A stretch of DNA of 64,000 bases from Stenotrophobium rhamnosiphilum (lineage in GTDB: Bacteria > Pseudomonadota > Gammaproteobacteria > Nevskiales > Nevskiaceae). Below, piece after piece: positions 1 to 64,000 of the stretch (the stretch's first letter is position 1; each line of letters opens with the position of its first letter). The DNA lies in assembly GCF_003052265.1 (NCBI RefSeq), contig NZ_QANS01000003.1:372001-436000 (forward strand). Direction: 5' to 3'. The notes below the pieces were generated by a model. That model worked only from the letters and a program-made list of their open reading frames with translations, did no database searches and was not told the DNA's origin. Made by a program: the position numbers and the translations under genes.

Positions 1-2
1 GT

Positions 3-524
3 GCTGCGTTACGTGCAGTGCCGCATGTGGATCGCGCTGCCGCTGCGCTCACTTTCTCCAGCTTGATCAGCCGCGTTGCTCGTTTACCGCTGCGGGCACG
101 AGTGCCCGATCATTTTGAAGCGCGTGTAGAGCATGAAGATGTTGCGCCAGAATCCGGTTGGGCTGCTCGCATGTGGGCCAGCGTGAAAGAAGCGATGACC
201 GGTGTATTTAATGTGCGCCGTAACAACGGCCCCGCGCCACGCTTGCTGCCTCCAGATCAGGAATCGCTGGTCTATCAGGTGCTGATGATCAAGCTTGAAG
301 GCGCACGTCTGGCGCTGTTGCGTGGTGATGCCACCAGCTTCCGTGATCTTTGCGATTCCGCAGGTAGCTGGATCAAAGATTATTTCCGTCCAGATGATCC
401 GGGCGTACTCGCCGCGCAAGCAGAGCTGGAACGTCTGCGACCCTTGCAGCTCAACGCGCCGATTCCTGACATCAGCCGCAGCTTAACTCTGCTGCGTGCG
501 CAGATGGAGCCGGGCGTCCGATGA
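3..524 (+). CDS. hemX: HemX-family protein, 5' end outside the window
   Basis: The reading frame is open to the left edge, so only the C-terminal part (about 173 residues) is seen; there is no real start inside the window. The visible part is soluble, with the stretch LIKLEGARLALLRGD followed by an SWIKDYF motif, and resembles the C-terminal domain of HemX proteins, which sit in the inner membrane beside hemC-hemD. Its stop codon overlaps the ATG of the next gene (ATGA), the usual hemX-hemY arrangement, which supports the name. HemX was once annotated as a uroporphyrinogen III methyltransferase, but its function is not established and this piece carries no methyltransferase motif. Identity rests mainly on context and general resemblance. 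Confidence 0.82.
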   Translation, partial: AALRAVPHVDRAAAALTFSSLISRVARLPLRARVPDHFEARVEHEDVAPESGWAARMWASVKEAMTGVFNVRRNNGPAPRLLPPDQESLVYQVLMIKLEGARLALLRGDATSFRDLCDSAGSWIKDYFRPDDPGVLAAQAELERLRPLQLNAPIPDISRSLTLLRAQMEPGVR

Positions 525-1714
525 TTCGTTTTTTCCTGTTGGCCGTGTTGATGCTGGCAGCGGGCGCCGCGGCAGCGTTTTATCTGCGCGCTGAAACTGG
601 CTATGTGCTGATCAGCTATCGCGATTGGATTATTGAGACCTCGCTGCTCGGTTTGATCCTGAGCGTTTGCGTGGGTTTTATGTCGGTGTATTACGGCCTG
701 AAGCTAGTGATGACGGGTGTGCGTCTGCCGGCCAGAATGCGCCGCAATGTCAGCCGCCGCCGCGCCAATCGCGCTCGTGATTCATTTGAAAGTGGCTTAC
801 TGAAACTGCTGGAAGGCAACTGGAAGCTGGCTGAGATTGAGCTGGTCCGTCGCGCTGCTGATCATCACGCGCGTCACCTGAATTATCTCGGCGCCGCACG
901 CGCCGCACAGCGCATGGGCGCTGGCGATCGTCGCGATCATTACCTCAAGCTCGCCGCGCAAAGCGCGCCAGAGCTGGAGTTCGCCACCATGCTGACGCGG
1001 GCTGAGCTGCAGCGTGAGCGTGGCGAGAATCTGCAAGTGCGTGACACCGCACTTCAATTGCGTGAGCAGGACGCAAAACATCCTTATGCGATTGAGCTGT
1101 TGGCCGAGTCTTATTCCGAGTTGGGTGATTGGGTCGCGCTGCGTGAATTGCTGGCCGACACCGCCAAGCTCAAAGCATTGGCGCCCGCACGTTATAACGA
1201 GCTGATGCTGCAAGCTCTGCGCGAGCTGATGGCGCAGGCGCTGGCCGCTGCTAAGCTCGATCAACTCAAAGCGATTTGGGACGCTGCCGCTGAAGAGTTC
1301 CGCGTCGACCCGGATCTGCGTCGCATCTATGCCCGTGGCTTGGCTCGTCTCAATGCCGACGCCGAGGCACTGGCCCTGATTACCACGACGCTCCGCAAAG
1401 TTTGGGATGGCGAGCTGGTCACCTTATTTGGCGATTTGCACGCCACCGACACCCTGAGCCAGCTGGCCACGATCGAAAGCTGGTTGGGCCAGTACGGTGA
1501 AAAGCCGGAGCTTTTGACCACCGCCGGGCGGGTCTGCCTGCGTAACAAGCTCTGGGGTAAGGCCCGCAGCTATCTGGAGGCCGTGCTGCGGGTGTCGCCG
1601 ACCCCGGTCGCTTATTTAGAACTCGCCAAACTCAGCGCAGAGACGCAGAATAGCGAACAGGCTGTGCAGCTGTATCGCCAAGGCTTGGAGCTGGCATCCA
1701 GCCAAACACATTGA
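521..1714 (+). CDS. hemY: HemY, heme-biosynthesis-associated TPR membrane protein
   Basis: This 397-residue protein has two N-terminal membrane segments (about residues 4-24 and 38-62), then a basic stretch (RRRANRAR) and a long all-alpha region with TPR-like helical pairs to the C-terminus, for example around residues 330-390. This matches the proteobacterial HemY family (about 400 residues), which is encoded after hemX and linked to late heme synthesis. It is unrelated to the Bacillus protoporphyrinogen oxidase also called HemY. The ATG overlaps the hemX stop, so the two are translationally coupled. The enzymatic role of the family is uncertain; the family assignment is firm. Confidence 0.9.
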   Translation: MIRFFLLAVLMLAAGAAAAFYLRAETGYVLISYRDWIIETSLLGLILSVCVGFMSVYYGLKLVMTGVRLPARMRRNVSRRRANRARDSFESGLLKLLEGNWKLAEIELVRRAADHHARHLNYLGAARAAQRMGAGDRRDHYLKLAAQSAPELEFATMLTRAELQRERGENLQVRDTALQLREQDAKHPYAIELLAESYSELGDWVALRELLADTAKLKALAPARYNELMLQALRELMAQALAAAKLDQLKAIWDAAAEEFRVDPDLRRIYARGLARLNADAEALALITTTLRKVWDGELVTLFGDLHATDTLSQLATIESWLGQYGEKPELLTTAGRVCLRNKLWGKARSYLEAVLRVSPTPVAYLELAKLSAETQNSEQAVQLYRQGLELASSQTH

Positions 1715-1897
1715 ACGCTTTGTCCTCAGGGCTGTCACTGACAAGCCTGTGGGGTGCCTGTAGTGCTATCTTGCGCGCCGGGTAATCAGTTGACGCAGTA
1801 TCGATTTACAAATTTTTACCTTAAAGATCATCGGATTTACCGATAGAATTTACTTTTAACACCCGCATGAAGCGGGTTATTTGGAACGGAGACTCAG
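1715..1897 (+). promoter_or_regulatory. Leader region of the NHL lipoprotein gene, candidate promoter and hairpin
   Basis: This gap of about 180 bp follows hemY and is AT-rich in its second half. A TAGAAT hexamer at 1844-1849 could be a -10 box, and a TTGACG at 1790-1795 could be a -35 box for an earlier start; the two do not pair at ideal spacing. A short palindrome (ATCGG-ATTTA-CCGAT) lies at 1829-1843. A small hairpin (ACCCGC-ATGA-GCGGGT type, 1861-1878) sits just before the ribosome site GGAACGGAG. The hairpin may end hemXY transcription or act in the 5' leader. All assignments are by eye. Confidence 0.35.
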
Positions 1898-3196
1898 ATG
1901 CTGCGAAATATGCAATTGGTCCGGAGCGTTGGTATCAGCGCAGCTCTGGCACTAACCGTTTTTATGGCGGGTTGTGGTGGTGGGGACGGAGCATCGAACG
2001 AAGCTGCTAAAGCGATTTATCAGTTCGGTCAGGCCGATTTCAAAGACATCACCCCGAATCGCGGTGTTGCTCCAAGCAATAACACGCTCAGCGGCGCCGC
2101 TAGCGTCGCGACGGACGGCGTGAAGTTCTACATCGCTGACACCAACAACAATCGCGTGCTGGGCTTTAACAGCATTCCGACGTCATTGTCGGCGACCGCC
2201 GATTTCGTGATTGGTCAGCCTAACGGCAATTTCGCCAAGAACGATCCATGCATCGCAATTGCTGCTAGCGATTGCCCGATCAGCACGACCCTGTCGAGCT
2301 TGAACCAACCTAGCAAAGTCAGCATTGATGCAGGCCGTCTGCTCGTGGTTGATTCTGGTAACGACCGCGTTCTGGTTTGGAACACGCTGCCGGCAACTAA
2401 TGCTGCTCCAAGCTTCACCATCGGTAATGGCGCTGGCAAGCCAGCAGCAGCAGACACCTTGTTTGGTCCGCTCGGCGCGACCTTTGCAGGCACCAAGCTG
2501 GTGGTTGCAGACACGGGTAATAACCGCGTGCTGATCTACAACACCATCAGCGCTCTCGCATCAGCAAACGTCGTCCTCGGCCAGCGTAACTTCACCACCG
2601 GCCAGCTGACCCCGAACTGCCCGAAAGACACGGTTGCGATCCCAGATTGCACCCTCGATTTCGCGATCACTGCAGACTCGATCAGCGGTCCGTCCGACGT
2701 GTGGTCTAACGGCTCCAAGCTCGTTGTGAGCGATCAGGCTAACAACCGCGTGTTGTACTTCACGCAGGTTCCAGCTGCCAATCAGACTGCCGCTGCTCGC
2801 GTAATCGGTCAGTCCAACATGAAGAACCAGGGTGGTTTTGGTTCCGGCCCTTCGGCACTCAAGCAGCCACGTGGCGTTTGGTTGGACAAGAACACCAGCT
2901 ACATCTACGTAGCTGACGCTGGCAACAACCGCGTTCTGGCTTTCAACACGCCAACCGCTGATGGTTCTAGCGCTATTGCTGTTTATGGTCAGGGTGATTA
3001 CAACCACGTGACCGCCAACGATGACGATCAGAACAACTCGCCTGACCTGCTGAACAACGGCAACGGTAAGCAAGAAGCTTCTGAGCGTACGCTGAGCAAC
3101 CCGCTGGGCATGGCAACCTTTGCCACGGCCGGTTCGAACCGCATCTACATTGTCGATTCGAACAACGCACGCTTGATGGTTTACGACACCAACTAA
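1898..3196 (+). CDS. NHL-repeat beta-propeller lipoprotein
   Basis: The protein has 432 residues. The N-terminus is a lipoprotein signal ending in a lipobox with the modified Cys at about residue 26 (MAGC), followed by Gly-rich sequence. The rest contains about six NHL-type repeats, each with a core like ADTNNNRVLGFN, VDSGNDRVLVWN, ADTGNNRVLIYN, SDQANNRVLYF, ADAGNNRVLAFN and VDSNNARLMVYD, which predicts a six-bladed propeller. Such proteins usually bind ligands or other proteins at the cell surface or in the periplasm; no catalytic motif is visible and the ligand is unknown. The gene is monocistronic: a preceding leader and a strong terminator directly after the stop isolate it. A ribosome site (CGGAG) lies about 7 bases before the ATG. 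Confidence 0.85.
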   Translation: MLRNMQLVRSVGISAALALTVFMAGCGGGDGASNEAAKAIYQFGQADFKDITPNRGVAPSNNTLSGAASVATDGVKFYIADTNNNRVLGFNSIPTSLSATADFVIGQPNGNFAKNDPCIAIAASDCPISTTLSSLNQPSKVSIDAGRLLVVDSGNDRVLVWNTLPATNAAPSFTIGNGAGKPAAADTLFGPLGATFAGTKLVVADTGNNRVLIYNTISALASANVVLGQRNFTTGQLTPNCPKDTVAIPDCTLDFAITADSISGPSDVWSNGSKLVVSDQANNRVLYFTQVPAANQTAAARVIGQSNMKNQGGFGSGPSALKQPRGVWLDKNTSYIYVADAGNNRVLAFNTPTADGSSAIAVYGQGDYNHVTANDDDQNNSPDLLNNGNGKQEASERTLSNPLGMATFATAGSNRIYIVDSNNARLMVYDTN

Positions 3197-3210
3197 GTTA
3201 GTTGGCTAGT

Positions 3211-3245
3211 TAAAAAAAACCCCGCCAATCGGCGGGGTTTTTTTA
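3211..3245. terminator. Rho-independent terminator after the NHL lipoprotein gene
   Basis: A perfect GC stem (AACCCCGCC / GGCGGGGTT) with a short AATC loop is flanked by an A run on the left and a T run on the right, so it can work in both directions. It lies between two convergent genes, the NHL lipoprotein and the Spy/CpxP-like gene. Confidence 0.92.
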
Positions 3246-3254
3246 TTTGCAGCC

Positions 3255-3710
3255 TTAGTTTTTTGGATGATCCTTGTCGTCGTGACGACGGAAGCTGGTT
3301 TTCTGTTCAGCCCACTTGGTGCGCTGGGCGTCGGTGAGTACGGCGTAGACTTGGCCTTTGAGGTTGGCCATGTCTTTGACGCGATCACGGGCGACTTTTG
3401 CGGACTGGTCTTGCAGGGCGGCGACTTGTTTGGCGTAGTCGGCGCTGCCGGGATTCAGGCTGGCGAAGCTCTTGTGCAGCGCTTTTTGTTCATCGTGCAG
3501 AGGCTCGGAAGCCTTGCGGTGGTCCAGCATGATTTTGTGAACTTGATCGCGCTGAGCTTCGCTAAGGTCCAGCTGTCTGAGTCCAGCAACGGGGCCACCG
3601 TGGCCGCGGCGGCCATGATCGCCACGCGAGCCGGGGTCATGGGCCAGGACGGCGGTCGATGCAATCAGGCCAGCGGCAAGGGCGGTAACGAGGGTTATTT
3701 TTTTAAGCAT
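3255..3710 (-). CDS. Spy/CpxP-family periplasmic LTXXQ protein
   Basis: The product has 151 residues. A Sec signal peptide (MLKKITLVTALAAGLIAS, cleavage after AVLA near residue 23) is followed by a His/Gly/Arg-rich stretch and an all-helical domain. Two motifs of the LTXXQ type are visible, LSEAQ near residue 50 and LTDAQ near residue 128, the hallmark of the Spy/CpxP/CnrX group. These periplasmic proteins act as ATP-independent chaperones or as negative feedback adaptors of CpxA. The gene diverges from cpxR across a CpxR box, exactly as E. coli cpxP does. The ribosome site AGGAG is well placed before the ATG. Choosing between Spy and CpxP function is not possible from sequence alone; context favours a CpxP role. 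Confidence 0.85.
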   Translation of the reverse strand: MLKKITLVTALAAGLIASTAVLAHDPGSRGDHGRRGHGGPVAGLRQLDLSEAQRDQVHKIMLDHRKASEPLHDEQKALHKSFASLNPGSADYAKQVAALQDQSAKVARDRVKDMANLKGQVYAVLTDAQRTKWAEQKTSFRRHDDKDHPKN

Positions 3711-3753
3711 TGAAATCTCCTGTGGGGGTGGGAGATTTATAGGCTGAGGGCGT

Positions 3754-3789
3754 GTAAAGGATCGTCGCGACGCCGTAAATATGAGTAAA
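3754..3789. promoter_or_regulatory. CpxR box in the divergent spy/cpxP - cpxRA promoter
   Basis: At 3775-3789 the sequence is GTAAA-TATGA-GTAAA, a perfect match to the known CpxR consensus GTAAA-N5-GTAAA. A third GTAAA lies at 3754-3758, 21 bases upstream, so on the same helical face. The sites sit in the 135-bp gap between the divergent Spy/CpxP-like gene and cpxRA, which implies that CpxR controls both its own operon and the periplasmic adaptor. The motif was seen directly; binding is inference from the E. coli consensus. Confidence 0.75.
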
Positions 3790-3857
3790 GAAAAAATTAA
3801 AGCAACCTCTTTGCTTCAGCATGGTCGAAATGCTGGACACCTTGAGTGGAACAGGAC

Positions 3858-4544
3858 ATGCGGACGATTTTGATTGTTGATGACGACCTCGAGCTCTGCG
3901 CGCTGTTGGCGGACTATCTGCGGCGTGAAGACTTTGAAGTGCAACTGGCGCATGACGCCGAGACCGCGTTAGCGCGCTTTGCCCGCGATCAACATCCGCC
4001 TGATCTTTTGATCCTCGATGTGATGATGCCCGGCAAAGACGGCCTCACCGCGCTGCGCGAACTGCGTCAGCGCCATCAACTCCCCGTGATCATTTTGTCT
4101 GCGCGTGGTGATCCTGCGGATCGCGTTGTCGGCCTTGAGCTGGGCGCTGACGATTACCTGTCCAAGCCGTTTTTACCACGAGAATTGCTGGCGCGCGTGC
4201 GTGCTTTGCTGCGCCGTGGCAGTGCCGGTTCGGATGAGCCGTTGAGCGTTGGACTATTACGTTTGCAGCCCACCGAGCGCCGCGCTTGGGTTGGCGAGAC
4301 AGAGTTAAAACTCACTGGCGCAGAATATTCGTTGCTGTTGGCACTGGCGCGACAGGCGGGCAATGTCGTCAATAAAGCTTCGTTGACGGAGGAAGGTTTG
4401 GGCCGACCGATTGAACGTTTTGACCGCAGCGTCGATGTCCACGTTAGTCGCCTGCGCCGCAAACTCAGCACGGCCTCGGCACTAGCGCCGGGCATTGAGA
4501 GCGTGCGAGGCTCTGGTTATCTGTTAACCCGGCCCAGCGCATAA
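3858..4544 (+). CDS. cpxR: Response regulator CpxR (OmpR family)
   Basis: The protein has 228 residues from the ATG chosen here; an in-frame GTG 12 bases upstream is possible but less likely. The receiver domain (1-115) has the acidic pocket DDD (8-10), the phospho-acceptor Asp54 in LDVMMPGKDG and Lys103 in the SKPF motif. The C-terminal winged helix (about 130-228) follows the OmpR/PhoB pattern ending in VRGSGYLL. The stretches ARGDPADRV, GLELGADDYL and HVSRLRRKL closely resemble E. coli CpxR. It should bind the GTAAA repeats upstream and switch on envelope stress genes once phosphorylated by the sensor encoded 3 bases downstream. Confidence 0.92.
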   Translation: MRTILIVDDDLELCALLADYLRREDFEVQLAHDAETALARFARDQHPPDLLILDVMMPGKDGLTALRELRQRHQLPVIILSARGDPADRVVGLELGADDYLSKPFLPRELLARVRALLRRGSAGSDEPLSVGLLRLQPTERRAWVGETELKLTGAEYSLLLALARQAGNVVNKASLTEEGLGRPIERFDRSVDVHVSRLRRKLSTASALAPGIESVRGSGYLLTRPSA

Positions 4545-4547
4545 GTT

Positions 4548-5900
4548 TTGAACCGTCTCCACGCGCGATTATTTTTTTGGTTTTGTGTCGCCAATCTGGT
4601 GACGCTGATGATCAGTGCGCTCGTCATGGGCCGCATCGCGCGCGAGAACTACACCACGCTGACGCCAGACTGGCATGACCTCGCCAGTGATACCGCAGCA
4701 ATTTATGACGCCGCTGGTATCGACGCCGTAGCGTCATGGGCGCGGCCGTTGCAGCGGCGTGGCATTCAAATCGCTTTGTTGGAGAACGGCCGCAATTTGT
4801 TGATGTCGCCGTTGCCGCCGCCGATGGAAGACAGCCTTCCACGACTGATGCGCGACTCCGAAATCATTTTGCACCCCAAGTCAGATGTCACCTTGGTCGG
4901 CCTGGACGTTGTCAGCGGTGATCGGACGCTGAGATTTTTAGCGATGCGCGCGCCTCCGCGTGGTGCGGGCCCGCGCTTCTTCTCGCCGCGCGGCCAGTTA
5001 CCAATGTTGATCGAAATTCTGGTTTCACTCTTTGTGATTGGCGTGGTGTCGTGGCTGATCGCACGCAGCATGGGTAAGCCAGTGGAGCAACTGCAGCGCG
5101 CGGTACGACGTGTTGCCGCAGGCGATTTGAGCGCACGCATCGGCGCGCCGCTGGCGCAATCAAAAGATGAGCTGGGTCAGTTGGCGCGCGATTTCGATCA
5201 CATGGCGAATCGCATTGAATCGCTGGTTGAGCGTAATCGCTGGTTGTTGCGCGACATATCGCATGAATTGCGTTCGCCACTGGCGCGTCTGCAATTAGCG
5301 TTGGAACTGGGCCGCGGTGAAGCGCAGTCCACAGTGCAGCCTTACTTTGAGCGCGCCAGCCGCGAGATTGTCCGGCTTGATGAATTGATCGCCGAAATGC
5401 TGGCCTTGTCGCGTGCCGAAGAAGGCGCGGCCGGTATGGCGCCAGAAGCGGTCGACCTCGCCGAAATGGCGCGTGATCGCCTCGCCGAAGCGCAGATCGA
5501 ACTCGATAACCGCGGGTTGAAAGCCAGTCTGGATGCGCCAGAGACGGCCGTGCTGGAGGGTCACTCGGTTCTGTTGGGCCGCGCGCTCGATAACTTGATC
5601 TCCAACGCTATCAAGTTCAGCCCTGCGGGCAGCGAGATTCAATTGCGGGTCGCCGCACTGGCGCAGAGCATAGAAATCAGCGTGGAAGATCGCGGCCCCG
5701 GCGTGCCAGAGGCTGAACTGCCGCAGCTATTCAGCCCCTTCTATCGTGGCAGCAATGGTTTACGCGCGAATGGGCAGGGGCTGGGTTTGGCGATTGTCGA
5801 ACGTATCGTGCAGGTTCATGGCGGCCGTTGTTTGGCGGCCAATCGCGAAGGTGGCGGGTTGAGCATGACCCTGATTCTGCCGGTAGCTGCAAAAGCCTAG
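4548..5900 (+). CDS. cpxA: Envelope stress sensor histidine kinase CpxA
   Basis: This 450-residue inner-membrane sensor starts at a TTG three bases after cpxR. It has a first membrane helix (7-28), a periplasmic domain (about 30-150), a second helix (152-173), a HAMP linker (172-226), a HisKA domain with the phosphorylated His239 in RDISHELRSPL, and an HATPase domain with N box (DNLISNAIKFSP), G1 (EDRGPGVP) and G2 (GQGLGLAIV). Order, length and coupling to cpxR match CpxA. The periplasmic loop is the part most likely to have diverged and would set the signal. It ends with no gene following in the same unit; a small palindrome follows. Confidence 0.88.
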   Translation: MNRLHARLFFWFCVANLVTLMISALVMGRIARENYTTLTPDWHDLASDTAAIYDAAGIDAVASWARPLQRRGIQIALLENGRNLLMSPLPPPMEDSLPRLMRDSEIILHPKSDVTLVGLDVVSGDRTLRFLAMRAPPRGAGPRFFSPRGQLPMLIEILVSLFVIGVVSWLIARSMGKPVEQLQRAVRRVAAGDLSARIGAPLAQSKDELGQLARDFDHMANRIESLVERNRWLLRDISHELRSPLARLQLALELGRGEAQSTVQPYFERASREIVRLDELIAEMLALSRAEEGAAGMAPEAVDLAEMARDRLAEAQIELDNRGLKASLDAPETAVLEGHSVLLGRALDNLISNAIKFSPAGSEIQLRVAALAQSIEISVEDRGPGVPEAELPQLFSPFYRGSNGLRANGQGLGLAIVERIVQVHGGRCLAANREGGGLSMTLILPVAAKA

Positions 5901-5913
5901 GTCCTGCGTCAAC

Positions 5914-5934
5914 GGTGCGCACGGCGCACCCTAC
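5914..5934. repeat. Small GC palindrome ending in CCCTAC
   Basis: Arms GGTGCGC (5914-5920) and GCGCACC (5924-5930) surround a 3-base spacer, followed by CTAC. There is no U tract, so it is more likely a dispersed palindromic unit than a strong terminator. It sits in the 78-bp gap between cpxA and argS. Other hairpins in this window also end in a CTAC or CCCTAC tail. Confidence 0.55.
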
Positions 5935-5978
5935 TCAAGTAAAATTCGCGCCCTTATCAGGTTATTTAGATTCCCAAG

Positions 5979-7757
5979 ATGAAATCCCATCTGCAAGAGC
6001 TGTTGCGTGCCGCCGTGTTACCGGTCATTGCCGGGACAGAGGTGCGTGTGCCCGACAGCATCCAGATCGACTCCGCCAAAGACAAAACGCATGGCGATTT
6101 TGCCAGCAACCTCGCACTGATTCTGGCCAAGCCACTCGGCAAGTCGCCGCGTGCAGTCGCTGAGTTGTTGGTCAAAAACCTGCCTGCTTCGCCGCGTGTT
6201 TCCAAAGTAGAAATCGCAGGCCCTGGCTTCATCAACTTTTTCCTCGTTGCAGATTCCTTCCAAGCGATTGTTGCGGACGTGCTGAAAGCGGGCGACAAGT
6301 TTGGTCGCGACGACAGCGGCAGCAAAGGCAAGATCATGGTGGAGTTTGTCTCTGCCAATCCGACCGGCCCGATGCATGTCGGTCATGGCCGCGGCGCTGC
6401 ATACGGTGATGCGATTTCGAATTTGTTGGCCGCCACCGGCTGGAATGTGTGGCGCGAGTACTACATCAACGATGCCGGTCGTCAGGTCGATATTCTCGCG
6501 ATCTCGACGTGGGTTCGTTATCTGGAACTGTGCGGCGAGACGCTGCCTTTCCCCAAGCGCGGTTATCCAGCGGATTACATCAATCGCGCCGCGCAGAAAA
6601 TCAAAGATGCACATGGCGAAAAATTCCGTCACGCAGCATCAGTCGTGATGGCCGATCTGCCAGAAGAACCCGTCGCGCCTGAAGGCGCGAGCGACAAAGA
6701 AAAAGATGCAATCAAGCTGCGTCAGGAAAGTTACGCCGACGCATTGATCTTGCGCGCCAAGTCGCTGCTCGGTGATGGCTACACAGCCATCGTTCGCTCA
6801 TCGCTGGATGATCAGCTCGCAGTGATTCGCAGCACGCTGCAATCCTTCAACGTACGTTTTGATCAGTGGTCTTCAGAAGCCGCGCTGGTCAACAGCGGCT
6901 TCGTGCAAAAGGCGCTCGCGCGTCTTGCTGAGAAAGGCCTGACCTACGAAAAAGATGGCGCGCAGTGGATGCGCACCGAAGAGTTCGGTGACGAAAAAGA
7001 TCGCGTGTTGGTGAAGGCTGACGGTGCCGCAACTTATTTCTGCAACGACCTTGCGTACCACATCGACAAGCTGGATCGCGGCTACCCGCTGTTGATGGAC
7101 GTGTGGGGTGCTGATCACCACGGTTACATTGCACGCGTGCGCGCAGCGATTGAAGCGCTCACAGACCGCAAAGATGCACTCAACGTGCAGCTCATCCAGT
7201 TCGTCACGCTCTCGTCCGGTCGTATGGGCAAGCGCAGTGGCAACTTCGTCACGCTGCAAGATTTGATTGATGAAGCCGGCACAGACGCCACGCGCTTCTT
7301 CTATCTGATGCGTTCACACGAACAGCATTTGGAATTTGATATTGATCTCGCGCGCTCGCAGAGCAATGACAATCCAGTGTTCTACGTGCAGTACGCACAC
7401 GCGCGCGTGTGCAGTGTGTTTGCACAGCTCAAAGAAAAAGGTGGCAACTACGATGAGGCCGCAGGCCTTGCGGCGTTGCATCGTCTCGACAACGAACACG
7501 AGAAAGCATTGCTGGTGCAGTTGAATCGCTTCCCAGAAGTGATTCGCAAAGCGGCAGCCGAGTACGAACCACACACGCTTGCGTTCTATTTGCGTGATGG
7601 TTTGGCTGATGCTTTCCACAGCTACTACAACGCGCACAAATTCATCGTTGATGATGCAGAGCTGCAATCCGCACGCTTTGCGCTGATAAGTGCGGCGCGT
7701 CAGGTGCTGCATGTTGGTCTCACGCTACTCGGCGTATCTGCGCCGGAGAAAATGTAA
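5979..7757 (+). CDS. argS: Arginyl-tRNA synthetase
   Basis: This 592-residue class I aminoacyl-tRNA synthetase charges tRNA-Arg in the cytoplasm. The N-terminal additional domain covers about residues 1-110. The HIGH signature appears as HVGHG in SANPTGPMHVGHGRG (about residue 130), and a KMSKS-like loop appears as GRMGKRSG near residue 415. The C-terminal DALR anticodon-binding domain covers about 460-592 and ends in LLGVSAPEKM, as is typical. Length and order match the bacterial family. The stop codon overlaps the start of the next gene by one base, so the SPOR gene is probably co-transcribed. Confidence 0.97.
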   Translation: MKSHLQELLRAAVLPVIAGTEVRVPDSIQIDSAKDKTHGDFASNLALILAKPLGKSPRAVAELLVKNLPASPRVSKVEIAGPGFINFFLVADSFQAIVADVLKAGDKFGRDDSGSKGKIMVEFVSANPTGPMHVGHGRGAAYGDAISNLLAATGWNVWREYYINDAGRQVDILAISTWVRYLELCGETLPFPKRGYPADYINRAAQKIKDAHGEKFRHAASVVMADLPEEPVAPEGASDKEKDAIKLRQESYADALILRAKSLLGDGYTAIVRSSLDDQLAVIRSTLQSFNVRFDQWSSEAALVNSGFVQKALARLAEKGLTYEKDGAQWMRTEEFGDEKDRVLVKADGAATYFCNDLAYHIDKLDRGYPLLMDVWGADHHGYIARVRAAIEALTDRKDALNVQLIQFVTLSSGRMGKRSGNFVTLQDLIDEAGTDATRFFYLMRSHEQHLEFDIDLARSQSNDNPVFYVQYAHARVCSVFAQLKEKGGNYDEAAGLAALHRLDNEHEKALLVQLNRFPEVIRKAAAEYEPHTLAFYLRDGLADAFHSYYNAHKFIVDDAELQSARFALISAARQVLHVGLTLLGVSAPEKM

Positions 7758-8407
7758 TGGCACGTGGTGATTACGCACAGCGTGGCAACGGCCGCAACCA
7801 GGCACGTTCATCCAAAGGTAAAGGCAAGGGCGGTAGCAGCATGCCCGGTTGGATCTGGATGGTGCTGGGCTTGTCGTTTGGCTTGGCCATCGCTGCGCTG
7901 GTTTACATCACGCGTCCGCCACAGCCGATGCCCGGCCAAGCCGCTGAGCAATCACAAGACAACGAAGACGAAGTAGCCGCAAAGGGCGGCGACAAAAATA
8001 CGCCCGACGCAAAGTCATCTGCCAAGGCAGATGCACAAGGCAAGAAAGGCGCAATCAAATTGCCGCCTAAAGAAAAACCACGCTTCACCTTCTACGACAT
8101 TCTTCCGGGTCAGGAAGTGGTGGTGCCGTCCAACGTCGCCGCGGCCGCAGGCAAAGCGCTGCCAGGAGATGACGGCCTTTATGTAATTCAAGTTGCTGCG
8201 TATCGCACGCAAGCGGATGCCGATGCCGAAAAAGCGAAGCTCGCTTTACTCGGCATGGAATCACGCATCGAGAAAGTCACCATCGACAACAAAGACACTT
8301 ATTACCGTGTCCGTGTTGGCCCTGAAAAGAGTCTCGCTAAAGCGCATACGCTGATGGCACGTCTTGAACAGAACGGCGTGCAAGCCGTTTTGATGAAGCT
8401 CAAATAA
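7757..8407 (+). CDS. SPOR-domain (FtsN-like) single-pass membrane protein
   Basis: The protein has 216 residues: a basic cytoplasmic N-terminus (RSSKGKGKGG), one membrane helix (about 31-50), a charged low-complexity linker rich in Lys, Asp and Ala, and a C-terminal SPOR domain (about 137-216, IQVAAYRTQADADAEKAKL and YRVRVGPEKS). SPOR domains bind denuded glycan strands at the division septum. An argS-SPOR gene pair is common in gammaproteobacteria, and this layout is FtsN-like. It shares one base with the argS stop. I cannot tell whether it is the essential FtsN or a paralogue. Confidence 0.85.
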   Translation: MARGDYAQRGNGRNQARSSKGKGKGGSSMPGWIWMVLGLSFGLAIAALVYITRPPQPMPGQAAEQSQDNEDEVAAKGGDKNTPDAKSSAKADAQGKKGAIKLPPKEKPRFTFYDILPGQEVVVPSNVAAAAGKALPGDDGLYVIQVAAYRTQADADAEKAKLALLGMESRIEKVTIDNKDTYYRVRVGPEKSLAKAHTLMARLEQNGVQAVLMKLK

Positions 8408-8420
8408 TCATCGCTCCGAC

Positions 8421-9644
8421 TTAGGTCGGAAGCGCTTGATCGTCTGCAGCTTTCACTTTGCCGACCCACCACAGCACGGGCAGCAACAGCGCAACGGCGA
8501 CTAAGCCAACAGTGCTGTAACCACTGATCTGACCTGTCGCTGTCGTGCTGAGCATTAGCCCGGCGAGCCAAGCACCACAACCATTGCCGAGTGCTTGCAG
8601 CGCGCTATTCGCACTCAAGAATGCGCCGCGCTGTGTATTCACGGGGACAGTGGTGAGCAGCGCTTGCATCGGAATCATGCGCCCAGCCACCAGCACCATG
8701 AAGAATGGAAAGAACAACAGCATCACAATGAATGGCAGATGTGGCATGTGCGTCATGAACAACACCGGCAACATCGACAACAGCACAAGCACGCGGAACA
8801 GATCACGCTTGCCATAACGATCCGCCATGCGTCCGATGATGCGTGAGCTGAAGAAAGCGGCCGCACCACCCGCCATGTAAATCCACGATAAATCTGCAGG
8901 TGCTACGCCGTAGTTGGCGACGAGTACTGGCGAGATGAATGGAATCACCATCATGTGCGAAACCATCAGCGTGAACGTCAGCGCAAACGCTTTGACGTGA
9001 TCAGGTTTGGTGAGCAAACGCCCAAGGTTTGGCAGCACTTCTTTCAGTGCCGGTTGTTTCTGCTGTAGATGCGCCGCTAGCGAAGGCACGATGCTTGAAG
9101 CTGCAAAGCAGATGAGAGCGGACATCGCAGTCAGCATAAAAAATGGCGTCGCCCAACCAAAGTGCGCGCCAAGCAAGACGCCTGCGGGAACACCCGCAAT
9201 GGCTGCGAGTGAAAACGCCGTCATGATCGTGCCCATCGCAGCGCCACGACGTTGTGCCGGAATCACATCACCAACAATCGCCATGATCACGGAAGCCAGA
9301 ACGCCACCCGTGATGCCAGCAAACGCACGTGCGATCAGCAGCAAGTGAAAGTTTGGTGCCAAGGCGCAGATCAGATTGGATACAGCGAACAGCGCGTACA
9401 CGACGAGCAACAATTTGCGTCGATCAAAACGGTCCACATAAGTCGCGCCCAATAATCCCGACAAACCCGCGCACCATGAATACGCCGACACCGCTGTCGC
9501 GAATGCAGCAGGCGAAATCTGAAAGGCCTGCATGATCTGCGGGCCCAGCGGCATCATCACCATGAAATCCATGATGATGGTGAACTGCGTGAGTGCGAGC
9601 AGCCAGAGCAGGCGGCGTTCACCTGCGGGCGTTATCGAATACAT
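8421..9644 (-). CDS. MFS transporter, DHA1 type
   Basis: The product has 407 residues with about 12 hydrophobic helices. The loop between helices 2 and 3 carries the MFS motif A variant GATYVDRFDRRKLL, and helix 4 has RAFAGITGG. This is the pattern of drug-proton antiporter-like (AraJ/Cmr type) permeases. It lies 21 bases downstream of a PadR regulator on the same strand and probably forms an operon with it, so its expression is likely controlled by that His-rich repressor. The substrate is unknown: a metal chelate, a drug or a metabolite are all possible. Confidence 0.85.
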   Translation of the reverse strand: MYSITPAGERRLLWLLALTQFTIIMDFMVMMPLGPQIMQAFQISPAAFATAVSAYSWCAGLSGLLGATYVDRFDRRKLLLVVYALFAVSNLICALAPNFHLLLIARAFAGITGGVLASVIMAIVGDVIPAQRRGAAMGTIMTAFSLAAIAGVPAGVLLGAHFGWATPFFMLTAMSALICFAASSIVPSLAAHLQQKQPALKEVLPNLGRLLTKPDHVKAFALTFTLMVSHMMVIPFISPVLVANYGVAPADLSWIYMAGGAAAFFSSRIIGRMADRYGKRDLFRVLVLLSMLPVLFMTHMPHLPFIVMLLFFPFFMVLVAGRMIPMQALLTTVPVNTQRGAFLSANSALQALGNGCGAWLAGLMLSTTATGQISGYSTVGLVAVALLLPVLWWVGKVKAADDQALPT

Positions 9645-9665
9645 GTGGATCTTCCCTGATGACGA

Positions 9666-10331
9666 TTAAACAGACGTGATGTCTTTTGCTGCTTTCTCAA
9701 TGATCGCAATTACGCGTTTCACTTCTGCGGCATCCCAAGCGCGGTCATGTCCCATCAGTGCATGTCTGAGTTGATGCATGCTCTCGCGTATCGTTTCTGG
9801 AACGCTGAGCTTGGCCATCATGCGAGATGAAAGTTTGAGTCGCTGCATCACGGCTTCAACATCGAGCCGGTTCTGCTCAAGGTGCTGTCGACCTTCATCG
9901 GTAATCGCGTACTGCTTTCGCGCGTTGGCATCTGCGATCTGCACAGTGGCGTAGCCTGCTTCTTCGAGAAAAGTCAGCGTCGGATAAATCGCGCCGGGGC
10001 TAGGTGAGTAAGCACCGCCGCAAAGATCTTCAATCGCGCGAATCAATTCGTAGCCATGACGTGGTTGGGTTTCGATCAACGCGAGCAGCAGCAACTTGAG
10101 GTCGCCTTGGCCGAACATGCGGCCCATGCGCCCGCCGCCGCGATGCTCGCCGCGCTCGTCACCGGGGAAGTCTGCGCCACCGCGTCCGAAAGGCCCGTGG
10201 CCGCGACGGCCGATCATCATGTGGTGATCGGGGCGGTGGTGTTCATGGTGATGGCCATGACGGTGTGAAAAATGTGCCTCGGCGTGTGAACGGCGGTCGT
10301 GGCGGTCTGATGTAGAGAAAGGGTTTCTCAT
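9666..10331 (-). CDS. PadR-family regulator with His-rich N-terminus (YqjI type)
   Basis: The protein has 221 residues. The first 70 are rich in His, Gly and Arg (for example HFSHRHGHHHEHHRPDHH). A PadR winged helix (about 75-150) follows, with HGYELIRAIEDL and SPSPGAIYPTLTFLEEAG, then a helical dimerisation tail ending in VIAIIEKAAKDITSV. This layout closely resembles E. coli YqjI, a nickel-responsive repressor with a His-rich N-terminal metal site, although YqjI has Cys residues there and this one does not. The ribosome site AGGAG is well placed. It probably represses itself and the MFS gene through the palindromes upstream. Confidence 0.85.
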   Translation of the reverse strand: MRNPFSTSDRHDRRSHAEAHFSHRHGHHHEHHRPDHHMMIGRRGHGPFGRGGADFPGDERGEHRGGGRMGRMFGQGDLKLLLLALIETQPRHGYELIRAIEDLCGGAYSPSPGAIYPTLTFLEEAGYATVQIADANARKQYAITDEGRQHLEQNRLDVEAVMQRLKLSSRMMAKLSVPETIRESMHQLRHALMGHDRAWDAAEVKRVIAIIEKAAKDITSV

Positions 10332-10347
10332 GGGGTACTCCTAAAAA

Positions 10348-10404
10348 ATCTTGAATGAGTTACTCAAGATTAGTCTTAAGTAACGATCTTAAGATATATC
10401 TTAA
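10348..10404. promoter_or_regulatory. Palindromic operator cluster upstream of padR
   Basis: Directly upstream of the PadR gene lie an interrupted palindrome ATCTTGA-N9-TCAAGAT (10348-10370), a perfect ATCTTAAGAT (10386-10395), and further copies of the half-site TCTTAA (10374-10379, 10399-10404). Repeated ATCTTRA half-sites in an AT-rich promoter region are what a dimeric PadR repressor would be expected to bind. The repeats were seen directly; regulator binding is inference. Confidence 0.6.
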
Positions 10405-10490
10405 CTAAGCCTAAAGCAAGCCGGATTGGGTAAAGAAGGGTTTCGGACCTGCGCGTCATGCTCGCCTGCACGGACGGTTTGGCCGGGATT

Positions 10491-10576
10491 TGTCATTCCG
10501 AGCGCAGCGAGGAATCTTGCCGTTCGCCAGTTAGCAGAGCGTTACAGCGAGATCCCTCGCTGCGCTCGGGATGACA
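10491..10576. repeat. Interspersed inverted repeat between padR and uvrD
   Basis: A 26-base left arm (10491-10516, TGTCATTCCGAGCGCAGCGA...) pairs with a right arm (10551-10576) with two differences, around a 34-base loop. Sequences of this kind (CCGAGCGCAGCGAGG) occur as dispersed elements in many bacterial genomes. There is no T run, so a terminator role for uvrD is possible but weak. The rest of the gap (10405-10586) shows nothing else. Confidence 0.7.
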
Positions 10577-10586
10577 TGGACTAAGC

Positions 10587-12878
10587 CTAAAGCGCCGTCA
10601 AATTCGCGTAACTGATCATCAAGCGCTTAGTGCCATGCGCCTTAAAGCGGATTTCGACCTGAGCGCGATCGCCATCGCCTTCAAACGACAGAATCGTGCC
10701 TTCACCAAAGCGCTCGTGCGAAACACGTTGGCCGAGTTTGTAACCACCGGGGCCAACATCAGTGACTCGTCCAGCTGGCGCGGACCCGCGCGCCGGATAG
10801 CCATCTTTGCTGTAGCTACTGCCGTCAACACTCGGGCTGCGATAGCTGCTGCCACCGAAGTTGCCGCCGCCACTCCACGATGATGTATTGCTACGCGCAG
10901 CAAAAGCGGGTCGCACGATGCCGGCGCGCGGGCGTGTTTCGCTGACGCACTCAGGCGGAATTTCCTTGAGGAACATTGACGGCAGATTGATTTGTTCCTG
11001 GCCATGCAAGCGACGCATCTCGGCGTAGCTGATGTACAAGCGCTCGCGTGCACGCGTGATGCCGACGTAACAAAGGCGGCGTTCTTCTTCGAGATTCCCT
11101 TCATCCATCGTGCGCTGGCTCGGGAATAAACCGTTCTCAAGGCCGACCATAAATACGACGGGGAACTCCAAACCTTTTGCCGCGTGCAGCGTCATCAACT
11201 GCACACAGTCTTCGCCCGGGCCTGCTTGTCCGTCGCCAGATTCCAGCGAGGCGTGCGTAATAAATGCGGTTAAAGGTTCGAGCGTTGGCTCGCCTTCAAC
11301 CGGCGGCAGTTCTTCAAAGCCGCGCGCGGCGTTGATCAATTCGTCCAAGTTTTCGAGACGCGCTTCAGCCTGTTCGCCTTTCTCTTTCTTGTAGTGCTCG
11401 CGCAGGCCACTGCGCTCAATCGCCATCTTGGTAGCTTCGCTGAGCGTGAGGCTGCGTGTATCCGCATGCAGCTCTTCAATCATCGACAAGAACGCGCCAA
11501 CGCTATTCGCAGAGCGACCGAGTGAAGGCAGGCCAGTCTTTGCAGCAACCCACATCGAAATATTCTGTTCGCGCGCCAGCAAGCGCAAACGCTCGATGGT
11601 GGTGGCGCCAATGCCGCGCGGCGGCGTGTTTACGGCGCGCTCAAAGCTGGTGTCATCGTCGCGGTTGTGCAGCAGTCGCAGATACGACAGTGCATCTTTA
11701 ACTTCCATGCGTTCAAAGAATCGCAGGCCGCCGTAGATACGATAAGGAATGCGCGCGCGGATCAACGTTTCTTCTAGCACACGAGACTGCGCACTCATGC
11801 GGTACAACACGGCGAGATCGGAGTAACGCGAGCGACCGTCGATGTGTTCCTTCATGCGGCTGATCACGAATTCCGACTCGTCGTATTCGTTGAACGCAGC
11901 GTAAAGCTGAATCTGTTCGCCTTCGTTGCCATCCGTCCACAACTCTTTGCCGAGTCGTGAACTGTTCTTCTCGATTAAGCCGTTCGCAGCCTTAAGGATG
12001 GTGCCAGTGGAGCGATAGTTCTGTTCCAGCTTGATGGTTTCTGTGCCGGGGAAATCCCGATCCAGCTTCATCATGTTTTCAACTTTCGCGCCGCGCCAGC
12101 TATAGATGCTCTGATCGTCGTCGCCAACGGCGAACAAGATGCCGGTTTTGCCTGCGAGTACTTTCAGCCACTGATACTGCAGCGTATTGGTGTCCTGAAA
12201 TTCGTCGACCAAGACATGACGGAAACGATTGCGATAGTGGTGCTGAATTTCAACGTTGTCGCGGCACAGTTCGTAAGCGCGCAGCAGCAGTTCTGCAAAA
12301 TCCACCAAGCCATTGCGTTCACACTGTTCTTGATACGCGGCATAAACACGCACCAACGTGCGCTGCGTGAAGTCGCCTTGATCTTGCAGATGCTGCGGGC
12401 GGCGACCTTCTTCTTTCTGCGAGTTGATAAAGCCGGTGACGCTTTTCGGAACCCATTTATCTTCTGGCAATTCCATCGCGCGCAATACGCGTTTAACCAA
12501 ACGCACTTGATCGTCGGAATCGAGAATCTGGAAATTCTGCGGCAGCTTGGCTTCTTTCCAATGCAGTCGCAGCATGCGATGCGCGGTGCCGTGGAAAGTG
12601 CCAACCCACATCGCGCGAACTGGAATGGTCACCAACTGCTCAATGCGCCCACGCATTTCAGCAGCCGCTTTATTGGTGAATGTCACCGCAAGAATCGACA
12701 GCGGCGATACGCCTTCTTTCGCGATCAACCAAGCAATGCGATGCACCAACACGCGCGTCTTACCTGAACCCGCGCCAGCCAAAACCAAACGATGCTCAGT
12801 CGGCGCCGTTACCGCCTCTTTCTGGGCAGGGTTGAGATGGTCAATAAGGGGTGCAAGATCGTCAGCAAAATCATTCAT
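10587..12878 (-). CDS. uvrD: DNA helicase II, UvrD
   Basis: This 763-residue SF1 3'-5' helicase serves nucleotide excision and mismatch repair. Visible motifs in order: Walker A AGAGSGKT (34-41), FTNKAAAEM (Ia), VDEFQDTN (II), GDDDQSIYSWRGA (III), EQNYRST (IV), TLHAAKGLEF (V) and CYVGITRARERLYI (VI). The C-terminal tail carries the UvrD/PcrA domain (GQRVSHERFGEGTILSFEG). The length is close to that of E. coli UvrD (720). A Gly/Ser-rich linker lies at about residues 660-700. I saw no SOS (LexA) box upstream. It is transcribed alone, with divergent or terminated neighbours. Confidence 0.95.
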   Translation of the reverse strand: MNDFADDLAPLIDHLNPAQKEAVTAPTEHRLVLAGAGSGKTRVLVHRIAWLIAKEGVSPLSILAVTFTNKAAAEMRGRIEQLVTIPVRAMWVGTFHGTAHRMLRLHWKEAKLPQNFQILDSDDQVRLVKRVLRAMELPEDKWVPKSVTGFINSQKEEGRRPQHLQDQGDFTQRTLVRVYAAYQEQCERNGLVDFAELLLRAYELCRDNVEIQHHYRNRFRHVLVDEFQDTNTLQYQWLKVLAGKTGILFAVGDDDQSIYSWRGAKVENMMKLDRDFPGTETIKLEQNYRSTGTILKAANGLIEKNSSRLGKELWTDGNEGEQIQLYAAFNEYDESEFVISRMKEHIDGRSRYSDLAVLYRMSAQSRVLEETLIRARIPYRIYGGLRFFERMEVKDALSYLRLLHNRDDDTSFERAVNTPPRGIGATTIERLRLLAREQNISMWVAAKTGLPSLGRSANSVGAFLSMIEELHADTRSLTLSEATKMAIERSGLREHYKKEKGEQAEARLENLDELINAARGFEELPPVEGEPTLEPLTAFITHASLESGDGQAGPGEDCVQLMTLHAAKGLEFPVVFMVGLENGLFPSQRTMDEGNLEEERRLCYVGITRARERLYISYAEMRRLHGQEQINLPSMFLKEIPPECVSETRPRAGIVRPAFAARSNTSSWSGGGNFGGSSYRSPSVDGSSYSKDGYPARGSAPAGRVTDVGPGGYKLGQRVSHERFGEGTILSFEGDGDRAQVEIRFKAHGTKRLMISYANLTAL

Positions 12879-12940
12879 TCGCTGATTTTACCGGCTTGGC
12901 CGCTGCTCTGACGCTTTGATTGAAAATAGACCGGCAAAAT

Positions 12941-12974
12941 AAAAGCCCCGGCACTCAGAGCGCCGGGGCTTTTT
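12941..12974. terminator. Rho-independent terminator of the TerC gene
   Basis: Stem AAAAGCCCCGGC / GCCGGGGCTTTT with a loop of about 9 bases is followed by T runs on both strands. It lies 12 bases downstream of the TerC-family gene on the minus strand, ahead of uvrD. Confidence 0.9.
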
Positions 12975-12985
12975 GAAAGCATTTG

Positions 12986-13717
12986 TTACTTCAGCTTAGG
13001 AGCGTGCGGACGCAAACGCAGATTGAGCATTTCCACGCCCACCGAGAACGCCATCGCAAAGTAGATGTAAGCCTTAGGCACGTGTGCGCCAAAGCCTTCA
13101 GCAACCAGTGCGCCGCCGACCATGATCAAGAAGGCGAGTGCCAACATTTTGACCGTCGGGTGTTTATCAACGAATGCGGAGAGCGGGGCGGCGAAGAACA
13201 TCATGGTGATGATGGCGATCACGATCGCGGTGACCATCACTGGCAGATTGTTGGTCATGCCGACGGCGGTGATGACTGAGTCGAGCGAGAACACGATGTC
13301 GAGAATCATGATCTGGATAATCGCACTGGCAAAGCCGGTGACGGCGCGCACGGTGGGGGTTTCGCCACCGCCGCCATTGCCTTCAATGCTTTCGTGGATT
13401 TCGCTGACGCTTTTATAGAGCAGGAACAGACCGCCGAGGATCAGCACCAGATCGCGACCGGAGATTTCGGTCGGGATAAATTCAAGCCAGGAAATGGTTT
13501 GCGTCAGGCTGGCCAACCAAGCCAGTGAGAACAGCAGGGCGACGCGCGTCAGCAGCGCGCCAGCAAGTCCGAGGAAGCGGGCGCGGGCCTGTTGTTCAAC
13601 GGGAAGTTTGGCGACGATGATCGACAAGAAAATGATGTTGTCGATGCCGAGCACGATTTCGAGTGCAGTCAGCGTCAGTAAGGCCATCCAAAGTTCGGGT
13701 TGTGCTAAAGCTTCCAT
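12986..13717 (-). CDS. TerC-family integral membrane protein
   Basis: The product has 243 residues with about seven membrane helices. It carries the two family motifs EIVLGIDNIIF (about 20-30) and DIVFSLDSVITA (about 140-151), whose Asp residues lie in the membrane and are thought to bind a divalent cation. TerC proteins have been linked to Mn2+ export and metalation of secreted enzymes. There is no CBS or CorC domain, so this is the short YgdQ-like form. I looked for a Mn2+ riboswitch upstream and found none, unlike the CaCA exchanger gene at 40.2 kb. It diverges from the glycosyltransferase gene. Confidence 0.9.
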   Translation of the reverse strand: MEALAQPELWMALLTLTALEIVLGIDNIIFLSIIVAKLPVEQQARARFLGLAGALLTRVALLFSLAWLASLTQTISWLEFIPTEISGRDLVLILGGLFLLYKSVSEIHESIEGNGGGGETPTVRAVTGFASAIIQIMILDIVFSLDSVITAVGMTNNLPVMVTAIVIAIITMMFFAAPLSAFVDKHPTVKMLALAFLIMVGGALVAEGFGAHVPKAYIYFAMAFSVGVEMLNLRLRPHAPKLK

Positions 13718-13859
13718 CGCGTAAATTTCCTGTAAAGATTATGCATATGATAACGGTGCGGCGGCTTGGACGCCCGTTTGTCACGCAAGTTTCGTGAAAA
13801 TGTAACGCAATTGTTACACCGCGCAATCAGTCTGTCCGCATGGAAAATGGAGCCAAACC

Positions 13860-14987
13860 ATGCGTATAGCTTACGGCGTCATGGGTTACGGACGTGGCCA
13901 CGCCATGCGGACCAGCGCGGTGCTGCCGGCGCTGATGAAGGAGCATGAGGTCACCGTTTTCGCGGGCGGCGACGCCTACGAGGAGCTGGCGCCCCGGTTC
14001 CCGACGGTGCGAATTCCCATCATCGGCTACCAGTACAACGACCGCGGCAGCCATTCCTTTCCGAAAACCATCGCCAGCAACTTCTCGCCAGTGGCGGATT
14101 TGCTGTTCCACGGACAAGGCATGGCGCAGGTCGAGCGCGAGTTCAAGGCACGCGACATTCAGCTGGTGATTTCGGATTCAGAAGCGTGGACACACCGCGT
14201 CGCCCAAAAGCTGAAGATTCCACGCATCAGCTTTGACCACGTCGGCATCATCGCCTACTGCAAGTCTCACTTTCCGCCGGACCTTTGGTTGGCTGGCCAG
14301 CGTGATGCCTGGGGCTATCGCACGTTGATGGGCATTCCTGAACGCATTTTGATTTCGAGCTTTTATCCGGCAGAAGGCGCTTATCCCGGTGTGAAAGTTG
14401 TTGGCCCGATGTTGCGAGACGAAGTTCTGCGCGTGCAACCAAGCAAGGGCGATTTCCTGCTGGCCTACTTCAATAAAGGCCAACATCAATATCTGCCGCG
14501 ACTGGATGGCGTGCTGCGCCAACTGGATTGCCCGGTTGTGGTTTACGGCACGCCTTATCGCGACAAGATCGACAACCTCGACTTCCGCGCGCCGAGTCGT
14601 GAAGGCTTTGTGCGCGATCTCGCCAGCTGCCGCGGCGTGCTTTCAACCGCAGGCAATCAGCTGATTGGCGAGGCGATTCATTTCGGCAAACCGATTCTGG
14701 CAATGCCGGAAGATGCGTTTGAGCAACGCCTCAACGCACAGATGATTGAGCGCATGGGTGTCGGCATGCGCGCCGAGATGAACCAGCTAACGCCCAGCGA
14801 TGTAGATAGTTTTCTCGGGCACGGCGACTGGTATCGATCCAATATGCGTCAGCATGCCGGTGATGGCCGCGCCGAAGCGATTGAAACTTTGCAGCGCTAT
14901 ATCGCCGAGCTAACACACGGCGAAAAAGCGGTGAAAGTTCACATTAAAAAACCGCAGCGCAAAGCTGCGGTTATTGCCAACGCCTGA
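13860..14987 (+). CDS. Glycosyltransferase-like protein (GT28/MJ1255-type, GT-B fold)
   Basis: The protein has 375 residues with no membrane segment. The N-terminal Rossmann domain starts with a Gly-rich loop GVMGYGRGHAMR (about 6-17), as in MurG-like and UDP-glycosyltransferase-like enzymes. The C-terminal half has GVLSTAGNQLIGEAIHFGKPILAMP, the nucleotide-sugar-binding region where a conserved Gly/Glu pair usually sits. It ends in a basic tail. Donor and acceptor cannot be told from sequence. It appears to be transcribed alone from the gap shared with terC. The 3' end of the coding sequence contains a terminator-like hairpin. Confidence 0.75.
   Translation: MRIAYGVMGYGRGHAMRTSAVLPALMKEHEVTVFAGGDAYEELAPRFPTVRIPIIGYQYNDRGSHSFPKTIASNFSPVADLLFHGQGMAQVEREFKARDIQLVISDSEAWTHRVAQKLKIPRISFDHVGIIAYCKSHFPPDLWLAGQRDAWGYRTLMGIPERILISSFYPAEGAYPGVKVVGPMLRDEVLRVQPSKGDFLLAYFNKGQHQYLPRLDGVLRQLDCPVVVYGTPYRDKIDNLDFRAPSREGFVRDLASCRGVLSTAGNQLIGEAIHFGKPILAMPEDAFEQRLNAQMIERMGVGMRAEMNQLTPSDVDSFLGHGDWYRSNMRQHAGDGRAEAIETLQRYIAELTHGEKAVKVHIKKPQRKAAVIANA
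14946..14972 (+). terminator. Terminator-like hairpin inside the end of the glycosyltransferase gene
   Basis: The palindrome AACCGCAGC / GCTGCGGTT (14949-14971, short CAAA-like loop) is preceded by a run of six A and followed by ATT. It lies within the last 15 codons of the coding sequence, before convergent genes. On the minus strand the A run becomes a T run, so it would terminate better transcripts arriving from the convergent RDD gene (14988-16097). Confidence 0.5.
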
Positions 14988-16097
14988 TTACATCGTGGGC
15001 TGAGTGCTTCTAGCGAGTGACGGACTCTGTGCCGAGCGCGAGCAAGCACGGTCCGTATATTTGCGTGGCAAATTAGTCGTGCATTGACGGTGACCGTCTT
15101 CGCTCATGCGAATGTGCAGCGCACGTCCACGGATCAGTGTCGATGTGAAATTGAGCGCCACGGTGCCGTTAGCGTCGAGATGCAAAGTCGCTACATCCGC
15201 AATATCCAAGGCATCTGGCAAGCCGATGTCTGTTGGCTTGGTCGGCCACTGGCCGTGCTCGCTGCGATACGCCACCACCTTTTCACTGGTGTCGCGTGCC
15301 TGCTCAATCGCCATCGCGACCTTTGAGCGAATCACATAGTCTTGGTAAGCGGGCACAGAGACTGCTGCAACTACGCCGCCCGCAAATGGAATCACAACCA
15401 TCAAACCCACCATCACCCAGCTCAACGAGCCCCAGGTGCCGATGACGGTTTCGTTCAGATCCAAATTTTCATTCGTTAGGCTGCTGGCTTCCAGCACGAC
15501 CGTGCCGCAAACCATGTCGTGCAGACCTTTGCGGTGACGATTAAACAAGGGCACCAAGAGTGGAATCACCATCAGCGCAGACAGCATCAGCAACAGATAT
15601 CGACCGAGCGCGAGCATGTCGCCGAGCTGGCTGCCGTCATCGCGTACCACACGAATATCCAACGCGCGTTTGCCGATGGTGGCGCCGTGAGAGCCGCCAT
15701 GTAACAAGGTGAAGTAGGCCAGATTGCCAAGCACCGCCAGCAGCTGACCAACGATCATCGCTGATGTGTCTGCCAAAAATGCCTGCGGCAAGATGATCAG
15801 GATGGTGGCTGGAATGAACATCACCAAGCCATCAATTAACGCCGCTGCAATGCGACGCCCAAACGCAGCGATAACCGGCTGATCGATTTCGACAGCGACG
15901 GCTTCTTCTGGCCACGACTTGGGTTGCAACAAGCCAGCGCTGGCCAGCACATTCTGGGCAATGGCCCAGTCAGCCATGCCGTCTTTCCACATCAAAGTAA
16001 ACGCGTTGATCTCGTCCTTGCGGACCTTCTCGCGAATCTGCTCAAAATTAAACGGCCCCGTAGACACGCCATGATCGGCGACGAAATATCTCGACAT
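14988..16097 (-). CDS. GYF_2-RDD-pilin-like composite membrane protein
   Basis: The protein has 369 residues in three parts. Residues 4-55 form a GYF_2-type domain (YFVADHGVSTGPFNFEQI, WKDGMADW). Residues about 75-205 are an RDD domain with several membrane helices (FGRRIAAALIDGLVMFIP, ATIGKRALDIRVV, NRHRKGLHDMVCGTVVL). A further membrane helix (about 230-250) leads into a region like a type IV pilin/major pseudopilin core (AYQDYVIRSKVAMAIEQA, then AYRSEHGQWP). RDD proteins are membrane proteins of mostly unknown function. There is no prepilin peptidase signal before the pilin-like helix, so assembly into a fibre is unlikely. The role is unknown. Confidence 0.75.
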   Translation of the reverse strand: MSRYFVADHGVSTGPFNFEQIREKVRKDEINAFTLMWKDGMADWAIAQNVLASAGLLQPKSWPEEAVAVEIDQPVIAAFGRRIAAALIDGLVMFIPATILIILPQAFLADTSAMIVGQLLAVLGNLAYFTLLHGGSHGATIGKRALDIRVVRDDGSQLGDMLALGRYLLLMLSALMVIPLLVPLFNRHRKGLHDMVCGTVVLEASSLTNENLDLNETVIGTWGSLSWVMVGLMVVIPFAGGVVAAVSVPAYQDYVIRSKVAMAIEQARDTSEKVVAYRSEHGQWPTKPTDIGLPDALDIADVATLHLDANGTVALNFTSTLIRGRALHIRMSEDGHRQCTTNLPRKYTDRACSRSAQSPSLARSTQPTM

Positions 16098-16121
16098 GCA
16101 CTCCCCGACTGAGTGTTCTTA

Positions 16122-16137
16122 TAGTGTCCTCACACTA
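16122..16137. promoter_or_regulatory. Palindrome overlapping the RDD gene promoter
   Basis: TAGTGT-CCTC-ACACTA is a perfect interrupted palindrome 25 bases upstream of the RDD gene start. On the minus strand the sequence ACACTATAAGAAC contains a possible -10 hexamer (TATAAG) overlapping one arm, so a repressor bound here would block transcription. The binding protein is unknown. Confidence 0.45.
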
Positions 16138-16146
16138 AGGCAGAAC

Positions 16147-16836
16147 TCAGCCAGAAGATGTCAGATTTTCCAGTAATCGAATCATCAGCCGATTGTTTTC
16201 GGCAAAACGGGAAATATCGGAAAGAATGCTTTCCGGCGTCTGCACATAGGCCGCAGTCGCGGGCCGCTCGTGTGCAAACCAGTCACGCGCATTGGCGGCG
16301 GTGACTTCCAAGTGAAACTGAATCGCAGCAACGCGCTCGCCGTAATCGTAAGCCTGATGCGCACAAGCCTCGCTGGATGCGAGATTGCGTGCGCCCTCTG
16401 CAATCGCAAAGGTGTCGCCATGCCAGTGAAACGCTACATAGCGCTCGGGGAAGCCCGCGAATAATTTTGATTGCCGTGCGCTGTCATTCATCTCCACAGG
16501 GAACCAGCCGACTTCAGTGTGCGCATTGCGTGTGGTCGGCGCGCCCAGCGCATCAGCGATCAACTGCGAGCCCAGACAAATGCCGAGTACACGTTTGCCC
16601 GCAGCGATGGCTTGCTTGATCAGCGCCTTCTCGGCTTTGAGCCAAGGATGAATATCGTATTCATAGATATTCATCGGTCCGCCCATCACGATCAGAAAAT
16701 CGAAATCGTCGGCCGATGGCGGGAGTTCGCCTGCGTATAAGCGCGTCTGCGTGACCACATCGCCGCGCGATGCAAGCCAGGGCGCGATGCAGCCCAAGTC
16801 TTCAAAGTCCGCGTGTTGTAGCCAGTGAACGCGCAA
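16147..16836 (-). CDS. Class I glutamine amidotransferase (GMP synthase-like)
   Basis: The protein has 229 residues and a single GATase domain. The catalytic triad is visible: Cys87 in GICLGSQ, His175 and Glu177 in IQFHLEV; the oxyanion region is VMGGPMNIYE. Stand-alone proteins of this type (COG0518) resemble YfeJ and the gamma-glutamyl hydrolase-like group; the physiological substrate is not known. It lies 2 bases downstream of msrB on the same strand, so the two are probably co-transcribed. No synthetase partner is nearby, which argues against a role in GMP synthesis. Confidence 0.82.
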   Translation of the reverse strand: MRVHWLQHADFEDLGCIAPWLASRGDVVTQTRLYAGELPPSADDFDFLIVMGGPMNIYEYDIHPWLKAEKALIKQAIAAGKRVLGICLGSQLIADALGAPTTRNAHTEVGWFPVEMNDSARQSKLFAGFPERYVAFHWHGDTFAIAEGARNLASSEACAHQAYDYGERVAAIQFHLEVTAANARDWFAHERPATAAYVQTPESILSDISRFAENNRLMIRLLENLTSSG

Positions 16837-16838
16837 GC

Positions 16839-17243
16839 TCAGACCTTACGTTCTTGAAAATCGATGGAAGCCGAGTTGATGCAATAACGCAGACCCGTTG
16901 GTGGTGGGCCATCGTTGAATACGTGGCCCAAGTGCGCGCCGCAATGTTCACAATGCACTTCGGTGCGAACCATGCCGTGGCTATTGTCGTGGCTCTCGGC
17001 GACGGGCGCGGACTTGCTCAGTGGCTGATTAAAACTCGGCCAACCGCAGTGCGCATCAAACTTGTGCAGCGAATCGAATAGCGGCGCTTTGCAACAAACG
17101 CAAACGTAAACACCGTCGGCTTCGTGGTTCCAATATTCACCGGTAAAAGCGCGCTCGGTGCCGTGCTGACGGGTCACGCGATATTGTTCAGGCGTGAGTT
17201 GTGCCTTCCAGTCCGCGTCAGATTTTTCGATTTTGCTCATCAC
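16839..17243 (-). CDS. msrB: Peptide methionine (R)-S-oxide reductase MsrB
   Basis: The protein has 134 residues. It shows the structural zinc ligands as two CxxC pairs (Cys48/Cys51 and Cys98/Cys101), the CGWPSF motif, [14 protein letters not shown], and the catalytic Cys121 in RYCINSAS. It reduces methionine-R-sulfoxide in oxidised proteins using thioredoxin. No signal peptide is present, so it is cytoplasmic. It leads a two-gene unit with the downstream amidotransferase and diverges from the YhhN gene. Confidence 0.95.
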
Positions 17244-17309
17244 CCACTCCTAAGTCAGCCCGCTGTACAACTATACTGCGGCCCATACGATAAGAATCAA
17301 GGAGAGCCC

Positions 17310-17948
17310 ATGCCTATTGCAGTTGGTTTTGCCATAGTCGCCGCCATCTCGGCACTAGCCGCGATCATCGCGGATTGGAACGAGCGTCGTCATTTCACCT
17401 TCTACGTCCTCAAGCCGCTCACCACTATTTTCATCATTGGCATCGCAGCAACCGTGCCAGAAGGCAATGCGCGCGCGTTCATGTTGCTGGCCTTGGTGTT
17501 GTCCTTGATCGGCGATATTTGTTTGATGTTTGAAGGCAATGGTTGGTTTGTTGGGGGCCTCTCCAGTTTTCTGCTCGCGCACCTCGCGTTCATTCCTGCT
17601 TTGCTCTATGGCGTTGATTCACCAACCTTGCCGCTGTGGAGCGCGGGTATCGTGCTTTGGGGCTTGGGCTTCTTCATCTGGCTGTTGCCAAAGACGGGCC
17701 CACTCAAGCCAGCCGTGCTGGTCTACGGCACGATTCTGATGTCTTTGGCATTAGCCGCAATCGCGCGATGGAACGTAGCGCCGACAGAAGCAGCACGCCT
17801 CGCACTTGTTGGCGCAATCCTGTTTGTGATTTCAGATTCCGCACTATCCGTACGTAAATTCGTCGGCAGCTATCGCGGCGCGCAAGCGCTGATTCTCAGC
17901 ACGTACTGGTCAGCAATTGGATTGATGGCGTTTTCGCTAACGGTTTAA
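17310..17948 (+). CDS. YhhN/TMEM86-family membrane protein (lysoplasmalogenase-like)
   Basis: From the ATG preceded by AAGGAGAG, the protein has 212 residues with about eight membrane helices. Conserved polar positions include KPLTT in helix 2 and a GDICLMFEG motif, with a matching D near SDSALSVRKF; these are the YhhN-family pattern. Animal TMEM86 members hydrolyse lysoplasmalogens; bacterial function is less clear. The frame is open further upstream into the msrB coding region, but that extension is antisense to msrB and has no ribosome site, so the shorter start is used. Confidence 0.85.
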   Translation: MPIAVGFAIVAAISALAAIIADWNERRHFTFYVLKPLTTIFIIGIAATVPEGNARAFMLLALVLSLIGDICLMFEGNGWFVGGLSSFLLAHLAFIPALLYGVDSPTLPLWSAGIVLWGLGFFIWLLPKTGPLKPAVLVYGTILMSLALAAIARWNVAPTEAARLALVGAILFVISDSALSVRKFVGSYRGAQALILSTYWSAIGLMAFSLTV

Positions 17949-17965
17949 ATCCGCGCGATGGGCGC

Positions 17966-18193
17966 TCACGATTTTTTTGCGAGCGCCCATCGTGTGCCAA
18001 AGAAGCCTGCGATTCCAGCAATTGGAATCAGCAAGATCGTGATGCCCAACCCGACAAACCCGCAGGCGATAGCGGGCAGCGTGAATTCCTGATTGCATGT
18101 TGTGTTGGATACCGCATCCAAGTGGCCAACCGCCCACGCCAGCGTGAGATACGCGGCTAAGATTCCAACAACAATGCTGACAAGCGTTTTCAT
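17966..18193 (-). CDS. Small two-helix membrane protein of unknown function
   Basis: The product has 75 residues: helix about 3-22, a polar loop with two Cys (NTTCNQEF, AIACGF), and a second helix (about 43-66) ending in RWALAKKS. The hydrophobic pattern and charged tail make it a plausible real gene, though no family is recognised and no strong ribosome site is seen. It is convergent with the YhhN gene. Confidence 0.5.
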   Translation of the reverse strand: MKTLVSIVVGILAAYLTLAWAVGHLDAVSNTTCNQEFTLPAIACGFVGLGITILLIPIAGIAGFFGTRWALAKKS

Positions 18194-18330
18194 CGTGGCG
18201 CCTTAAAAGTGTTGCTTGAATTCAGGAACAACATCCCAGAGATCATGTATGCCATACGCGTAAGTCACCGGAATCCTTGATAGCGAGGCTTCCTCTGGAT
18301 GCAGGACTTTGTGTCGAATGCCAGGTCAGG

Positions 18331-19143
18331 CTAGGACTGTTTTGCGAGGCATTGCCATTTTGTGCGCAAAACATGCAGTGCGCTTTTAGACAGCATTGAG
18401 GAGGGCGCCTCAGCTATGTCAGATGTAGATTGGACTGATACAAAGCCCACTCTGCATTGATCCGAGCCTCCGTTAATTGAACACACTAAGGCTGGGGTTT
18501 CGGTCGTTTCTTCGTCGAAATCATTGCGATCCTGTGGTCGTTGGCCGCCGCAATAAAACCCGTTCAGCACTAGAGTTCGCGCAACATCGCTCATTAGGGC
18601 TGACTGCTGGATCAGCTTCCTATGTTTTTTTTCTAGTTGTGCCGCACCGTCGGAGGAGAACACAGGCCCAAAATCATCAGCAGGTATCGCTAGAGTCGAC
18701 GAATGAGCATCTTCAACGACTGCGGTTTCCAAGGTATCGTAAAGTTGTTCTACTGAATCGCTGTATTTGGTCCAAGACGAAACTTGAAGTGTCACGTTGA
18801 GAGTGGGGTATCCGGTCAAGCCCCCCGCCAATTTTCGCGTGCATCTCACATAGGGCATGTGAGTTGACATCCAAGGAATTTCTTTGAACCTTGAGTCGTA
18901 ACTACCCTTTTCGATTCCACAGCGAAAACCAATATCAACCAGTCGTCCTATCGCTAGCCGAACCGTTGCTCCCTCCAAGCGCAATGGTTTAAGCACATCT
19001 TGTGTGAACTTGTCGCTTATGACGTGTGTGTCAGCCCATTGCTTTAGCGGTGGGCTGTCGCGGTCAGTCGGAGCGGCAATCACGGCCGTGCTGAAAATGG
19101 AAAGAACGACAGCTGCTGCAGAATTTACTGAGATAGTTGCCAT
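18331..19143 (-). CDS. Secreted protein of unknown function, unrecognised
   Basis: From the start chosen here the product has 270 residues; the frame is open up to 19353, but this ATG has a GGA-type ribosome site and begins a signal peptide (MATISVNSAAAVVLSIFSTAVIAA, cleavage near residue 24). The mature part has no recognised domain. It contains several Cys residues (in GFRCG, YVRCT, FYCGG, LVCS, DQCR, WQCL) that could form disulfides, and an acidic loop DRNDFDEETTETP. Codon use and base composition look more AT-rich than the flanking genes, which suggests acquisition from elsewhere. Function unknown. Confidence 0.55.
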   Translation of the reverse strand: MATISVNSAAAVVLSIFSTAVIAAPTDRDSPPLKQWADTHVISDKFTQDVLKPLRLEGATVRLAIGRLVDIGFRCGIEKGSYDSRFKEIPWMSTHMPYVRCTRKLAGGLTGYPTLNVTLQVSSWTKYSDSVEQLYDTLETAVVEDAHSSTLAIPADDFGPVFSSDGAAQLEKKHRKLIQQSALMSDVARTLVLNGFYCGGQRPQDRNDFDEETTETPALVCSINGGSDQCRVGFVSVQSTSDIAEAPSSMLSKSALHVLRTKWQCLAKQS

Positions 19144-19412
19144 AAAAATTCCAAACAACAATTTTGATGGAACCCGGGATGTCGTATGACCTGCTCGCGT
19201 GCGCATGTAATTTGGAAATTGAATGCCCATGTTTATGCGAATCATGCCCTTATCTTGTTTGACAAAAGTTAACATGGAATCGAACAGGGCCGCAGCAGTC
19301 CACAACTGTGGGCGTGATTTACGGACTGATGTTGGAACCTCTGACAGAATCAACGCTCTGATCAGGTGCGAGCTGCATTACATAATAAAGCTGAAAAATA
19401 TTGCGAGGATTT

Positions 19413-21503
19413 ATGAATAAGATTTTGCTGGGTACTTGCAGTGCATTGCTTGTCGCGGCGTGCAGCACGCCTGCGCCGCAGCCTAATGAGGCCGTTGCAC
19501 GCATCCATGTGCCTGCGAGTAAACCTGCGCTGAGTTATGACAAGACGTACCCGCTGTCGGGCATTGAGATTGGCAATGCAGACAAAGCGGTTCGCTCGCA
19601 AGACGATTTGTATCGTGCTGTAAACGGTAAGTGGCTCAGCGAGACTGAAATCCCAGCTGATAAATCCAACTATGGCGCGTTTACCAAGTTGACCGACGAT
19701 GCCGAAGCGCAGCTGCGCGGCATTATCGAGACGGCGGCAGAAAAGACGGACAAAGCGCCGGGCACGGATGAGCAGAAGGTTGGCGATCTTTATGCCAGCT
19801 TCATGGATGAAAAAACCGCAGACATCAAAGGCGCGCGTCCGGTGCAGCCGGAGTTAAAGCGTATCGATGCGCTGAATAACAAAAAAGATATCGCAGCTTT
19901 GATGGCACATCTCCAGCGCATCGGCATCAACGTGCCGGTTCTGGGTGGTGTGCATCAGGACGCGAAGGATCCGACCAAATACATCATCGACTTTTATCAA
20001 GCCGGTCTTGGCTTGCCGGACCGTGATTACTATTTGCAGAACGATGCCAAGTTCAAAGACATTCGCGCCAAGTATCTTTCGCACATTGAAGATCTTTATC
20101 GCCTCGCAGGCATGCCTAATGGCAAAGCAGCCGCAAAGAAAATTCTGGCGCTGGAAACAGAGCTAGCCAAAGTGCAGTGGACCAAGGTTGAAGCGCGCGA
20201 TGCGGTGAAGGGTTACAACCCGTTCAACGTCGACAAGCTTGGAACCTTGGCGCCGAATTTTGCGTGGATGACTTTTGTGAAAGAAGTCGGCGCGGGCAGC
20301 CAGAAGCGCGTAGTCGTCAGTCAGCCGTCTTACATTAAAGGCTTCGGCAAGTTGATTGATAAGACTTCACTGGAAACATGGAAAACCTATTTCCGCTGGC
20401 GTGTGCTGAGTGATGCAGCGCCTTACTTGGATCAACACTTTGCGGCTGAGAGTTTTGAGTTCAACGGTGGCGTGCTCAATGGCATCAAAGAAGATCGCCC
20501 ACGTTGGAAGCGCGGTGTGGCGTTGGTAGAAGGCGCATTGGGTGAAAGCGTCGGCAAGATTTATGTCGCGCAATATTTCCCGCCAGAAGCCAAGCAGCGT
20601 ATGGATGGTTTGGTGAAGAACTTGATCGTTGCCTATAAAGAAGGCATCGATGGCTTGGAGTGGATGAGTCCGGAGACGCGCAAGGCTGCGCAGCAGAAGC
20701 TTGCCAAGTTCACGCCCAAGATTGGTTATCCAACTAAGTGGCGCGATTACTCCGCGCTGACGATCAAGCCGGATGATTTGCTTGGCAATGTTTATCGTTC
20801 AAACGAGTTCGACTATCAGCGAGACATCAACAAGCTCGGCCAACCGATTGATCGCGAGGAGTGGCATATGACGCCACAAACCGTGAATGCTTATTACAAC
20901 CCGGAGATGAACGAGATCGTGTTCCCTGCTGCAATTCTGCAGCCGCCTTTCTTTAATCTGAAAGCAGATGATGCGGTGAACTACGGCGGTATCGGCGCAG
21001 TGATTGGGCACGAAATCAGTCACGGCTTTGATGATCAAGGCAGTCAGTACGACGGTGACGGTGTACTGCGTGATTGGTGGACGGCCGATGATCGCAAGAA
21101 TTTTGAAGCGCGCACCAAAGCGCTGATCGAGCAATACAACCAGTACGAGCCGGTGAAGGGTTACAAGCTCAACGGCGAATTCACCATTGGCGAAAACATT
21201 GCCGATCTGGCCGGCATGACCATCGCTTACAAGGCCTACCAGCTCTCACTCAATGGCCAGCCCGCACCGGTGTTGGATGGCCTCACCGGTGATCAGCGCT
21301 TCTTCATGGGTTGGGCACAGGTCTGGCGCCGCAATTATCGCGAGGCCAATCTGGTGAGCCGCATCAAAACCGATCCCCATTCACCGAGCGAATATCGCGC
21401 TAATGGTGTCGTGATCAATTTGCCGGGCTACTACGAAGCTTTTGACGTGAAACCGGGCGACAAGATGTACAAGGCGCCGGAGCAGCGCATCAAGATATGG
21501 TAA
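19413..21503 (+). CDS. M13-family zinc metallopeptidase lipoprotein (PepO/neprilysin type)
   Basis: The product has 696 residues. The ATG is preceded by GCGAGG; an upstream in-frame TTG is less likely. A lipoprotein signal ends at about Cys17 (LVAACS). The N-terminal M13 domain begins with DDLYRAVNGKWL. The C-terminal catalytic domain holds the zinc motif HEISH at 533-537 (catalytic Glu534), the third ligand Glu594 in ENIADLAG with Asp598, and the substrate-binding NAYYNPEMNEIVFPA. It should cleave peptides in the periplasm or at the outer membrane. The gene stands alone, with its own terminator. Confidence 0.95.
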   Translation: MNKILLGTCSALLVAACSTPAPQPNEAVARIHVPASKPALSYDKTYPLSGIEIGNADKAVRSQDDLYRAVNGKWLSETEIPADKSNYGAFTKLTDDAEAQLRGIIETAAEKTDKAPGTDEQKVGDLYASFMDEKTADIKGARPVQPELKRIDALNNKKDIAALMAHLQRIGINVPVLGGVHQDAKDPTKYIIDFYQAGLGLPDRDYYLQNDAKFKDIRAKYLSHIEDLYRLAGMPNGKAAAKKILALETELAKVQWTKVEARDAVKGYNPFNVDKLGTLAPNFAWMTFVKEVGAGSQKRVVVSQPSYIKGFGKLIDKTSLETWKTYFRWRVLSDAAPYLDQHFAAESFEFNGGVLNGIKEDRPRWKRGVALVEGALGESVGKIYVAQYFPPEAKQRMDGLVKNLIVAYKEGIDGLEWMSPETRKAAQQKLAKFTPKIGYPTKWRDYSALTIKPDDLLGNVYRSNEFDYQRDINKLGQPIDREEWHMTPQTVNAYYNPEMNEIVFPAAILQPPFFNLKADDAVNYGGIGAVIGHEISHGFDDQGSQYDGDGVLRDWWTADDRKNFEARTKALIEQYNQYEPVKGYKLNGEFTIGENIADLAGMTIAYKAYQLSLNGQPAPVLDGLTGDQRFFMGWAQVWRRNYREANLVSRIKTDPHSPSEYRANGVVINLPGYYEAFDVKPGDKMYKAPEQRIKIW

Positions 21504-21533
21504 GACCGTAGAGAGCGAAATAGATGGAATAGA

Positions 21534-21562
21534 GGCGATGGAGCGTGCTCCATCGCCTTTTT
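21534..21562 (+). terminator. Rho-independent terminator after the M13 peptidase gene
   Basis: Stem GGCGATGGAG / CTCCATCGCC with a CGTG loop is followed by five T. It lies about 30 bases after the stop codon. Confidence 0.92.
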
Positions 21563-21664
21563 CATGTGCTGGGTTCTTTTAACGACGGTCGCGGGCATCA
21601 CTCCGCAGAAAGGGCCTGCTAGTATTCACTAACGATTTTTCGCACAACCTTAGAGTGATTGCCG

Positions 21665-22153
21665 ATGCGCCTTTCAAACGGATACCAGTTACAGCAGGGT
21701 TACGCCAAACGTATAGGCCTTATTGTGTTGGCGCTCGTCATCATTCTGCCGGTGCTCTACATCTGGGCCATGTTGAGCTGGAGCTATTCCACCGGCGAGC
21801 GCGCGGGCTGGCTGCAAAAGCTTTCGCACAAGGGCGTGATCTGCAAAACCGATGAAGGCGAGTTGTCGCTCATCGCAGTGCCTGGCGCGGCACCAGAAAA
21901 ATTCCTGTTCACGGTTCGTGATCCGGAAGTCGCCAAGAAGATTCAAGAACTGATGGGACATCGCGTGTCGCTGCACTATGAACAGAAAGTGGGCCTGCCG
22001 ACTTCCTGCTTTGGCGACACCAGTTATTTTGTGACCGGCATTGAAGAAGTGAGCGAAGCGACCATGCCGTCGTGGACGGCTACACCGGTTCCGCCTGCGG
22101 CAACGCCTGCTCCAACTCCCGCACCAGCTCCTGCGCCTGCTGCCCCGCAGTAA
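21665..22153 (+). CDS. Single-pass membrane protein, conserved hypothetical
   Basis: The product has 162 residues from the ATG; a TTG 6 bases upstream is also possible. One membrane helix (about 17-37) is followed by a small soluble domain (about 45-135) with two Cys (VICKTDEGE and TSCFGDTSYFVTGIE) and a Pro/Ala-rich low-complexity tail (PTPAPAPAPAAPQ). The soluble domain contains KKIQELMGHRVSLHYEQ. I recognise no function. The Cys pair could form a disulfide if the domain is periplasmic. It lies about 40 bases upstream of the metal-efflux genes on the same strand, but nothing in it suggests metal binding. Confidence 0.65.
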   Translation: MRLSNGYQLQQGYAKRIGLIVLALVIILPVLYIWAMLSWSYSTGERAGWLQKLSHKGVICKTDEGELSLIAVPGAAPEKFLFTVRDPEVAKKIQELMGHRVSLHYEQKVGLPTSCFGDTSYFVTGIEEVSEATMPSWTATPVPPAATPAPTPAPAPAPAAPQ

Positions 22154-22193
22154 GGCTGCGGAACTAAAATTTAAGGCCTATAGTCGAAGCCTC

Positions 22194-22586
22194 ATGCGCC
22201 GATTCCGTCTACTACTGAGCTTGCTACTAGGGTTGTCATTAATGACCCAGAGCATGTTCGTGGCTGCGGCATTGGCAAGTAGCCCGATGGAAGCGCCTGC
22301 TAAAACTTCGTCCATGAAGATGGAAATGGCCGCAGACGCGCCCTGCATGGACATGATGGATATGGGCGATCAAGACCAGCCCAGCAAATGTCCGTCGAAG
22401 TGCTGCGATGGCAAAGCCTGCCCCGATATGTCGCGCTGTGCACATGCACAACCAGCATTGGCCGCAGTCGTTGTGCCGATGATTCATTCCTCGATTGAAC
22501 ACAATGCGCCAGCAGTTCAGGCGCCCATTGCGGCTGTACGCCCGCCGACCTCACTCCTGAGGCCACCGATCTCATTCCACAGCTAA
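22194..22586 (+). CDS. Periplasmic Met/Cys-rich protein leading the cus operon
   Basis: The product has 130 residues. A signal peptide (about 1-28) is followed by a segment rich in Met, Cys and His: MKMEMAADAPCMDMMDMGDQ, then SKCPSKCCDGKACPDMSRC. These clusters are typical of copper- or silver-binding periplasmic proteins and of the leader genes of copper-efflux operons. The C-terminal third is Pro-rich with no motif. It is 50 bases upstream of the cusC-like gene and almost certainly in the same transcript. It could chaperone Cu(I)/Ag(I) to the pump or sense metal; no CusF beta-barrel signature is visible. Confidence 0.7.
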   Translation: MRRFRLLLSLLLGLSLMTQSMFVAAALASSPMEAPAKTSSMKMEMAADAPCMDMMDMGDQDQPSKCPSKCCDGKACPDMSRCAHAQPALAAVVVPMIHSSIEHNAPAVQAPIAAVRPPTSLLRPPISFHS

Positions 22587-22636
22587 ACCCGTAGCGGCGC
22601 TCGTGCGTCGTTGGTGTTTCCTGTGGAGATGGATCA

Positions 22637-23935
22637 ATGCTTTCAAATACTCGTCGCGCGCTTGCGCGAAAAATGTCCCCGTTGGGATTTGTCACGCTGT
22701 TCGTGGTCGGCGCTGTGCAAGCGCAGATACATGAGCAATCTTCTGCTGATCTGGCATCGCCTGCGTTAACGCTGGCGCAAGTGCAGCGTCTGGCAATTAA
22801 TGATCAGCCGCAGCTCGCAGCGCAGGCGGCCGAAGTGCGTGCGTTTGATGCGCGCGCTGTTTCGGCAAGTCAGTTGCCCGATCCGCAGTTAATGGCGGGT
22901 GTGCAAGATCTGCCGGTCAATCGCGAGGACGCCTACAGTCTGCGTCGCGATGATTTCACGATGATTGGTGTCGGCATCACGCAAGAATTTCCGCGTGCCG
23001 CCAAGCGCGAATTGCGTGGGGAAAAGCAGCGTCTGATGGCGCGTGGCGCAGAAGATCAACTGCAAGAGCTTCAGCGACGTATCCAGCGTGAATCCGGTCT
23101 GGCTTATTTGGATCTGTATTTTCCAGAGCAGGCGCAGCGCTTGGTGAGCGCGATGTTGATCGAGGCTGAGCGCAGTCAGAAAGCCGCCGAGATCGCTTAT
23201 CGCGCTGGCAAGAATGAGCAGGCCGACGTGTTGGCTGCGGATGTTTCTTTGTCACTGCTACTCGACAAGCAAGCCGAGTATCAGCAGATGGCCGGCCATG
23301 CGCGTGAAGATCTGATGCGCTGGATTGGCGCCGCCGCCAATCGACCCGTCGGTTCAATGATGCCGATGCTCGCAGAGCCGCAGCCCTTGGCTAATGTGCT
23401 GTCCACATTGCCTCAGCATCCGGCGCTGCGCATGTTTGAGCGCAGTCGTGATGTCGCACAAAACGAAATCGCGCAAGCCAAGCAAGCTTATAAACCGGAC
23501 TGGCGTATGGAGCTTGGCTATGGGCATCGCATTGACTATGCCGATCTTGTCACGCTCAGAGTCGGCATTGACCTTCCGGTCTTCACCGCTAATCGACAAG
23601 ACAGCGATGCCGCCGCCGCACGTGCCGATGCTGAGCAAGCAGACGCACGACGTGAAGACGCGTTGCGTGATTTCACCGCGCAGGCCTCCGTCGCTCATCA
23701 CGATTGGGAACGCGTGAATGAGCGCGTAAAAAACTTCGACGACAAGGTGCTGCCGCAAGCGCGTGCCCGTGTTGATGCCGCCTTGATTTCCTACAGCGCA
23801 GGTCGCGGCACGCTCGCCTCGCTGCTCGATGCGCGTCGCAGCTTGCTGGATGTGCAACTGCAACGCCTCACTCTCGCCGTTGATGCTCTGCGCAATCGAT
23901 TGGCCCTCGACTATTTCATTGGAGATGCGTCATGA
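22637..23935 (+). CDS. cusC: TolC-family outer membrane channel of the Cus-type system
   Basis: The product has 432 residues with a signal peptide ending near AVQAQ (about residue 31) and no lipobox. It has the two-fold TolC repeat of long helices (for example LREAQRQ-like heptads) and the pattern SQLPDPQLMAGVQDLPVN common in CzcC/CusC-like proteins of heavy-metal RND systems. It would form the outer-membrane exit duct. The stop overlaps the next start by four bases (ATGA). Metal specificity is inferred from the downstream pump, not from this protein. Confidence 0.85.
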   Translation: MLSNTRRALARKMSPLGFVTLFVVGAVQAQIHEQSSADLASPALTLAQVQRLAINDQPQLAAQAAEVRAFDARAVSASQLPDPQLMAGVQDLPVNREDAYSLRRDDFTMIGVGITQEFPRAAKRELRGEKQRLMARGAEDQLQELQRRIQRESGLAYLDLYFPEQAQRLVSAMLIEAERSQKAAEIAYRAGKNEQADVLAADVSLSLLLDKQAEYQQMAGHAREDLMRWIGAAANRPVGSMMPMLAEPQPLANVLSTLPQHPALRMFERSRDVAQNEIAQAKQAYKPDWRMELGYGHRIDYADLVTLRVGIDLPVFTANRQDSDAAAARADAEQADARREDALRDFTAQASVAHHDWERVNERVKNFDDKVLPQARARVDAALISYSAGRGTLASLLDARRSLLDVQLQRLTLAVDALRNRLALDYFIGDAS

Positions 23936-25197
23936 AACGCAGCACATTCATTCTTTCAACGCTGGCCATCTCTGTGATTGCCGGACAAGCTTGGTGGATT
24001 GCGAGTCATCACTCATCCGCCGCCCCGAGTTCTGCGGATAACAAGATAGCGGCCGCAAAACCTGTAGAACGAAAACCGCTTTATTGGTACGACCCAATGA
24101 AGCCAGACGCGCACTTCGACAAGCCCGGCCCGTCACCCTTCATGGATATGGAGTTGGTGCCGATGTACGCCGATGAAAGTGCAGAGGCAGATCCTGTCTC
24201 GGCATCGACTGGCGGCACCGTCAAGATTGATCCGCAGATGGTGCAGAACTTTGGCTTACGCACTGCGAAAGTGACACGTGGCTCCTCGAATACAGGAATT
24301 CACGCAACAGGTTCTGTGCAGATTGATGAGAGTCGGATCGTCGTTATTGAATCTCGCACGGCGGGTTGGGTCGAGCAGCTCAACGTCAATGCAGTGGGCG
24401 ATACGATCAAGCGCGGACAAAGTGTTGCGGGTGTGTACTCGCCCGATCTCTATGCAGCGCAGCAGGAACTCGCATTGGCAACGCGTTCTCAGGATGAACG
24501 TCTAGTTGATGCCGCACGTCAGCGCTTATCGCTACAAGGACTTTCTACGGCTCAAGTTTCTGCCGTGCTTAAGAGCGGGCAAGCACAACGTCGTGCATTA
24601 ATCGCCGCGCCACTAAATGGTGTGGTGACAGAGCTCAATGTGCGTGAAGGCCAGCAGGTTACGCCGGGGATGCCGCTGATGCGCGTGGCGGATTTGTCCA
24701 AAGTCTGGATCGTCGTTGAAGTGCCGGAATCAATCAGCGCATCTTTAAGCATTGGGCAAGTCGTAGAAGCGCGAGTGAGTGCGCTGCCGGGTGAAGCTCT
24801 CAAGGGCAAGGTTGATTACGTTTACCCCAGTCTTGATGCACAGGCACGCACCGTTCGCGCACGCATGATTTTTGATAATCCGAAGTTGATGCTCAAGCCT
24901 GGCATGTATGCGGATGTGGCGCTGGCTGGTAATTCTGCGCAGAAAGATGGTTTATCAGTGCCTAGCGAAGCTGTGATCCGCACAGGTGAGCGCAATGTTG
25001 TGATCTTGGCCTTGGGCCAAGGCAAGTTCCGTCCTGCTGTTGTGCAAGTCGGTGAAGAGCGCAATGGCAGTAGCGAGATTTTGTCTGGCATTGAAGAAGG
25101 CGAAACCGTTGTTGTGTCGGGCCAGTTCCTGATCGATTCCGAAGCGAGCCTTCGCGGTACGTTGGCGCGCATGCAAGATGCAGAGCACAAGCCATGA
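23932..25197 (+). CDS. cusB: Periplasmic adaptor of the Cus-type efflux system with heavy-metal-binding domain
   Basis: The product has 421 residues. It has an N-terminal membrane anchor (about 5-24), a short heavy-metal-binding segment (about 50-82, [12 protein letters not shown] then [13 protein letters not shown]), then barrel-sandwich (lipoyl-like), alpha-hairpin and beta-barrel domains of the RND adaptor family. The Met-rich segment is the sort that hands Cu(I) or Ag(I) to the pump, as in CusB. It overlaps cusC and cusA by four bases each, so the three are translationally coupled. Confidence 0.88.
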
Positions 25198-28100
25198 TCG
25201 CGCGTCTGATTCATTGGTCGGTTCACAACCGCTTTCTGGTTTTGATGGCGACAGCGTTGATTGTCGCCATTGGCATTTACTCGGCAAAGACCACACCGCT
25301 GGATGCCATTCCGGATTTGTCCGACGTGCAGGTCATCATCAAAACCACTTATCCGGGCCAAGCGCCGCAAGTGGTGGAAGATCAAGTGACGTATCCACTG
25401 ACGACGACCATGTTGTCTGTGCCCGGAGCTAAGAACGTTCGTGGCTATTCGTTCTTTGGTGATAGCTATGTCTACGTTCTGTTTGAAGACGGCACCGATT
25501 TGTATTGGGCGCGCTCGCGTGTGCTCGAATATTTGTCGCAGGTCCAAGGACGTTTGCCACCCACTGCAAAAGCCGAGTTGGGTCCAGATGCAACAGGCGT
25601 TGGTTGGATTTACGAGTACGCACTTGTTGATCGAACAGGACAACATGACATCGGACAGTTGCGTGCTTTGCAGGATTGGTTTCTGCGCTATGAGCTGAAG
25701 GCCGTTCCGAATGTAGCCGAAGTCGCCACGCTCGGTGGCTTCAATCAGCAGTATCAAATTGTGCTGCGTCCTGATCGCTTGCGTGCTTACAGCATCACGC
25801 AGGATCGTGTGGTTGATGCGATCCAGAAAGCTAATAGCGAAGCGGGCGGATCAGTGCTTGATCTTGGCGAAGCCGAATACATGGTGCGTGCGCGTGGCTA
25901 TCTGAAGAGCATTGATGACTTCAATGCAATTCCTGTAGGCCTCGGCAGTAACGGCACGCCGATCTTGTTGCAGGATATTGCGTGGGTGCAGAAGGGCCCG
26001 GAAATTCGTCGCGGTATCGCGGAGCTTGACGGTCAAGGCGAAGTAGTTGGCGGCATCATCGTCATGCGCTCCGGCAAGAACGCGATGGAAACCATCACCG
26101 CCGTTAAAGCCAAACTCGAAACCCTGAAGAAAGGTTTGCCCAAAGGCGTAGAGATTGTGCCGACTTATGATCGCTCGGCTTTGATTCAGCGCGCGGTCGA
26201 CAATCTTCAACAAAAACTGATTGAAGAGTTCATTGTCGTTGCGGTCGTCTGCGTTTTGTTTTTGTTCCATCTGCGTTCCGCGCTGGTGGCTATCATCACC
26301 TTGCCTATCGGCATTCTGGTGGCTTTCAGCGTGATGCGTTGGCAAGGTATCAACGCCAACATCATGTCGCTGGGCGGTATTGCGATTGCGATTGGCGCAA
26401 TGGTCGATGCGGCGGTGGTGATGATTGAGAACGCGCACAAACATTTGGAAGAGTGGAGACACAAGAATCCGGGCTTGTCGCCGAATACGCAGCAGCAAGT
26501 AAACCTGATGGCGTCCGCAGCGGCAGAAGTCGGTCCAGCGCTGTTCTTCTCCTTGATGATCATCACGCTGTCGTTTGTGCCGGTGTTCACGCTAGAGGCG
26601 CAAGAAGGCCGTTTGTTCGCGCCACTCGCCTTCACCAAAACTTATGCGATGGCGGCAGCGGCAGCTTTGTCGATCACATTGATTCCGGTGCTGATGGTGT
26701 ATTTCATCCGCGGCAAGATCGCAGATGAAACTGCCAACCCGATCAATCGCGCGCTGATTGCGGGCTATAAGCCGATCATTCATTGGGCACTGGATCGTCC
26801 CAAGCTGGTGATCGCAATCGCTACAGTGTTATTGCTGATTACTGCATGGCCCGCATCACGACTCGGAAGTGAATTTATGCCGCCGCTGGAAGAGGGCGAT
26901 GTCTTGTATATGCCGACAGCACTGCCCGGTTTGTCTTCCGGCAAGGCCGCAGAAATTTTGCAGCAGACTGACAGGATTCTGAAAACCTTTCCGGAAGTCG
27001 AGCGCGTGTTCGGCAAGATGGGTCGTGCAGAATCCGCAACAGATCCCGCGCCGCTAGAAATGATGGAAACCACCATCATGCTGAAGCCACACGATCAGTG
27101 GCGTGCAGGCATGACGCAGAAGAAGCTCATCGCAGAAATGGACGCGGCACTGAAAATTCCCGGCATGGGCAATGTCTGGGTGCAGCCGATCCGTAATCGT
27201 ATCGACATGCTCGCCACAGGTATCAAGTCGCCGGTCGGCATCAAGATCGCTGGGCCTGATTTGAAAGTGATCGAGAAGATTGGTGAAGAGATTGAAGCTG
27301 TCGTCAAAAAAGTGCCGGGAACTTCATCGGCATTTTCTGAGCGTGTCTCAGGCGGGCGTTACATCGAAGTGCGGCCTGATCGCATTGCTGCTGCGCGTTA
27401 TGGCCTGAGTATCGATGACATCCAGCGCATCGTCTCGCTCGCCATTGGTGGTCAGAACGTTGGCGAGACGATTGAAGGTCTACAGCGCTTTCCAATCAAC
27501 GTTCGATATCCACGCGAGATGCGTGATTCGATTACGTCACTGCGTGAGTTGCCGATTGTTACGAGCAGCGGCGCGGTGGTGACGCTCGGCAGTATTTCCG
27601 AAGTTGTCGTCACCGATGGCCCGCCGATGATCAAGAGCGAGAACGCGCGCCCCAATGGCTGGATCTACGTCGATATCAATGATCGTGATCTTGGCTCGTA
27701 TGTGCACGATGCCCAGAAGGCCGTCGCCGAGCAGGTCAGCTTGCCAGCCGGTTACTCCGTTGCATGGTCCGGACAGTTCGAATATCTGGAGCGCGCCAGC
27801 AAGCGTCTGCAACTCGTGGTGCCCTTCACGCTCGCGATTATTTTTGTGTTGCTGTTTCTGATCTTCCGCAATGTCGGCGAGGCGGCACTGATTATGTTGA
27901 CTCTGCCGTTCGCACTCATCGGTGGATTCTGGCTGATCTATTTATTGGGTCATCACTTGTCGATTGCATCAGGCGTCGGCTTCATCGCGCTTGCCGGTGT
28001 GGCTGCGGAGTTTGGCGTGGTGATGCTGATCTATCTTGATCAGGCCGTGAAGCGCTTGGAGCGCGAAGGCCAGCTCAGTACGCGAGACGCTTTGAAGGCC

Positions 28101-28325
28101 GCGATTGTTGAAGGTGCTGTGATGCGCGTTCGTCCAAAAGCGATGACGGTTGCCGTCATCATCGCGGGCTTGCTGCCATTGTTCTGGGGTGCGGGCACCG
28201 GCAGCGAAGTGATGCAGCGCATCGCTGCGCCAATGATCGGCGGCATGATCACGGCGCCGTTGTTGTCGATGATTGTGATTCCCGCGGCGTATCTGTTGAT
28301 GCGTGGGAGGAAACTAAAAAGCTGA
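25194..28325 (+). CDS. cusA: CusA-type copper/silver RND efflux pump
   Basis: The product has 1043 residues and the usual 12-helix RND topology with two large periplasmic loops. The helix 4 motif [20 protein letters not shown] holds the proton-relay Asp of heavy-metal pumps, and the porter region has [19 protein letters not shown] and [14 protein letters not shown], near-identical to E. coli CusA where Met residues bind Cu(I)/Ag(I). Together with cusCB and the Cys/Met-rich leader gene it forms a tripartite copper and silver exporter. No metal-sensing regulator lies adjacent, so control may come from elsewhere, possibly Cpx. Confidence 0.95.
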
Positions 28326-28326
28326 C

Positions 28327-28393
28327 GTAGGGCGGGAGCATCCCGCCTTCCGCGAAGAGCACTACCGCGAAAGGCGGGATGCTCCCGCCCTAC
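28327..28393. repeat. Perfect 23-bp inverted repeat between cusA and the ATL gene
   Basis: Left arm 28327-28349 (GTAGGGCGGGAGCATCCCGC...) and right arm 28371-28393 are perfect inverted copies around a 21-base loop. Each arm is itself partly self-complementary (GGCGGGAGCATCCCGCC), so it can form a branched hairpin. It has no T run; it may stop transcription from the convergent neighbours or be a dispersed palindromic unit. The CCCTAC end matches other hairpins in the window. Confidence 0.8.
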
Positions 28394-28395
28394 GG

Positions 28396-28731
28396 TTAGT
28401 CGAGAATCGGCGCGTCGGATTTTCTGCGCCATCCATAACGCACCAGATCAACTTTGCCTTTAAGAAACAGAACGCCTTCCGCTTCAAGAAGGTTTTTCTG
28501 TAGCGCATGACTTTCGCTGTCAGCCGGAAGCGAAATTTTGCCCTGTGCATTCATCACACGATGCCAGGGCACTTTCATATTGTCTGGGATATGTTTCAGC
28601 GCATAACCCGCAAGGCGCGGGTGATTGGGAAATCCCGCTTCGCGCGCGATCTGACCGTAAGTTGAAACGCGACCGCGCGGGATTTTCTTGGTGGCTTCCC
28701 AGATTGCAACGCAGCTGTCGTGAATTTTCAT
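28396..28731 (-). CDS. Alkyltransferase-like DNA repair protein (ATL)
   Basis: The product has 111 residues and belongs to the O6-methylguanine-DNA methyltransferase fold family. The catalytic Cys of the PCHR motif is replaced by Trp56 (PWHRV). Tyr25 in TYGQIAR and Arg39 are kept at the positions known for the S. pombe Atl1 phosphate-flipping Tyr and Arg finger. ATL proteins bind alkylated guanine without removing it and pass the lesion to nucleotide excision repair (UvrA, Mfd). It therefore cannot act as a methyltransferase. The gene is convergent with cusA. Confidence 0.9.
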   Translation of the reverse strand: MKIHDSCVAIWEATKKIPRGRVSTYGQIAREAGFPNHPRLAGYALKHIPDNMKVPWHRVMNAQGKISLPADSESHALQKNLLEAEGVLFLKGKVDLVRYGWRRKSDAPILD

Positions 28732-28751
28732 CGAGCTAAGCTGCTGCGATT

Positions 28752-30218
28752 TTATTTAACCGCGCGGAGTGAGGCTTTCTTACGGGGTGCGGCGGCTTTT
28801 TCAATAGCGCGTTGCTTCAGTATGCCAATGCATTCATCAAACGTACGTGAGATGCGCGTTTGATTGCGGATGCGATCAATCTTCGACCACGTCGCGCGGT
28901 CGCCGTCGCGGATGAAGCGCTGAATCTCATCATCCGTGAGGTTGGAGAACATATTGAGCAACTGCTTGGGCGTGTGACGCGGAAAAATATTGACGTCGCC
29001 GCTGTATTTCTGGCGCGTCACATTGTCGAGCTTGTTGATGATGCGACCGGCGCCGTAAGGATCCATATGCGTGCGTGCGAGCGTGAGCGCGCCGCGGCTG
29101 CCGGAGCTAGCGAGTTCGCGTGCCAGCGGAATCAGGCCGCGCTTAGGCGCAACGTCTGACATGAACGGCACAATGTGTGGATTGGTTTGGCTGACGATGT
29201 AGTGATTGCAGTTGTGCAGGCGCGCGAGGCGAAGCATCGGCAGATCGTTGGCAAGGCTGCCATCAACCCAACGTTTGCTTGGCATATACGGAACAACGCG
29301 GCCGAGATAATCGTGCGCTTCCAACATCACCGGTGGGAACACGCCGGGAACGGCGCAAGACGCCAGAATCGCGCGACGCAGCAACACATGCGGCGCAGCC
29401 AAGTAATTGAGCAGACGACCTTGCTGATGTGGGTCAGCTGGTGAAACGGTGATGCCGATGATGCGACGCGTGCGCTCAAAGGCCTGCGTGAAGCTGATCT
29501 CGCCGACGTTTTCAGCAAGGCAACGCTCAAGCTGACCGCCGTCCATCACCGCACCGCCTTTGAAAATATTGCGCAGGCTGACGCTCTGGAAGGCGCGCAG
29601 ATTCAGCCCGCCCGGTTCAAACACGCGGCCCAGTTCAGCATCGGTGCGCGAGCCCACCACGCCAGCAATGATGGAACCGGCGCTGGAACCCGAGATGACT
29701 TTGGGCAGCAGATTGCGCTCGTGCAGCGCTTTGATCACGCCGAGGTGAAACATGCCCAGCGTTGCGCCGCCGGACAGCATCAGCGCCGAGCGACCAAAAA
29801 CGGTGCCGGTACGCTTAAAGAAGATGATCTTTTCGTCTTCCGGAAAGTCCGGAAAATCGCCGATGCAGAGGTAGTCGAGGCAGCGCGCGACTTCTTCAAC
29901 GTATTGTTCGATCAGGAGTTTGGTGCCAACGCGGGCCACACCGTAGAGGGCCGGATTGGTGATGTTGCCGATGTTGCCGTGCAGGCCTTCATACAGATTG
30001 AACACCAACTGACGAACATCGCCACCTTTGCGCAGGGCGCGCATTTCGGCGAGGCGTTCTTTGATCAGAAGGTAGTCGTAGTCGTCGCTGGTGTCGTCCT
30101 GTTTCCAGGCGGCGGCACCCTCAAGGGTGTCCAGTTCGACGGCAATTTCGCGCCATTCCTTATAGTCGGCGGCCTGCTCGAGGTCGCGTTGACGGGTGAC
30201 AATAAGCTTGTTGGACAT
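28752..30218 (-). CDS. Patatin-like phospholipase with DUF3336 N-terminus
   Basis: From the ATG chosen (an in-frame ATG 12 bases upstream is less likely) the protein has 488 residues. The N-terminal DUF3336 region (about 8-140) precedes a patatin domain: oxyanion loop LSGGATLGMFHLG, nucleophile Ser179 in GSSAG, and DG dyad in WVDGSLAND. The same domain order occurs in yeast triacylglycerol lipases Tgl3-5 and bacterial homologues that act on membrane phospholipids or storage lipids. There is no signal peptide. It diverges from mprF across a 224-bp gap, suggesting lipid-related roles on both sides. Confidence 0.88.
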   Translation of the reverse strand: MSNKLIVTRQRDLEQAADYKEWREIAVELDTLEGAAAWKQDDTSDDYDYLLIKERLAEMRALRKGGDVRQLVFNLYEGLHGNIGNITNPALYGVARVGTKLLIEQYVEEVARCLDYLCIGDFPDFPEDEKIIFFKRTGTVFGRSALMLSGGATLGMFHLGVIKALHERNLLPKVISGSSAGSIIAGVVGSRTDAELGRVFEPGGLNLRAFQSVSLRNIFKGGAVMDGGQLERCLAENVGEISFTQAFERTRRIIGITVSPADPHQQGRLLNYLAAPHVLLRRAILASCAVPGVFPPVMLEAHDYLGRVVPYMPSKRWVDGSLANDLPMLRLARLHNCNHYIVSQTNPHIVPFMSDVAPKRGLIPLARELASSGSRGALTLARTHMDPYGAGRIINKLDNVTRQKYSGDVNIFPRHTPKQLLNMFSNLTDDEIQRFIRDGDRATWSKIDRIRNQTRISRTFDECIGILKQRAIEKAAAPRKKASLRAVK

Positions 30219-30230
30219 CAATAAGGGCAC

Positions 30231-30454
30231 GATTAAGGTACGGCTGGAGTGTAGGGGATTTGTCGCTTCTCCGAATACCTTAGTAGAAAGATGCGAAAAT
30301 GAATTACCCGCATGGGAACACTTGCCGCTTGTGGCTGTTTGTTATTATTTACCAGTTATATTATATATATTAAATTAAAACAAATAATACGAACCTTGCT
30401 GCATCGTGATGCTCCGTTCTCGCGACAACCTTTAGGTAGCCCTGTCATTTCTGC
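30231..30454. promoter_or_regulatory. Divergent promoter gap between patatin and mprF genes
   Basis: This 224-bp gap holds a strongly AT-rich core (about 30340-30395, with TTATATTATATATATTAAATT) in otherwise GC-rich DNA. Such a core is expected for promoters firing in both directions; TATATT-like hexamers are abundant, so no single -10 can be picked. No clear operator was seen. Confidence 0.4.
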
Positions 30455-33013
30455 ATGATCGCTCTGATTCAACGCTATAAAGCCTGGCTGATGCCGGCCG
30501 TGACGCTGCTGATTTTCAGCGTGGCTGCGCTTGTGCTGCAGCGCAGCTTGTCGCATCTGCGGTGGGCAGATGTTGTGGAAGAACTAGCGCGCACTCCATT
30601 ACAAAATATCTGGCTGGCCTCGCTATGCGCGGTGGGCAGTTACGCGATGTTGACGATGTACGACCTGCTGTCGCTACGCATCATCGGCAAAAAATTACCG
30701 CTATGGCGGGTAATCGAAACTTCATTTACTGCGTACGCCGTTGGGCATAGCGTGGGACTGTCGTCGATCTCCGGCGGTTCAGTGCGTCTGCGTCAATATT
30801 CAGCTGATGGACTCAAGGCGATGGAAATCGCTGCGGTCATTGCGCTGTGTTCGTTGACCTTCACGCTGGGCGTGTCGACCTTATTAGGTTTGTCGCTGCT
30901 GCTTGAAGGCGAACAGGCTCAGACCGTTCTGCATATCCAATTGCCCGTCGCACATTGGCTCGGCGGCTTGGTGTTGTGTGTTGTGGCGATTTATTTATTG
31001 ATCACTGCAGTGCGGCAACGTCCGCTGACGATCAGTGGCCAAGCATTCAAATTGCCTTCGTTTCATTTCAGCGCAGCGCAGCTCATCACCAGTTGTATTG
31101 ATTTGAGTTTCGCCGCCGCCGCGCTCTACTTTTTATTGCCGGATCAACTTGGTCTGAGCTTCCCGGCATTCGTCGGCATTTATGTATTGGCGCTTGCAGC
31201 AGGTGTGGCCAGCAATGTGCCGGGCGGCCTCGGTGTTTTCGAAGGCGTGCTGTTGCTGATGTTGCCTGATGTGCCCAACGACAAATTGCTTGGCGCAGTG
31301 CTGCTCTATCGCCTGATCTATTACATCGTGCCTTTCATGCTCGGCATGGCTTTGTTGTTGTGGGGAGAGTGGGAAGTACAGAGCAAGCGTTTGGAAGAGC
31401 CATTCCGCGTGGCCAAACGCTGGATCGAATTTTTGCTGCCAGAAGTGTTGTCCGTGTTGGTGTTCTTGGCAGGCGCAGTGTTGTTGCTCTCAGGCAGCTT
31501 GCCCGCGATTGGAAAGCGCATGGACTGGCTCGCCGACCTGCTGCCGCTGGGCGTCGTTGAACTCTCACATCTTGCCGGTAGCGCAGTCGGTGTCGGCCTG
31601 ATGATTCTCGCGCGCGGTCTTTATCGCCGTTTGGATGGTGCGTGGTGGTTGACGCAAGTTCTGATCGTCGCCGGTATTTTCGCGCAGCTTCTTAAAGGTG
31701 TGGATTACGAAGAAGCGCTGCTGCTGTTTGTGATCGGATTAATGTTGTGGGCCTCACGTGCACGCTTTTATCGACGCGCACCTTTGCTGGCGCAACGGTT
31801 TTCCCCGTGGTGGTTTATCAACGTCGCCTTAGTCCTGGGCGCGGCGATCTGGTTAGGCGTGGTGGCTTACAAGAACGTTAGCTACGCCAACCATCTATGG
31901 TGGGACTTCGCATTCGAAGCCGACGCGCCACGCATGCTGCGCGCCACCTTGCTCGCAGTCTTTATCGCATCAATTTTCGCGATGATGCAGTTGCTCGGCG
32001 CTTCACGCCCGCGCGCAGATTTGCCTTCTGCTGAAGATTTGGAAAAGGCGAGTGCCTGTCTGGCAAAAAGCAGCGAGACGATGGCGAACCTTGCTTTGCT
32101 CGGCGATAAGCAATTCTTGTTCTGCGATGAGGGCGACGCTTTCATCATGTATCAGCGCGGCAATCGATCTTGGATCGCGCTCGGTGATCCGGTCGGCAAT
32201 CCTGATCGGTTCGAAAATTTGGCTTGGCGCTTTAGAGAAATGTGCGACAAGCATGGCGGTCGTCCGGTGTTCTACGAAGTCAGCGCCGCGCAACTGCCTT
32301 TGTATCTCGATTTAGGGTTGTCGCTCGTTAAACTCGGCGAAGAAGCCCGCGTGCCACTCGCAAACTTTGGCCTCGAAGGTTCCAAGCGCGCCGAATTGCG
32401 CCAAGCCAAACGCAAAGCGGAGCAACGCGATGGTTTGAGCTTCCGCATTCTGCAGCCAGCAGAAGTTCCAACGCACATCGAGCAATTGCGCTTGATTTCA
32501 GACGATTGGCTCATCGCCAAGTCTGTCGCAGAGAAGGGTTTTTCTGTCGGCAACTTTGAGCCTGAGTATTTGTGCCGCTTCCCGATTGCGGTCGCAGAAA
32601 AAGACGGCGCTATCGTCGCGTTTGCGAATCTCTGGCGTACCGCGAATGAAGTCTCAGTTGATCTGATGCGTTATGGCAGCACTGCCCCGCGCGGCGTGAT
32701 GGATTATCTGTTTGTGGAAATGATGCTGTGGGGCCGCGCCAATAATTTTCAGTGGTTCAATCTGGGCATGGCGCCACTCTCTGGTTTGGAAAAACATCCA
32801 TTGGCACCGCTGTGGCACAAGCTGGGCTTGTTGGTGCATCGTTACGGCGAACCGTTCTACAACTTTGATGGTCTTCGTCGTTACAAAGAAAAATTTGATC
32901 CGGTTTGGCGTCCGCGTTATCTGGCATCGCCAGGTGGCTTGGCGCTGCCAAGAATATTATTGGATACGGCCTCGCTGATTGCGGGCGGTATGAAAGAGGT
33001 GGTTTTCAAATGA
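30455..33013 (+). CDS. mprF: Bifunctional lysylphosphatidylglycerol synthetase/flippase MprF
   Basis: The product has 852 residues. The N-terminal half has about 12-14 membrane helices of the flippase domain with the conserved GHSVGLSSISGGSVRLRQY stretch and NVPGGLGVFEGV. The C-terminal soluble domain (about 530-850, DUF2156/GNAT-like) has FLFCDEGDAFIMYQ, GDPVG and WFNLGMAPLSGL. It transfers an aminoacyl group, usually Lys, from tRNA to phosphatidylglycerol and flips the product to the outer leaflet, reducing surface negative charge and sensitivity to cationic peptides. Its stop overlaps the start of the VirJ-like gene. The amino acid specificity is not known. Confidence 0.93.
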   Translation: MIALIQRYKAWLMPAVTLLIFSVAALVLQRSLSHLRWADVVEELARTPLQNIWLASLCAVGSYAMLTMYDLLSLRIIGKKLPLWRVIETSFTAYAVGHSVGLSSISGGSVRLRQYSADGLKAMEIAAVIALCSLTFTLGVSTLLGLSLLLEGEQAQTVLHIQLPVAHWLGGLVLCVVAIYLLITAVRQRPLTISGQAFKLPSFHFSAAQLITSCIDLSFAAAALYFLLPDQLGLSFPAFVGIYVLALAAGVASNVPGGLGVFEGVLLLMLPDVPNDKLLGAVLLYRLIYYIVPFMLGMALLLWGEWEVQSKRLEEPFRVAKRWIEFLLPEVLSVLVFLAGAVLLLSGSLPAIGKRMDWLADLLPLGVVELSHLAGSAVGVGLMILARGLYRRLDGAWWLTQVLIVAGIFAQLLKGVDYEEALLLFVIGLMLWASRARFYRRAPLLAQRFSPWWFINVALVLGAAIWLGVVAYKNVSYANHLWWDFAFEADAPRMLRATLLAVFIASIFAMMQLLGASRPRADLPSAEDLEKASACLAKSSETMANLALLGDKQFLFCDEGDAFIMYQRGNRSWIALGDPVGNPDRFENLAWRFREMCDKHGGRPVFYEVSAAQLPLYLDLGLSLVKLGEEARVPLANFGLEGSKRAELRQAKRKAEQRDGLSFRILQPAEVPTHIEQLRLISDDWLIAKSVAEKGFSVGNFEPEYLCRFPIAVAEKDGAIVAFANLWRTANEVSVDLMRYGSTAPRGVMDYLFVEMMLWGRANNFQWFNLGMAPLSGLEKHPLAPLWHKLGLLVHRYGEPFYNFDGLRRYKEKFDPVWRPRYLASPGGLALPRILLDTASLIAGGMKEVVFK

Positions 33014-34407
33014 AACAACTCATCGCATTGCTGTTGGTATTGGTGGCCGGCTCTGCTCAAGCACGCGACGTGCTCTCGCATGGCCGCTTCGACAAGATCA
33101 CCATGTATCAGCCCAAGGGCACGCCGACGAGCTTCGTTATCTTTCTGTCCGGAGATGCAGGCTGGAATGGCAACGTGATCAACATGGCCAAGGCGCTGAC
33201 AGAGAAAGGTGCCTTGGTTGCAGCCGTTGATACACCCGCGCTGTTACGCAATTTCAAGAAAGATGGCGGCGATTGTTTTTCACCTGTTGGTGATTTGGAA
33301 AACCTCAGCCATTTCTTGCAGGCCTATTACAAACTCGGCGATTACTACCGCCCGATTATTGTCGGCTATGACGTTGGTGCAACACTCGCTTACGGTACTG
33401 CGGGATTAGCACCTGACAAACTGTTTGGCGGTGTCATGGCGCTGAGCTTCAACCCAGAGTTGGCATTCAAGAAGTCACTGTGCAAAGGCGATGGCTTTAA
33501 ATTTGAACTGCAGAAGAATGCACAGGGCAAGGTCAAGAGTTCGGTGCTTTATCCAACGCAGCGAATCAAAGCGCCATTCGTTGTATTGCAGGGCGAGGTC
33601 GATCCTAAATATCCATCATCGGCCGTTCAGATTTTCACGAGCACGGTGACCAATGGCCGCGTGGTGATGTTGCCTAACGTCGGTCGCTACTACGGACACG
33701 AGAAAGATTGGAAGCCGAAGTTCCTCGAAAATTATCAAACCATTGTTGCGAGCAATAAGGCTTCATCACCGCCGCCACCGCCAACATCACTCGGCAATTT
33801 GCCGGTGGTTGAAGTGCCATCGCAGGGCAAGGAAACCGACACCTTCGCGATTCTCATTTCTGGCGACGGTGGCTGGGCAGGCTTAGATAAAGAAGTTGCT
33901 GCAGCGCTGACAGCCAAAGGCGTCAGAGTAGTTGGCGTAGATTCACTGCGTTACTTCTGGGCCGCGCGCACGCCAGCAAGTACGGCCGCAGATACGGATC
34001 GCATCATTCATTACTACGCATCGAAATGGAAAAAGAAGCGCGTCATTCTGATTGGCTATTCGCAAGGTGCGAACGTGATGCCTTTCATCGTCACGCGTTT
34101 GTCCAAACCATCGCTTGAATACGTCAGCTTGGCTGTTGGCATGGGCTTGAGTGAATTCGCAACGTTTGAATTCCATCTGAGCAACTGGGTTTCAAACGGC
34201 AAAGAAGGCTTACCTACCTTGCCTGAAGTGGCCAGAATGCGCGGCATTCCGTTCCTGTGCATTTACGGTACGGGTGAAGACGACACGATTTGTCCCAAGC
34301 TACTAAGCACGCCAAGCGCGCGTGTAGTGAAGTTGCCGGGCGGGCATCACTTCGACGGCAATTACAAATTGCTTGCTGAAGAAATTTTGAAAGCAATGCC
34401 ACGCTGA
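33010..34407 (+). CDS. VirJ/AcvB-like periplasmic lysyl-PG hydrolase
   Basis: The product has 465 residues with a signal peptide (about 1-18, GSAQA). It has two tandem halves. The N-terminal half (about 25-250) has the hydrolase-like SGDAGWNG, but where the nucleophile should be it reads GYDVGA (Asp121), so it looks non-catalytic. After a Pro linker (252-258) the VirJ domain (about 265-465) has SGDGGWAGLD, nucleophile Ser351 in GYSQGANVMP, an acidic GTGEDDTICP and His near PGGHHFDG. In Agrobacterium, AcvB hydrolyses lysyl-phosphatidylglycerol and is encoded with lpiA, an mprF homologue. The four-base overlap with mprF strongly supports that pairing here. Confidence 0.88.
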   Translation: MKQLIALLLVLVAGSAQARDVLSHGRFDKITMYQPKGTPTSFVIFLSGDAGWNGNVINMAKALTEKGALVAAVDTPALLRNFKKDGGDCFSPVGDLENLSHFLQAYYKLGDYYRPIIVGYDVGATLAYGTAGLAPDKLFGGVMALSFNPELAFKKSLCKGDGFKFELQKNAQGKVKSSVLYPTQRIKAPFVVLQGEVDPKYPSSAVQIFTSTVTNGRVVMLPNVGRYYGHEKDWKPKFLENYQTIVASNKASSPPPPPTSLGNLPVVEVPSQGKETDTFAILISGDGGWAGLDKEVAAALTAKGVRVVGVDSLRYFWAARTPASTAADTDRIIHYYASKWKKKRVILIGYSQGANVMPFIVTRLSKPSLEYVSLAVGMGLSEFATFEFHLSNWVSNGKEGLPTLPEVARMRGIPFLCIYGTGEDDTICPKLLSTPSARVVKLPGGHHFDGNYKLLAEEILKAMPR

Positions 34408-34409
34408 GT

Positions 34410-34913
34410 TTGCACGTGGAGTTGTTAACCATCCTCTACGTCATCCTCGCCGTCGGCTTGGTGTTGGGTGGTTTGCTCGGCGCGATTTATCCGCTATTGC
34501 CTGGACCGCCGTTGGTGTTTGCAGGTCTTTGGCTCGGCGCATATGCCGATCAATATCAGCACGCAGGATTTAAAACGCTGGTGGTGATCGCCGTGCTCGG
34601 TGGAATCGGCATGCTGCTGGATTTTGTTGCAGCGAGTTTCGGCGCCAAGCGTGTAGGCGCTAGTCCGCAAGCGATAACCGGTGCATTTCTCGGCACGCTA
34701 GTCGGACTGTTCTTTGGAATTCCCGGGCTGATCTTCGGGCCCTTCGTCGGCGCTGTGCTCGGCGAGTTGTATGCGCAACGCTCAATCAATCAAGCTGCTG
34801 CTTCTGGGCTTGGCACGTGGCTGGGTTTGCTATTGGGCACTATTGCGAAGCTGGTGCTGTCGTTCATGATGATCGGCGTGTTTGCTTTGGCCTGGATTCT
34901 CAGCATTGCTTGA
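34410..34913 (+). CDS. DUF456-family small membrane protein
   Basis: The product has about 167 residues with four or five membrane helices and Gly-rich repeats (LGGLLGAIYPLLPGPPLVFAG, FFGIPGLIFGPFVGAVLGE). The PLLPGPP motif is the DUF456 signature. The start is uncertain: TTG at 34410 or GTG at 34416 in the same frame; both are weak. It directly follows the VirJ-like gene and is probably part of the mprF transcript. Function unknown; context suggests membrane-lipid homeostasis. Its last 84 bases overlap the 3' end of the convergent phosphoethanolamine transferase gene. Confidence 0.8.
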   Translation: MHVELLTILYVILAVGLVLGGLLGAIYPLLPGPPLVFAGLWLGAYADQYQHAGFKTLVVIAVLGGIGMLLDFVAASFGAKRVGASPQAITGAFLGTLVGLFFGIPGLIFGPFVGAVLGELYAQRSINQAAASGLGTWLGLLLGTIAKLVLSFMMIGVFALAWILSIA

Positions 34914-36551
34914 GAGCACTAAATTGCGCGCAAAGGCCGAGGGCTCGTAGGGCTTGTGGCCGATGTAGCGTGTCCGTGCAACGAAGTCAGGACCGAGTAA
35001 ATCAAGCTGAGGCTGATCCTTGCTCGTCTCGATGTGTGCGAGATCCAGTAGCGTCCAATCGAGCACATCGGTTTGGAATGGGCGCTGCTCAAGTTTGAAC
35101 TTCATGGCTGGATCCATTGGCTGCGACTTCCAAACAATCAACGGCACGGTGACGCCAGCTTCGCTGAGCGAATGTCCAGCAAAGTCACGCGTGTGGCCCA
35201 CTTCCTCTGCATGATCGGGCGTGTATAGGAAAGCACCAGAAGCATTGCCAACATCGGCTTTAAAGCTATCCAGAAGGCGCGCGATGATGGTGTCCTGATA
35301 AAGGATGGCGTTGTCGTAGCTATTGCGCATCATGCGCACCCACAGAGAGCGGCCGTCCTTGCGCATTTTTTCCATCGTTGCATCGTCGACGTCGGAGAAG
35401 CGATGGAACGCTGGAGGCGAGCGCAGGTCGTAGTGCGCGTGCGCGCCGAGCAGGTGGACGAAGATCATCTTGCGAGGAGCGGGATCTTTTAATGCTGCGT
35501 CCCAGTAAGGCAAAACGTCTTCGTCGAGTTTGCGGTCGCTGCGACCGCCGCCGGTGTTGGTGATATTCACCGAGTCGGCTTCTTCGGCATAACGCGAATT
35601 AATGAAACGATCGTGCTGGTTGGAGATCCAGAAAGTTTTGTAGCCAGCCGCTTTGGCGAGCATGACAACGCTGGGCTCGGCCTCGTCATCAACTTTGCTG
35701 CCAATCACAGCCGGCGTCAGCATCAGTCGGAACGAACCGACAGTGCCAGCGGCGCCGGAGATCACGTCGCGGAATACCAGCGCGTCCTTCGTTTCGTGCA
35801 TCAGCTCCGGTGTTGTGGCGCGCGGATAGCCGTATAGCTGCCAGTTCCAACGGTTGGTACTTTCACCAATCACTACAGCGATCGTGTGTTGTTTTGGGCC
35901 GTCATAAACCGGCGCCCACATGGGGAGCTTTTGCTCAGCGAGCCGACGCTTGATATGTAGTTGGCCAAGCTGATTGTGGAAGCGCTGATAGCTCACCGCT
36001 TGCGTCGGCCAAAAGAAGATCGGATTGGCCCCGCGGAATGTTGGATTGGCATGCAGGCCGACAAAGATGACGAGCAATCCAATCGCCCAGCCAGCCTTAT
36101 GTCGCTGAAGCACTTCAGTGTTGGGACGCAGCCATACCAGCAGTCCCAGCAACAAGGTCGTTGCGAGCAGATGACCCAAGAGCATCGATCCATACTGCTG
36201 TATGAATTCGAAAGTCTCTTCACTGTTGGTGTTGCTGATCGCGTCGACGACGATCAGCGTATCGGGATCAGTGCCGTAGAAGTTTGAGAGGAACGCTTTG
36301 ACGCCGGTGTGAACAGCGAACAGGGTGATCCATGCGAAATAGGCGATGCGTTGGGTTCGACCCTGCAGCAGTCGGCATAAGGGATAACTGCCCAAGGCAA
36401 AAACCAGACCGGCCTTGAGCGTTTCGCGCCAGCTGACATCAAGCGCTGCATAGGCGATCAGCAGGATGCAGGTGCTGACCACGATGCCATAGCGTTGAGC
36501 CGCCCACGACTGGGCACGCGACGAGATTGTCGCAACGGCCGACGTATTCAT
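34830..36551 (-). CDS. Phosphoethanolamine transferase, CptA/EptC type
   Basis: The product has 573 residues: five N-terminal membrane helices (about 1-165) and a periplasmic sulfatase/alkaline-phosphatase-fold domain. The nucleophile region reads VIGESTNRWNWQLYGYPRATTPEL (catalytic Thr in the GEST motif), with metal-site motifs YKTFWISNQ, FVHLLGAHAHYDLR and TPDHAEEVG. It moves phosphoethanolamine from phosphatidylethanolamine to lipid A or core sugars; the sequence is closer to CptA/EptC than to EptA by motif. It should neutralise surface phosphates and so complements the mprF neighbour. It is convergent with and overlaps DUF456. Confidence 0.88.
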   Translation of the reverse strand: MNTSAVATISSRAQSWAAQRYGIVVSTCILLIAYAALDVSWRETLKAGLVFALGSYPLCRLLQGRTQRIAYFAWITLFAVHTGVKAFLSNFYGTDPDTLIVVDAISNTNSEETFEFIQQYGSMLLGHLLATTLLLGLLVWLRPNTEVLQRHKAGWAIGLLVIFVGLHANPTFRGANPIFFWPTQAVSYQRFHNQLGQLHIKRRLAEQKLPMWAPVYDGPKQHTIAVVIGESTNRWNWQLYGYPRATTPELMHETKDALVFRDVISGAAGTVGSFRLMLTPAVIGSKVDDEAEPSVVMLAKAAGYKTFWISNQHDRFINSRYAEEADSVNITNTGGGRSDRKLDEDVLPYWDAALKDPAPRKMIFVHLLGAHAHYDLRSPPAFHRFSDVDDATMEKMRKDGRSLWVRMMRNSYDNAILYQDTIIARLLDSFKADVGNASGAFLYTPDHAEEVGHTRDFAGHSLSEAGVTVPLIVWKSQPMDPAMKFKLEQRPFQTDVLDWTLLDLAHIETSKDQPQLDLLGPDFVARTRYIGHKPYEPSAFARNLVLSSNAENPGQSKHADHHERQHQLRNSAQ

Positions 36552-36758
36552 CTCCCAGGTCCCTCCCCAAACATTCTGCTTACGCGGCTAACTCCACCGA
36601 CTCTCCCGTGGCTCGATACGCAAGACGCGGGGGCGAGGAGTTGCTGCATTTTTGTATTTACAGACTTATTCATACCCGTGAAGCCACGCGCAGTCAATGG
36701 AATGCCAGCGCTTGCAAGGGCTAGCGTGGGGCAATTCGTGACTTTGGGCTGAGGGTTT

Positions 36759-38813
36759 TCAAGTCGGTGGAATCTTCAGCTTCATGCCCGGCTTGATGTG
36801 ACTCGTTTGGTCGAGATCATTCACTTTGCGCAGGGACGCCACGCTGGTGTTGTAGCGCTTGGCGATACTGCTCAGGGTCTGGCCTGATTTCACTTTATGT
36901 ATCTGCAGTTTTGCCGACGCGGTTTTAGTTTTTGCCTTGCCTTTGGCGACCGATTTGGTCGATTTTGCCGCCTTGGTGGCTTCAGCCACCTCTGCACGCT
37001 TCTGCGCGCGGGTTTGCTGTGGCTTTGATTCGCCAACGGCGACCGTGATTGGGCCCGGACGCGATTCGGTATGGGCGGGCACTTTCAGAATCTGGCCGAC
37101 GCGCACATGGCGTTTTTTGCCAAGACCGTTGACCGAAGCAATCGCTGATTGGGTGACGCCATAGCGCTTGGCAATCTTGGCGATGTTGTCGCCGTTCTTC
37201 ACTTTGACCAACTGATAAATCGAGCGCTGCGAGTCAAAGCGTTCATTCGATGAAAGCTTCGAGTAGCCGACTTCAAAATTCTTGGCGCTACCTGAAGGCA
37301 CGCGGATCAAATGGCCGGGCGGCACATACATCTTGCCTTCGATCACTTCCGGACGATAAGCGGGATTGAGTTTGCGGAACACTTCGTCGTCAGCGCCACA
37401 GAGGCGACGCAGTGTTTCGTAAGGAACGTAGTGCTGCGTTTCCACCACATCAAAACGCATCATCTCGTTCTGACGTGAACGATCCTGACTGCGTACATAT
37501 TTGCGTTCGACATCCAGCGCAGCGAGAAATTCTGCGTAGTAGTTTTTAGAAGCAAAACCAAAGCGCGGACCATCGTAACGTTGAATGAGATCAACAATCG
37601 TGGTGCCGTTGACCGCGGTGCGTGCGCGCGAGATGCCGCCGCGGCCGTGGTTGTAAGCGGTGACGGCCAGCGGCCAATCGCCTAGCACTCTGTAATCGTC
37701 TTTGAGATGGCGTGCAGCGGCGTCAGTAGACGTCCACGGATCGCGACGATCGTCGACGATATTGTTGAGGCGCATGTAAATACGCGCTGACGATGGAATG
37801 AATTGCCACAGTCCAGCAGCGCCAGCTTTGGAGTAAGCCTCAACGTTGAAGCTCGATTCCACCAAGGGAATACGAGTCAGGCCGATCGGCAGATCATGGC
37901 TGCGGAAGGTTGCTTCCATCACCGGCAAATATTTGTTGGAGAGATCCAGCGCTTGAATCGTGCGTTCTTTCAGGCCGCGCTGTGAGCGCAGCGTGCCGAC
38001 GGCAGCGAGATAACGGTTGTCATCAGGAATGTCCGCGTACAAATCAAAGATGCGGCGTTGCTCGCTGTTCATCTGATCTGGCGTGTGGCGCAGCTCGTGC
38101 ACTTGCTTCAGCACGCTGTCGTAATGATCTTTGGTTTGTTTTACTTGCAGATCGCGCAGATTGTTCAGCGCTACTGCGTTCATGCGCGCAGCATCGCTGC
38201 GGAAATCCAGCACTTCAAAAACTTTCTGTGGGTACGCCATCGAATGGATCACGCTTTGGTTTTCGGAGTAATCACCGAAAACTTGGGTCCAAAACGCAAC
38301 CGCAGGCTTGAGTTGTGTATAACGTGGGAAGTACTGAGATTCTTTAGCCAGCGAGTCCAGTTTGGAAGCTGAAGGCAGGCGCGCCGTCTCGGGCGGTGGC
38401 GTCATTACCTCGGGCAGGCTCAACGCAGCTTCTGGAGCTGCTTTGATGTCGGCTTTGACTGTGGCTGCTGCAGGCGAGGTCAGCGCTGGTGTTGGCGTCA
38501 GCGCGGCAGGCACGGGCGCTGCGACGGCATCGGGAGCGGTGACAATGGCTTTTGCGGCGGGACTAGGCGCTGCCGAATTCGCCGGAACGATTGCTGGCGA
38601 CGTTTTGAGTGTCGGTGCAATGGCAGGCGTGGAGGAAATCGGTGTTGGTTTTACTGCAGTAGCAGGCGTTGCGTTGGCGTCTGCTGTGGGATTCGCAGCG
38701 ACTGGCTTGGGGTTTACGTTTGCGTTAGCGCGATCCTGCTGCGCAAATCCGGCGGTGCAAACTCCTAGGCCTAAAACGGCGGAAAGACCCAAACCACTGT
38801 ATTTCTTTAACAT
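36759..38813 (-). CDS. mltD: Membrane-bound lytic murein transglycosylase D-like protein
   Basis: The product has 684 residues; the second of two adjacent ATG codons has the better spacing from GGAAG. A signal peptide (about 1-25) is followed by about 120 residues rich in Ala, Pro and Thr. The SLT domain (about 290-420) has the catalytic Glu in LVESSFN and [18 protein letters not shown]. Then come a degenerate and two clear LysM modules (about 550-597 and 640-684, the latter ending MKLKIPP). It cleaves glycan strands to anhydromuropeptides in the periplasm. No lipobox Cys is obvious, unlike E. coli MltD. It stands alone. Confidence 0.9.
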
Positions 38814-38984
38814 CATCTACTTCCAAACCTCGAGCCACGAACATTTTGCAGCTCTAAATAGAGATGCTAGCGCAGCAACAATTTTATATCAATTGGCACA
38901 ATTGCCTACGCAGACGTAGAGACCGACGTAGAAATCATCGCCTAAACTTGGCGCCCCAAAAAATCTGACAGTGAAATCGCTGAC

Positions 38985-39929
38985 ATGGCTAAAGCCTATC
39001 CCTCGCAAGCACCCTACAAAACTCATCGACTCCGCGTTTCCGAATTGCATGATCTCTATGTTGAAGAGAGCGGCAATCCTCAAGGAAAGCCGATTGTGTT
39101 CGTGCACGGCGGTCCTGGCGGCGGTACAGAACCTTGGCAACGCGGCTTCTTCAATCCTGAAAAGTACCGCATCGTGTTGTTCGATCAACGTGGCTGCGGC
39201 AAATCAACGCCACACGCTGAGTTAACAGACAACACAACGTGGGATTTAGTTGCGGACATGGAAAAAATCCGCGAGCTGCTCGGCATTGATCAATGGATCG
39301 TGTTCGGCGGTTCATGGGGCTCCACGCTAGCGCTGGCGTATGCAGAGACGCATCCAACACGCTGCAAAGCGCTTGTGTTGCGCGGAATCTTTTTGATTCG
39401 CCCAGAAGAAATTAAGTGGTTCTACCAAGAAGGTTGCAGCTGGATTTATCCGGATGCTTGGGAGCATTACGTCAACGCGATTCCGGAAGAAGAGCGCGGT
39501 GATTTTGTGCAGGCCTATTACAAGCGACTCACGAGTAGCGATATCGCTGTACGCAAAGCCGCGGCAAAGGCTTGGAGCATTTGGGAAGGCTCTACGAGCA
39601 AATTGCTTCCGAACGAAGACATGGTTGCGCGTTATGGCGAAGGCGAGTTTGCAGACGCGTTCGCTCGCATCGAGTGCCACTACTTTGTTAACAACGGCTT
39701 CTTCCGCCCGAATCAATTGCTGGAAGACGTCGAAAAAATTCGCCACATTCCTGCTGTGATTATTCAGGGACGCTATGACGTGGTGTGCCCCATCAAATCT
39801 GCTTGGGATTTGCATCGTGCATGGCCAGAGGCGCAGCTGCATGTTGTGGCTGATGCTGGGCACGCCGCCAGCGAGGCCGGCATCATGACGAAGTTGATTG
39901 AAGCGACGGATCGTTTCGCTGATCTCTGA
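38985..39929 (+). CDS. pip: Proline iminopeptidase (alpha/beta-hydrolase S33)
   Basis: The product has 314 residues. It has the oxyanion motif HGGPGGGTEP, nucleophile Ser110 in GGSWGS, Asp265 in GRYDVVCP and His293 in DAGHAASE, all at the usual spacing, and the family signature FDQRGCGKSTPHA. It removes N-terminal Pro from peptides in the cytoplasm (no signal peptide). It diverges from mltD and is followed by a riboswitch. The ribosome site is weak. Confidence 0.93.
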   Translation: MAKAYPSQAPYKTHRLRVSELHDLYVEESGNPQGKPIVFVHGGPGGGTEPWQRGFFNPEKYRIVLFDQRGCGKSTPHAELTDNTTWDLVADMEKIRELLGIDQWIVFGGSWGSTLALAYAETHPTRCKALVLRGIFLIRPEEIKWFYQEGCSWIYPDAWEHYVNAIPEEERGDFVQAYYKRLTSSDIAVRKAAAKAWSIWEGSTSKLLPNEDMVARYGEGEFADAFARIECHYFVNNGFFRPNQLLEDVEKIRHIPAVIIQGRYDVVCPIKSAWDLHRAWPEAQLHVVADAGHAASEAGIMTKLIEATDRFADL

Positions 39930-39974
39930 GTTGCGTAGCGCGGTTGCCCTCCTTGTGGTGCGCGATTAAACTGC

Positions 39975-40127
39975 ACGCGTCACTGGGGAGTAGCCGCCTG
40001 CCGTTTTGAGCAGGGAACGCATCAACATTCTTGACCTTCGGTCATGGTGCGTTCGGCAGTCATTACGATTGCGTCTGGCGAGACCATTGGCATGAGACCT
40101 GTCCCGGGCTGGGCGGGGTTTCGTGCC
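39975..40127 (+). ncRNA. yybP-ykoY (Mn2+) riboswitch upstream of the CaCA exchanger gene
   Basis: The leader carries family-conserved segments in order: GGGGAGTAG (39985-39993), the stem CCTGC/GCAGG (39997-40014), AACGCATCAACATTC (40017-40031), a stem AACGCA/TGCGTT (40017-40022 with 40048-40053) with nested hairpin TGACC/GGTCA, and GCGAGACCA (40079-40087). These match the Mn2+-sensing yybP-ykoY aptamer. Downstream, GGCATGAGACC (40089-40099) can pair with GGTTTCGTGCC (40117-40127), a candidate expression-platform stem. It precedes the exchanger start by about 90 bases. Recognition is by conserved sequence and order only. Confidence 0.8.
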
Positions 40128-40216
40128 TTTGGTTCAATCGCTGTCCGGCCCCGGTATCTCAATATGTCGACTCACACTTTTTGCATTTTTTCTTTCGCGT
40201 TTTTCCGGAGCGCGCC

Positions 40217-41224
40217 ATGATCTTGCTATGCGTTGAACTGGTTGTGATGTTGCTGGTGATTCTTGCCGCAGCAGAAATTTTCACCAATGCGCTGGAGCAT
40301 CTCGGTGAGCGGCTTGGTATTTCAGAAGGCGTCACTGGATCGTTATTCGCTGCTGTAGGCACAGCACTGCCCGAAACACTCGTGCCGATCATTGCGATCT
40401 ATGCAGGCACGCAGAACATGGAGCTCAATCACGATATCGGCGTTGGCGCCATTCTCGGTGCGCCGTTGATGTTGTCAACGCTATCGACTGCGTTGATGGC
40501 GATTTCCGTGCTGCGTCTGCGTGGCATTAAAGGGCGCATCGCGCCAGAACGCAGCGGCTTTGTGCGAGATTTAAATTTCTTCTTGTTCGCTTTCTTGATT
40601 GCTGCCGCCGCGATGTATGTGCCGACAGAGATGCGCGAAGCACGTATTGCGTTGAGTGCATCTTTAGTCGGTTTGTATCTCGCTTATATCGTCGTCACTG
40701 TTCGTGCTTCCAGCAGTTTGGTTGATGCAGGACACGGTACCGAAGCCGAAGAGCCGATCTTCCTGACCAAGTTTGGATTCAAAGAAAATCTCGGCACGAT
40801 TATTCTGCAATTGATACTCGCCGTACTGCTGCTGGTCGGCGGTGCCAAAGGATTTATCAATGGCATTGAAGGTGTTTCGACCGCGCTAGGAATTTCAGCG
40901 CTGGTACTTTCTTTGCTGATCATTCCCATCGCGACCGAGTTGCCAGAGAAGGTGAACAGCATCCTCTGGGTGCGACGCGGCAAAGACACATTGGCCTTTG
41001 GCAACATTACCGGCGCGATGGTTTTCCAAGGCACCTTGTTGCCAGCGTTGGGAATTTTAGTGACCCCTTGGACGCCGCGACCAGAAGTGCTTTCCGGCAT
41101 TGTGATCACGCTCGTCGCTGCGGCATGGCTGCGTCTAAACGCAACAGCGACTGGACCGCGCATTGCCGCCTTGTTGCTGAACGGCGGTTTGTATCTCTGC
41201 TATCTGGCTTACGTTTTGTTGTAA
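40217..41224 (+). CDS. CaCA-family cation antiporter under Mn2+ riboswitch control
   Basis: From the ATG with CCGGAG ahead, the product has 335 residues and about ten membrane helices. It carries the two inverted CaCA alpha repeats: AAVGTALPETLVPIIAI (about 52-68) and LIIPIATELPEKVNSI (about 233-248), whose Glu residues line the cation site. The family moves Ca2+, or in bacteria sometimes Mn2+, out of the cell against Na+ or H+. The riboswitch indicates that high Mn2+ turns the gene on, so Mn2+ export is the best guess. Short and repeat-complete for the group. The frame extends upstream through the riboswitch, but that part is not coding. Confidence 0.85.
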   Translation: MILLCVELVVMLLVILAAAEIFTNALEHLGERLGISEGVTGSLFAAVGTALPETLVPIIAIYAGTQNMELNHDIGVGAILGAPLMLSTLSTALMAISVLRLRGIKGRIAPERSGFVRDLNFFLFAFLIAAAAMYVPTEMREARIALSASLVGLYLAYIVVTVRASSSLVDAGHGTEAEEPIFLTKFGFKENLGTIILQLILAVLLLVGGAKGFINGIEGVSTALGISALVLSLLIIPIATELPEKVNSILWVRRGKDTLAFGNITGAMVFQGTLLPALGILVTPWTPRPEVLSGIVITLVAAAWLRLNATATGPRIAALLLNGGLYLCYLAYVLL

Positions 41225-41233
41225 GCGATCAAT

Positions 41234-41758
41234 TCAAACTGCAGTGTTGAAGTTGCTGCGGAGTTGTTTGATTTCTTCAGCGTGACGTAAGCGCTGCTCC
41301 CGGCGTAATTGTGCTTCTTGATAGCGGCGCAATTCGTCGGGGGTTTCTGCCTTGATTGGTGGAACCGGGCGCGGTTTTCCTGCAGCATCCAGCGCAACAA
41401 AAGTCAGATAAGCACTGAGAATATGACGACGGTTACAGCCGTCATAACTCTGTGCATCGACTTTCACGCCGACTTCCATCGAACTGTTCCAGGCTCGATT
41501 GATTGAGGCGTTAAAGATCAGCACATCACCGCGGCGAGCCGGCGCAACAAAATGCACCGCATCAACGCTAGCCGTAACGGTAACGCCGCCTGAATGACGA
41601 TCAGCAACTACTGCAGCGTAACGATCCATATGCGCCATGATCAGGCCGCCGAACACCGTGTCGTTGGCGTTGAGATCATTCGGAAACACCATGTAAACCT
41701 GTTCGCGAACAGCAGACAGTGCAACAGGGCGCGGCGTAGTGAGAACGTTGTCAGTCAT
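41234..41758 (-). CDS. Acyl-CoA thioesterase, hotdog family (YciA-like)
   Basis: The product has 174 residues: a single hotdog domain (about 15-130) with the ACOT motif NDLNANDTVFGGLIMAHMD, whose Asn/Asp residue is catalytic, and a basic coiled tail (RRYQEAQLRREQRLRHAEE). It hydrolyses acyl-CoA to free acid and CoA in the cytoplasm. It sits 35 bases after the start of an APC permease gene upstream on the same strand, but separate regulation is likely. The tail is longer than in YciA. Confidence 0.9.
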   Translation of the reverse strand: MTDNVLTTPRPVALSAVREQVYMVFPNDLNANDTVFGGLIMAHMDRYAAVVADRHSGGVTVTASVDAVHFVAPARRGDVLIFNASINRAWNSSMEVGVKVDAQSYDGCNRRHILSAYLTFVALDAAGKPRPVPPIKAETPDELRRYQEAQLRREQRLRHAEEIKQLRSNFNTAV

Positions 41759-41793
41759 ACAAGGCTCGAACAGAATTCGGGACGGGATGTTGC

Positions 41794-43830
41794 TTACTTG
41801 ATGGGATAACGCGGACCTTGCGGCAGCGTGTCAATGTTATCTGGCAACTGAATCGGGATCACGATCATCTCGTGTCCGGCCAGATGCAATTTGCGCTGCA
41901 TCGCGATTGGCATCTGATTGTGCAAGAAGCGCGTGAAAATATTTTCGTGCTCGAATACCAGCTTGTTAGCAAAGCTGACATTGTTCGGAAACTCTTTAAC
42001 CACTTTCGAAAGCAGTTGAGAGAGCTCTGCTTGCGGATCGGCACCATAGGCTTGGTAATAAGCCGAGGGCATGCCGCGGCTGGTGCAATAAGTGGTGAAG
42101 TAGTTCAGTGAGTTTTCGATGCGCGTTTGTAGCGCTTGAATCGTTCGGTTGCCGTCGAAGTTGTGCTTATCGACTTCGCCCACCGAAACAAAAACAAAAT
42201 TCTTGAACTGATCTGGGAATTGTTTGAGCACCCATTGCAGCATGTTCATTGCTGCGCCGCGGTTATTGCCGACCAAGAAAATCGCAGTGCGTTCGCTCTT
42301 GTCCATCGGCAGCGGCTTGGCGGTGTCATCCCACGTCAGTTTGATCGAGAACAATTCATCGACCATGTTGAGCTGTTTCTGCGTGCCGTCGTAATGACGA
42401 CGAATCAACAAGCTCAGGCCGACCAAGGCGCCGGTGATCAACAGCGTGAGCCAGCCGCCTTCCATGAATTTTTCAACGAGGGTGACAATCAAAATACAGA
42501 AGGTCACACCGAAGCCTGTTGCTGACAGCGCAAAACTGCGACGCCAGCTACGTGTGTAGAGACGCTGCTCCAGCCAATGTCGACACAGGCCGAACAGTGA
42601 TAGCGAGAACGTCAGGAATACGTTGATGCTGTACAGCACCACCAGCAGCGAAACTTTTCCGCGCGTCCCCGCCAATGTCAGCAATGCCGCAATGCCCATC
42701 AACAACACGCCGTTCTGTGTGACCAAACGACTGGAAAGCTGACGGAACTGACGCGGCATCCAACGATCCGCCGCCATATTCGCCATCACGACGGGACCGC
42801 CGAGAAAGCCGGTGTTGGCAGCGACAACAAGTAGGCCTGCTTCGAGTACGAGCACAACGACCAGCGCCGTAGTGTTGAAGTGCTCGCCGCCCCAATTGAG
42901 ATCTTCAATGATGGCGCGGAAGGTCACTGCATTGAGCGTTTGTCCCGGCACATGTTCCGCGCCCCACAGCATGTACAACAGGATGATGCCGCCAGCGGTG
43001 AAGGCCAGTGAGGTGGCCATATAGAACATCGTCCAGTGGCCGGTGCGCACACGCGGCTCGCTGAGCATGTTGATGTTGTTGGAGACTGCTTCAATGCCGG
43101 TGTAAGTTCCACCGCCGAGAGAGTAAGCACGCAAGAAAAGTGCAGTGACAAAAATCCAACTGGTGTTGTGCGTGAGCTCTTGTGTCTTGGCGATGGTTTC
43201 TGGAACCAAGGTCGCCAAGGCATCAGCGTGCGCGTAAATGCCGTAAAGAATCAGGCCGACGTGTGTGACAAAAAAGCCGAGGAAGATCGGCACCAGCACA
43301 ACGATCGATTCTTTCATGCCGCGCAAATTGAGCACGATCAACAAACCCAGCACGCCAAATTCTGCGAACAGCTTGTACGTCTGCGCGCTGTGGGCGAGTA
43401 GGCTGAACAGCGCATCCATGCCTGCCGCAATGGAGATTGTGATGGTTAAGACGTAATCGACAATCAGCGCCGAGCCGGAAACCAATCCCGCGTAAGGACC
43501 GATCAATTTGGTCGCTGCTTTATACCCACCGCCACCGGACGGGAACAGCTCAATCACCTGGTTGTAAGCCAGCGAGATGATGAACACGGTGATCGCCGTC
43601 GTCAGTGCGAGATACAAACCCAAATGGGTGTGTTCGCCGAGGGCAAGAAACGCTTCTTCAGGGCCGTAACAAGCAGAGGAAAGTCCGTCTGCGCCCAAAC
43701 CAATCCACGCCAGAAACGCGACCAACACAATGTGTTTGCGCGTGTTGGGGTCTAACGGATCCAGCTTTTTGCCGAAGATCAGTTGACGGAGTTTGCTGAT
43801 GAGGGGGTTCTGTCCCATGGGCGGATGCAT
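41794..43830 (-). CDS. APC-superfamily permease (KUP/amino acid permease type)
   Basis: From the ATG chosen the product has 678 residues; the frame is open for 56 more codons upstream but that part looks noncoding. It has about 12 membrane helices in residues 25-460 (GADGLSSACYGPEEAF, the hallmark segment FPSGGGGYKAATKLIGPYAG) and a C-terminal soluble region (about 465-678) with a UspA-like character (AIFLVGNNRGAAMN, FVFVSVGEVDKHN). The pattern fits COG0531 amino acid or potassium transporters with a cytosolic sensor domain. Substrate unknown. It stands alone, ahead of a repeat and a terminator. Confidence 0.85.
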   Translation of the reverse strand: MHPPMGQNPLISKLRQLIFGKKLDPLDPNTRKHIVLVAFLAWIGLGADGLSSACYGPEEAFLALGEHTHLGLYLALTTAITVFIISLAYNQVIELFPSGGGGYKAATKLIGPYAGLVSGSALIVDYVLTITISIAAGMDALFSLLAHSAQTYKLFAEFGVLGLLIVLNLRGMKESIVVLVPIFLGFFVTHVGLILYGIYAHADALATLVPETIAKTQELTHNTSWIFVTALFLRAYSLGGGTYTGIEAVSNNINMLSEPRVRTGHWTMFYMATSLAFTAGGIILLYMLWGAEHVPGQTLNAVTFRAIIEDLNWGGEHFNTTALVVVLVLEAGLLVVAANTGFLGGPVVMANMAADRWMPRQFRQLSSRLVTQNGVLLMGIAALLTLAGTRGKVSLLVVLYSINVFLTFSLSLFGLCRHWLEQRLYTRSWRRSFALSATGFGVTFCILIVTLVEKFMEGGWLTLLITGALVGLSLLIRRHYDGTQKQLNMVDELFSIKLTWDDTAKPLPMDKSERTAIFLVGNNRGAAMNMLQWVLKQFPDQFKNFVFVSVGEVDKHNFDGNRTIQALQTRIENSLNYFTTYCTSRGMPSAYYQAYGADPQAELSQLLSKVVKEFPNNVSFANKLVFEHENIFTRFLHNQMPIAMQRKLHLAGHEMIVIPIQLPDNIDTLPQGPRYPIK

Positions 43831-43951
43831 CTGCCTAGCGTTTAAACCAACCGCTTCGGTGAGTGGGTGACAGGTTATGTGAGCCGCGATTGTATCAGTT
43901 CGGGTCTGTGGGTTTGGGGCTGCGAAGGCGAGGCCTCCGCTCCTCGGCATC

Positions 43952-43997
43952 CGGCAACTGCTCCTGCGTTGCTCTACTTCGGGCATCCATGCCCTCA
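43952..43997 (+). repeat. 46-bp direct repeat, copy 1
   Basis: This 46-base segment (starting CGGCAACTGCTCCTGCGTT) is identical to 54326-54371 in the same orientation. The two copies flank the efflux gene block at 44.1-53.5 kb. It contains GGGCAT-CC-ATGCCC, a small perfect palindrome (43981-43994). It is not part of a gene. Confidence 0.85.
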
Positions 43998-44038
43998 CCC
44001 TGCCGCCGCGGAGGTACCGTACATCCTGTACATAAAGA

Positions 44039-44068
44039 AAGGCCTGTCTGCGTTGGCAGACAGGCCTT
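44039..44068. terminator. Hairpin downstream of the RND pump gene
   Basis: A perfect 13-bp stem AAGGCCTGTCTGC / GCAGACAGGCCTT with a GTTG loop lies 26 bases after the RND gene stop. On the minus strand the trailing sequence is TCTTTATG, a weak U tract, so it is an acceptable terminator for the tetR-OMF-MFP-RND operon. The gap 43831-44093 otherwise holds only the 46-bp repeat. Confidence 0.75.
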
Positions 44069-44093
44069 GGATTTACAGCTTATTTACCTTGGC

Positions 44094-47000
44094 TTAGGTG
44101 TGTTCTTGCACCAAGCGCTGATCCGCTGGCAATTTCTTGCTGTGGTCAGCTGCCATAAACAGATACATCGCTGGCACCACAAACAGGGTGAACAGGGTGC
44201 CGATGGAAAGACCGGTGGCAATCACAAGACCCATGTGATTACGGCCTGCAGCGCCTGCACCGGTCGCGATCACGAGCGGTACAACACCGAGAACCATCGA
44301 CGCCGTCGTCATCAAGATTGGGCGTAAACGTGTGCCGGCAGCGCTGAGAATTGCTTCAAATTTGCTGTGACCTGCTTTTTGCTCGTCATTCGCAAACTGC
44401 ACAATCAGGATGCCGTGCTTGGCGATCAGGCCCATCAGCGTGACCAGTCCAACCTCCGTATAGATGTTGAGCGTCGCGTTTTTCACACCGAGGAAAATGA
44501 AGATCATCGCGCCGAAAATGGCCATGACGACGGACGACATCACAATCAGCGGATCTCGGAAGCTCTCAAACTGAGCCGCCAAGGTCAGGAAGATAATGAT
44601 CACGGCGAACGCGAACGTCAGACCAAAACCACTCGACTCCTGCATGTACTGACGCGATTGACCTGCGTAATCGACACTGTACCCACTCGGCAAATTCTCT
44701 TTGGCCAGTTGTCGCATATACGTCAGCGCATCGCCCATCGTGCCCATCGGCACGCCTGCAAACGTCGAAGAGTTGAGCTGCTGGAAGTGGCTGATACGGG
44801 TTGGAATCGTTTCAGTCTTCAGCGTTGCAACAGTCGAGGCAGGAACCATCGCGCCGTTGCCAGCACGAATGTAATAGTTGTTGAGCTGTTCGGCATTGAG
44901 ACGACTGCCTTGCTGAATCTGCGGAATCACTTTGTATGAGCGGCCCGAGATACTGAAGTAGTTCACATAGCCGCCACCCAGCAATGCACCGAGCGCCGAG
45001 CCGACATCGCGCATGCTCATGCCCATCGTTGCTGCTTTGTCGCGATCCACTTTCACCGTGACCTGCGGCTTGTTCAGCTTGAGGTCGGTGTCGATGAAGA
45101 AGAACTTTCCGCTCGCCTGTGCTTTAGCCAACATGCGTGAAGAGACTTCTTCCAGATTGATAAACGGATCGGTGGTGCCAATCACAAAGGCAAGCGGCGT
45201 GCTGGTGCCGCCCGTGCCTGTTGGAAGTGGCGATGGCTGCGAGGCGTAAATCGTCGCACCAGAAATCTTATTCACACTGCCTTGAATATCATTCTGGATT
45301 GCCGTGGCATCGCGCGAGCGTTCGGCCCAAGGCTTGAGAATAACGCCGGTCAATGCGGTGTTCGGTCCTTGAATACCGGTTAGCTGGAAGATCTTGTCGC
45401 GCTCAGGCAAGCCATCAACCACATCATAAATTTGCTTGGCGTAAAGACCCATCTGCTGCACGGTTGCATTCGGTGCGGCGTAGCCGTAAGTGATCAAGAA
45501 GCCTTGATCTTCCTGCGGTGCCAGTTCGCTGTTCGAGTGTTTGATCATCACAAACACCGAGACGAAGACGATCAAGCCGAAGGTGACCGCAGCAGGCCAG
45601 CTTTTGAGTACGGTACGCAGTCCGTTCTCATACTTATTGCGTGCCCACGCAAAATTGCGATCGATCGATTTAACCAAGCGGCTTTCTTCTTTCTCATGCT
45701 TGAGAAAGCGTGAAGCCATCATCGGCGACAGTGTCAAGGCAACTACCGCCGATACGGCGACTGCGCCAGCGAGTGTGAATGCGAACTCAGAGAACAGCGC
45801 GCCCGTGAGGCCGCCCTGGAAACCGATCGGCACATAGACCGCAATCAACACCACCGAAATCGCGATGATCGGTCCCGCCAATTCTCGCGCGCCTTGTAGC
45901 GACGCTTGAAACGGCGACATGCCGTCTTTCATGTGTCGATCGACGTTCTCAACAATGATGATGGCGTCATCCACCACCAAGCCGATGGCTAATACCAAGG
46001 CCAGCAGCGTGAGCAGATTGACCGAATAGCCGAGCACCAACATCACAAAGAATCCGCCAATCAGCGACAACGGAATTGCGACGACAGGAATCAGTACTGA
46101 ACGGATTGAGCCGAGGAACAGGAAGATAACAACGGTCACGATGATCAAGGCTTCAATCAGCGTCTTGACCACTTCATCAATAGCGCTGTTGATGTAACCG
46201 GTGGCGTCGTAGGCAATCTTGCCCGTGAGACCCGCCGGCAACTGCTCGGTGATCTCAGGGAAAATCTTGCGTACGTCTTTGGTCACCGTCAGCAGGTTGG
46301 CATCTGGCGCAACACGAATGCCGATGAAGACCGACTGTTTGCCGTCGAAAGAAACGTTGAAGTCATAATCTTCAGCGCCGAGCACGACGTTAGCGACATC
46401 TTGCAGACGTACAACTGAATCGCCTTTCTGTTTAACCACCAGATTCTTGAACTCGTCAACGGTGTGCAAGTCGGTTTCGGCGGTCATATCCACTTTCACC
46501 ATCTGGCCTTTGGTCGAACCAATGGCCGAGATGAAGTTGTTGGCTTCCATCGCCGTGTAGATGTCTTGCGCAGTGAGGCCGTTGGCCGCAAGTTTCTGCG
46601 GATCCATCCATGCACGCAGTGCGAATTGACGTGAACCGAGAATTTCAGCTTGCTGCACGCCGGGAACGGTTTGCAGTTTTGGCTGAACCACACGAATCAA
46701 GTAGTCGGTGATTTTGTTCGACGGCAAGGTCTCACTATAAAAACCGAGATACATCGACGCCGTGCTTTCACCGGTGGAAACCGTGAGCTGCGGCTGCTGC
46801 GCCTGTGGCGGCAACTGCCCAAGTACGGAGTTCACCTTGGTGCTGATTTCAGTCAGCGCCTTGTTCGAGTCGTAGTTCAAACGCAGATTGGCGGTGATGG
46901 CGCTAACGCCACTGCCGCTGGTCGACGTCATGTAGTCGATGCCCTGCGCCTGCGCGATTGCAGCTTCGAGCGGCGTGGTGATAAAGCCTGCGAGTACATC

Positions 47001-47168
47001 CGAGTTCGCCCCAAAGTAAGCGGTGCTGACCGTAACCGTAGCGATTTCAGTTTTCGGATATTGCCGCACAGGTAACTGTGCGAGCGCGCGCAGGCCCAGC
47101 ACCAGAATCAGCAAGCTGATTACGGTGGCAAGGACCGGGTTGCGAATAAATATGTCAGTGAATTTCAT
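44094..47168 (-). CDS. HAE1-type RND multidrug efflux pump
   Basis: The product has 1024 residues with 12 membrane helices and two large periplasmic loops. The N-terminus MKFTDIFIRNPVLATVISLL, proton-relay helix 4 LALVLAIGLVVDDAIIIVENVDRHM with two adjacent Asp, and the GFQGGLTGALFSEFAFTLAGAVAVSA stretch mark the MdtB/MexW-like hydrophobe/amphiphile exporter group, distinct from CusA. It is the last gene of a four-gene operon, 8 bases after the adaptor. Substrates are likely amphiphilic drugs or toxic hydrophobic compounds. Confidence 0.92.
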   Translation of the reverse strand: MKFTDIFIRNPVLATVISLLILVLGLRALAQLPVRQYPKTEIATVTVSTAYFGANSDVLAGFITTPLEAAIAQAQGIDYMTSTSGSGVSAITANLRLNYDSNKALTEISTKVNSVLGQLPPQAQQPQLTVSTGESTASMYLGFYSETLPSNKITDYLIRVVQPKLQTVPGVQQAEILGSRQFALRAWMDPQKLAANGLTAQDIYTAMEANNFISAIGSTKGQMVKVDMTAETDLHTVDEFKNLVVKQKGDSVVRLQDVANVVLGAEDYDFNVSFDGKQSVFIGIRVAPDANLLTVTKDVRKIFPEITEQLPAGLTGKIAYDATGYINSAIDEVVKTLIEALIIVTVVIFLFLGSIRSVLIPVVAIPLSLIGGFFVMLVLGYSVNLLTLLALVLAIGLVVDDAIIIVENVDRHMKDGMSPFQASLQGARELAGPIIAISVVLIAVYVPIGFQGGLTGALFSEFAFTLAGAVAVSAVVALTLSPMMASRFLKHEKEESRLVKSIDRNFAWARNKYENGLRTVLKSWPAAVTFGLIVFVSVFVMIKHSNSELAPQEDQGFLITYGYAAPNATVQQMGLYAKQIYDVVDGLPERDKIFQLTGIQGPNTALTGVILKPWAERSRDATAIQNDIQGSVNKISGATIYASQPSPLPTGTGGTSTPLAFVIGTTDPFINLEEVSSRMLAKAQASGKFFFIDTDLKLNKPQVTVKVDRDKAATMGMSMRDVGSALGALLGGGYVNYFSISGRSYKVIPQIQQGSRLNAEQLNNYYIRAGNGAMVPASTVATLKTETIPTRISHFQQLNSSTFAGVPMGTMGDALTYMRQLAKENLPSGYSVDYAGQSRQYMQESSGFGLTFAFAVIIIFLTLAAQFESFRDPLIVMSSVVMAIFGAMIFIFLGVKNATLNIYTEVGLVTLMGLIAKHGILIVQFANDEQKAGHSKFEAILSAAGTRLRPILMTTASMVLGVVPLVIATGAGAAGRNHMGLVIATGLSIGTLFTLFVVPAMYLFMAADHSKKLPADQRLVQEHT

Positions 47169-47176
47169 GGCGTCTC

Positions 47177-48415
47177 TTATTCGTCAACCGTTGTGGGGTT
47201 GGCGTTATTGAGCGGCTGTACCTTGTTGTTGATCTCAACAGCAGTGCCGTTTTGAAGTTTGAGCTGACCGCTGGTCACGACGACATCGCCGACCTTGAGG
47301 CCTTTGAGAATTGCGACCTGATCGCCACGCGTTGGGCCAACAGAGACGAACACCTGCTTGGAGACCAACTGCTTGCCTTCTGGCTGCGGTGGACCACCCG
47401 CTGCATCAGGAGTCGGCGCAGTGCCTTCAGCTTTAGCCTTGGCGTCGTGTTCAGCTTTGTATTGCTCTGCGGTGGTGAGCACAAACACGGTTTCGCCGTA
47501 AGGATTAAACGTCACAGAGTTCAGCGGCACAGTGAGATATTTCGCGCCATTGCCTGCATCAATGTTGACGTTGGCATACATGCCGGGGAGCAGTTTGTGC
47601 TGCGGGTTCTTGATCGTTGCGCGGACCTGAACGTTGCGCGTGTCGGCATCAACCTTGGCATCAATCGCAGAAATCTCGCCTTCAAATTTCAGTCCAGGGA
47701 AGGTGTCGCTGCTGGCATCGACTTTCTGACCCGGTGCAATCTGGCTCAGCGATTGTTGAGGCACAAAGAAGTCCACAAAGATCGGATCCAGCGTTTGCAG
47801 CGTCACAATCTTGGTGCCCGGCTGCAGATACTGGCCCACATCAACATTGCGTACGCCGAGCGTGCCGGCGAATGGAGCGGTTATGTTTTTCTTGTTGAGC
47901 AGTGCTTGCTGTTCAGCCACTTGAGCTTTGGCGCTCTTGAGAATGGCTGCGGTGTTGTCGAGCTGCGCTTGACTAATCGCCTGCGCTTCAAGCAAAGCCT
48001 GATCGCGCGTGTAGTTGCCTTCTGCCAGATCCGCATTGGCTTTAAGCGAGTTCAAACGCGCGAGGTCATCGCCGGAGCGCAGCGACAGCAAAGGCTCACC
48101 TTGCTTGATGCTGCTGCCAGAGGTGAACGGAACGCTTTCGACAACGCCAGCAACTTCAGCGCTGATGTCTGCGCCGCGAACAGCGCGCAGCGTGCCGACT
48201 GCGTGCACCTGTGGCTGCCATTCCTGCTCAGCCGCCTGAGTCGTGGAGATGGTTTGCTTGGGCACGCCCATGGCTTTGAAGCCTTGAATCATCTTGTAGG
48301 TGTTGAATCCCCAGATGCCGCCAATGATGAGAATGAGCGCAAGGACAAGCAGCAACATCACTGCCCAAGGCTTCATGGAAGAACGCTTGTTATTGGAAGT
48401 AGTCATACGATTCAT
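47177..48415 (-). CDS. RND efflux periplasmic adaptor (MFP)
   Basis: The product has 412 residues: short basic N-terminus, one membrane anchor (about 17-40), then barrel-sandwich (QPQVHAVGTLRAVRGADISAE), alpha-hairpin, lipoyl-like and beta-barrel regions, typical of MexE/MdtA adaptors. The start is the ATG in the TGATG overlap with the OMF gene stop; a Met a few codons later is an alternative. It bridges the inner-membrane pump (next gene) and the outer-membrane channel (previous gene). Confidence 0.9.
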   Translation of the reverse strand: MNRMTTSNNKRSSMKPWAVMLLLVLALILIIGGIWGFNTYKMIQGFKAMGVPKQTISTTQAAEQEWQPQVHAVGTLRAVRGADISAEVAGVVESVPFTSGSSIKQGEPLLSLRSGDDLARLNSLKANADLAEGNYTRDQALLEAQAISQAQLDNTAAILKSAKAQVAEQQALLNKKNITAPFAGTLGVRNVDVGQYLQPGTKIVTLQTLDPIFVDFFVPQQSLSQIAPGQKVDASSDTFPGLKFEGEISAIDAKVDADTRNVQVRATIKNPQHKLLPGMYANVNIDAGNGAKYLTVPLNSVTFNPYGETVFVLTTAEQYKAEHDAKAKAEGTAPTPDAAGGPPQPEGKQLVSKQVFVSVGPTRGDQVAILKGLKVGDVVVTSGQLKLQNGTAVEINNKVQPLNNANPTTVDE

Positions 48416-49926
48416 CAATTGGCTTTTGCTGTGGTCGTGCTGCCATTGCTGGCAGAAGGTGTTGCGTTGTTACTGTTGTCGTCTTCAGAGCGATTCCACC
48501 AACCGCCGCCGAGCGCTTGAAACAGCGCAGCGGTGTCGGCGTAGCGAGCAGCTTGTGCTTGGGCTAGATCAATCACGGCTTGCTGATAGTTGCGTTCAGC
48601 GGTGAGCAGTGTTGGATAGCTGATTGAGCCGGCGCTGTATTGCTTGCCCGCAATCGCATGGCTGGCTTCGGCGGCTTGGAAAGCATCGCGCTGCGCTTTG
48701 AGTGTTTCGGCATCGGCAGACAATGCGGTCAGCGTGTCAGCAACATTCTGGAACGCGACGTTTACCGTTGCGCGATATTGCGCTACCGATTGCTCATAGC
48801 TGGCGACTGCTGCGCGACGACGATGCGTGAGTTCACCTGCACGGAAAATCGGTTGCGTGAGACCTGCGCCGAGACTCCAAATATTGCTGCCTGCCGTAAA
48901 CAGATTGCCGGTGTTCGGTGCAGCCTGACCGTAGCTGCCGCTGAGCGTGATCTGCGGCAGCATGTTGGCGGTTGCAATGCCGACGTCAGCGCTGGCCTGA
49001 TGCACCAACGCTTCTTGTGCGCGCACATCAGGACGTTGCTGCACGAGTTTCGACGGCAGACTCAGCGGCAGTGTTTCTGGCAGCGTCAGATCGGTGAGCT
49101 CAAATTGCGCATCGATCGTTTGGCTGGGCAATTGTCCGAGCAACACTGCGAGCAGATTGCGGTTTTGATCGAGCTGCTTGCGCAACGATGGCAGTGTCGC
49201 GAGCAACTGTGCGAGTTGCGTCTGTTGCGTCAGCACATCGGTTTTAGCAGCGCCGCCGAGTTCAAACTGACGCTTGAGCACGTCGAGTTGTTTGCTGCTC
49301 GACTCAACAATTTTCTCGGTTGCTGCAATCTGCGCGCGCAATGAAGCTTCGCGAATCGCGGTCGTCACGACATTGGAAGAGAGCGACAGATAGCTCGCCT
49401 CTAACTGAAAGCGCTGGTATTCGGTTTGCGCTTTGGCCGACTCAATCACGCGGCGCTGACCGCCGAATACATCGAGGTTGTAGGTGACGTTAACGCCAGC
49501 GTTGAGCACGTTGTAAATCGAGGTGCCGGGGCCCGGTACGTTGGCGACTTTCTGGCGAGACGCGCCGAGCTGCCCATCAACTGCAGGCAACAAACCACTG
49601 GCTGAAGCCAAAGCGTTTTCATGTGCCACGCGCAGTGTTGCTTGCGCGGCTTCGATATTCGGATTGGCTTTGAGTGCTTGTTCAACCAGCGCTTTTAGTT
49701 TGTCTGAGCCAAACAACGTCCACCACTGCGCAGGAATATCAGCGCCGTTCTGAAATGTTTGCGCTGCGCCGCCAACGGTATCGGTTGAGGCCGTTTTCTC
49801 AGGCAAAGCTTGCGCGGTGTAGCGGTCGCCAGCCGTGCTTTCTGGTGTTTTAAAATTTGGACCGACGGCGCAGCTGATCAAACTTAAGCTGAGTGCGGAG
49901 AGGCCGATGTGTTGAATGGCTTTCAT
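48415..49926 (-). CDS. NodT-family outer membrane efflux lipoprotein (OMF)
   Basis: The product has 503 residues with a lipoprotein signal ending at about Cys19 (LISCAVGPNFKTP), the diagnostic start of NodT/OprM-type channels. Two TolC-like repeats follow (for example ADVGIATANMLPQITLSGSYG and AERNYQQAVIDLAQAQAARY). The C-terminal tail is Ser/Thr/Asn-rich. The ATG shares four bases with the tetR stop. It completes the tripartite pump with the next two genes. Confidence 0.92.
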   Translation of the reverse strand: MKAIQHIGLSALSLSLISCAVGPNFKTPESTAGDRYTAQALPEKTASTDTVGGAAQTFQNGADIPAQWWTLFGSDKLKALVEQALKANPNIEAAQATLRVAHENALASASGLLPAVDGQLGASRQKVANVPGPGTSIYNVLNAGVNVTYNLDVFGGQRRVIESAKAQTEYQRFQLEASYLSLSSNVVTTAIREASLRAQIAATEKIVESSSKQLDVLKRQFELGGAAKTDVLTQQTQLAQLLATLPSLRKQLDQNRNLLAVLLGQLPSQTIDAQFELTDLTLPETLPLSLPSKLVQQRPDVRAQEALVHQASADVGIATANMLPQITLSGSYGQAAPNTGNLFTAGSNIWSLGAGLTQPIFRAGELTHRRRAAVASYEQSVAQYRATVNVAFQNVADTLTALSADAETLKAQRDAFQAAEASHAIAGKQYSAGSISYPTLLTAERNYQQAVIDLAQAQAARYADTAALFQALGGGWWNRSEDDNSNNATPSASNGSTTTAKAN

Positions 49927-50573
49927 GAGATTTTCTTCTCTGTACTTGAGATAACGTTGTTGACCGGCAGAATTCCGTCGATCAGCAGCTTGCAAACTTT
50001 TTCAGCGAATCCGCGCGCGGCGTCGGTGCCTTTGAACAGATCGAGGTCCTGCATGGCTTCGCGGCATAAGAAAAATGCGTTCTTCGATCCACACCAAGCT
50101 ACGGCGGCGGCGGCGGGATCAAAATCATTGCGGAACTCGCCGTTGCGCTGACCCTGCTCGAACAGCTCGATGACCAGTTGGAAATTGCGACGGAAAACCT
50201 GATGCGCGAGGCGACGGACGCTGTTTTCACAAGGCTCGCCCAACTCACGCAAGATCAGTCGGGTGCGTAATTCGTTGTCGATCATCGTTTTGATGTCGTA
50301 TTCGGTCAGGCGGTGCAGCTTTTCGACACAAGAGATGTCTTCTTTCAGTAGCGCCTCAGCCAATTCGGCGTGTTCGGCGCTGGCTTTCCGCATGACCTCC
50401 AAATAGAGGACTTCCTTCGAGGCATAGTGATGGAAGATATTGGCCTTGCAGACGCCGGCCAGATCGGCGATCGAGGCGACTGATACGCACTCATAGCCAT
50501 CGCGCGCGAACAATTCCGTAGCCGCCTCGAGGATCGAGAGCGCGCCAGTCGTTGTGGGTTTGGATTTGGTCAT
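49923..50573 (-). CDS. TetR-family repressor, first gene of the efflux operon
   Basis: The product has 216 residues. The N-terminal helix-turn-helix (about 10-57: AATELFARDGYECVSVASIADLAGVCKANIFHHYASKEVLY) is standard TetR; the ligand-binding C-terminal domain ends in a TetR_C-like fold with LHRLTEYDIKTMIDNELRTRLILREL. It is transcribed with the OMF-MFP-RND genes through overlapping codons, so it is autoregulated and its level rises with the pump, unlike the common divergent layout. The likely operator is the palindrome 40 bases upstream, which also faces the divergent MMPL gene. Confidence 0.9.
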   Translation of the reverse strand: MTKSKPTTTGALSILEAATELFARDGYECVSVASIADLAGVCKANIFHHYASKEVLYLEVMRKASAEHAELAEALLKEDISCVEKLHRLTEYDIKTMIDNELRTRLILRELGEPCENSVRRLAHQVFRRNFQLVIELFEQGQRNGEFRNDFDPAAAAVAWCGSKNAFFLCREAMQDLDLFKGTDAARGFAEKVCKLLIDGILPVNNVISSTEKKIS

Positions 50574-50614
50574 GAGTAGGTGGTGGGGGTTGAATTGGGC
50601 TTAAATAGAAATGA

Positions 50615-50634
50615 CTGACCGATTGGTCGGTTAG
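50615..50634. promoter_or_regulatory. TetR operator between the efflux operon and the MMPL gene
   Basis: CTGACCGATTGGTCGGTTAG is a near-perfect palindrome (CTGACCGA / TCGGTTAG, one mismatch, 4-base centre), a typical length and composition for TetR-family operators. It lies about 40 bases before tetR and 70 bases before the divergent MMPL gene, so it could control both. Binding is inference. Confidence 0.7.
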
Positions 50635-50704
50635 CATTCTAGACAAGTCCGATTGCGCGTGTAAACAAGATTTCCGACGATTTTGTGTAAAGAAGGGGAA
50701 ACAG

Positions 50705-53473
50705 ATGCGGGTTACGGCAAAAGATGTCCTGAGATGGATCGAGCCCCTGATCTATGGCCGCCATTCTCGCCGGGCCTGTGTTGCACTCTTATTAATAGTG
50801 ACGGCCGGGCTGCTCGGGCAGGCGGTGCAGATCCGCCCGGATGCCGATTTCGAGAAGACCATCCCGCTGGACCACCCCTATATGCAGGTGTTCCGCCAAT
50901 ATCAGGCCGAATTTGGCGGCGCCAACACGGTTTTGATCTCGTTGCAGCAGGACAAGGGCGACATCTATAACGAGCAATTCCTCACCGCCCTGAAGCAGGC
51001 GACGGAGGAAGTCACCTTTGTTCACGGCATCGACCGCGCGCATACCTCGTCCATCTTTACCCGCAATGTGCGTTTCATCGAAGTGGTCGACGGCGGCTTT
51101 GCGGCCGGTGATGTGGTGCCCGCCAATTACTCGCCGACGCCGGAGATGTTTGGGCTGGTCCGCAGCAATGTCGGCAAGGCGGGCCTGGTCGGCAATCTGG
51201 TCAGCCGCGATCAAAGTGGCGCGCTGATCGCCACCGAGGTGGTGGAGAACGATCCGCTCACCGGCAAGAAAACCGATCTGGTGCAAGTCGCACACGATCT
51301 TGAAGATCGAGTTCGCGGGCGTTACGCCAGCCAAACCAAATATCTCTATCGACTGAAAGCAGCTGCGCCGCCATTCGAAGCGAATGAAGTGGTGGCCGAG
51401 AGTTTCTCCGCGCCGGGTTGGCTGCATTCATTCAAACATTACGCAGCGAGCAAAACGCTGCCGGATGAAAGTCAGATTCAACGTGATTTCAGTGGGCGCG
51501 AGCTGAAGGTAGAACAGGTCAAGAATCCGGACTACAACCCGGCGATTGCTGTGCACATCATTGGCTTCACCAAAGTTATTGGCGATGTCAGCGATGCGTC
51601 GCTGCAAGTGATGATGTTCTTCGCGCTCACCGTGATCGGCACCATGTTGGCGCTGTGGTGGTATCTCGGTAGTTTGCGACTTGCACTGTTGCCGCTCGGT
51701 TGTTCACTCGTTGCTGTGATTTGGGAATTCGGTCTGCTGCATCTGTTCGGTTATGGCATCGATCCCTTCGCGATCATGGTGCCGTTTCTTGTGCTCGCAG
51801 TATCGACGTCACACGGTGTGCAGTATGTGAATACCTGGGCAGATCAAGTTATCGGCGGCCAAAATGGTTTCGATGCTTCACTCGCAACCTTTCGCAGATT
51901 ATTCATTCCCGGCAGCATTGCACTGCTGACGAATGTCGCAGGATTCCTGACGATTTCATTAGTGCCGATTGGCAGTATTCGCGATATGTCTGCTAACGCC
52001 TGCCTCGGCATGTTGGCCGTCATCGTCACCAATAAAATCATGATGCCGGTGTGGCTGTCATATCTCGGCGTGACCAACGTTGATGCCTTCCGCAGCAAGC
52101 GCATCGCACGTATTAATGCAGGCGATAAATATTGGCGCTTTCTCTCTGGCGTCACCGAAAAGCCCGTAGCAATTACATTGATCACCTTGTCGCTCATCGT
52201 GCTTTCCGTGTCTTGGTTTGTGCAAGATCGCCGCATCATCGGCGACGCACAACTTGGCGTGCCTGAGCTGCGTCCAGATTCGGTTTACAACAAAGACGTC
52301 GCCGATATCGCCAGCAACTACAGCATCGGCGCCGACATTCTGAAAATCATCGCGGAAGATGACGCGGGCAACTGCGTGCAGTACCGAACGCTAGAGCAGA
52401 TCGACCAATTCATCTGGCATATGCGCAACACCGAAGGCGTGACCTCAGCGCGCGGATTCACATCTGCAACGCGACAGGCTTACCAAGGCATGTCGGAGAT
52501 GAATCCCAAATTTGGCGTCGTGCCACGCAATAGCAATGTGTTGGTTTTGGTGAATCGCGGCATCGCCACCAACACCGGCCTACTCAATTTTGATTGCAGC
52601 GCGATGCCCTTGTTCTTCTTCACCGCCAATCACAAAGCGGGAACGATTGAGCATGTGATCGACACAGCCAAGCGCCTCAATCAAAGCAATGCAGAAGATT
52701 TCTACAAGACTTATCCAGATTCAAATCCGGCCTATTGCGCAGAGAAAAAGGCTTTGCGAGATGGGTTAGGTCAGCGTCATGTGCAGCAAGATCATCTCAC
52801 TGCAAAGCTACGCGCTGATGGTGTGAGCGAAGACGCGATCGCTGCAGATAAGCGCATCGTCGACGGCTTCGCTGCGATAGAAACAGATAAAGCCAAATTA
52901 GCGGACCAGACAAAAGCTTGTCCGGTGAACTTTGCTATCGGCACTGGCAACGTCGGCGTGATGGCTGCAACGAATGAAGTCGTCGAGAGCAAAGAGTTAC
53001 CCGTAATCCTTTGGGTCTACGCCGTCATCATCGTGCTGGTGCTCACGTCATACCGCTCATTCGCTGCGCTGCTAGTCATCTGCATTCCACTGTTCATGGT
53101 TTCGATCTTCGCCAATGCGTTGATGGCTGTGCTTGGTATTGGGCTCAAGGTGGCAACGTTGCCTGTAGTCGCCTTGGCGGTTGGCATTGGCGTGGATTAC
53201 GGCATCTATATTTATGACTTGCTGCAAGACAAAGTTCTGCGTGAAGGGAAACCTCTGCGTGAGGCTTACACGGAAACGCTGCGGCAAACGGGGAAGGCGG
53301 TGATCTTTACCGGCATTTGTCTTGCGGGCGGCGTATTTGCGTGGTTGTTCTCGGGGCTGCAATTCCAGAGGGATATGGGGTTGCTGTTGGTGTTTATGTT
53401 TACGGCCAACATGCTGGGAGCGGTGTTGCTTAGTCCGGCTTATTGTCGGTTTTTGTTGCGACGCAAAAGCTAA
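50705..53473 (+). CDS. MMPL/RND-superfamily exporter (COG1033)
   Basis: The product has 922 residues in the two-fold RND layout: one helix (about 25-45), a large periplasmic loop with RPDADFEKTIPLDHPYM, a bundle of helices (about 295-490), a second loop (about 510-760) and a second bundle (about 765-920) with DYGIYIYDLLQDK, the Asp-Tyr motif of MMPL helices. Such proteins export lipids, hopanoids or hydrophobic compounds, and often accompany steroid or hydrocarbon catabolism genes. No partner adaptor is adjacent, unlike true tripartite pumps. It diverges from tetR and probably shares its operator. Substrate unknown. Confidence 0.82.
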   Translation: MRVTAKDVLRWIEPLIYGRHSRRACVALLLIVTAGLLGQAVQIRPDADFEKTIPLDHPYMQVFRQYQAEFGGANTVLISLQQDKGDIYNEQFLTALKQATEEVTFVHGIDRAHTSSIFTRNVRFIEVVDGGFAAGDVVPANYSPTPEMFGLVRSNVGKAGLVGNLVSRDQSGALIATEVVENDPLTGKKTDLVQVAHDLEDRVRGRYASQTKYLYRLKAAAPPFEANEVVAESFSAPGWLHSFKHYAASKTLPDESQIQRDFSGRELKVEQVKNPDYNPAIAVHIIGFTKVIGDVSDASLQVMMFFALTVIGTMLALWWYLGSLRLALLPLGCSLVAVIWEFGLLHLFGYGIDPFAIMVPFLVLAVSTSHGVQYVNTWADQVIGGQNGFDASLATFRRLFIPGSIALLTNVAGFLTISLVPIGSIRDMSANACLGMLAVIVTNKIMMPVWLSYLGVTNVDAFRSKRIARINAGDKYWRFLSGVTEKPVAITLITLSLIVLSVSWFVQDRRIIGDAQLGVPELRPDSVYNKDVADIASNYSIGADILKIIAEDDAGNCVQYRTLEQIDQFIWHMRNTEGVTSARGFTSATRQAYQGMSEMNPKFGVVPRNSNVLVLVNRGIATNTGLLNFDCSAMPLFFFTANHKAGTIEHVIDTAKRLNQSNAEDFYKTYPDSNPAYCAEKKALRDGLGQRHVQQDHLTAKLRADGVSEDAIAADKRIVDGFAAIETDKAKLADQTKACPVNFAIGTGNVGVMAATNEVVESKELPVILWVYAVIIVLVLTSYRSFAALLVICIPLFMVSIFANALMAVLGIGLKVATLPVVALAVGIGVDYGIYIYDLLQDKVLREGKPLREAYTETLRQTGKAVIFTGICLAGGVFAWLFSGLQFQRDMGLLLVFMFTANMLGAVLLSPAYCRFLLRRKS

Positions 53474-53530
53474 TTCGCGAGGCGCGTAGGCCTGTTGTTC
53501 TTTGCTATGGCGTATTTCGCGCTGAGGCGC

Positions 53531-53830
53531 GAGTGACTTTTCTTTGCGTGCCCAAAGAAAAGTAACCAAAAGAAACGGCACCCTGCGACTACGCCGGAAC
53601 AAAAAGCGTTCCCCCGCGGCCACTCCGTGGCGTTCGCTAGGCAATGAGTGCCACTGGCACTCATTGAAATCCCTAGCTCACTCTCGCATTGATCGGGGTG
53701 CGTGACAGGCCATCCACGGCCTGGCACGCACGCTCGGCTCCTGCCTCGCCCGCGTCTTCGCGCGGCTATTAACCGATCAGTGCTGTGATGCTCGGCGTTG
53801 TCGAAGGGACCCCAGTAAAGCAAAGCCACT
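53531..53830 (+). repeat. Left arm of a long imperfect inverted repeat
   Basis: This arm is similar, reversed and complemented, to 53968-54213. Matching blocks include CGCGCGGCTATTA (53758-53770), GATGCTCGGCG (53787-53797), GTGCGTGACAGG (53698-53709), AAAGTAACCAAA and ACTTTTCTTTG. The arm is longer than its partner because of an extra segment around 53590-53690. It contains no gene. A dispersed element or the remnants of an IS-like sequence are possible readings. Confidence 0.75.
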
Positions 53831-53967
53831 TGTACATCGCATTAGCTAGCGAGCGAATGAGCCGTGATGCAGCGATTAATGTGATCAAAAGTGCCGTCAA
53901 CACTTTTACTCTACTCAAGAACAGCTCAGGCCATTGAGGAGGTTCTCTCCTCATTCACAGCAAGAGT

Positions 53968-54213
53968 CGCTTTGCTTTGGATGTCGGGCCCCTTCGGCAG
54001 CGCCGAGCATCGCAGGCTTGGCCGGTAATAGCCGCGCGAATAGCGCGGGCGAAGGCAGGATGCCGAAGCGTGCGTGTCTGGACAAGGATGTCCTGTCACG
54101 CACCCCGTCCAAGACGAGAAGCACAGGGAACTCCCACGTCTTTTTGTGGGAGCGCGTACGCAGGGTGTGTTTTCTTTGGTTACTTTCTTTGCACAAGCAA
54201 AGAAAGTGACTCG
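53968..54213 (-). repeat. Right arm of a long imperfect inverted repeat
   Basis: This is the partner of 53531-53830 in inverted orientation. Visible counterparts: GCCGAGCATCGCAGG, GTAATAGCCGCGCGAA, CCTGTCACGCACCCCG, GGTTACTTTCTTTG. The central spacer (53831-53967) is unrelated, about 137 bases, with no gene. Divergence between arms is considerable, so this is an old duplication rather than a fresh insertion. Confidence 0.75.
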
Positions 54214-54325
54214 CACGGCGTGCGAAACACGCCACCTCAAAGACCAACAGGCAGTGGCCAAGAAGCGCAAACAAACGGTGGGTTTCGCTTCGCTCTACCC
54301 ACCCTACGAACTGGCCCCTCACCCT

Positions 54326-54371
54326 CGGCAACTGCTCCTGCGTTGCTCTACTTCGGGCATCCATGCCCTCA
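54326..54371 (+). repeat. 46-bp direct repeat, copy 2
   Basis: This is identical over 46 bases to 43952-43997. It lies at the right end of the repeat-rich gap. The same-orientation pair bounds about 10.4 kb. Confidence 0.85.
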
Positions 54372-54553
54372 TCAATCTCTCTCTCCATAAAAAGCATGGG
54401 GAGAGGGAAGCCAAACTCGCCCCAAACGAGGGCAAAACCCCCAGAACTCCCACCCCGCACTAATCATTTTGGGGGATGCCCCAGCAAGGCCCGTGTGAAA
54501 ACCTCTCTGCATCATAAAAAGTCCGCGTTTTTGCGGGCGCGCAGGAGATTTTC

Positions 54554-55738
54554 ATGCAAGCCAAGTCGAACACCGTCACCGCTGAATCGTTGGTGCAAAG
54601 CGCCCGCGCTTTGGTGCCTAAATTGAAAGAGCGCGCCGCTCAGACTGAGCGTGATCGCAAAGTGCCGGTTGAGACCGTCGCTGACATGCAGGCCGCTGGC
54701 CTGTTTGATGTGCTCAAGCCTAAGCAGTACGGCGGCTACGAGATGGACCCGCAGGTGTTTTACGACGTCTGCATGACCTTGGCTGAGGGCTGTATGTCGA
54801 CGGCGTGGATCTACGGCGTTATCGGCGTACATAACTGGCAGATCGCTCTGTTCGATCCGAAGGCCGCGCAGGATGTGTTCGGCAAGGACCACAAGACACT
54901 GATCGCTTCGACCTACATGCCGAAAGGCCAGGTCACGCCGGTTGAAGGCGGTTTCAAATTTAGCGGTCGTTGGGGTTTCTCCAGCGGTATCGATCATTGC
55001 GACTGGGTTTTCCTCGGCGGTTTGATCTTCAACCCCGGCCAGCCACCTGAATACCGCACCTTCTTGCTGCCGAAGTCCGACTACGAAATCGTCGACACCT
55101 GGCACGTAATGGGTCTGAAGGGCACCGGCTCCAAGGACATCGTCGTTAAAGATGTGTTCGTGCCGGAATACCGCACGCACAAAGCGAGCGACGGCTTCAT
55201 GGGCACCAACCCAGGCCGCGACACCTTCACGTCAGACATCTACAAACTGCCATTCGGTCAGATCTTCGTTCGCGCCGTTTCATCGGCTGCGATTGGTGGT
55301 CTGCAAGGCGCACTCGACACCTTCCTCGAATTCGCACAGGTTCGCGTTGGCGACATGGGCAACAAGACTTCGGAGCAGGCACCGGCGCAGTTGGCCGCAG
55401 CTGAAACCGCACTCGCGATTGATGAGATGAAGTTGATCCTGCATCGCAACTTCGACGTGCTGATGAGCAAGGTTCGTGCTGGTCAGCCACTCGACGATAT
55501 CAGGCAGCGTTTGCTGTTCCGTCATCAGGCTTCGCAGGTTGTTGAGCGCAGCGCCAAGCACGCTTACCAGCTGTTCTCGGCTTGCGGCGGTCGCGGCATT
55601 TTCCTCGACTTCCCACTGCATCGTTACATGACCGACATCATGGCAGCGCGTGGTCACTACGCGAACAACCCTGAGCAGTTCGGGCGTAACTTCGGTGGTT
55701 ACCTGCTGGGTCGCGACAACACAGATTATTTCATCTGA
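54554..55738 (+). CDS. Flavin-dependent monooxygenase, HsaA-like (acyl-CoA dehydrogenase fold)
   Basis: The product has 394 residues, the same as Mycobacterium HsaA. The acyl-CoA dehydrogenase fold is clear: N-terminal helices, a mid beta-domain (FKFSGRWGFSSGIDHCDWVFLGG), DTWHVMGLKGTGSKDIVVKDVFVPE and a C-terminal helical domain. This pattern belongs to two-component FMNH2/FADH2-dependent monooxygenases such as HsaA and HpaC2-type oxygenases, which hydroxylate phenols, rather than to true dehydrogenases. HsaA opens the route to A-ring cleavage in steroid catabolism. A flavin reductase partner (HsaB) is not seen nearby. Ribosome site AGGAG precedes the ATG. Confidence 0.82.
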   Translation: MQAKSNTVTAESLVQSARALVPKLKERAAQTERDRKVPVETVADMQAAGLFDVLKPKQYGGYEMDPQVFYDVCMTLAEGCMSTAWIYGVIGVHNWQIALFDPKAAQDVFGKDHKTLIASTYMPKGQVTPVEGGFKFSGRWGFSSGIDHCDWVFLGGLIFNPGQPPEYRTFLLPKSDYEIVDTWHVMGLKGTGSKDIVVKDVFVPEYRTHKASDGFMGTNPGRDTFTSDIYKLPFGQIFVRAVSSAAIGGLQGALDTFLEFAQVRVGDMGNKTSEQAPAQLAAAETALAIDEMKLILHRNFDVLMSKVRAGQPLDDIRQRLLFRHQASQVVERSAKHAYQLFSACGGRGIFLDFPLHRYMTDIMAARGHYANNPEQFGRNFGGYLLGRDNTDYFI

Positions 55739-55749
55739 TCTTGTGTGTG

Positions 55750-55804
55750 GGAGCGCCTCTTAGGCGCGATTGGCGATTGAGCCATCGCGCCTAAGAGGCG
55801 CTCC
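55750..55804. repeat. Long hairpin after the HsaA-like gene
   Basis: A left arm GGAGCGCCTCTTAGGCGCGA (55750-55774, one bulged T) pairs with GCCATCGCGCCTAAGAGGCG (55781-55804), a stem of about 24 base pairs with a six-base loop. It is followed by TACAAAAG, with no T run. It probably separates the HsaA-like and KstD-like transcripts, or is a dispersed palindrome: its outer ends resemble REP-type GTGGGAGCG/CGCTCCTAC sequences. Confidence 0.7.
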
Positions 55805-55855
55805 TACAAAAGAACATGCTGTGAATATGCAGTCAAAAAATTGGGGCGAGAGAGC

Positions 55856-57592
55856 ATGAGCAGTTCAGATAATTTTGATCAACAGTTCGACGTCATCGTC
55901 GTCGGTTCCGGTGGCGGTGGCATGACCGCTGCGCTGGTTGCGCAGTCGCATGGCCTGTCGTCCGTCGTGTTGGAAAAATCCGACAAGTACGGCGGCACGT
56001 CGGCTGTGTCTGGCGGTGGTATCTGGATTCCTTGTAACGATGACATTGCGCCGAATGGCGGCAGTGACTCGTACGATGAAGCGCTCACCTATCTCAAAAC
56101 CTGCATCGGCCCAGAAGTGCCGGTGGAACGTATTGAAGCGTATTTGAAGCACGCGCCAGAAATGGTGCGCTACATGCGCAACACCTTCGGCGTTAAGTAC
56201 ACCAACGTGCCGAAGTACCCGGACTACTATCCGAACAAGACCGGCGGTAAAGACGGTCAGCGTTCGATGGAACCGGTGGATTTTGATGCGTCGTTGCTCG
56301 GCGCAGAATTCGATAAGCAGCGCGAAGCTTTCAAAGGCACGCTGTTGATGGGCCGTATCGCAATGACTCAGCGCGAAGCGCATGTGTTGTTCTCACGCTC
56401 ACCAGGTTGGGTGATGCTGACGGTCAAAATGTTGCTCAAGTATTGGTTCGATCTCGGTTGGCGTTTCAAGACGCATCGCGATCGTCGTCAGGTGCTGGGT
56501 CAGGGCATGGTCTCTGCACTGCGTTACGCAATGATGCAGAAGAATGTGCCGCTGGTTCTTGAAACCGGCATGGATTCTTTGATCACTGAAAACGGCCGCG
56601 TTGTTGGCGTGAACGTGATTCAGAAAGGTCGCAAGCTGCGCTACGGCGCGCGCCACGGTGTGGTGCTGGCCTGCGGTGGTTTTGAATCGAATCAGAAAAT
56701 GCGTGACCAGTATCTGGCCAAGCCGACCACCATCGAATGGACCGCTGCGCCACCCATCAATCACGGCGATGGCATTCTCGCTGGCCAAAACATCGGCGCT
56801 GCGCTCAAGCACATGGATAAGGTTTGGGGCTCACCGACGGTGAGGAAGCCGGGCACTGAGCAACAGATCACGTTGTTCATCGAGCGCGGCATGCCGGGTT
56901 GCGTGGCTGTGAACAGCAAGGGCAAGCGCTTCACCAACGAAGCTGCGCCGTATCCAGATTTTCGTGATGCGATGTACGCCGACGATGCGAAAGGCAATGG
57001 CACTGCGCCATGCTGGCTGATCTTTGATGCGACCTTCCGCTACAAATATCCGATGGGTATTTTCTTGCCGGGTCAGATCGAACCGGATGCAAGCCTGCCG
57101 AAAAATTGGCTCGACAAGGTTTACTTCAAGGCAGGCAGCATTGAAGAGCTCGCGGCCAAAATCAAAGTTGACGTCAATGGCCTCAAGCAGACTGTCACCG
57201 ACATGAACGGCTTCGCAGAGAAAGGCGTTGATCCTCAGTTCGGTAAAGGCACGACGTCGATTGATCGTTATTACAGCGATCCAAGCGTCAAACCAAATTC
57301 ATGCCTCGGCCCAATTGTTAAAGCACCGTTCTACGCTGTGCAGATGTATCCGGGCGAGATCGGCACCAAGGGCGGTTTGGTCACCGACGCACAGGCACGC
57401 GTGCTGCGTGAAGATGGCAGCGTGATTGCCGGCCTCTTTGCAACGGGTAACACCTCAGCACCAGTGATGGGCGCAACCTATCCGGGCGCTGGTTCAACGC
57501 TGGGTCCTGCGATGGCGTTTGGTTATGTTGCTGCCAAGGTGATTGCGGAAGAAGCGAAGCAGAAGCCTGCTCAATTAGGCGCTGCTGCCTGA
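55856..57592 (+). CDS. FAD-dependent 3-ketosteroid dehydrogenase-like protein (KstD family)
   Basis: The product has 578 residues. An N-terminal FAD site (VVGSGGGGMTAAL, about 15-27) is followed by GGTSAVSGGGIWIP and a C-terminal GLFATGNTSAPVMGATYPGAGSTLGPAMAFGYVAA, the pattern of the fumarate reductase/KstD flavoproteins. KstD removes hydrogens at C1-C2 of 3-ketosteroids, in concert with HsaA downstream in steroid breakdown. Alternatives are Kst4D-like or other ring dehydrogenases. There is no signal peptide. It follows the HsaA-like gene by about 120 bases and may be in the same unit despite the hairpin between them. Confidence 0.8.
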   Translation: MSSSDNFDQQFDVIVVGSGGGGMTAALVAQSHGLSSVVLEKSDKYGGTSAVSGGGIWIPCNDDIAPNGGSDSYDEALTYLKTCIGPEVPVERIEAYLKHAPEMVRYMRNTFGVKYTNVPKYPDYYPNKTGGKDGQRSMEPVDFDASLLGAEFDKQREAFKGTLLMGRIAMTQREAHVLFSRSPGWVMLTVKMLLKYWFDLGWRFKTHRDRRQVLGQGMVSALRYAMMQKNVPLVLETGMDSLITENGRVVGVNVIQKGRKLRYGARHGVVLACGGFESNQKMRDQYLAKPTTIEWTAAPPINHGDGILAGQNIGAALKHMDKVWGSPTVRKPGTEQQITLFIERGMPGCVAVNSKGKRFTNEAAPYPDFRDAMYADDAKGNGTAPCWLIFDATFRYKYPMGIFLPGQIEPDASLPKNWLDKVYFKAGSIEELAAKIKVDVNGLKQTVTDMNGFAEKGVDPQFGKGTTSIDRYYSDPSVKPNSCLGPIVKAPFYAVQMYPGEIGTKGGLVTDAQARVLREDGSVIAGLFATGNTSAPVMGATYPGAGSTLGPAMAFGYVAAKVIAEEAKQKPAQLGAAA

Positions 57593-57604
57593 TCAAAGTC
57601 GTAT

Positions 57605-57638
57605 AACAACAAACGCCGCCTACGGGCGGCGTTTGTTT
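57605..57638 (+). terminator. Hairpin between the KstD-like and DUF1295 genes
   Basis: Stem ACAAACGCCGCC / GGCGGCGTTTGT with a TAC loop ends in TTTA. It terminates the KstD-like transcript or attenuates the next one, since the DUF1295 ribosome site GGAGAG begins only about 2 bases after the stem. Confidence 0.75.
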
Positions 57639-57650
57639 ATGGAGAGAACG

Positions 57651-58559
57651 ATGCTCAAGTCTGCACTGTTATATATCGCCACACTCATCGTGATTGGCGT
57701 TCTCGCATTCAAAGTCGATTTACCCATCACCGACGCGCAGAAAATTCTGTTCTGCAGCGTGACGAAAGTGATGCTGGTGATCGCAGCGCTGTGTTTTATC
57801 GTCGGCGAAATCTCCCGCAACTTCTCGCAGGTCGACAAGCTCTGGAGCCTAGTGCCCGTGCTCTACGCTTGGGTCGCGACGGTGCAAGGCGGCATGGAGC
57901 CGCGCATGGTGTTGGCGGCGAGCGTTGCGACGGTGTGGGGCATTCGTCTGACGTTCAACTTTGCACGCCACGGGGGTTACAGCTGGAAATTCTGGACCGG
58001 CAATGAAGACTATCGCTGGGAACATGTCCGCAAGATGCCGGGCCTTGGCAATCCTGTGATGTGGGCGCTGTTTGATTTGGGCTTTATCTCCCTCTACCAA
58101 AACGCACTGCTGCTGGGGCTCGCGTTGCCGATTGTGTTGTTGCATGGCACGGGCGAACCAACGTTGGTGGACTACGCCATCGCCGCATTGTTTATTGGCT
58201 TCGTGTTGATGGAATCGCTGGCTGATGAACAGCAGCAGAAATTCCAGAACGAGAAGAAGCGCCGCATCAAAGCGGGCCAGAATCTCGACGGTGATTACGC
58301 CAACGGCTTTATCAGCACGGGCTTGTGGTCACGCTCACGTCATCCCAATTATTTTGCTGAGCAATCGCTGTGGGTGACATTCTTCCTGTTCAGCGTTTCC
58401 GCGACGGGACTGCTGAACTGGACCATCGCGGGTAGCTTGCTGCTGATCATGCTGTTCCGCGCCAGTTCAAATCTGAGTGAGAACATTCAGGCCGGAAAAT
58501 ATCCGAGCTATCCGGAATATCAAAAACGCGTGCCGCGCTTCTTGCCGAAGATTTTCTAA
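57651..58559 (+). CDS. DUF1295 membrane protein (steroid 5-alpha-reductase C-terminal fold)
   Basis: From the ATG after GGAGAG, the product has 302 residues and about six or seven membrane helices. It ends in the reductase-like motif NGFISTGLWSRSRHPNYFAEQSLWVTFFLFSVSA, YPEYQKRVPRFLPKIF, the C-terminal signature shared with steroid 5-alpha-reductases and isoprenylcysteine methyltransferases, where it binds NADPH or SAM. It lies between a KstD-like and other redox enzyme genes, so a steroid or terpenoid double-bond reductase is a fair guess, but DUF1295 is mostly uncharacterised. Confidence 0.82.
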   Translation: MLKSALLYIATLIVIGVLAFKVDLPITDAQKILFCSVTKVMLVIAALCFIVGEISRNFSQVDKLWSLVPVLYAWVATVQGGMEPRMVLAASVATVWGIRLTFNFARHGGYSWKFWTGNEDYRWEHVRKMPGLGNPVMWALFDLGFISLYQNALLLGLALPIVLLHGTGEPTLVDYAIAALFIGFVLMESLADEQQQKFQNEKKRRIKAGQNLDGDYANGFISTGLWSRSRHPNYFAEQSLWVTFFLFSVSATGLLNWTIAGSLLLIMLFRASSNLSENIQAGKYPSYPEYQKRVPRFLPKIF

Positions 58560-58575
58560 ACGCAGAAGTCCGGCT

Positions 58576-59664
58576 TCACAGCGCCGGATAGTGGGTCGCA
58601 GCTGCCATCGTGCGGTTGCGGCCCGCAGCTTTACCGGCATAGAGCGCCACGTCTGCACGATGTGCAGCGTCTTCAAACTTTTCTTCATGTTGCAGCGTGG
58701 CCACGCCCATCGTGATGGTCACATTCAATGTATGTCCACCAATTTGCAGTGGCATCGCCGCAATGTTCTCGCGAATGCGATTGGCAGTGACCATGGCTTG
58801 CACGCTATCGGAGTGTGGAAGCAACAATAGAAATTCTTCTCCGCCCCAACGACAAACGCTATCTGTCATGCGGACTTCGTTGCGCAGCGCCTGACCCAGC
58901 TGTTGCAGCACGCCGTCGCCCACATCGTGTCCGTAAGTGTCATTGATCGATTTGAAGCGATCGACATCGCACAGAACTATCGACAGTGGAAAGCTACCGC
59001 GACGTCCATCCGCCTCAGCCAGCGTCCAGACTTCACGGAGTCGGCGTCGATTCATCAGGCCAGTGAGTGGATCGGTGGTGGCGTGTTCTTTGAGCAGTGC
59101 TTGCTGTTCAGTGACGAGCTGAAAGTAGTGCAGAACCACAGCTGCGATAACTAAGAGGGGTAGGCCATAGTTCAAGGCGCGCATGAACTCGGAAACCAGC
59201 GGATTCAACAGTGGCGAGTTTGGCGTCAGCGTGACGCGATAATCGAGATAGATCATCCACGCGGTAAACGCCACCATGGCGATCCACTTGGCGCGCACCG
59301 ACATGCGCCCGCTGACCGCAATTAAGGGAAGGATGGCAATCAGTTTGAAATGAAAGTTGATGCCACTGCCAAAGCGTAAGGCGACGTGTGTGCCGTACCA
59401 GATAATGACGGCAATGATCAGCAATACGGTGACGAGAAAGACTGGGAACGAGCGTTTCAGGTCAACAAAGTAATAGGCGGGAAGGCAGGCCAGGCTGACG
59501 GAGAGGCACCACCACCATTGCTCGTCGCCAATGGAGTAGAACATTGCAGAATCAAACAGGCACACGGCAGCAATAAGAAAGGTGCTGCGCTGCACGACCA
59601 AGCGGAAGGTCGTGCGGATCGTTTCGGTGTCTTCGCCCTCTGCCTCGGGCCCAAAAAATTTCAT
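58576..59664 (-). CDS. Membrane diguanylate cyclase (GGDEF)
   Basis: From the ATG preceded by AGGA, the product has 362 residues. Six or so membrane helices (about 25-180) precede a short coiled linker (ATEQQALLKEHATTDPLTGLMNRR) and a GGDEF domain with an intact active site GGEEF (274-278) and intact inhibitory I-site R265-x-x-D268. It should make cyclic di-GMP and be feedback-inhibited. The membrane part resembles no known sensor domain by eye. It is convergent with DUF1295 and unlinked to it. Confidence 0.92.
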   Translation of the reverse strand: MKFFGPEAEGEDTETIRTTFRLVVQRSTFLIAAVCLFDSAMFYSIGDEQWWWCLSVSLACLPAYYFVDLKRSFPVFLVTVLLIIAVIIWYGTHVALRFGSGINFHFKLIAILPLIAVSGRMSVRAKWIAMVAFTAWMIYLDYRVTLTPNSPLLNPLVSEFMRALNYGLPLLVIAAVVLHYFQLVTEQQALLKEHATTDPLTGLMNRRRLREVWTLAEADGRRGSFPLSIVLCDVDRFKSINDTYGHDVGDGVLQQLGQALRNEVRMTDSVCRWGGEEFLLLLPHSDSVQAMVTANRIRENIAAMPLQIGGHTLNVTITMGVATLQHEEKFEDAAHRADVALYAGKAAGRNRTMAAATHYPAL

Positions 59665-59691
59665 CACAAAGATCCTACGTGCTGCCGACAT

Positions 59692-59992
59692 TGACGGCCG
59701 GCGTTTTCATATTGTTTCCACGAGCTCAACTTGGCGACTTGAGATCAAGGCACGTGCTCATTGCTAGGTCAGCTCACGTTATCCACTTATTCGGGTGGGG
59801 TGCTGTGCCCCCGCCATCTTGAGCTCAGATTACGCCAAACCAGCGCTGAGGGTGAAGCCCCTACAACTGCCTATTTCAGCCGTTCAGCAACTACCTCAGC
59901 CGGGTTAGGACATCACCTGCGGCTGACCTCCACACTTAGTACCTGATAGATGGCGATTCGACTCGCTGCGCGCACGCATAACAACAGGGGAG
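59692..59992. promoter_or_regulatory. Promoter gap upstream of the first SDR gene
   Basis: This 300-bp gap separates the divergent diguanylate cyclase and SDR genes. I could not pick a confident -35/-10 pair. The right end provides GGGGAG as the ribosome site of the SDR gene. No repeat, RNA or small gene was seen. Confidence 0.3.
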
Positions 59993-59998
59993 ATGGCG

Positions 59999-60754
59999 AT
60001 GGCAAAGCTGCAAGGAAAAGTGGCATTCGTAACCGGTGCAGGTCAGGGCGTTGGTCAGGGCATTGCCTTCGCACTCGCAGGTGAGGGCGCAGCCGTCGTG
60101 GTGACCGGTCGTACTTTGGCCAAGGTCGAAGCGACCGCTGCTGAAATTGTTCGCCGCGGTGGCAAAGCATTGGCACTGGCTTGCGAAGTGAAAGACGCCG
60201 CATCTCTGAGCGATGCTGTTAAAAGAACGGTCGAAGAATTCGGCGGCCTCAACATCCTCGTCAACAACGCACAAGAAGTTCCGCTGGGCGCACTCAATGG
60301 AGTGACTGAGGAAGCTTTTGCTGCAGGTTGGGAGTCTGGCCCGCTCGCCACTTTCCGCTTGATGAAGCTGTGCTATCCGCATCTCAAAGGTGATGGCTGC
60401 ATCATCAATCTCGGCTCGCCCGCAGCCAAGCGCTGGGACATGAGCGGCTACGGCGCTTATTCCGCAGTGAAAGAAGCAATCCGCTCGCTGAGCCGCGCCG
60501 CCGCTGGTGAGTGGGGCAAAGACGGCATTCGCACCAACGTCATTCTGCCGCTGGCGAATTCGCCTGCGATGGATTGGTGGACCCGTGAACGTCCAGAAGA
60601 ATCCGCTGCATTTATTGACACGGTTCCGACCAAGCGCGTTGGTGATTGCGAGCAAGACATTGGCCGCTTCGTTGTTGCGCTGTGCACGGAAGATAGCCGT
60701 TACGTGAATGGCCAGAGCATTGCGCTCGATGGTGGACAGGCGTTTCTGGGCTGA
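59999..60754 (+). CDS. Short-chain dehydrogenase/reductase
   Basis: From the second of two close ATG codons (better spaced from GGGGAG) the product has 251 residues. It has the Rossmann nucleotide motif TGAGQGVGQG (about 11-20), NNAQ in place of NNAG (about 89-92), the catalytic Tyr and Lys in YGAYSAVKEA and the C-terminal NGQSIALDGGQAFLG of the classical SDR family. It reduces or oxidises a hydroxy/keto group on a small substrate. Its place with ring-degrading enzymes suggests a hydroxysteroid-type substrate, but SDR substrates cannot be read from sequence. Confidence 0.88.
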   Translation: MAKLQGKVAFVTGAGQGVGQGIAFALAGEGAAVVVTGRTLAKVEATAAEIVRRGGKALALACEVKDAASLSDAVKRTVEEFGGLNILVNNAQEVPLGALNGVTEEAFAAGWESGPLATFRLMKLCYPHLKGDGCIINLGSPAAKRWDMSGYGAYSAVKEAIRSLSRAAAGEWGKDGIRTNVILPLANSPAMDWWTRERPEESAAFIDTVPTKRVGDCEQDIGRFVVALCTEDSRYVNGQSIALDGGQAFLG

Positions 60755-60756
60755 GA

Positions 60757-60785
60757 AAACTCGCGAGCAATGCTCGCGAGTTTTC
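60757..60785 (+). terminator. Rho-independent terminator after the SDR gene
   Basis: AAAACTCGCGAGCA / TGCTCGCGAGTTTT forms a strong palindrome starting about 3 bases after the stop, with a T run at its end. It can stop transcription in both directions. Confidence 0.88.
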
Positions 60786-60844
60786 ACTTACTTATTAATT
60801 CAATCTCGCCATCCATGGCGCAGCTTCATTTCTGTTTGAAAACC

Positions 60845-60905
60845 CCGCCCGCACATTCATGTGCGGGCGTTCGCAGGCTCCGCGAGTAGTGCTCGCGGAG
60901 CCTGC
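60845..60905. repeat. Two hairpins between the SDR and patatin genes
   Basis: CGCCCGCACATTCATGTGCGGGCG (about 60847-60870) and GCAGGCTCCGCGAG-TAGTG-CTCGCGGAGCCTGC (60872-60904) are two adjacent perfect palindromes in the gap after the convergent genes. Either may terminate the patatin transcript; their tandem order is typical of dispersed palindromic units. Confidence 0.65.
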
Positions 60906-60928
60906 TCACCCATGAACATGGGCGTGCT

Positions 60929-62152
60929 TCACTCCATCAAAAACGCTTCAATCTCATCCGCACGCTTCGCAGTATCGCGATAGCCCAGTTGAATGAGCTC
61001 ACGCGTAAACGCCGAATCAAACAGCAGGAAGCTGGTTAAATCTGCACTCTTGGCATCTGGCGTTCCAAGACCATCCATCACATAGCGCAAGGTGCGTGGC
61101 ATGCGATGGGCCAAGGTCTTGGCGAGTACTGCGATGTCTTCTGACGGCGAAATCGATAGCGGCTTCACAATGCGCATGGGCTCGCTCACTGCATGCGTTG
61201 GCTTGCCACGCAGACGCGGTGGATAAGCTGAGATCAGATCATTCATGCGCTTGAGATGATCAAGGTCCGCGTCGAGATGATCCAGAAAAATCGCATTCAT
61301 GAACACGCCGAGAATTTGCGATAGCGGCGGCCGCTGCATGTGCTCAGGCGCTACACCATCGCCCTGCGCAAGTTCTGTTCGCAACAGATCGTCGGCAGCG
61401 TTGGCGCAACGCACACCAATCGCTAGCAAGCGCGTTGCGCCTAAACGTATCGCGGGGCTTAGTGGTGTCGTCAGTCGCAGTGCGCCGTCGCCAAAGTAAG
61501 CCGTGCCGCCATTGACCGAGAGTGGTACGGGCGGAAACACCACGGGGATCGCCGCGGAGGCGCACACATGCTCCAGCGTCATCTCGGTCTGCAACGCGAC
61601 GCGACGGCTTTTATTCCAGAGCGGATGTTTGTTGGCGCCCTGCACAAAGGTGTAAGACTTTCCGGAGTGATATCCCGTCGCGGTGATCGCGAGCGCATAG
61701 AGGTGACCGCGCTTGATTGAATCATTGATGCTTGAGAAATCCATGTGCGCGCCGAGAAACGCGCGCAGCGGTGCGGTGTTCATCAAGGCATCAAGACGAC
61801 CGCCGCCGATGATTCCACCCAAGGCCATATCCATCACCATCTTGCGTGCGGTGTTGGCCATTGTGGGTAAGTCATAACGCACGACGCTATCGAAGTTGAG
61901 TTCACCCCAAAGCCTGGCCAGCGTCTCTGCGCCTTGTTGCAGATTGGATTGATGGCAGGCCAGCGTCGCGCCATTGATCGCGCCCGCAGATGCGCCCGCG
62001 ATGATTTGAAATGGCGAGGGCCCGCGCTTGAACGCTTTGATCTCGCTGATGCGTTTGAGCACGCCGGCCTGATACGCGCCGCGCGCACCGCCAGCGGTCA
62101 GCACCAGTCCCGTCATCGGTGGACGGCGTTTCGTAGTGGCGCGTGGGCTCAT
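60929..62152 (-). CDS. Patatin-like phospholipase
   Basis: From the ATG used here the product has 407 residues; an ATG at 62284 with a better AAGGA ribosome site would add 44 residues and is a real alternative. The patatin domain has LVLTAGGARGAYQAGVLKR (oxyanion GG-x-R-G, about 20-26), nucleophile Ser55 in GASAG and a DG dyad in FGDGALR. The C-terminal part (about 240-407) has no known domain. It would hydrolyse phospholipids or other acyl esters in the cytoplasm. It diverges from the OYE-type gene. Confidence 0.83.
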   Translation of the reverse strand: MSPRATTKRRPPMTGLVLTAGGARGAYQAGVLKRISEIKAFKRGPSPFQIIAGASAGAINGATLACHQSNLQQGAETLARLWGELNFDSVVRYDLPTMANTARKMVMDMALGGIIGGGRLDALMNTAPLRAFLGAHMDFSSINDSIKRGHLYALAITATGYHSGKSYTFVQGANKHPLWNKSRRVALQTEMTLEHVCASAAIPVVFPPVPLSVNGGTAYFGDGALRLTTPLSPAIRLGATRLLAIGVRCANAADDLLRTELAQGDGVAPEHMQRPPLSQILGVFMNAIFLDHLDADLDHLKRMNDLISAYPPRLRGKPTHAVSEPMRIVKPLSISPSEDIAVLAKTLAHRMPRTLRYVMDGLGTPDAKSADLTSFLLFDSAFTRELIQLGYRDTAKRADEIEAFLME

Positions 62153-62321
62153 GGGATGATCTTGTCGGCGGGCGATAAAACAACCCAGCAAATAGGGTGC
62201 CATATCGTGCAATGCCTTGATGACAGCCAGATTTCGGCTGCACTCCATTCGGACGAAGCCATAAAGAGGCAGACCCCGCAGCATCAGATCATCCTTTGCG
62301 TACTCCGATGCCCGAGCACTT

Positions 62322-63557
62322 ATGACGTCCTCCGCTTCTACCAGCGCCGCGTTCGAACCCATTCAGATTGGCCCACTGAAACTGCGCAACCGCTTTATTA
62401 AATCTGCGACTAATGAAGGCGTGGCCAAAGGCGGCATCCCTTCAAAAATGCTGGTTGAGCATCATCGCCGCATGGCGGCAGGTGGTGCTGCCATGACCAC
62501 CGTCGCGTACTGCTCGGTGAGCGCTGATGGCCGCACGTTTGAAGATCAGGTCACGCTCGACGAACCCAGCATCAAGCATCTACGAGTGCTGACGGATGCG
62601 GTGCATGCCGAAGGTGGCCTTGCCTGTGCGCAGATCACTCACGGCGGCGCATTCACGTTTGTGCCGAATCTCTCAACCAAATATCCGCTCAGCTCGTCCG
62701 GTGGATTCAATCCGCCAGGCGCAATTAGTGGCCGCTTTTTCAAAACTGAAATGAGCAACGCGGATTTGGAGCGTGTGTGCGGCGAGTTTGTTGCTGCTGC
62801 GCGTCGCGCCAAAGTGGCAGGCTTCGACGCAGTCGAGATTCACATGGGCCACGGTTACTTGCTCAGCCAGTTCATCTCACCGATCTATAACAAGCGTCGT
62901 GATCAGTACGGCGGCAAGACTGCTGCTGAGCGTGCGCGTTACCCGGCATTGATCTTGCGTAGCGTATTAGACGCTGTAGGCAAGGAGATGGCAGTGACCT
63001 GCAAGATCTGCGTGACCGAAGGGGCCCGAGGCGGTGCTACCGCCGAAGATGCCGTGCAGGTCGCTAAAGTTCTGGAGGCCGCAGGCGCGCACATGCTGGT
63101 ACTCAGTGGCGGCATGAACGTGGAATCGCCGTGGACCATCTTCGGCAGCAATATGCCGAAAGCTGCGACCGATGTGATCGACAACAAAATCATCAAATTC
63201 GCTACCCGCATGATGAAACTGTGGGAGCCCAAAGTGCCGTTCCGCGAACTCTATTTCTTGGAACATTCACGCAAAGTACGCGCCGCAGTAAAAATGCCGC
63301 TGGCCTACTTGGGCGGCGCCAAGACTATGTCGGGTATCGAACAGATCATGTCCGATGGTTTTGATACGGTGGTGATGGGTCGCGCGCTGCTACACGATCC
63401 GCAACTCGTTAATAAATTCAAAAGTGGCGAAGCTACAGTCTCAGGCTGCACGGCTTGTAATCAATGTGTGGTGATGATGTACACCCCGGGCGGAACTTCT
63501 TGCGTATTACACCCTCCGAATGATGTGGCGATGGTTCAAGCGCCTGCTTCACCCTGA
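62322..63557 (+). CDS. NADH:flavin oxidoreductase, Old Yellow Enzyme family
   Basis: The product has 411 residues. The TIM-barrel FMN domain starts with IGPLKLRNRFIKSATNEG; ITHGG and EIHMGHGYLLSQFISPIYNKR follow, the latter being the His-x-x-His region of OYE-like enzymes. DTVVMGRALLHDP closes the barrel. A cluster of Cys (GCTACNQC) near the C-terminus resembles the iron-sulfur motif of 2,4-dienoyl-CoA reductase-type enzymes but lacks their C-terminal domain. It probably reduces activated C=C bonds. It is followed by an SDR gene 15 bases later, so co-transcription is likely. Confidence 0.88.
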   Translation: MTSSASTSAAFEPIQIGPLKLRNRFIKSATNEGVAKGGIPSKMLVEHHRRMAAGGAAMTTVAYCSVSADGRTFEDQVTLDEPSIKHLRVLTDAVHAEGGLACAQITHGGAFTFVPNLSTKYPLSSSGGFNPPGAISGRFFKTEMSNADLERVCGEFVAAARRAKVAGFDAVEIHMGHGYLLSQFISPIYNKRRDQYGGKTAAERARYPALILRSVLDAVGKEMAVTCKICVTEGARGGATAEDAVQVAKVLEAAGAHMLVLSGGMNVESPWTIFGSNMPKAATDVIDNKIIKFATRMMKLWEPKVPFRELYFLEHSRKVRAAVKMPLAYLGGAKTMSGIEQIMSDGFDTVVMGRALLHDPQLVNKFKSGEATVSGCTACNQCVVMMYTPGGTSCVLHPPNDVAMVQAPASP

Positions 63558-63572
63558 GCAAAGAAGGTCACG

Positions 63573-64000
63573 ATGACAACATTAGATTGGTGCCGTAAGA
63601 ACTTACCCAAGCTGGACGGCAAACGCGCATTGGTGACCGGCGCTGCGAGTGGTCTCGGATATGAAACTGCAGCAGGTCTTGCTGCAATGGGCGCGCACGT
63701 TATTTTGGCTGATCGCAATGTTGAAGGCGGACAAGCTGCAGTTAAGAAAATTCGTGAAAGTATGTTCGGCGTGCACGTTGAGTTTCGCGCACTTGATCTG
63801 GCCGACCTTGCTGAGATTCGTGGCTTTGCCGATACGCTACGTGCAGATGGTGAGCCGCTCGATATTCTGGTGAACAACGCCGGCATTCTGCCGCCGCTAG
63901 AGCGTCGCGTCACTGCAGATGGTTTCGAATTGAAATTCGGCGTCAACGTACTCGGACATTTCGCACTGGACGGCCAGCTGTTAGAGAGCCTGCGTCGTAG
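63573..64000 (+). CDS. Short-chain dehydrogenase/reductase, cut by the right edge
   Basis: This frame begins at an ATG with AAGAAGG ahead and is still open at the window edge; 142 full codons are visible. The Rossmann motif TGAASGLGYETA (about 22-33), ADRN, and NNAGILPP (about 109-116) mark an SDR; the catalytic Tyr-Lys lies beyond the edge. Because it is incomplete, length and substrate cannot be given. It is 15 bases after the OYE-type gene and probably in the same operon. Confidence 0.85.
   Translation, partial: MTTLDWCRKNLPKLDGKRALVTGAASGLGYETAAGLAAMGAHVILADRNVEGGQAAVKKIRESMFGVHVEFRALDLADLAEIRGFADTLRADGEPLDILVNNAGILPPLERRVTADGFELKFGVNVLGHFALDGQLLESLRR

Follow-up and report, generated by a model that had tools for sequence, protein, structure and literature searches.

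Does a run of neighbouring envelope genes in Stenotrophobium rhamnosiphilum form one system that sets surface charge, as a sequence-only reading of this DNA had proposed, and what is the role of a hydrolase half that lacks its nucleophile? We analysed a window of 64,000 nucleotides (the window is this whole stretch of DNA), in which the relevant features are arranged as follows.

28752..30230, minus strand: patatin-like phospholipase with DUF3336, the left backbone neighbour (domain match, synteny)
30455..33013, plus strand: mprF/lpiA-like bifunctional aminoacyl-PG synthase and flippase, 852 aa (NF033480, PF09924, PF03706)
33010..34407, plus strand: virJ/acvB-like two-half alpha/beta hydrolase, 465 aa (PF06057; solved AcvB 9xhm)
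33073..33765, plus strand: VirJ N-half, approximately residues 22-252, apparently decayed (alignments, relative-rate tests)
33793..34404, plus strand: VirJ C-half, catalytic by homology (alignment with AcvB residues, PMC13197417)
34410..34913, plus strand: DUF456 membrane protein (PF04306, 124 bits)
34830..36551, minus strand: CptA/EptA-like phosphoethanolamine transferase, convergent (best NCBIfam match 224 bits, below the cut-off of 404)
36759..38816, minus strand: LysM/SLT lytic transglycosylase, called MltD-like here, the right backbone neighbour (PF01476, PF01464, synteny)

The answer that we consider likely is that the locus contains a two-gene operon for the turnover of aminoacyl-PG, that the second catalytic head of its VirJ was recently lost, and that the DUF456 and CptA-like genes are neighbours by locus history.

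For mprF, the NCBIfam model NF033480 (bifunc_MprF) scores 941.5 bits against a cut-off of 600, both Pfam domains, synthase and flippase, are present, and the solved LpiA/MprF chains 7f47 and 6lvf match over nearly the full length. Pfam VirJ (PF06057) covers residues 277-463 of the hydrolase with 232.6 bits (cut-off 22), and the AcvB structure 9xhm matches both halves (E 9.5e-54). The virJ ATG is at 33010, and the ATGA at 33010-33013 is common to the mprF stop and the virJ start. By eye, the protein has a hydrophobic N-terminus. The DUF456 frame, whose true start is uncertain, opens with TTG 2 bp past the virJ stop, and the 3' end of the CptA/EptA-like gene overlaps it by 84 bp.

In the C-half of VirJ, the nucleophile Ser351 (34060-34062) lies within GYSQG, His446/447 within GGHHF, and Asp286, the equivalent of AcvB Asp271, within SGDGGW; the family score and these residues place the protein in VirJ/AcvB. 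Some relatives have a Ser-Asp-His triad in the N-half as well, and we call them live. In the window, Asp121 (33370-33372, GYDVG) stands in place of their Ser and Arg226 (33685-33687) in place of their His; Asp198 is kept. The sequence-only reading had thus correctly described the gene overlap, the two halves with Ser351 and the replaced N-half nucleophile, and the presence of DUF456 and the convergent transferase downstream. Its proposal of a pair that makes and breaks aminoacyl-PG is supported by the families, the overlap and the active-site residues. MprF would put an amino acid on PG and flip the lipid outward, as is known for its family, and the periplasmic VirJ would cut the ester with Ser351 and His of the C-half, as AcvB and PA0919 do; the lipid level would therefore be set by synthesis versus removal. 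The end of mprF adjoins the start of virJ in 68 of 80 named loci, which were chosen from 508 confirmed relatives as the 80 most similar to the window. The remaining 12 comprise ten without mprF in 3.0-6.0 kb upstream, one at 2.5 kb, and one that is too short.

The synthase/hydrolase pair itself is already known in other bacteria. Its presence in a gammaproteobacterium, which the sequence-only reading had pointed out, has a published precedent of the same kind in P. aeruginosa PA0920/PA0919 (ppgS/ppgH), which we liken to the window by description, not by PA0919 sequence, and such an operon has been stated for "various Gram-negative bacteria". LpiA-AcvB of Agrobacterium tumefaciens (AcvB structures 9xhm, 9xhn) resembles the window in the operon order, the two-half hydrolase, the Ser and His of the C-half and the Ser-less N-half; the N-half nucleophile place is Gly in AcvB and Asp in the window. 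The C-halves also differ, as Asp340 and Asp370 of AcvB correspond to Asn355 and Thr385. According to the AcvB study (PMC13197417), Asp370 is used for lysine, Pseudomonas homologues have Thr or Ser at its place, similar to the Thr of the window, and the change of Asp340 to Ala lowers the activity, so that Asn355 counts against our main reading. Because of both replacements, we leave the VirJ of the window out of the lysyl-PG-selective AcvB subgroup and do not predict a lysine preference; given Thr385, alanine or another neutral amino acid would be a likelier load of MprF than lysine.

Live relatives bear directly on the N-half, which had been called dead. After removal of copies identical over the last 350 letters, 105 of 118 VirJ proteins were kept, four of them single-half and 101 two-half. 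The N-half Ser is present in 40 of these 101, each time with Asp and His, which is no natural frequency, as the loci were ranked by similarity to the window; 61 lack the Ser, and 11 of the 61 keep both Asp and His. A Fisher test of Ser with Asp and His gives p 2.5e-18, but it takes no account of kinship, and we place no weight on it. Wider draws from the class and the phylum (45 loci taken, 42 two-half, not deduplicated against the first set) yielded three more Ser-Asp-His N-halves. No loci were taken from the own genome, from G062 or from seven phylum genomes that had only weak or partial matches (G625, G632, G648, G705, G717, G734, G737). L155, L156 and L186 fell short of two halves; L186, a single-half protein of 248 aa, does have a Ser at the aligned column, which we left uncounted. 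Overall, the N-half Ser was accompanied by both partners in 43 of 43 two-half proteins and never occurred without them. In a single MAG (L136), the C-half Ser is replaced by Leu and the N-half triad is intact; we do not build upon this.

The two halves are homologous: when the profile of live N-halves was compared with that of the relatives' C-halves, the match had a probability of 98% and E 1.8e-13, with the nucleophile elbows aligned. Live N-halves are conserved almost like C-halves, with N- versus C-half identities in six bins of live-live pairs of 0.40/0.39, 0.47/0.47, 0.49/0.53, 0.58/0.64, 0.73/0.75 and 0.86/0.85. The constraint is lower in N-halves without Ser; the dead-dead pairs have 0.24/0.37, 0.27/0.44, 0.39/0.54, 0.43/0.64, 0.56/0.74 and 0.84/0.90. 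The nearest named relative of the window, its sister L063 (a Nevskiaceae MAG corresponding to G001, which is listed as the same genus), has the complete N-half triad that the window lacks. In the model of its VirJ (pLDDT 93.6), Ser121 is located between strand 116-120 and helix 122-133, Asp198 after strand 190-195, and His226 after strand 216-221, and structural alignment of residues ~15-250 to esterases gives Z 18-21, which concerns the fold only. Among the matches listed for the N-half, the closest solved fold is domain 1 of Brucella abortus VirJ (9rc4), via the sister model (Z 24.8). Both solved VirJ/AcvB N-domains (9xhm, 9rc4) have Gly at the nucleophile place, as opposed to Ser-Asp-His in the sister.

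With L019 as the outgroup, the N-half accumulated 44 changes in the window against 9 in L063 (42 against 9 with the triad columns out), and the C-half 16 against 12. Hence, since the split from L063, fast change is seen only in the N-half of the window. Two observations count against our main reading: in 5 of 12 dead/live rate comparisons, which have partners in common, the N-half is not significantly accelerated, and well-supported branches of the tree force only four changes of the N-half Ser, and four independent pairs cannot reach significance.

Since relatives keep the triad, live N-halves are conserved, and the N-half of the window sped up after the sister split, the ancestral VirJ was probably a hydrolase with two heads, the first of which has lost its activity repeatedly, recently so in the window. 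The N-half would share its descent with the C-half and form a second serine-hydrolase head that probably works in many relatives, including the sister species, and the loss of Ser and His would have left a non-catalytic domain in the window lineage. We lean slightly towards a fuller version, in which the N-head of AcvB/VirJ (Ser-Asp-His, with Asp49 possibly binding the amino group) acted alongside the aminoacyl-PG hydrolase of the C-half, on a further aminoacyl lipid or some other ester, and was switched off several times, the window being a fresh loss; these losses may have yielded the pseudo-enzyme domains that underlie present views. To call the half "dead" is thus incomplete, as this is no fixed feature of the family. 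An inactive N-domain has already been described for AcvB and for Brucella VirJ. A catalytic VirJ/AcvB N-half was not found in the portions of the literature searched, although one may have been published elsewhere.

It is possible, if doubtful, that the intact triad is non-catalytic and that its residues are conserved because they serve folding or the binding of MprF or lipid. AcvB of Agrobacterium can do without its N-domain and gains slightly in activity when it is removed, and live N-halves carry Thr where AcvB has Asp340; the dispensable N-domain and the Thr also count against our main reading. However, the three residues go together, they occupy the elbow and loops expected for a serine esterase, the loss of Ser coincides with lower constraint, and the N-domains studied so far (AcvB, Brucella domain 1) belong to the Ser-less type. 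It is unlikely that the N-half of the window, rather than merely decaying, gained a regulatory or autoinhibitory role or a dehalogenase-like nucleophile. The domain is of full length and in frame, and haloalkane dehalogenases have an Asp nucleophile at this elbow, but Arg226 replaces the catalytic His and the excess changes extend beyond the triad columns. Autoinhibition has been proposed for AcvB.

Returning to the pair, a hydrolase substrate other than aminoacyl-PG seems quite unlikely. Asn355 and Thr385 are unlike AcvB, and in six of the seven live-type loci without adjacent mprF among the best 80 of 508, no mprF match was found in 5.7-6.0 kb upstream. Against this stand the mprF overlap here, the prevalent adjacency, and the retained Ser, His and Asp286. 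Among the neighbours covered in four live-type loci without adjacent mprF, which include a subtilase and a DUF885 protein, no common gene was seen.

A four-gene module of MprF, VirJ, DUF456 and the phosphoethanolamine transferase is very improbable. In its favour are the 2-bp gap and the adjacency of DUF456 to virJ in 9 of 20 genomes (own included) with both over cut-offs (three genera, one family); in Solimonas fluminis, for instance, DUF456 adjoins mprF-virJ, and in another Solimonas it does not. Against it, DUF456 was found within the locus in only 2 of the 80 named loci (the best 80 of 508) and in none of the 45 wider ones. Of the 38 genomes in which DUF456 exceeds the cut-off, 18 lack VirJ, and of the 51 that have VirJ, 31 lack a DUF456 above that threshold. 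Patatin and DUF456 are adjacent with no intervening mprF-virJ in eight relatives (five with VirJ elsewhere), and the CptA-like gene has no match in the nine filled loci (L063, L142, L188-L194), which come from eight genomes.

On synteny we thus reject DUF456 as a third partner that travels with the pair, and the transferase for want of a match in these nine loci; the proposed inclusion of both in one charge system is not supported. The mprF-virJ cassette would have entered, or left, a patatin-DUF456-MltD backbone, and the data may fit either. DUF456 had no convincing solved counterpart (best E 0.18), and no paper treating both DUF456 and mprF was found in the literature searched. YqgC of Bacillus subtilis, of the same Pfam family, is reported to be cotranscribed with sodA and tied to manganese balance, not to aminoacyl-PG, which also speaks against the module. 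The locus comparison drops a false lead, that of DUF456 as the third gene of the pair.

What is new is that an N-half held to be inactive where studied appears, by its residues, still to resemble a working second enzyme in the nearest sequenced relative. If many VirJs carry a live second head, an overlooked second activity in envelope-lipid turnover may exist, and the head would be directly testable in the cultured Rhodocyclus purpureus DSM 168 and Stagnimonas aquatica THS-13.

All genes that the sequence-only reading had placed in this part of the window were confirmed:

mprF, 30455-33013: scores 941.5 bits with the bifunc_MprF equivalog model (cut-off 600) and also has both Pfam domains
virJ, from the ATG at 33010: overlaps mprF as had been proposed, with ATGA shared by the mprF TGA and the virJ ATG; product of 465 aa
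DUF456 gene: opens 2 bp past the virJ end
CptA/EptA-like phosphoethanolamine transferase gene: convergent, 84 bp overlap with DUF456; match under the NCBI cut-offs

Solved LpiA/MprF chains match the mprF product over almost the full length, and solved AcvB (9xhm) matches both halves of the window VirJ (E 9.5e-54), while the Pfam VirJ match (232.6 bits) lies in the C-half. The two elbow residues were also read correctly, Ser351 in GYSQG of the C-half and Asp121 in GYDVG of the N-half. Elsewhere in the window, a manganese riboswitch (39973-40146 (+), RF00080, 71.6 bits) shortly precedes a gene of the sodium/calcium-exchanger family (40214-41224 (+), PF01699), likely a metal-controlled exporter.

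This type of gene pair is already known, also in the gammaproteobacterium Pseudomonas aeruginosa, where PA0920 is described as the alanyl-PG synthase and PA0919 as the alanyl-PG hydrolase (PMC7916210). According to PMC13197417, various Gram-negative bacteria have lpiA and acvB in one operon, and AcvB binds LpiA. Among the best 80 of 508 relatives (the named loci), the virJ start adjoins the mprF end in 68, and such loci include, besides those of gamma- and betaproteobacteria, records labelled Deltaproteobacteria, Elusimicrobia and Terriglobia. In Stagnimonas aquatica (L130, 2356-3198), a second MprF-like stretch, with 45% identity to residues 7-286, directly precedes mprF. For lysyl-PG hydrolysis by AcvB, Asp271, Asp340 and Asp370 are reported to matter, and Pseudomonas homologues, whose hosts make Ala-PG, have Thr or Ser in place of Asp370 (PMC13197417). 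In the alignment to 9xhm, the window counterparts are Asp286, Asn355 and Thr385; Asn355 is unusual, this column being Asp in 90, Asn in 10 and Glu in 5 of 105 VirJs. These residues speak for a neutral amino acid as the putative load of the window pair.

DUF456 and the transferase had been proposed as members of one local system with this pair, but by synteny both are bystanders. VirJ and DUF456 are adjacent in 9 of the 20 genomes with both over cut-offs (own included), from 3 genera. DUF456 was over cut-off in 38 genomes, and 29 loci from relatives (L034-L062) were read. In eight of these (L037, L042, L043, L044, L049, L056, L057, L062), a patatin-like gene lies immediately beside DUF456 in divergent orientation, without mprF-virJ in the gap; an MltD-like gene is next in seven of the eight, and five of the eight genomes encode VirJ elsewhere. 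The order patatin-mprF-virJ-DUF456 is seen in L063, L142, L188, L190 and L192 (L142 and L188 being the same genome); the stretches of L189, L191, L193 and L194 gave no match for patatin. Therefore, the mprF-virJ cassette and its surroundings occur apart, and DUF456 also stands with the patatin-like and MltD-like genes alone. The CptA-like gene had no match in L063, L142 or L188-L194 (nine loci from eight genomes). A search with the window's DUF456 as sole query gave no match in 78 of the 80 named loci and none in 45 loci from wider draws over class and phylum; as 13 of the 80 span <3.5 kb downstream (3 of these <150 bases), a few matches could be hidden. In one genome (L195 and L196), mprF-virJ and DUF456 lie ~19 kb apart on one contig, between the filled and empty arrangements. 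YqgC, a studied DUF456 protein, is described as aiding manganese efflux together with SodA.

VirJ is present in 51 of 100 genomes (own and 99 relatives), in 16 of 369 from an even draw over the class and in 43 of 398 from one over the phylum (own genome included in both). The closest named locus is L063, a Nevskiaceae MAG (67% identity); G001, a genome listed as same genus, has a contig position equal to that of L063. This places the window in a gammaproteobacterium close to Nevskiaceae. The N-half had been called dead, which is probably true of the window, where the nucleophile is lost (Asp121, Asp198, Arg226), but probably not of the whole family: among 105 non-identical VirJs, 101 of them two-half, the elbow Ser is present in 40/101, L063 included, always with Asp198 and His226, which are both kept in 11 of the 61 two-half VirJs without Ser. 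The usual motifs of such live N-halves are VGYSSGAT, QGEIDQV and KVGHGF. By contrast, the AcvB N-domain and Brucella VirJ D1, both solved, have Gly in place of Ser, and the former is reported as an alpha/beta hydrolase fold in which activity was not detected (in a passage of PMC13197417). Live N-halves are a minority in the wider draws (3 of 42 two-half VirJs among the 45 fetched loci: L147, L149, L184) and common near the window. Six N-halves (L072, L081, L082, L084, L148, L152) have Gly for Ser with Asp and His remaining, possibly early stages of loss. The reverse of the window is seen in a single Syntrophaceae MAG (L136, 5938-7329), with an intact N-half triad and the C-half nucleophile gone (GYLLG). 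Two VirJs (L064, 2816-4477; L088, 5929-7506) end in a short membrane tail of the DUF3096 family (63.3 and 52.4 bits), fused to the C-terminus and possibly a membrane tether for the hydrolase; a similar tail is visible in the alignment for L011, L016, L030 and L031.

We think that the live N-half is probably catalytic, because the halves are homologous, live N-halves are conserved, dead ones often change faster, Asp49 is mostly kept and the modelled places of the three residues would fit. Profile comparison aligned the nucleophile elbows of the two homologous halves. Live N-halves are almost as conserved as C-halves in 6/6 distance bins (largest shortfall 0.58 vs 0.64), whereas dead ones are clearly less conserved in 5/6. 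As sequence pairs are not independent, relative rate is the direct test. With ten outgroups, the N-half had 22-44 window-only versus 6-11 L063-only changes (p 0.02 with outgroup L098, under 0.001 with the other nine), while the C-half showed no rate difference at 0.05. In 12 dead/live comparisons, made with triad columns removed and with some partners in common, the dead N-half had a significant excess in seven but not in five (L074, L078 and L089 vs L070; L072 vs L064, where the live N-half changed more; L135 vs L077); in the L148 comparison, the C-half had an excess too (p 0.037). At position 49, which in the N-half corresponds to AcvB Asp271, Asp is present in 41 of 44 rows with Ser versus 46 of the 106 rows lacking it, counting gaps and short rows on both sides. 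This hints at an amino-bearing substrate, although live N-halves have Thr in place of AcvB Asp340. In the AlphaFold model of the L063 VirJ (pLDDT 93.6), Ser121 is predicted at a strand-helix elbow, with Asp198 and His226 after strands; residues ~15-250 align with Brucella D1 (Z 24.8) and esterases (Z 18-21), which speaks of fold, not function. The Pfam serine-hydrolase model FSH1 is over cut-off at residues 102-220 of the L063 VirJ (33.8 vs 21 bits).

A quick, unrooted tree was built from C-halves alone, and 29 of its 102 inner branches are well supported. It requires 11 changes of the N-half Ser, four of them forced by well-supported branches. The window and L063 are sisters (support 95) within a set of seven with five live members (97). 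Repeated loss of the triad seems more likely than repeated gain, as its positions in the two halves are homologous and the same motifs recur across distant groups, although an unrooted tree is no proof. In the literature searched, we found no description of a catalytic VirJ/AcvB N-half. The Brucella N-domain, which has no triad, has been described as perhaps a remnant of an ancestral hydrolase (in a section of PMC13135905). Our sequence evidence agrees with this idea, and adds to it that many present-day VirJs seem to retain the ancestral N-head in a live state.
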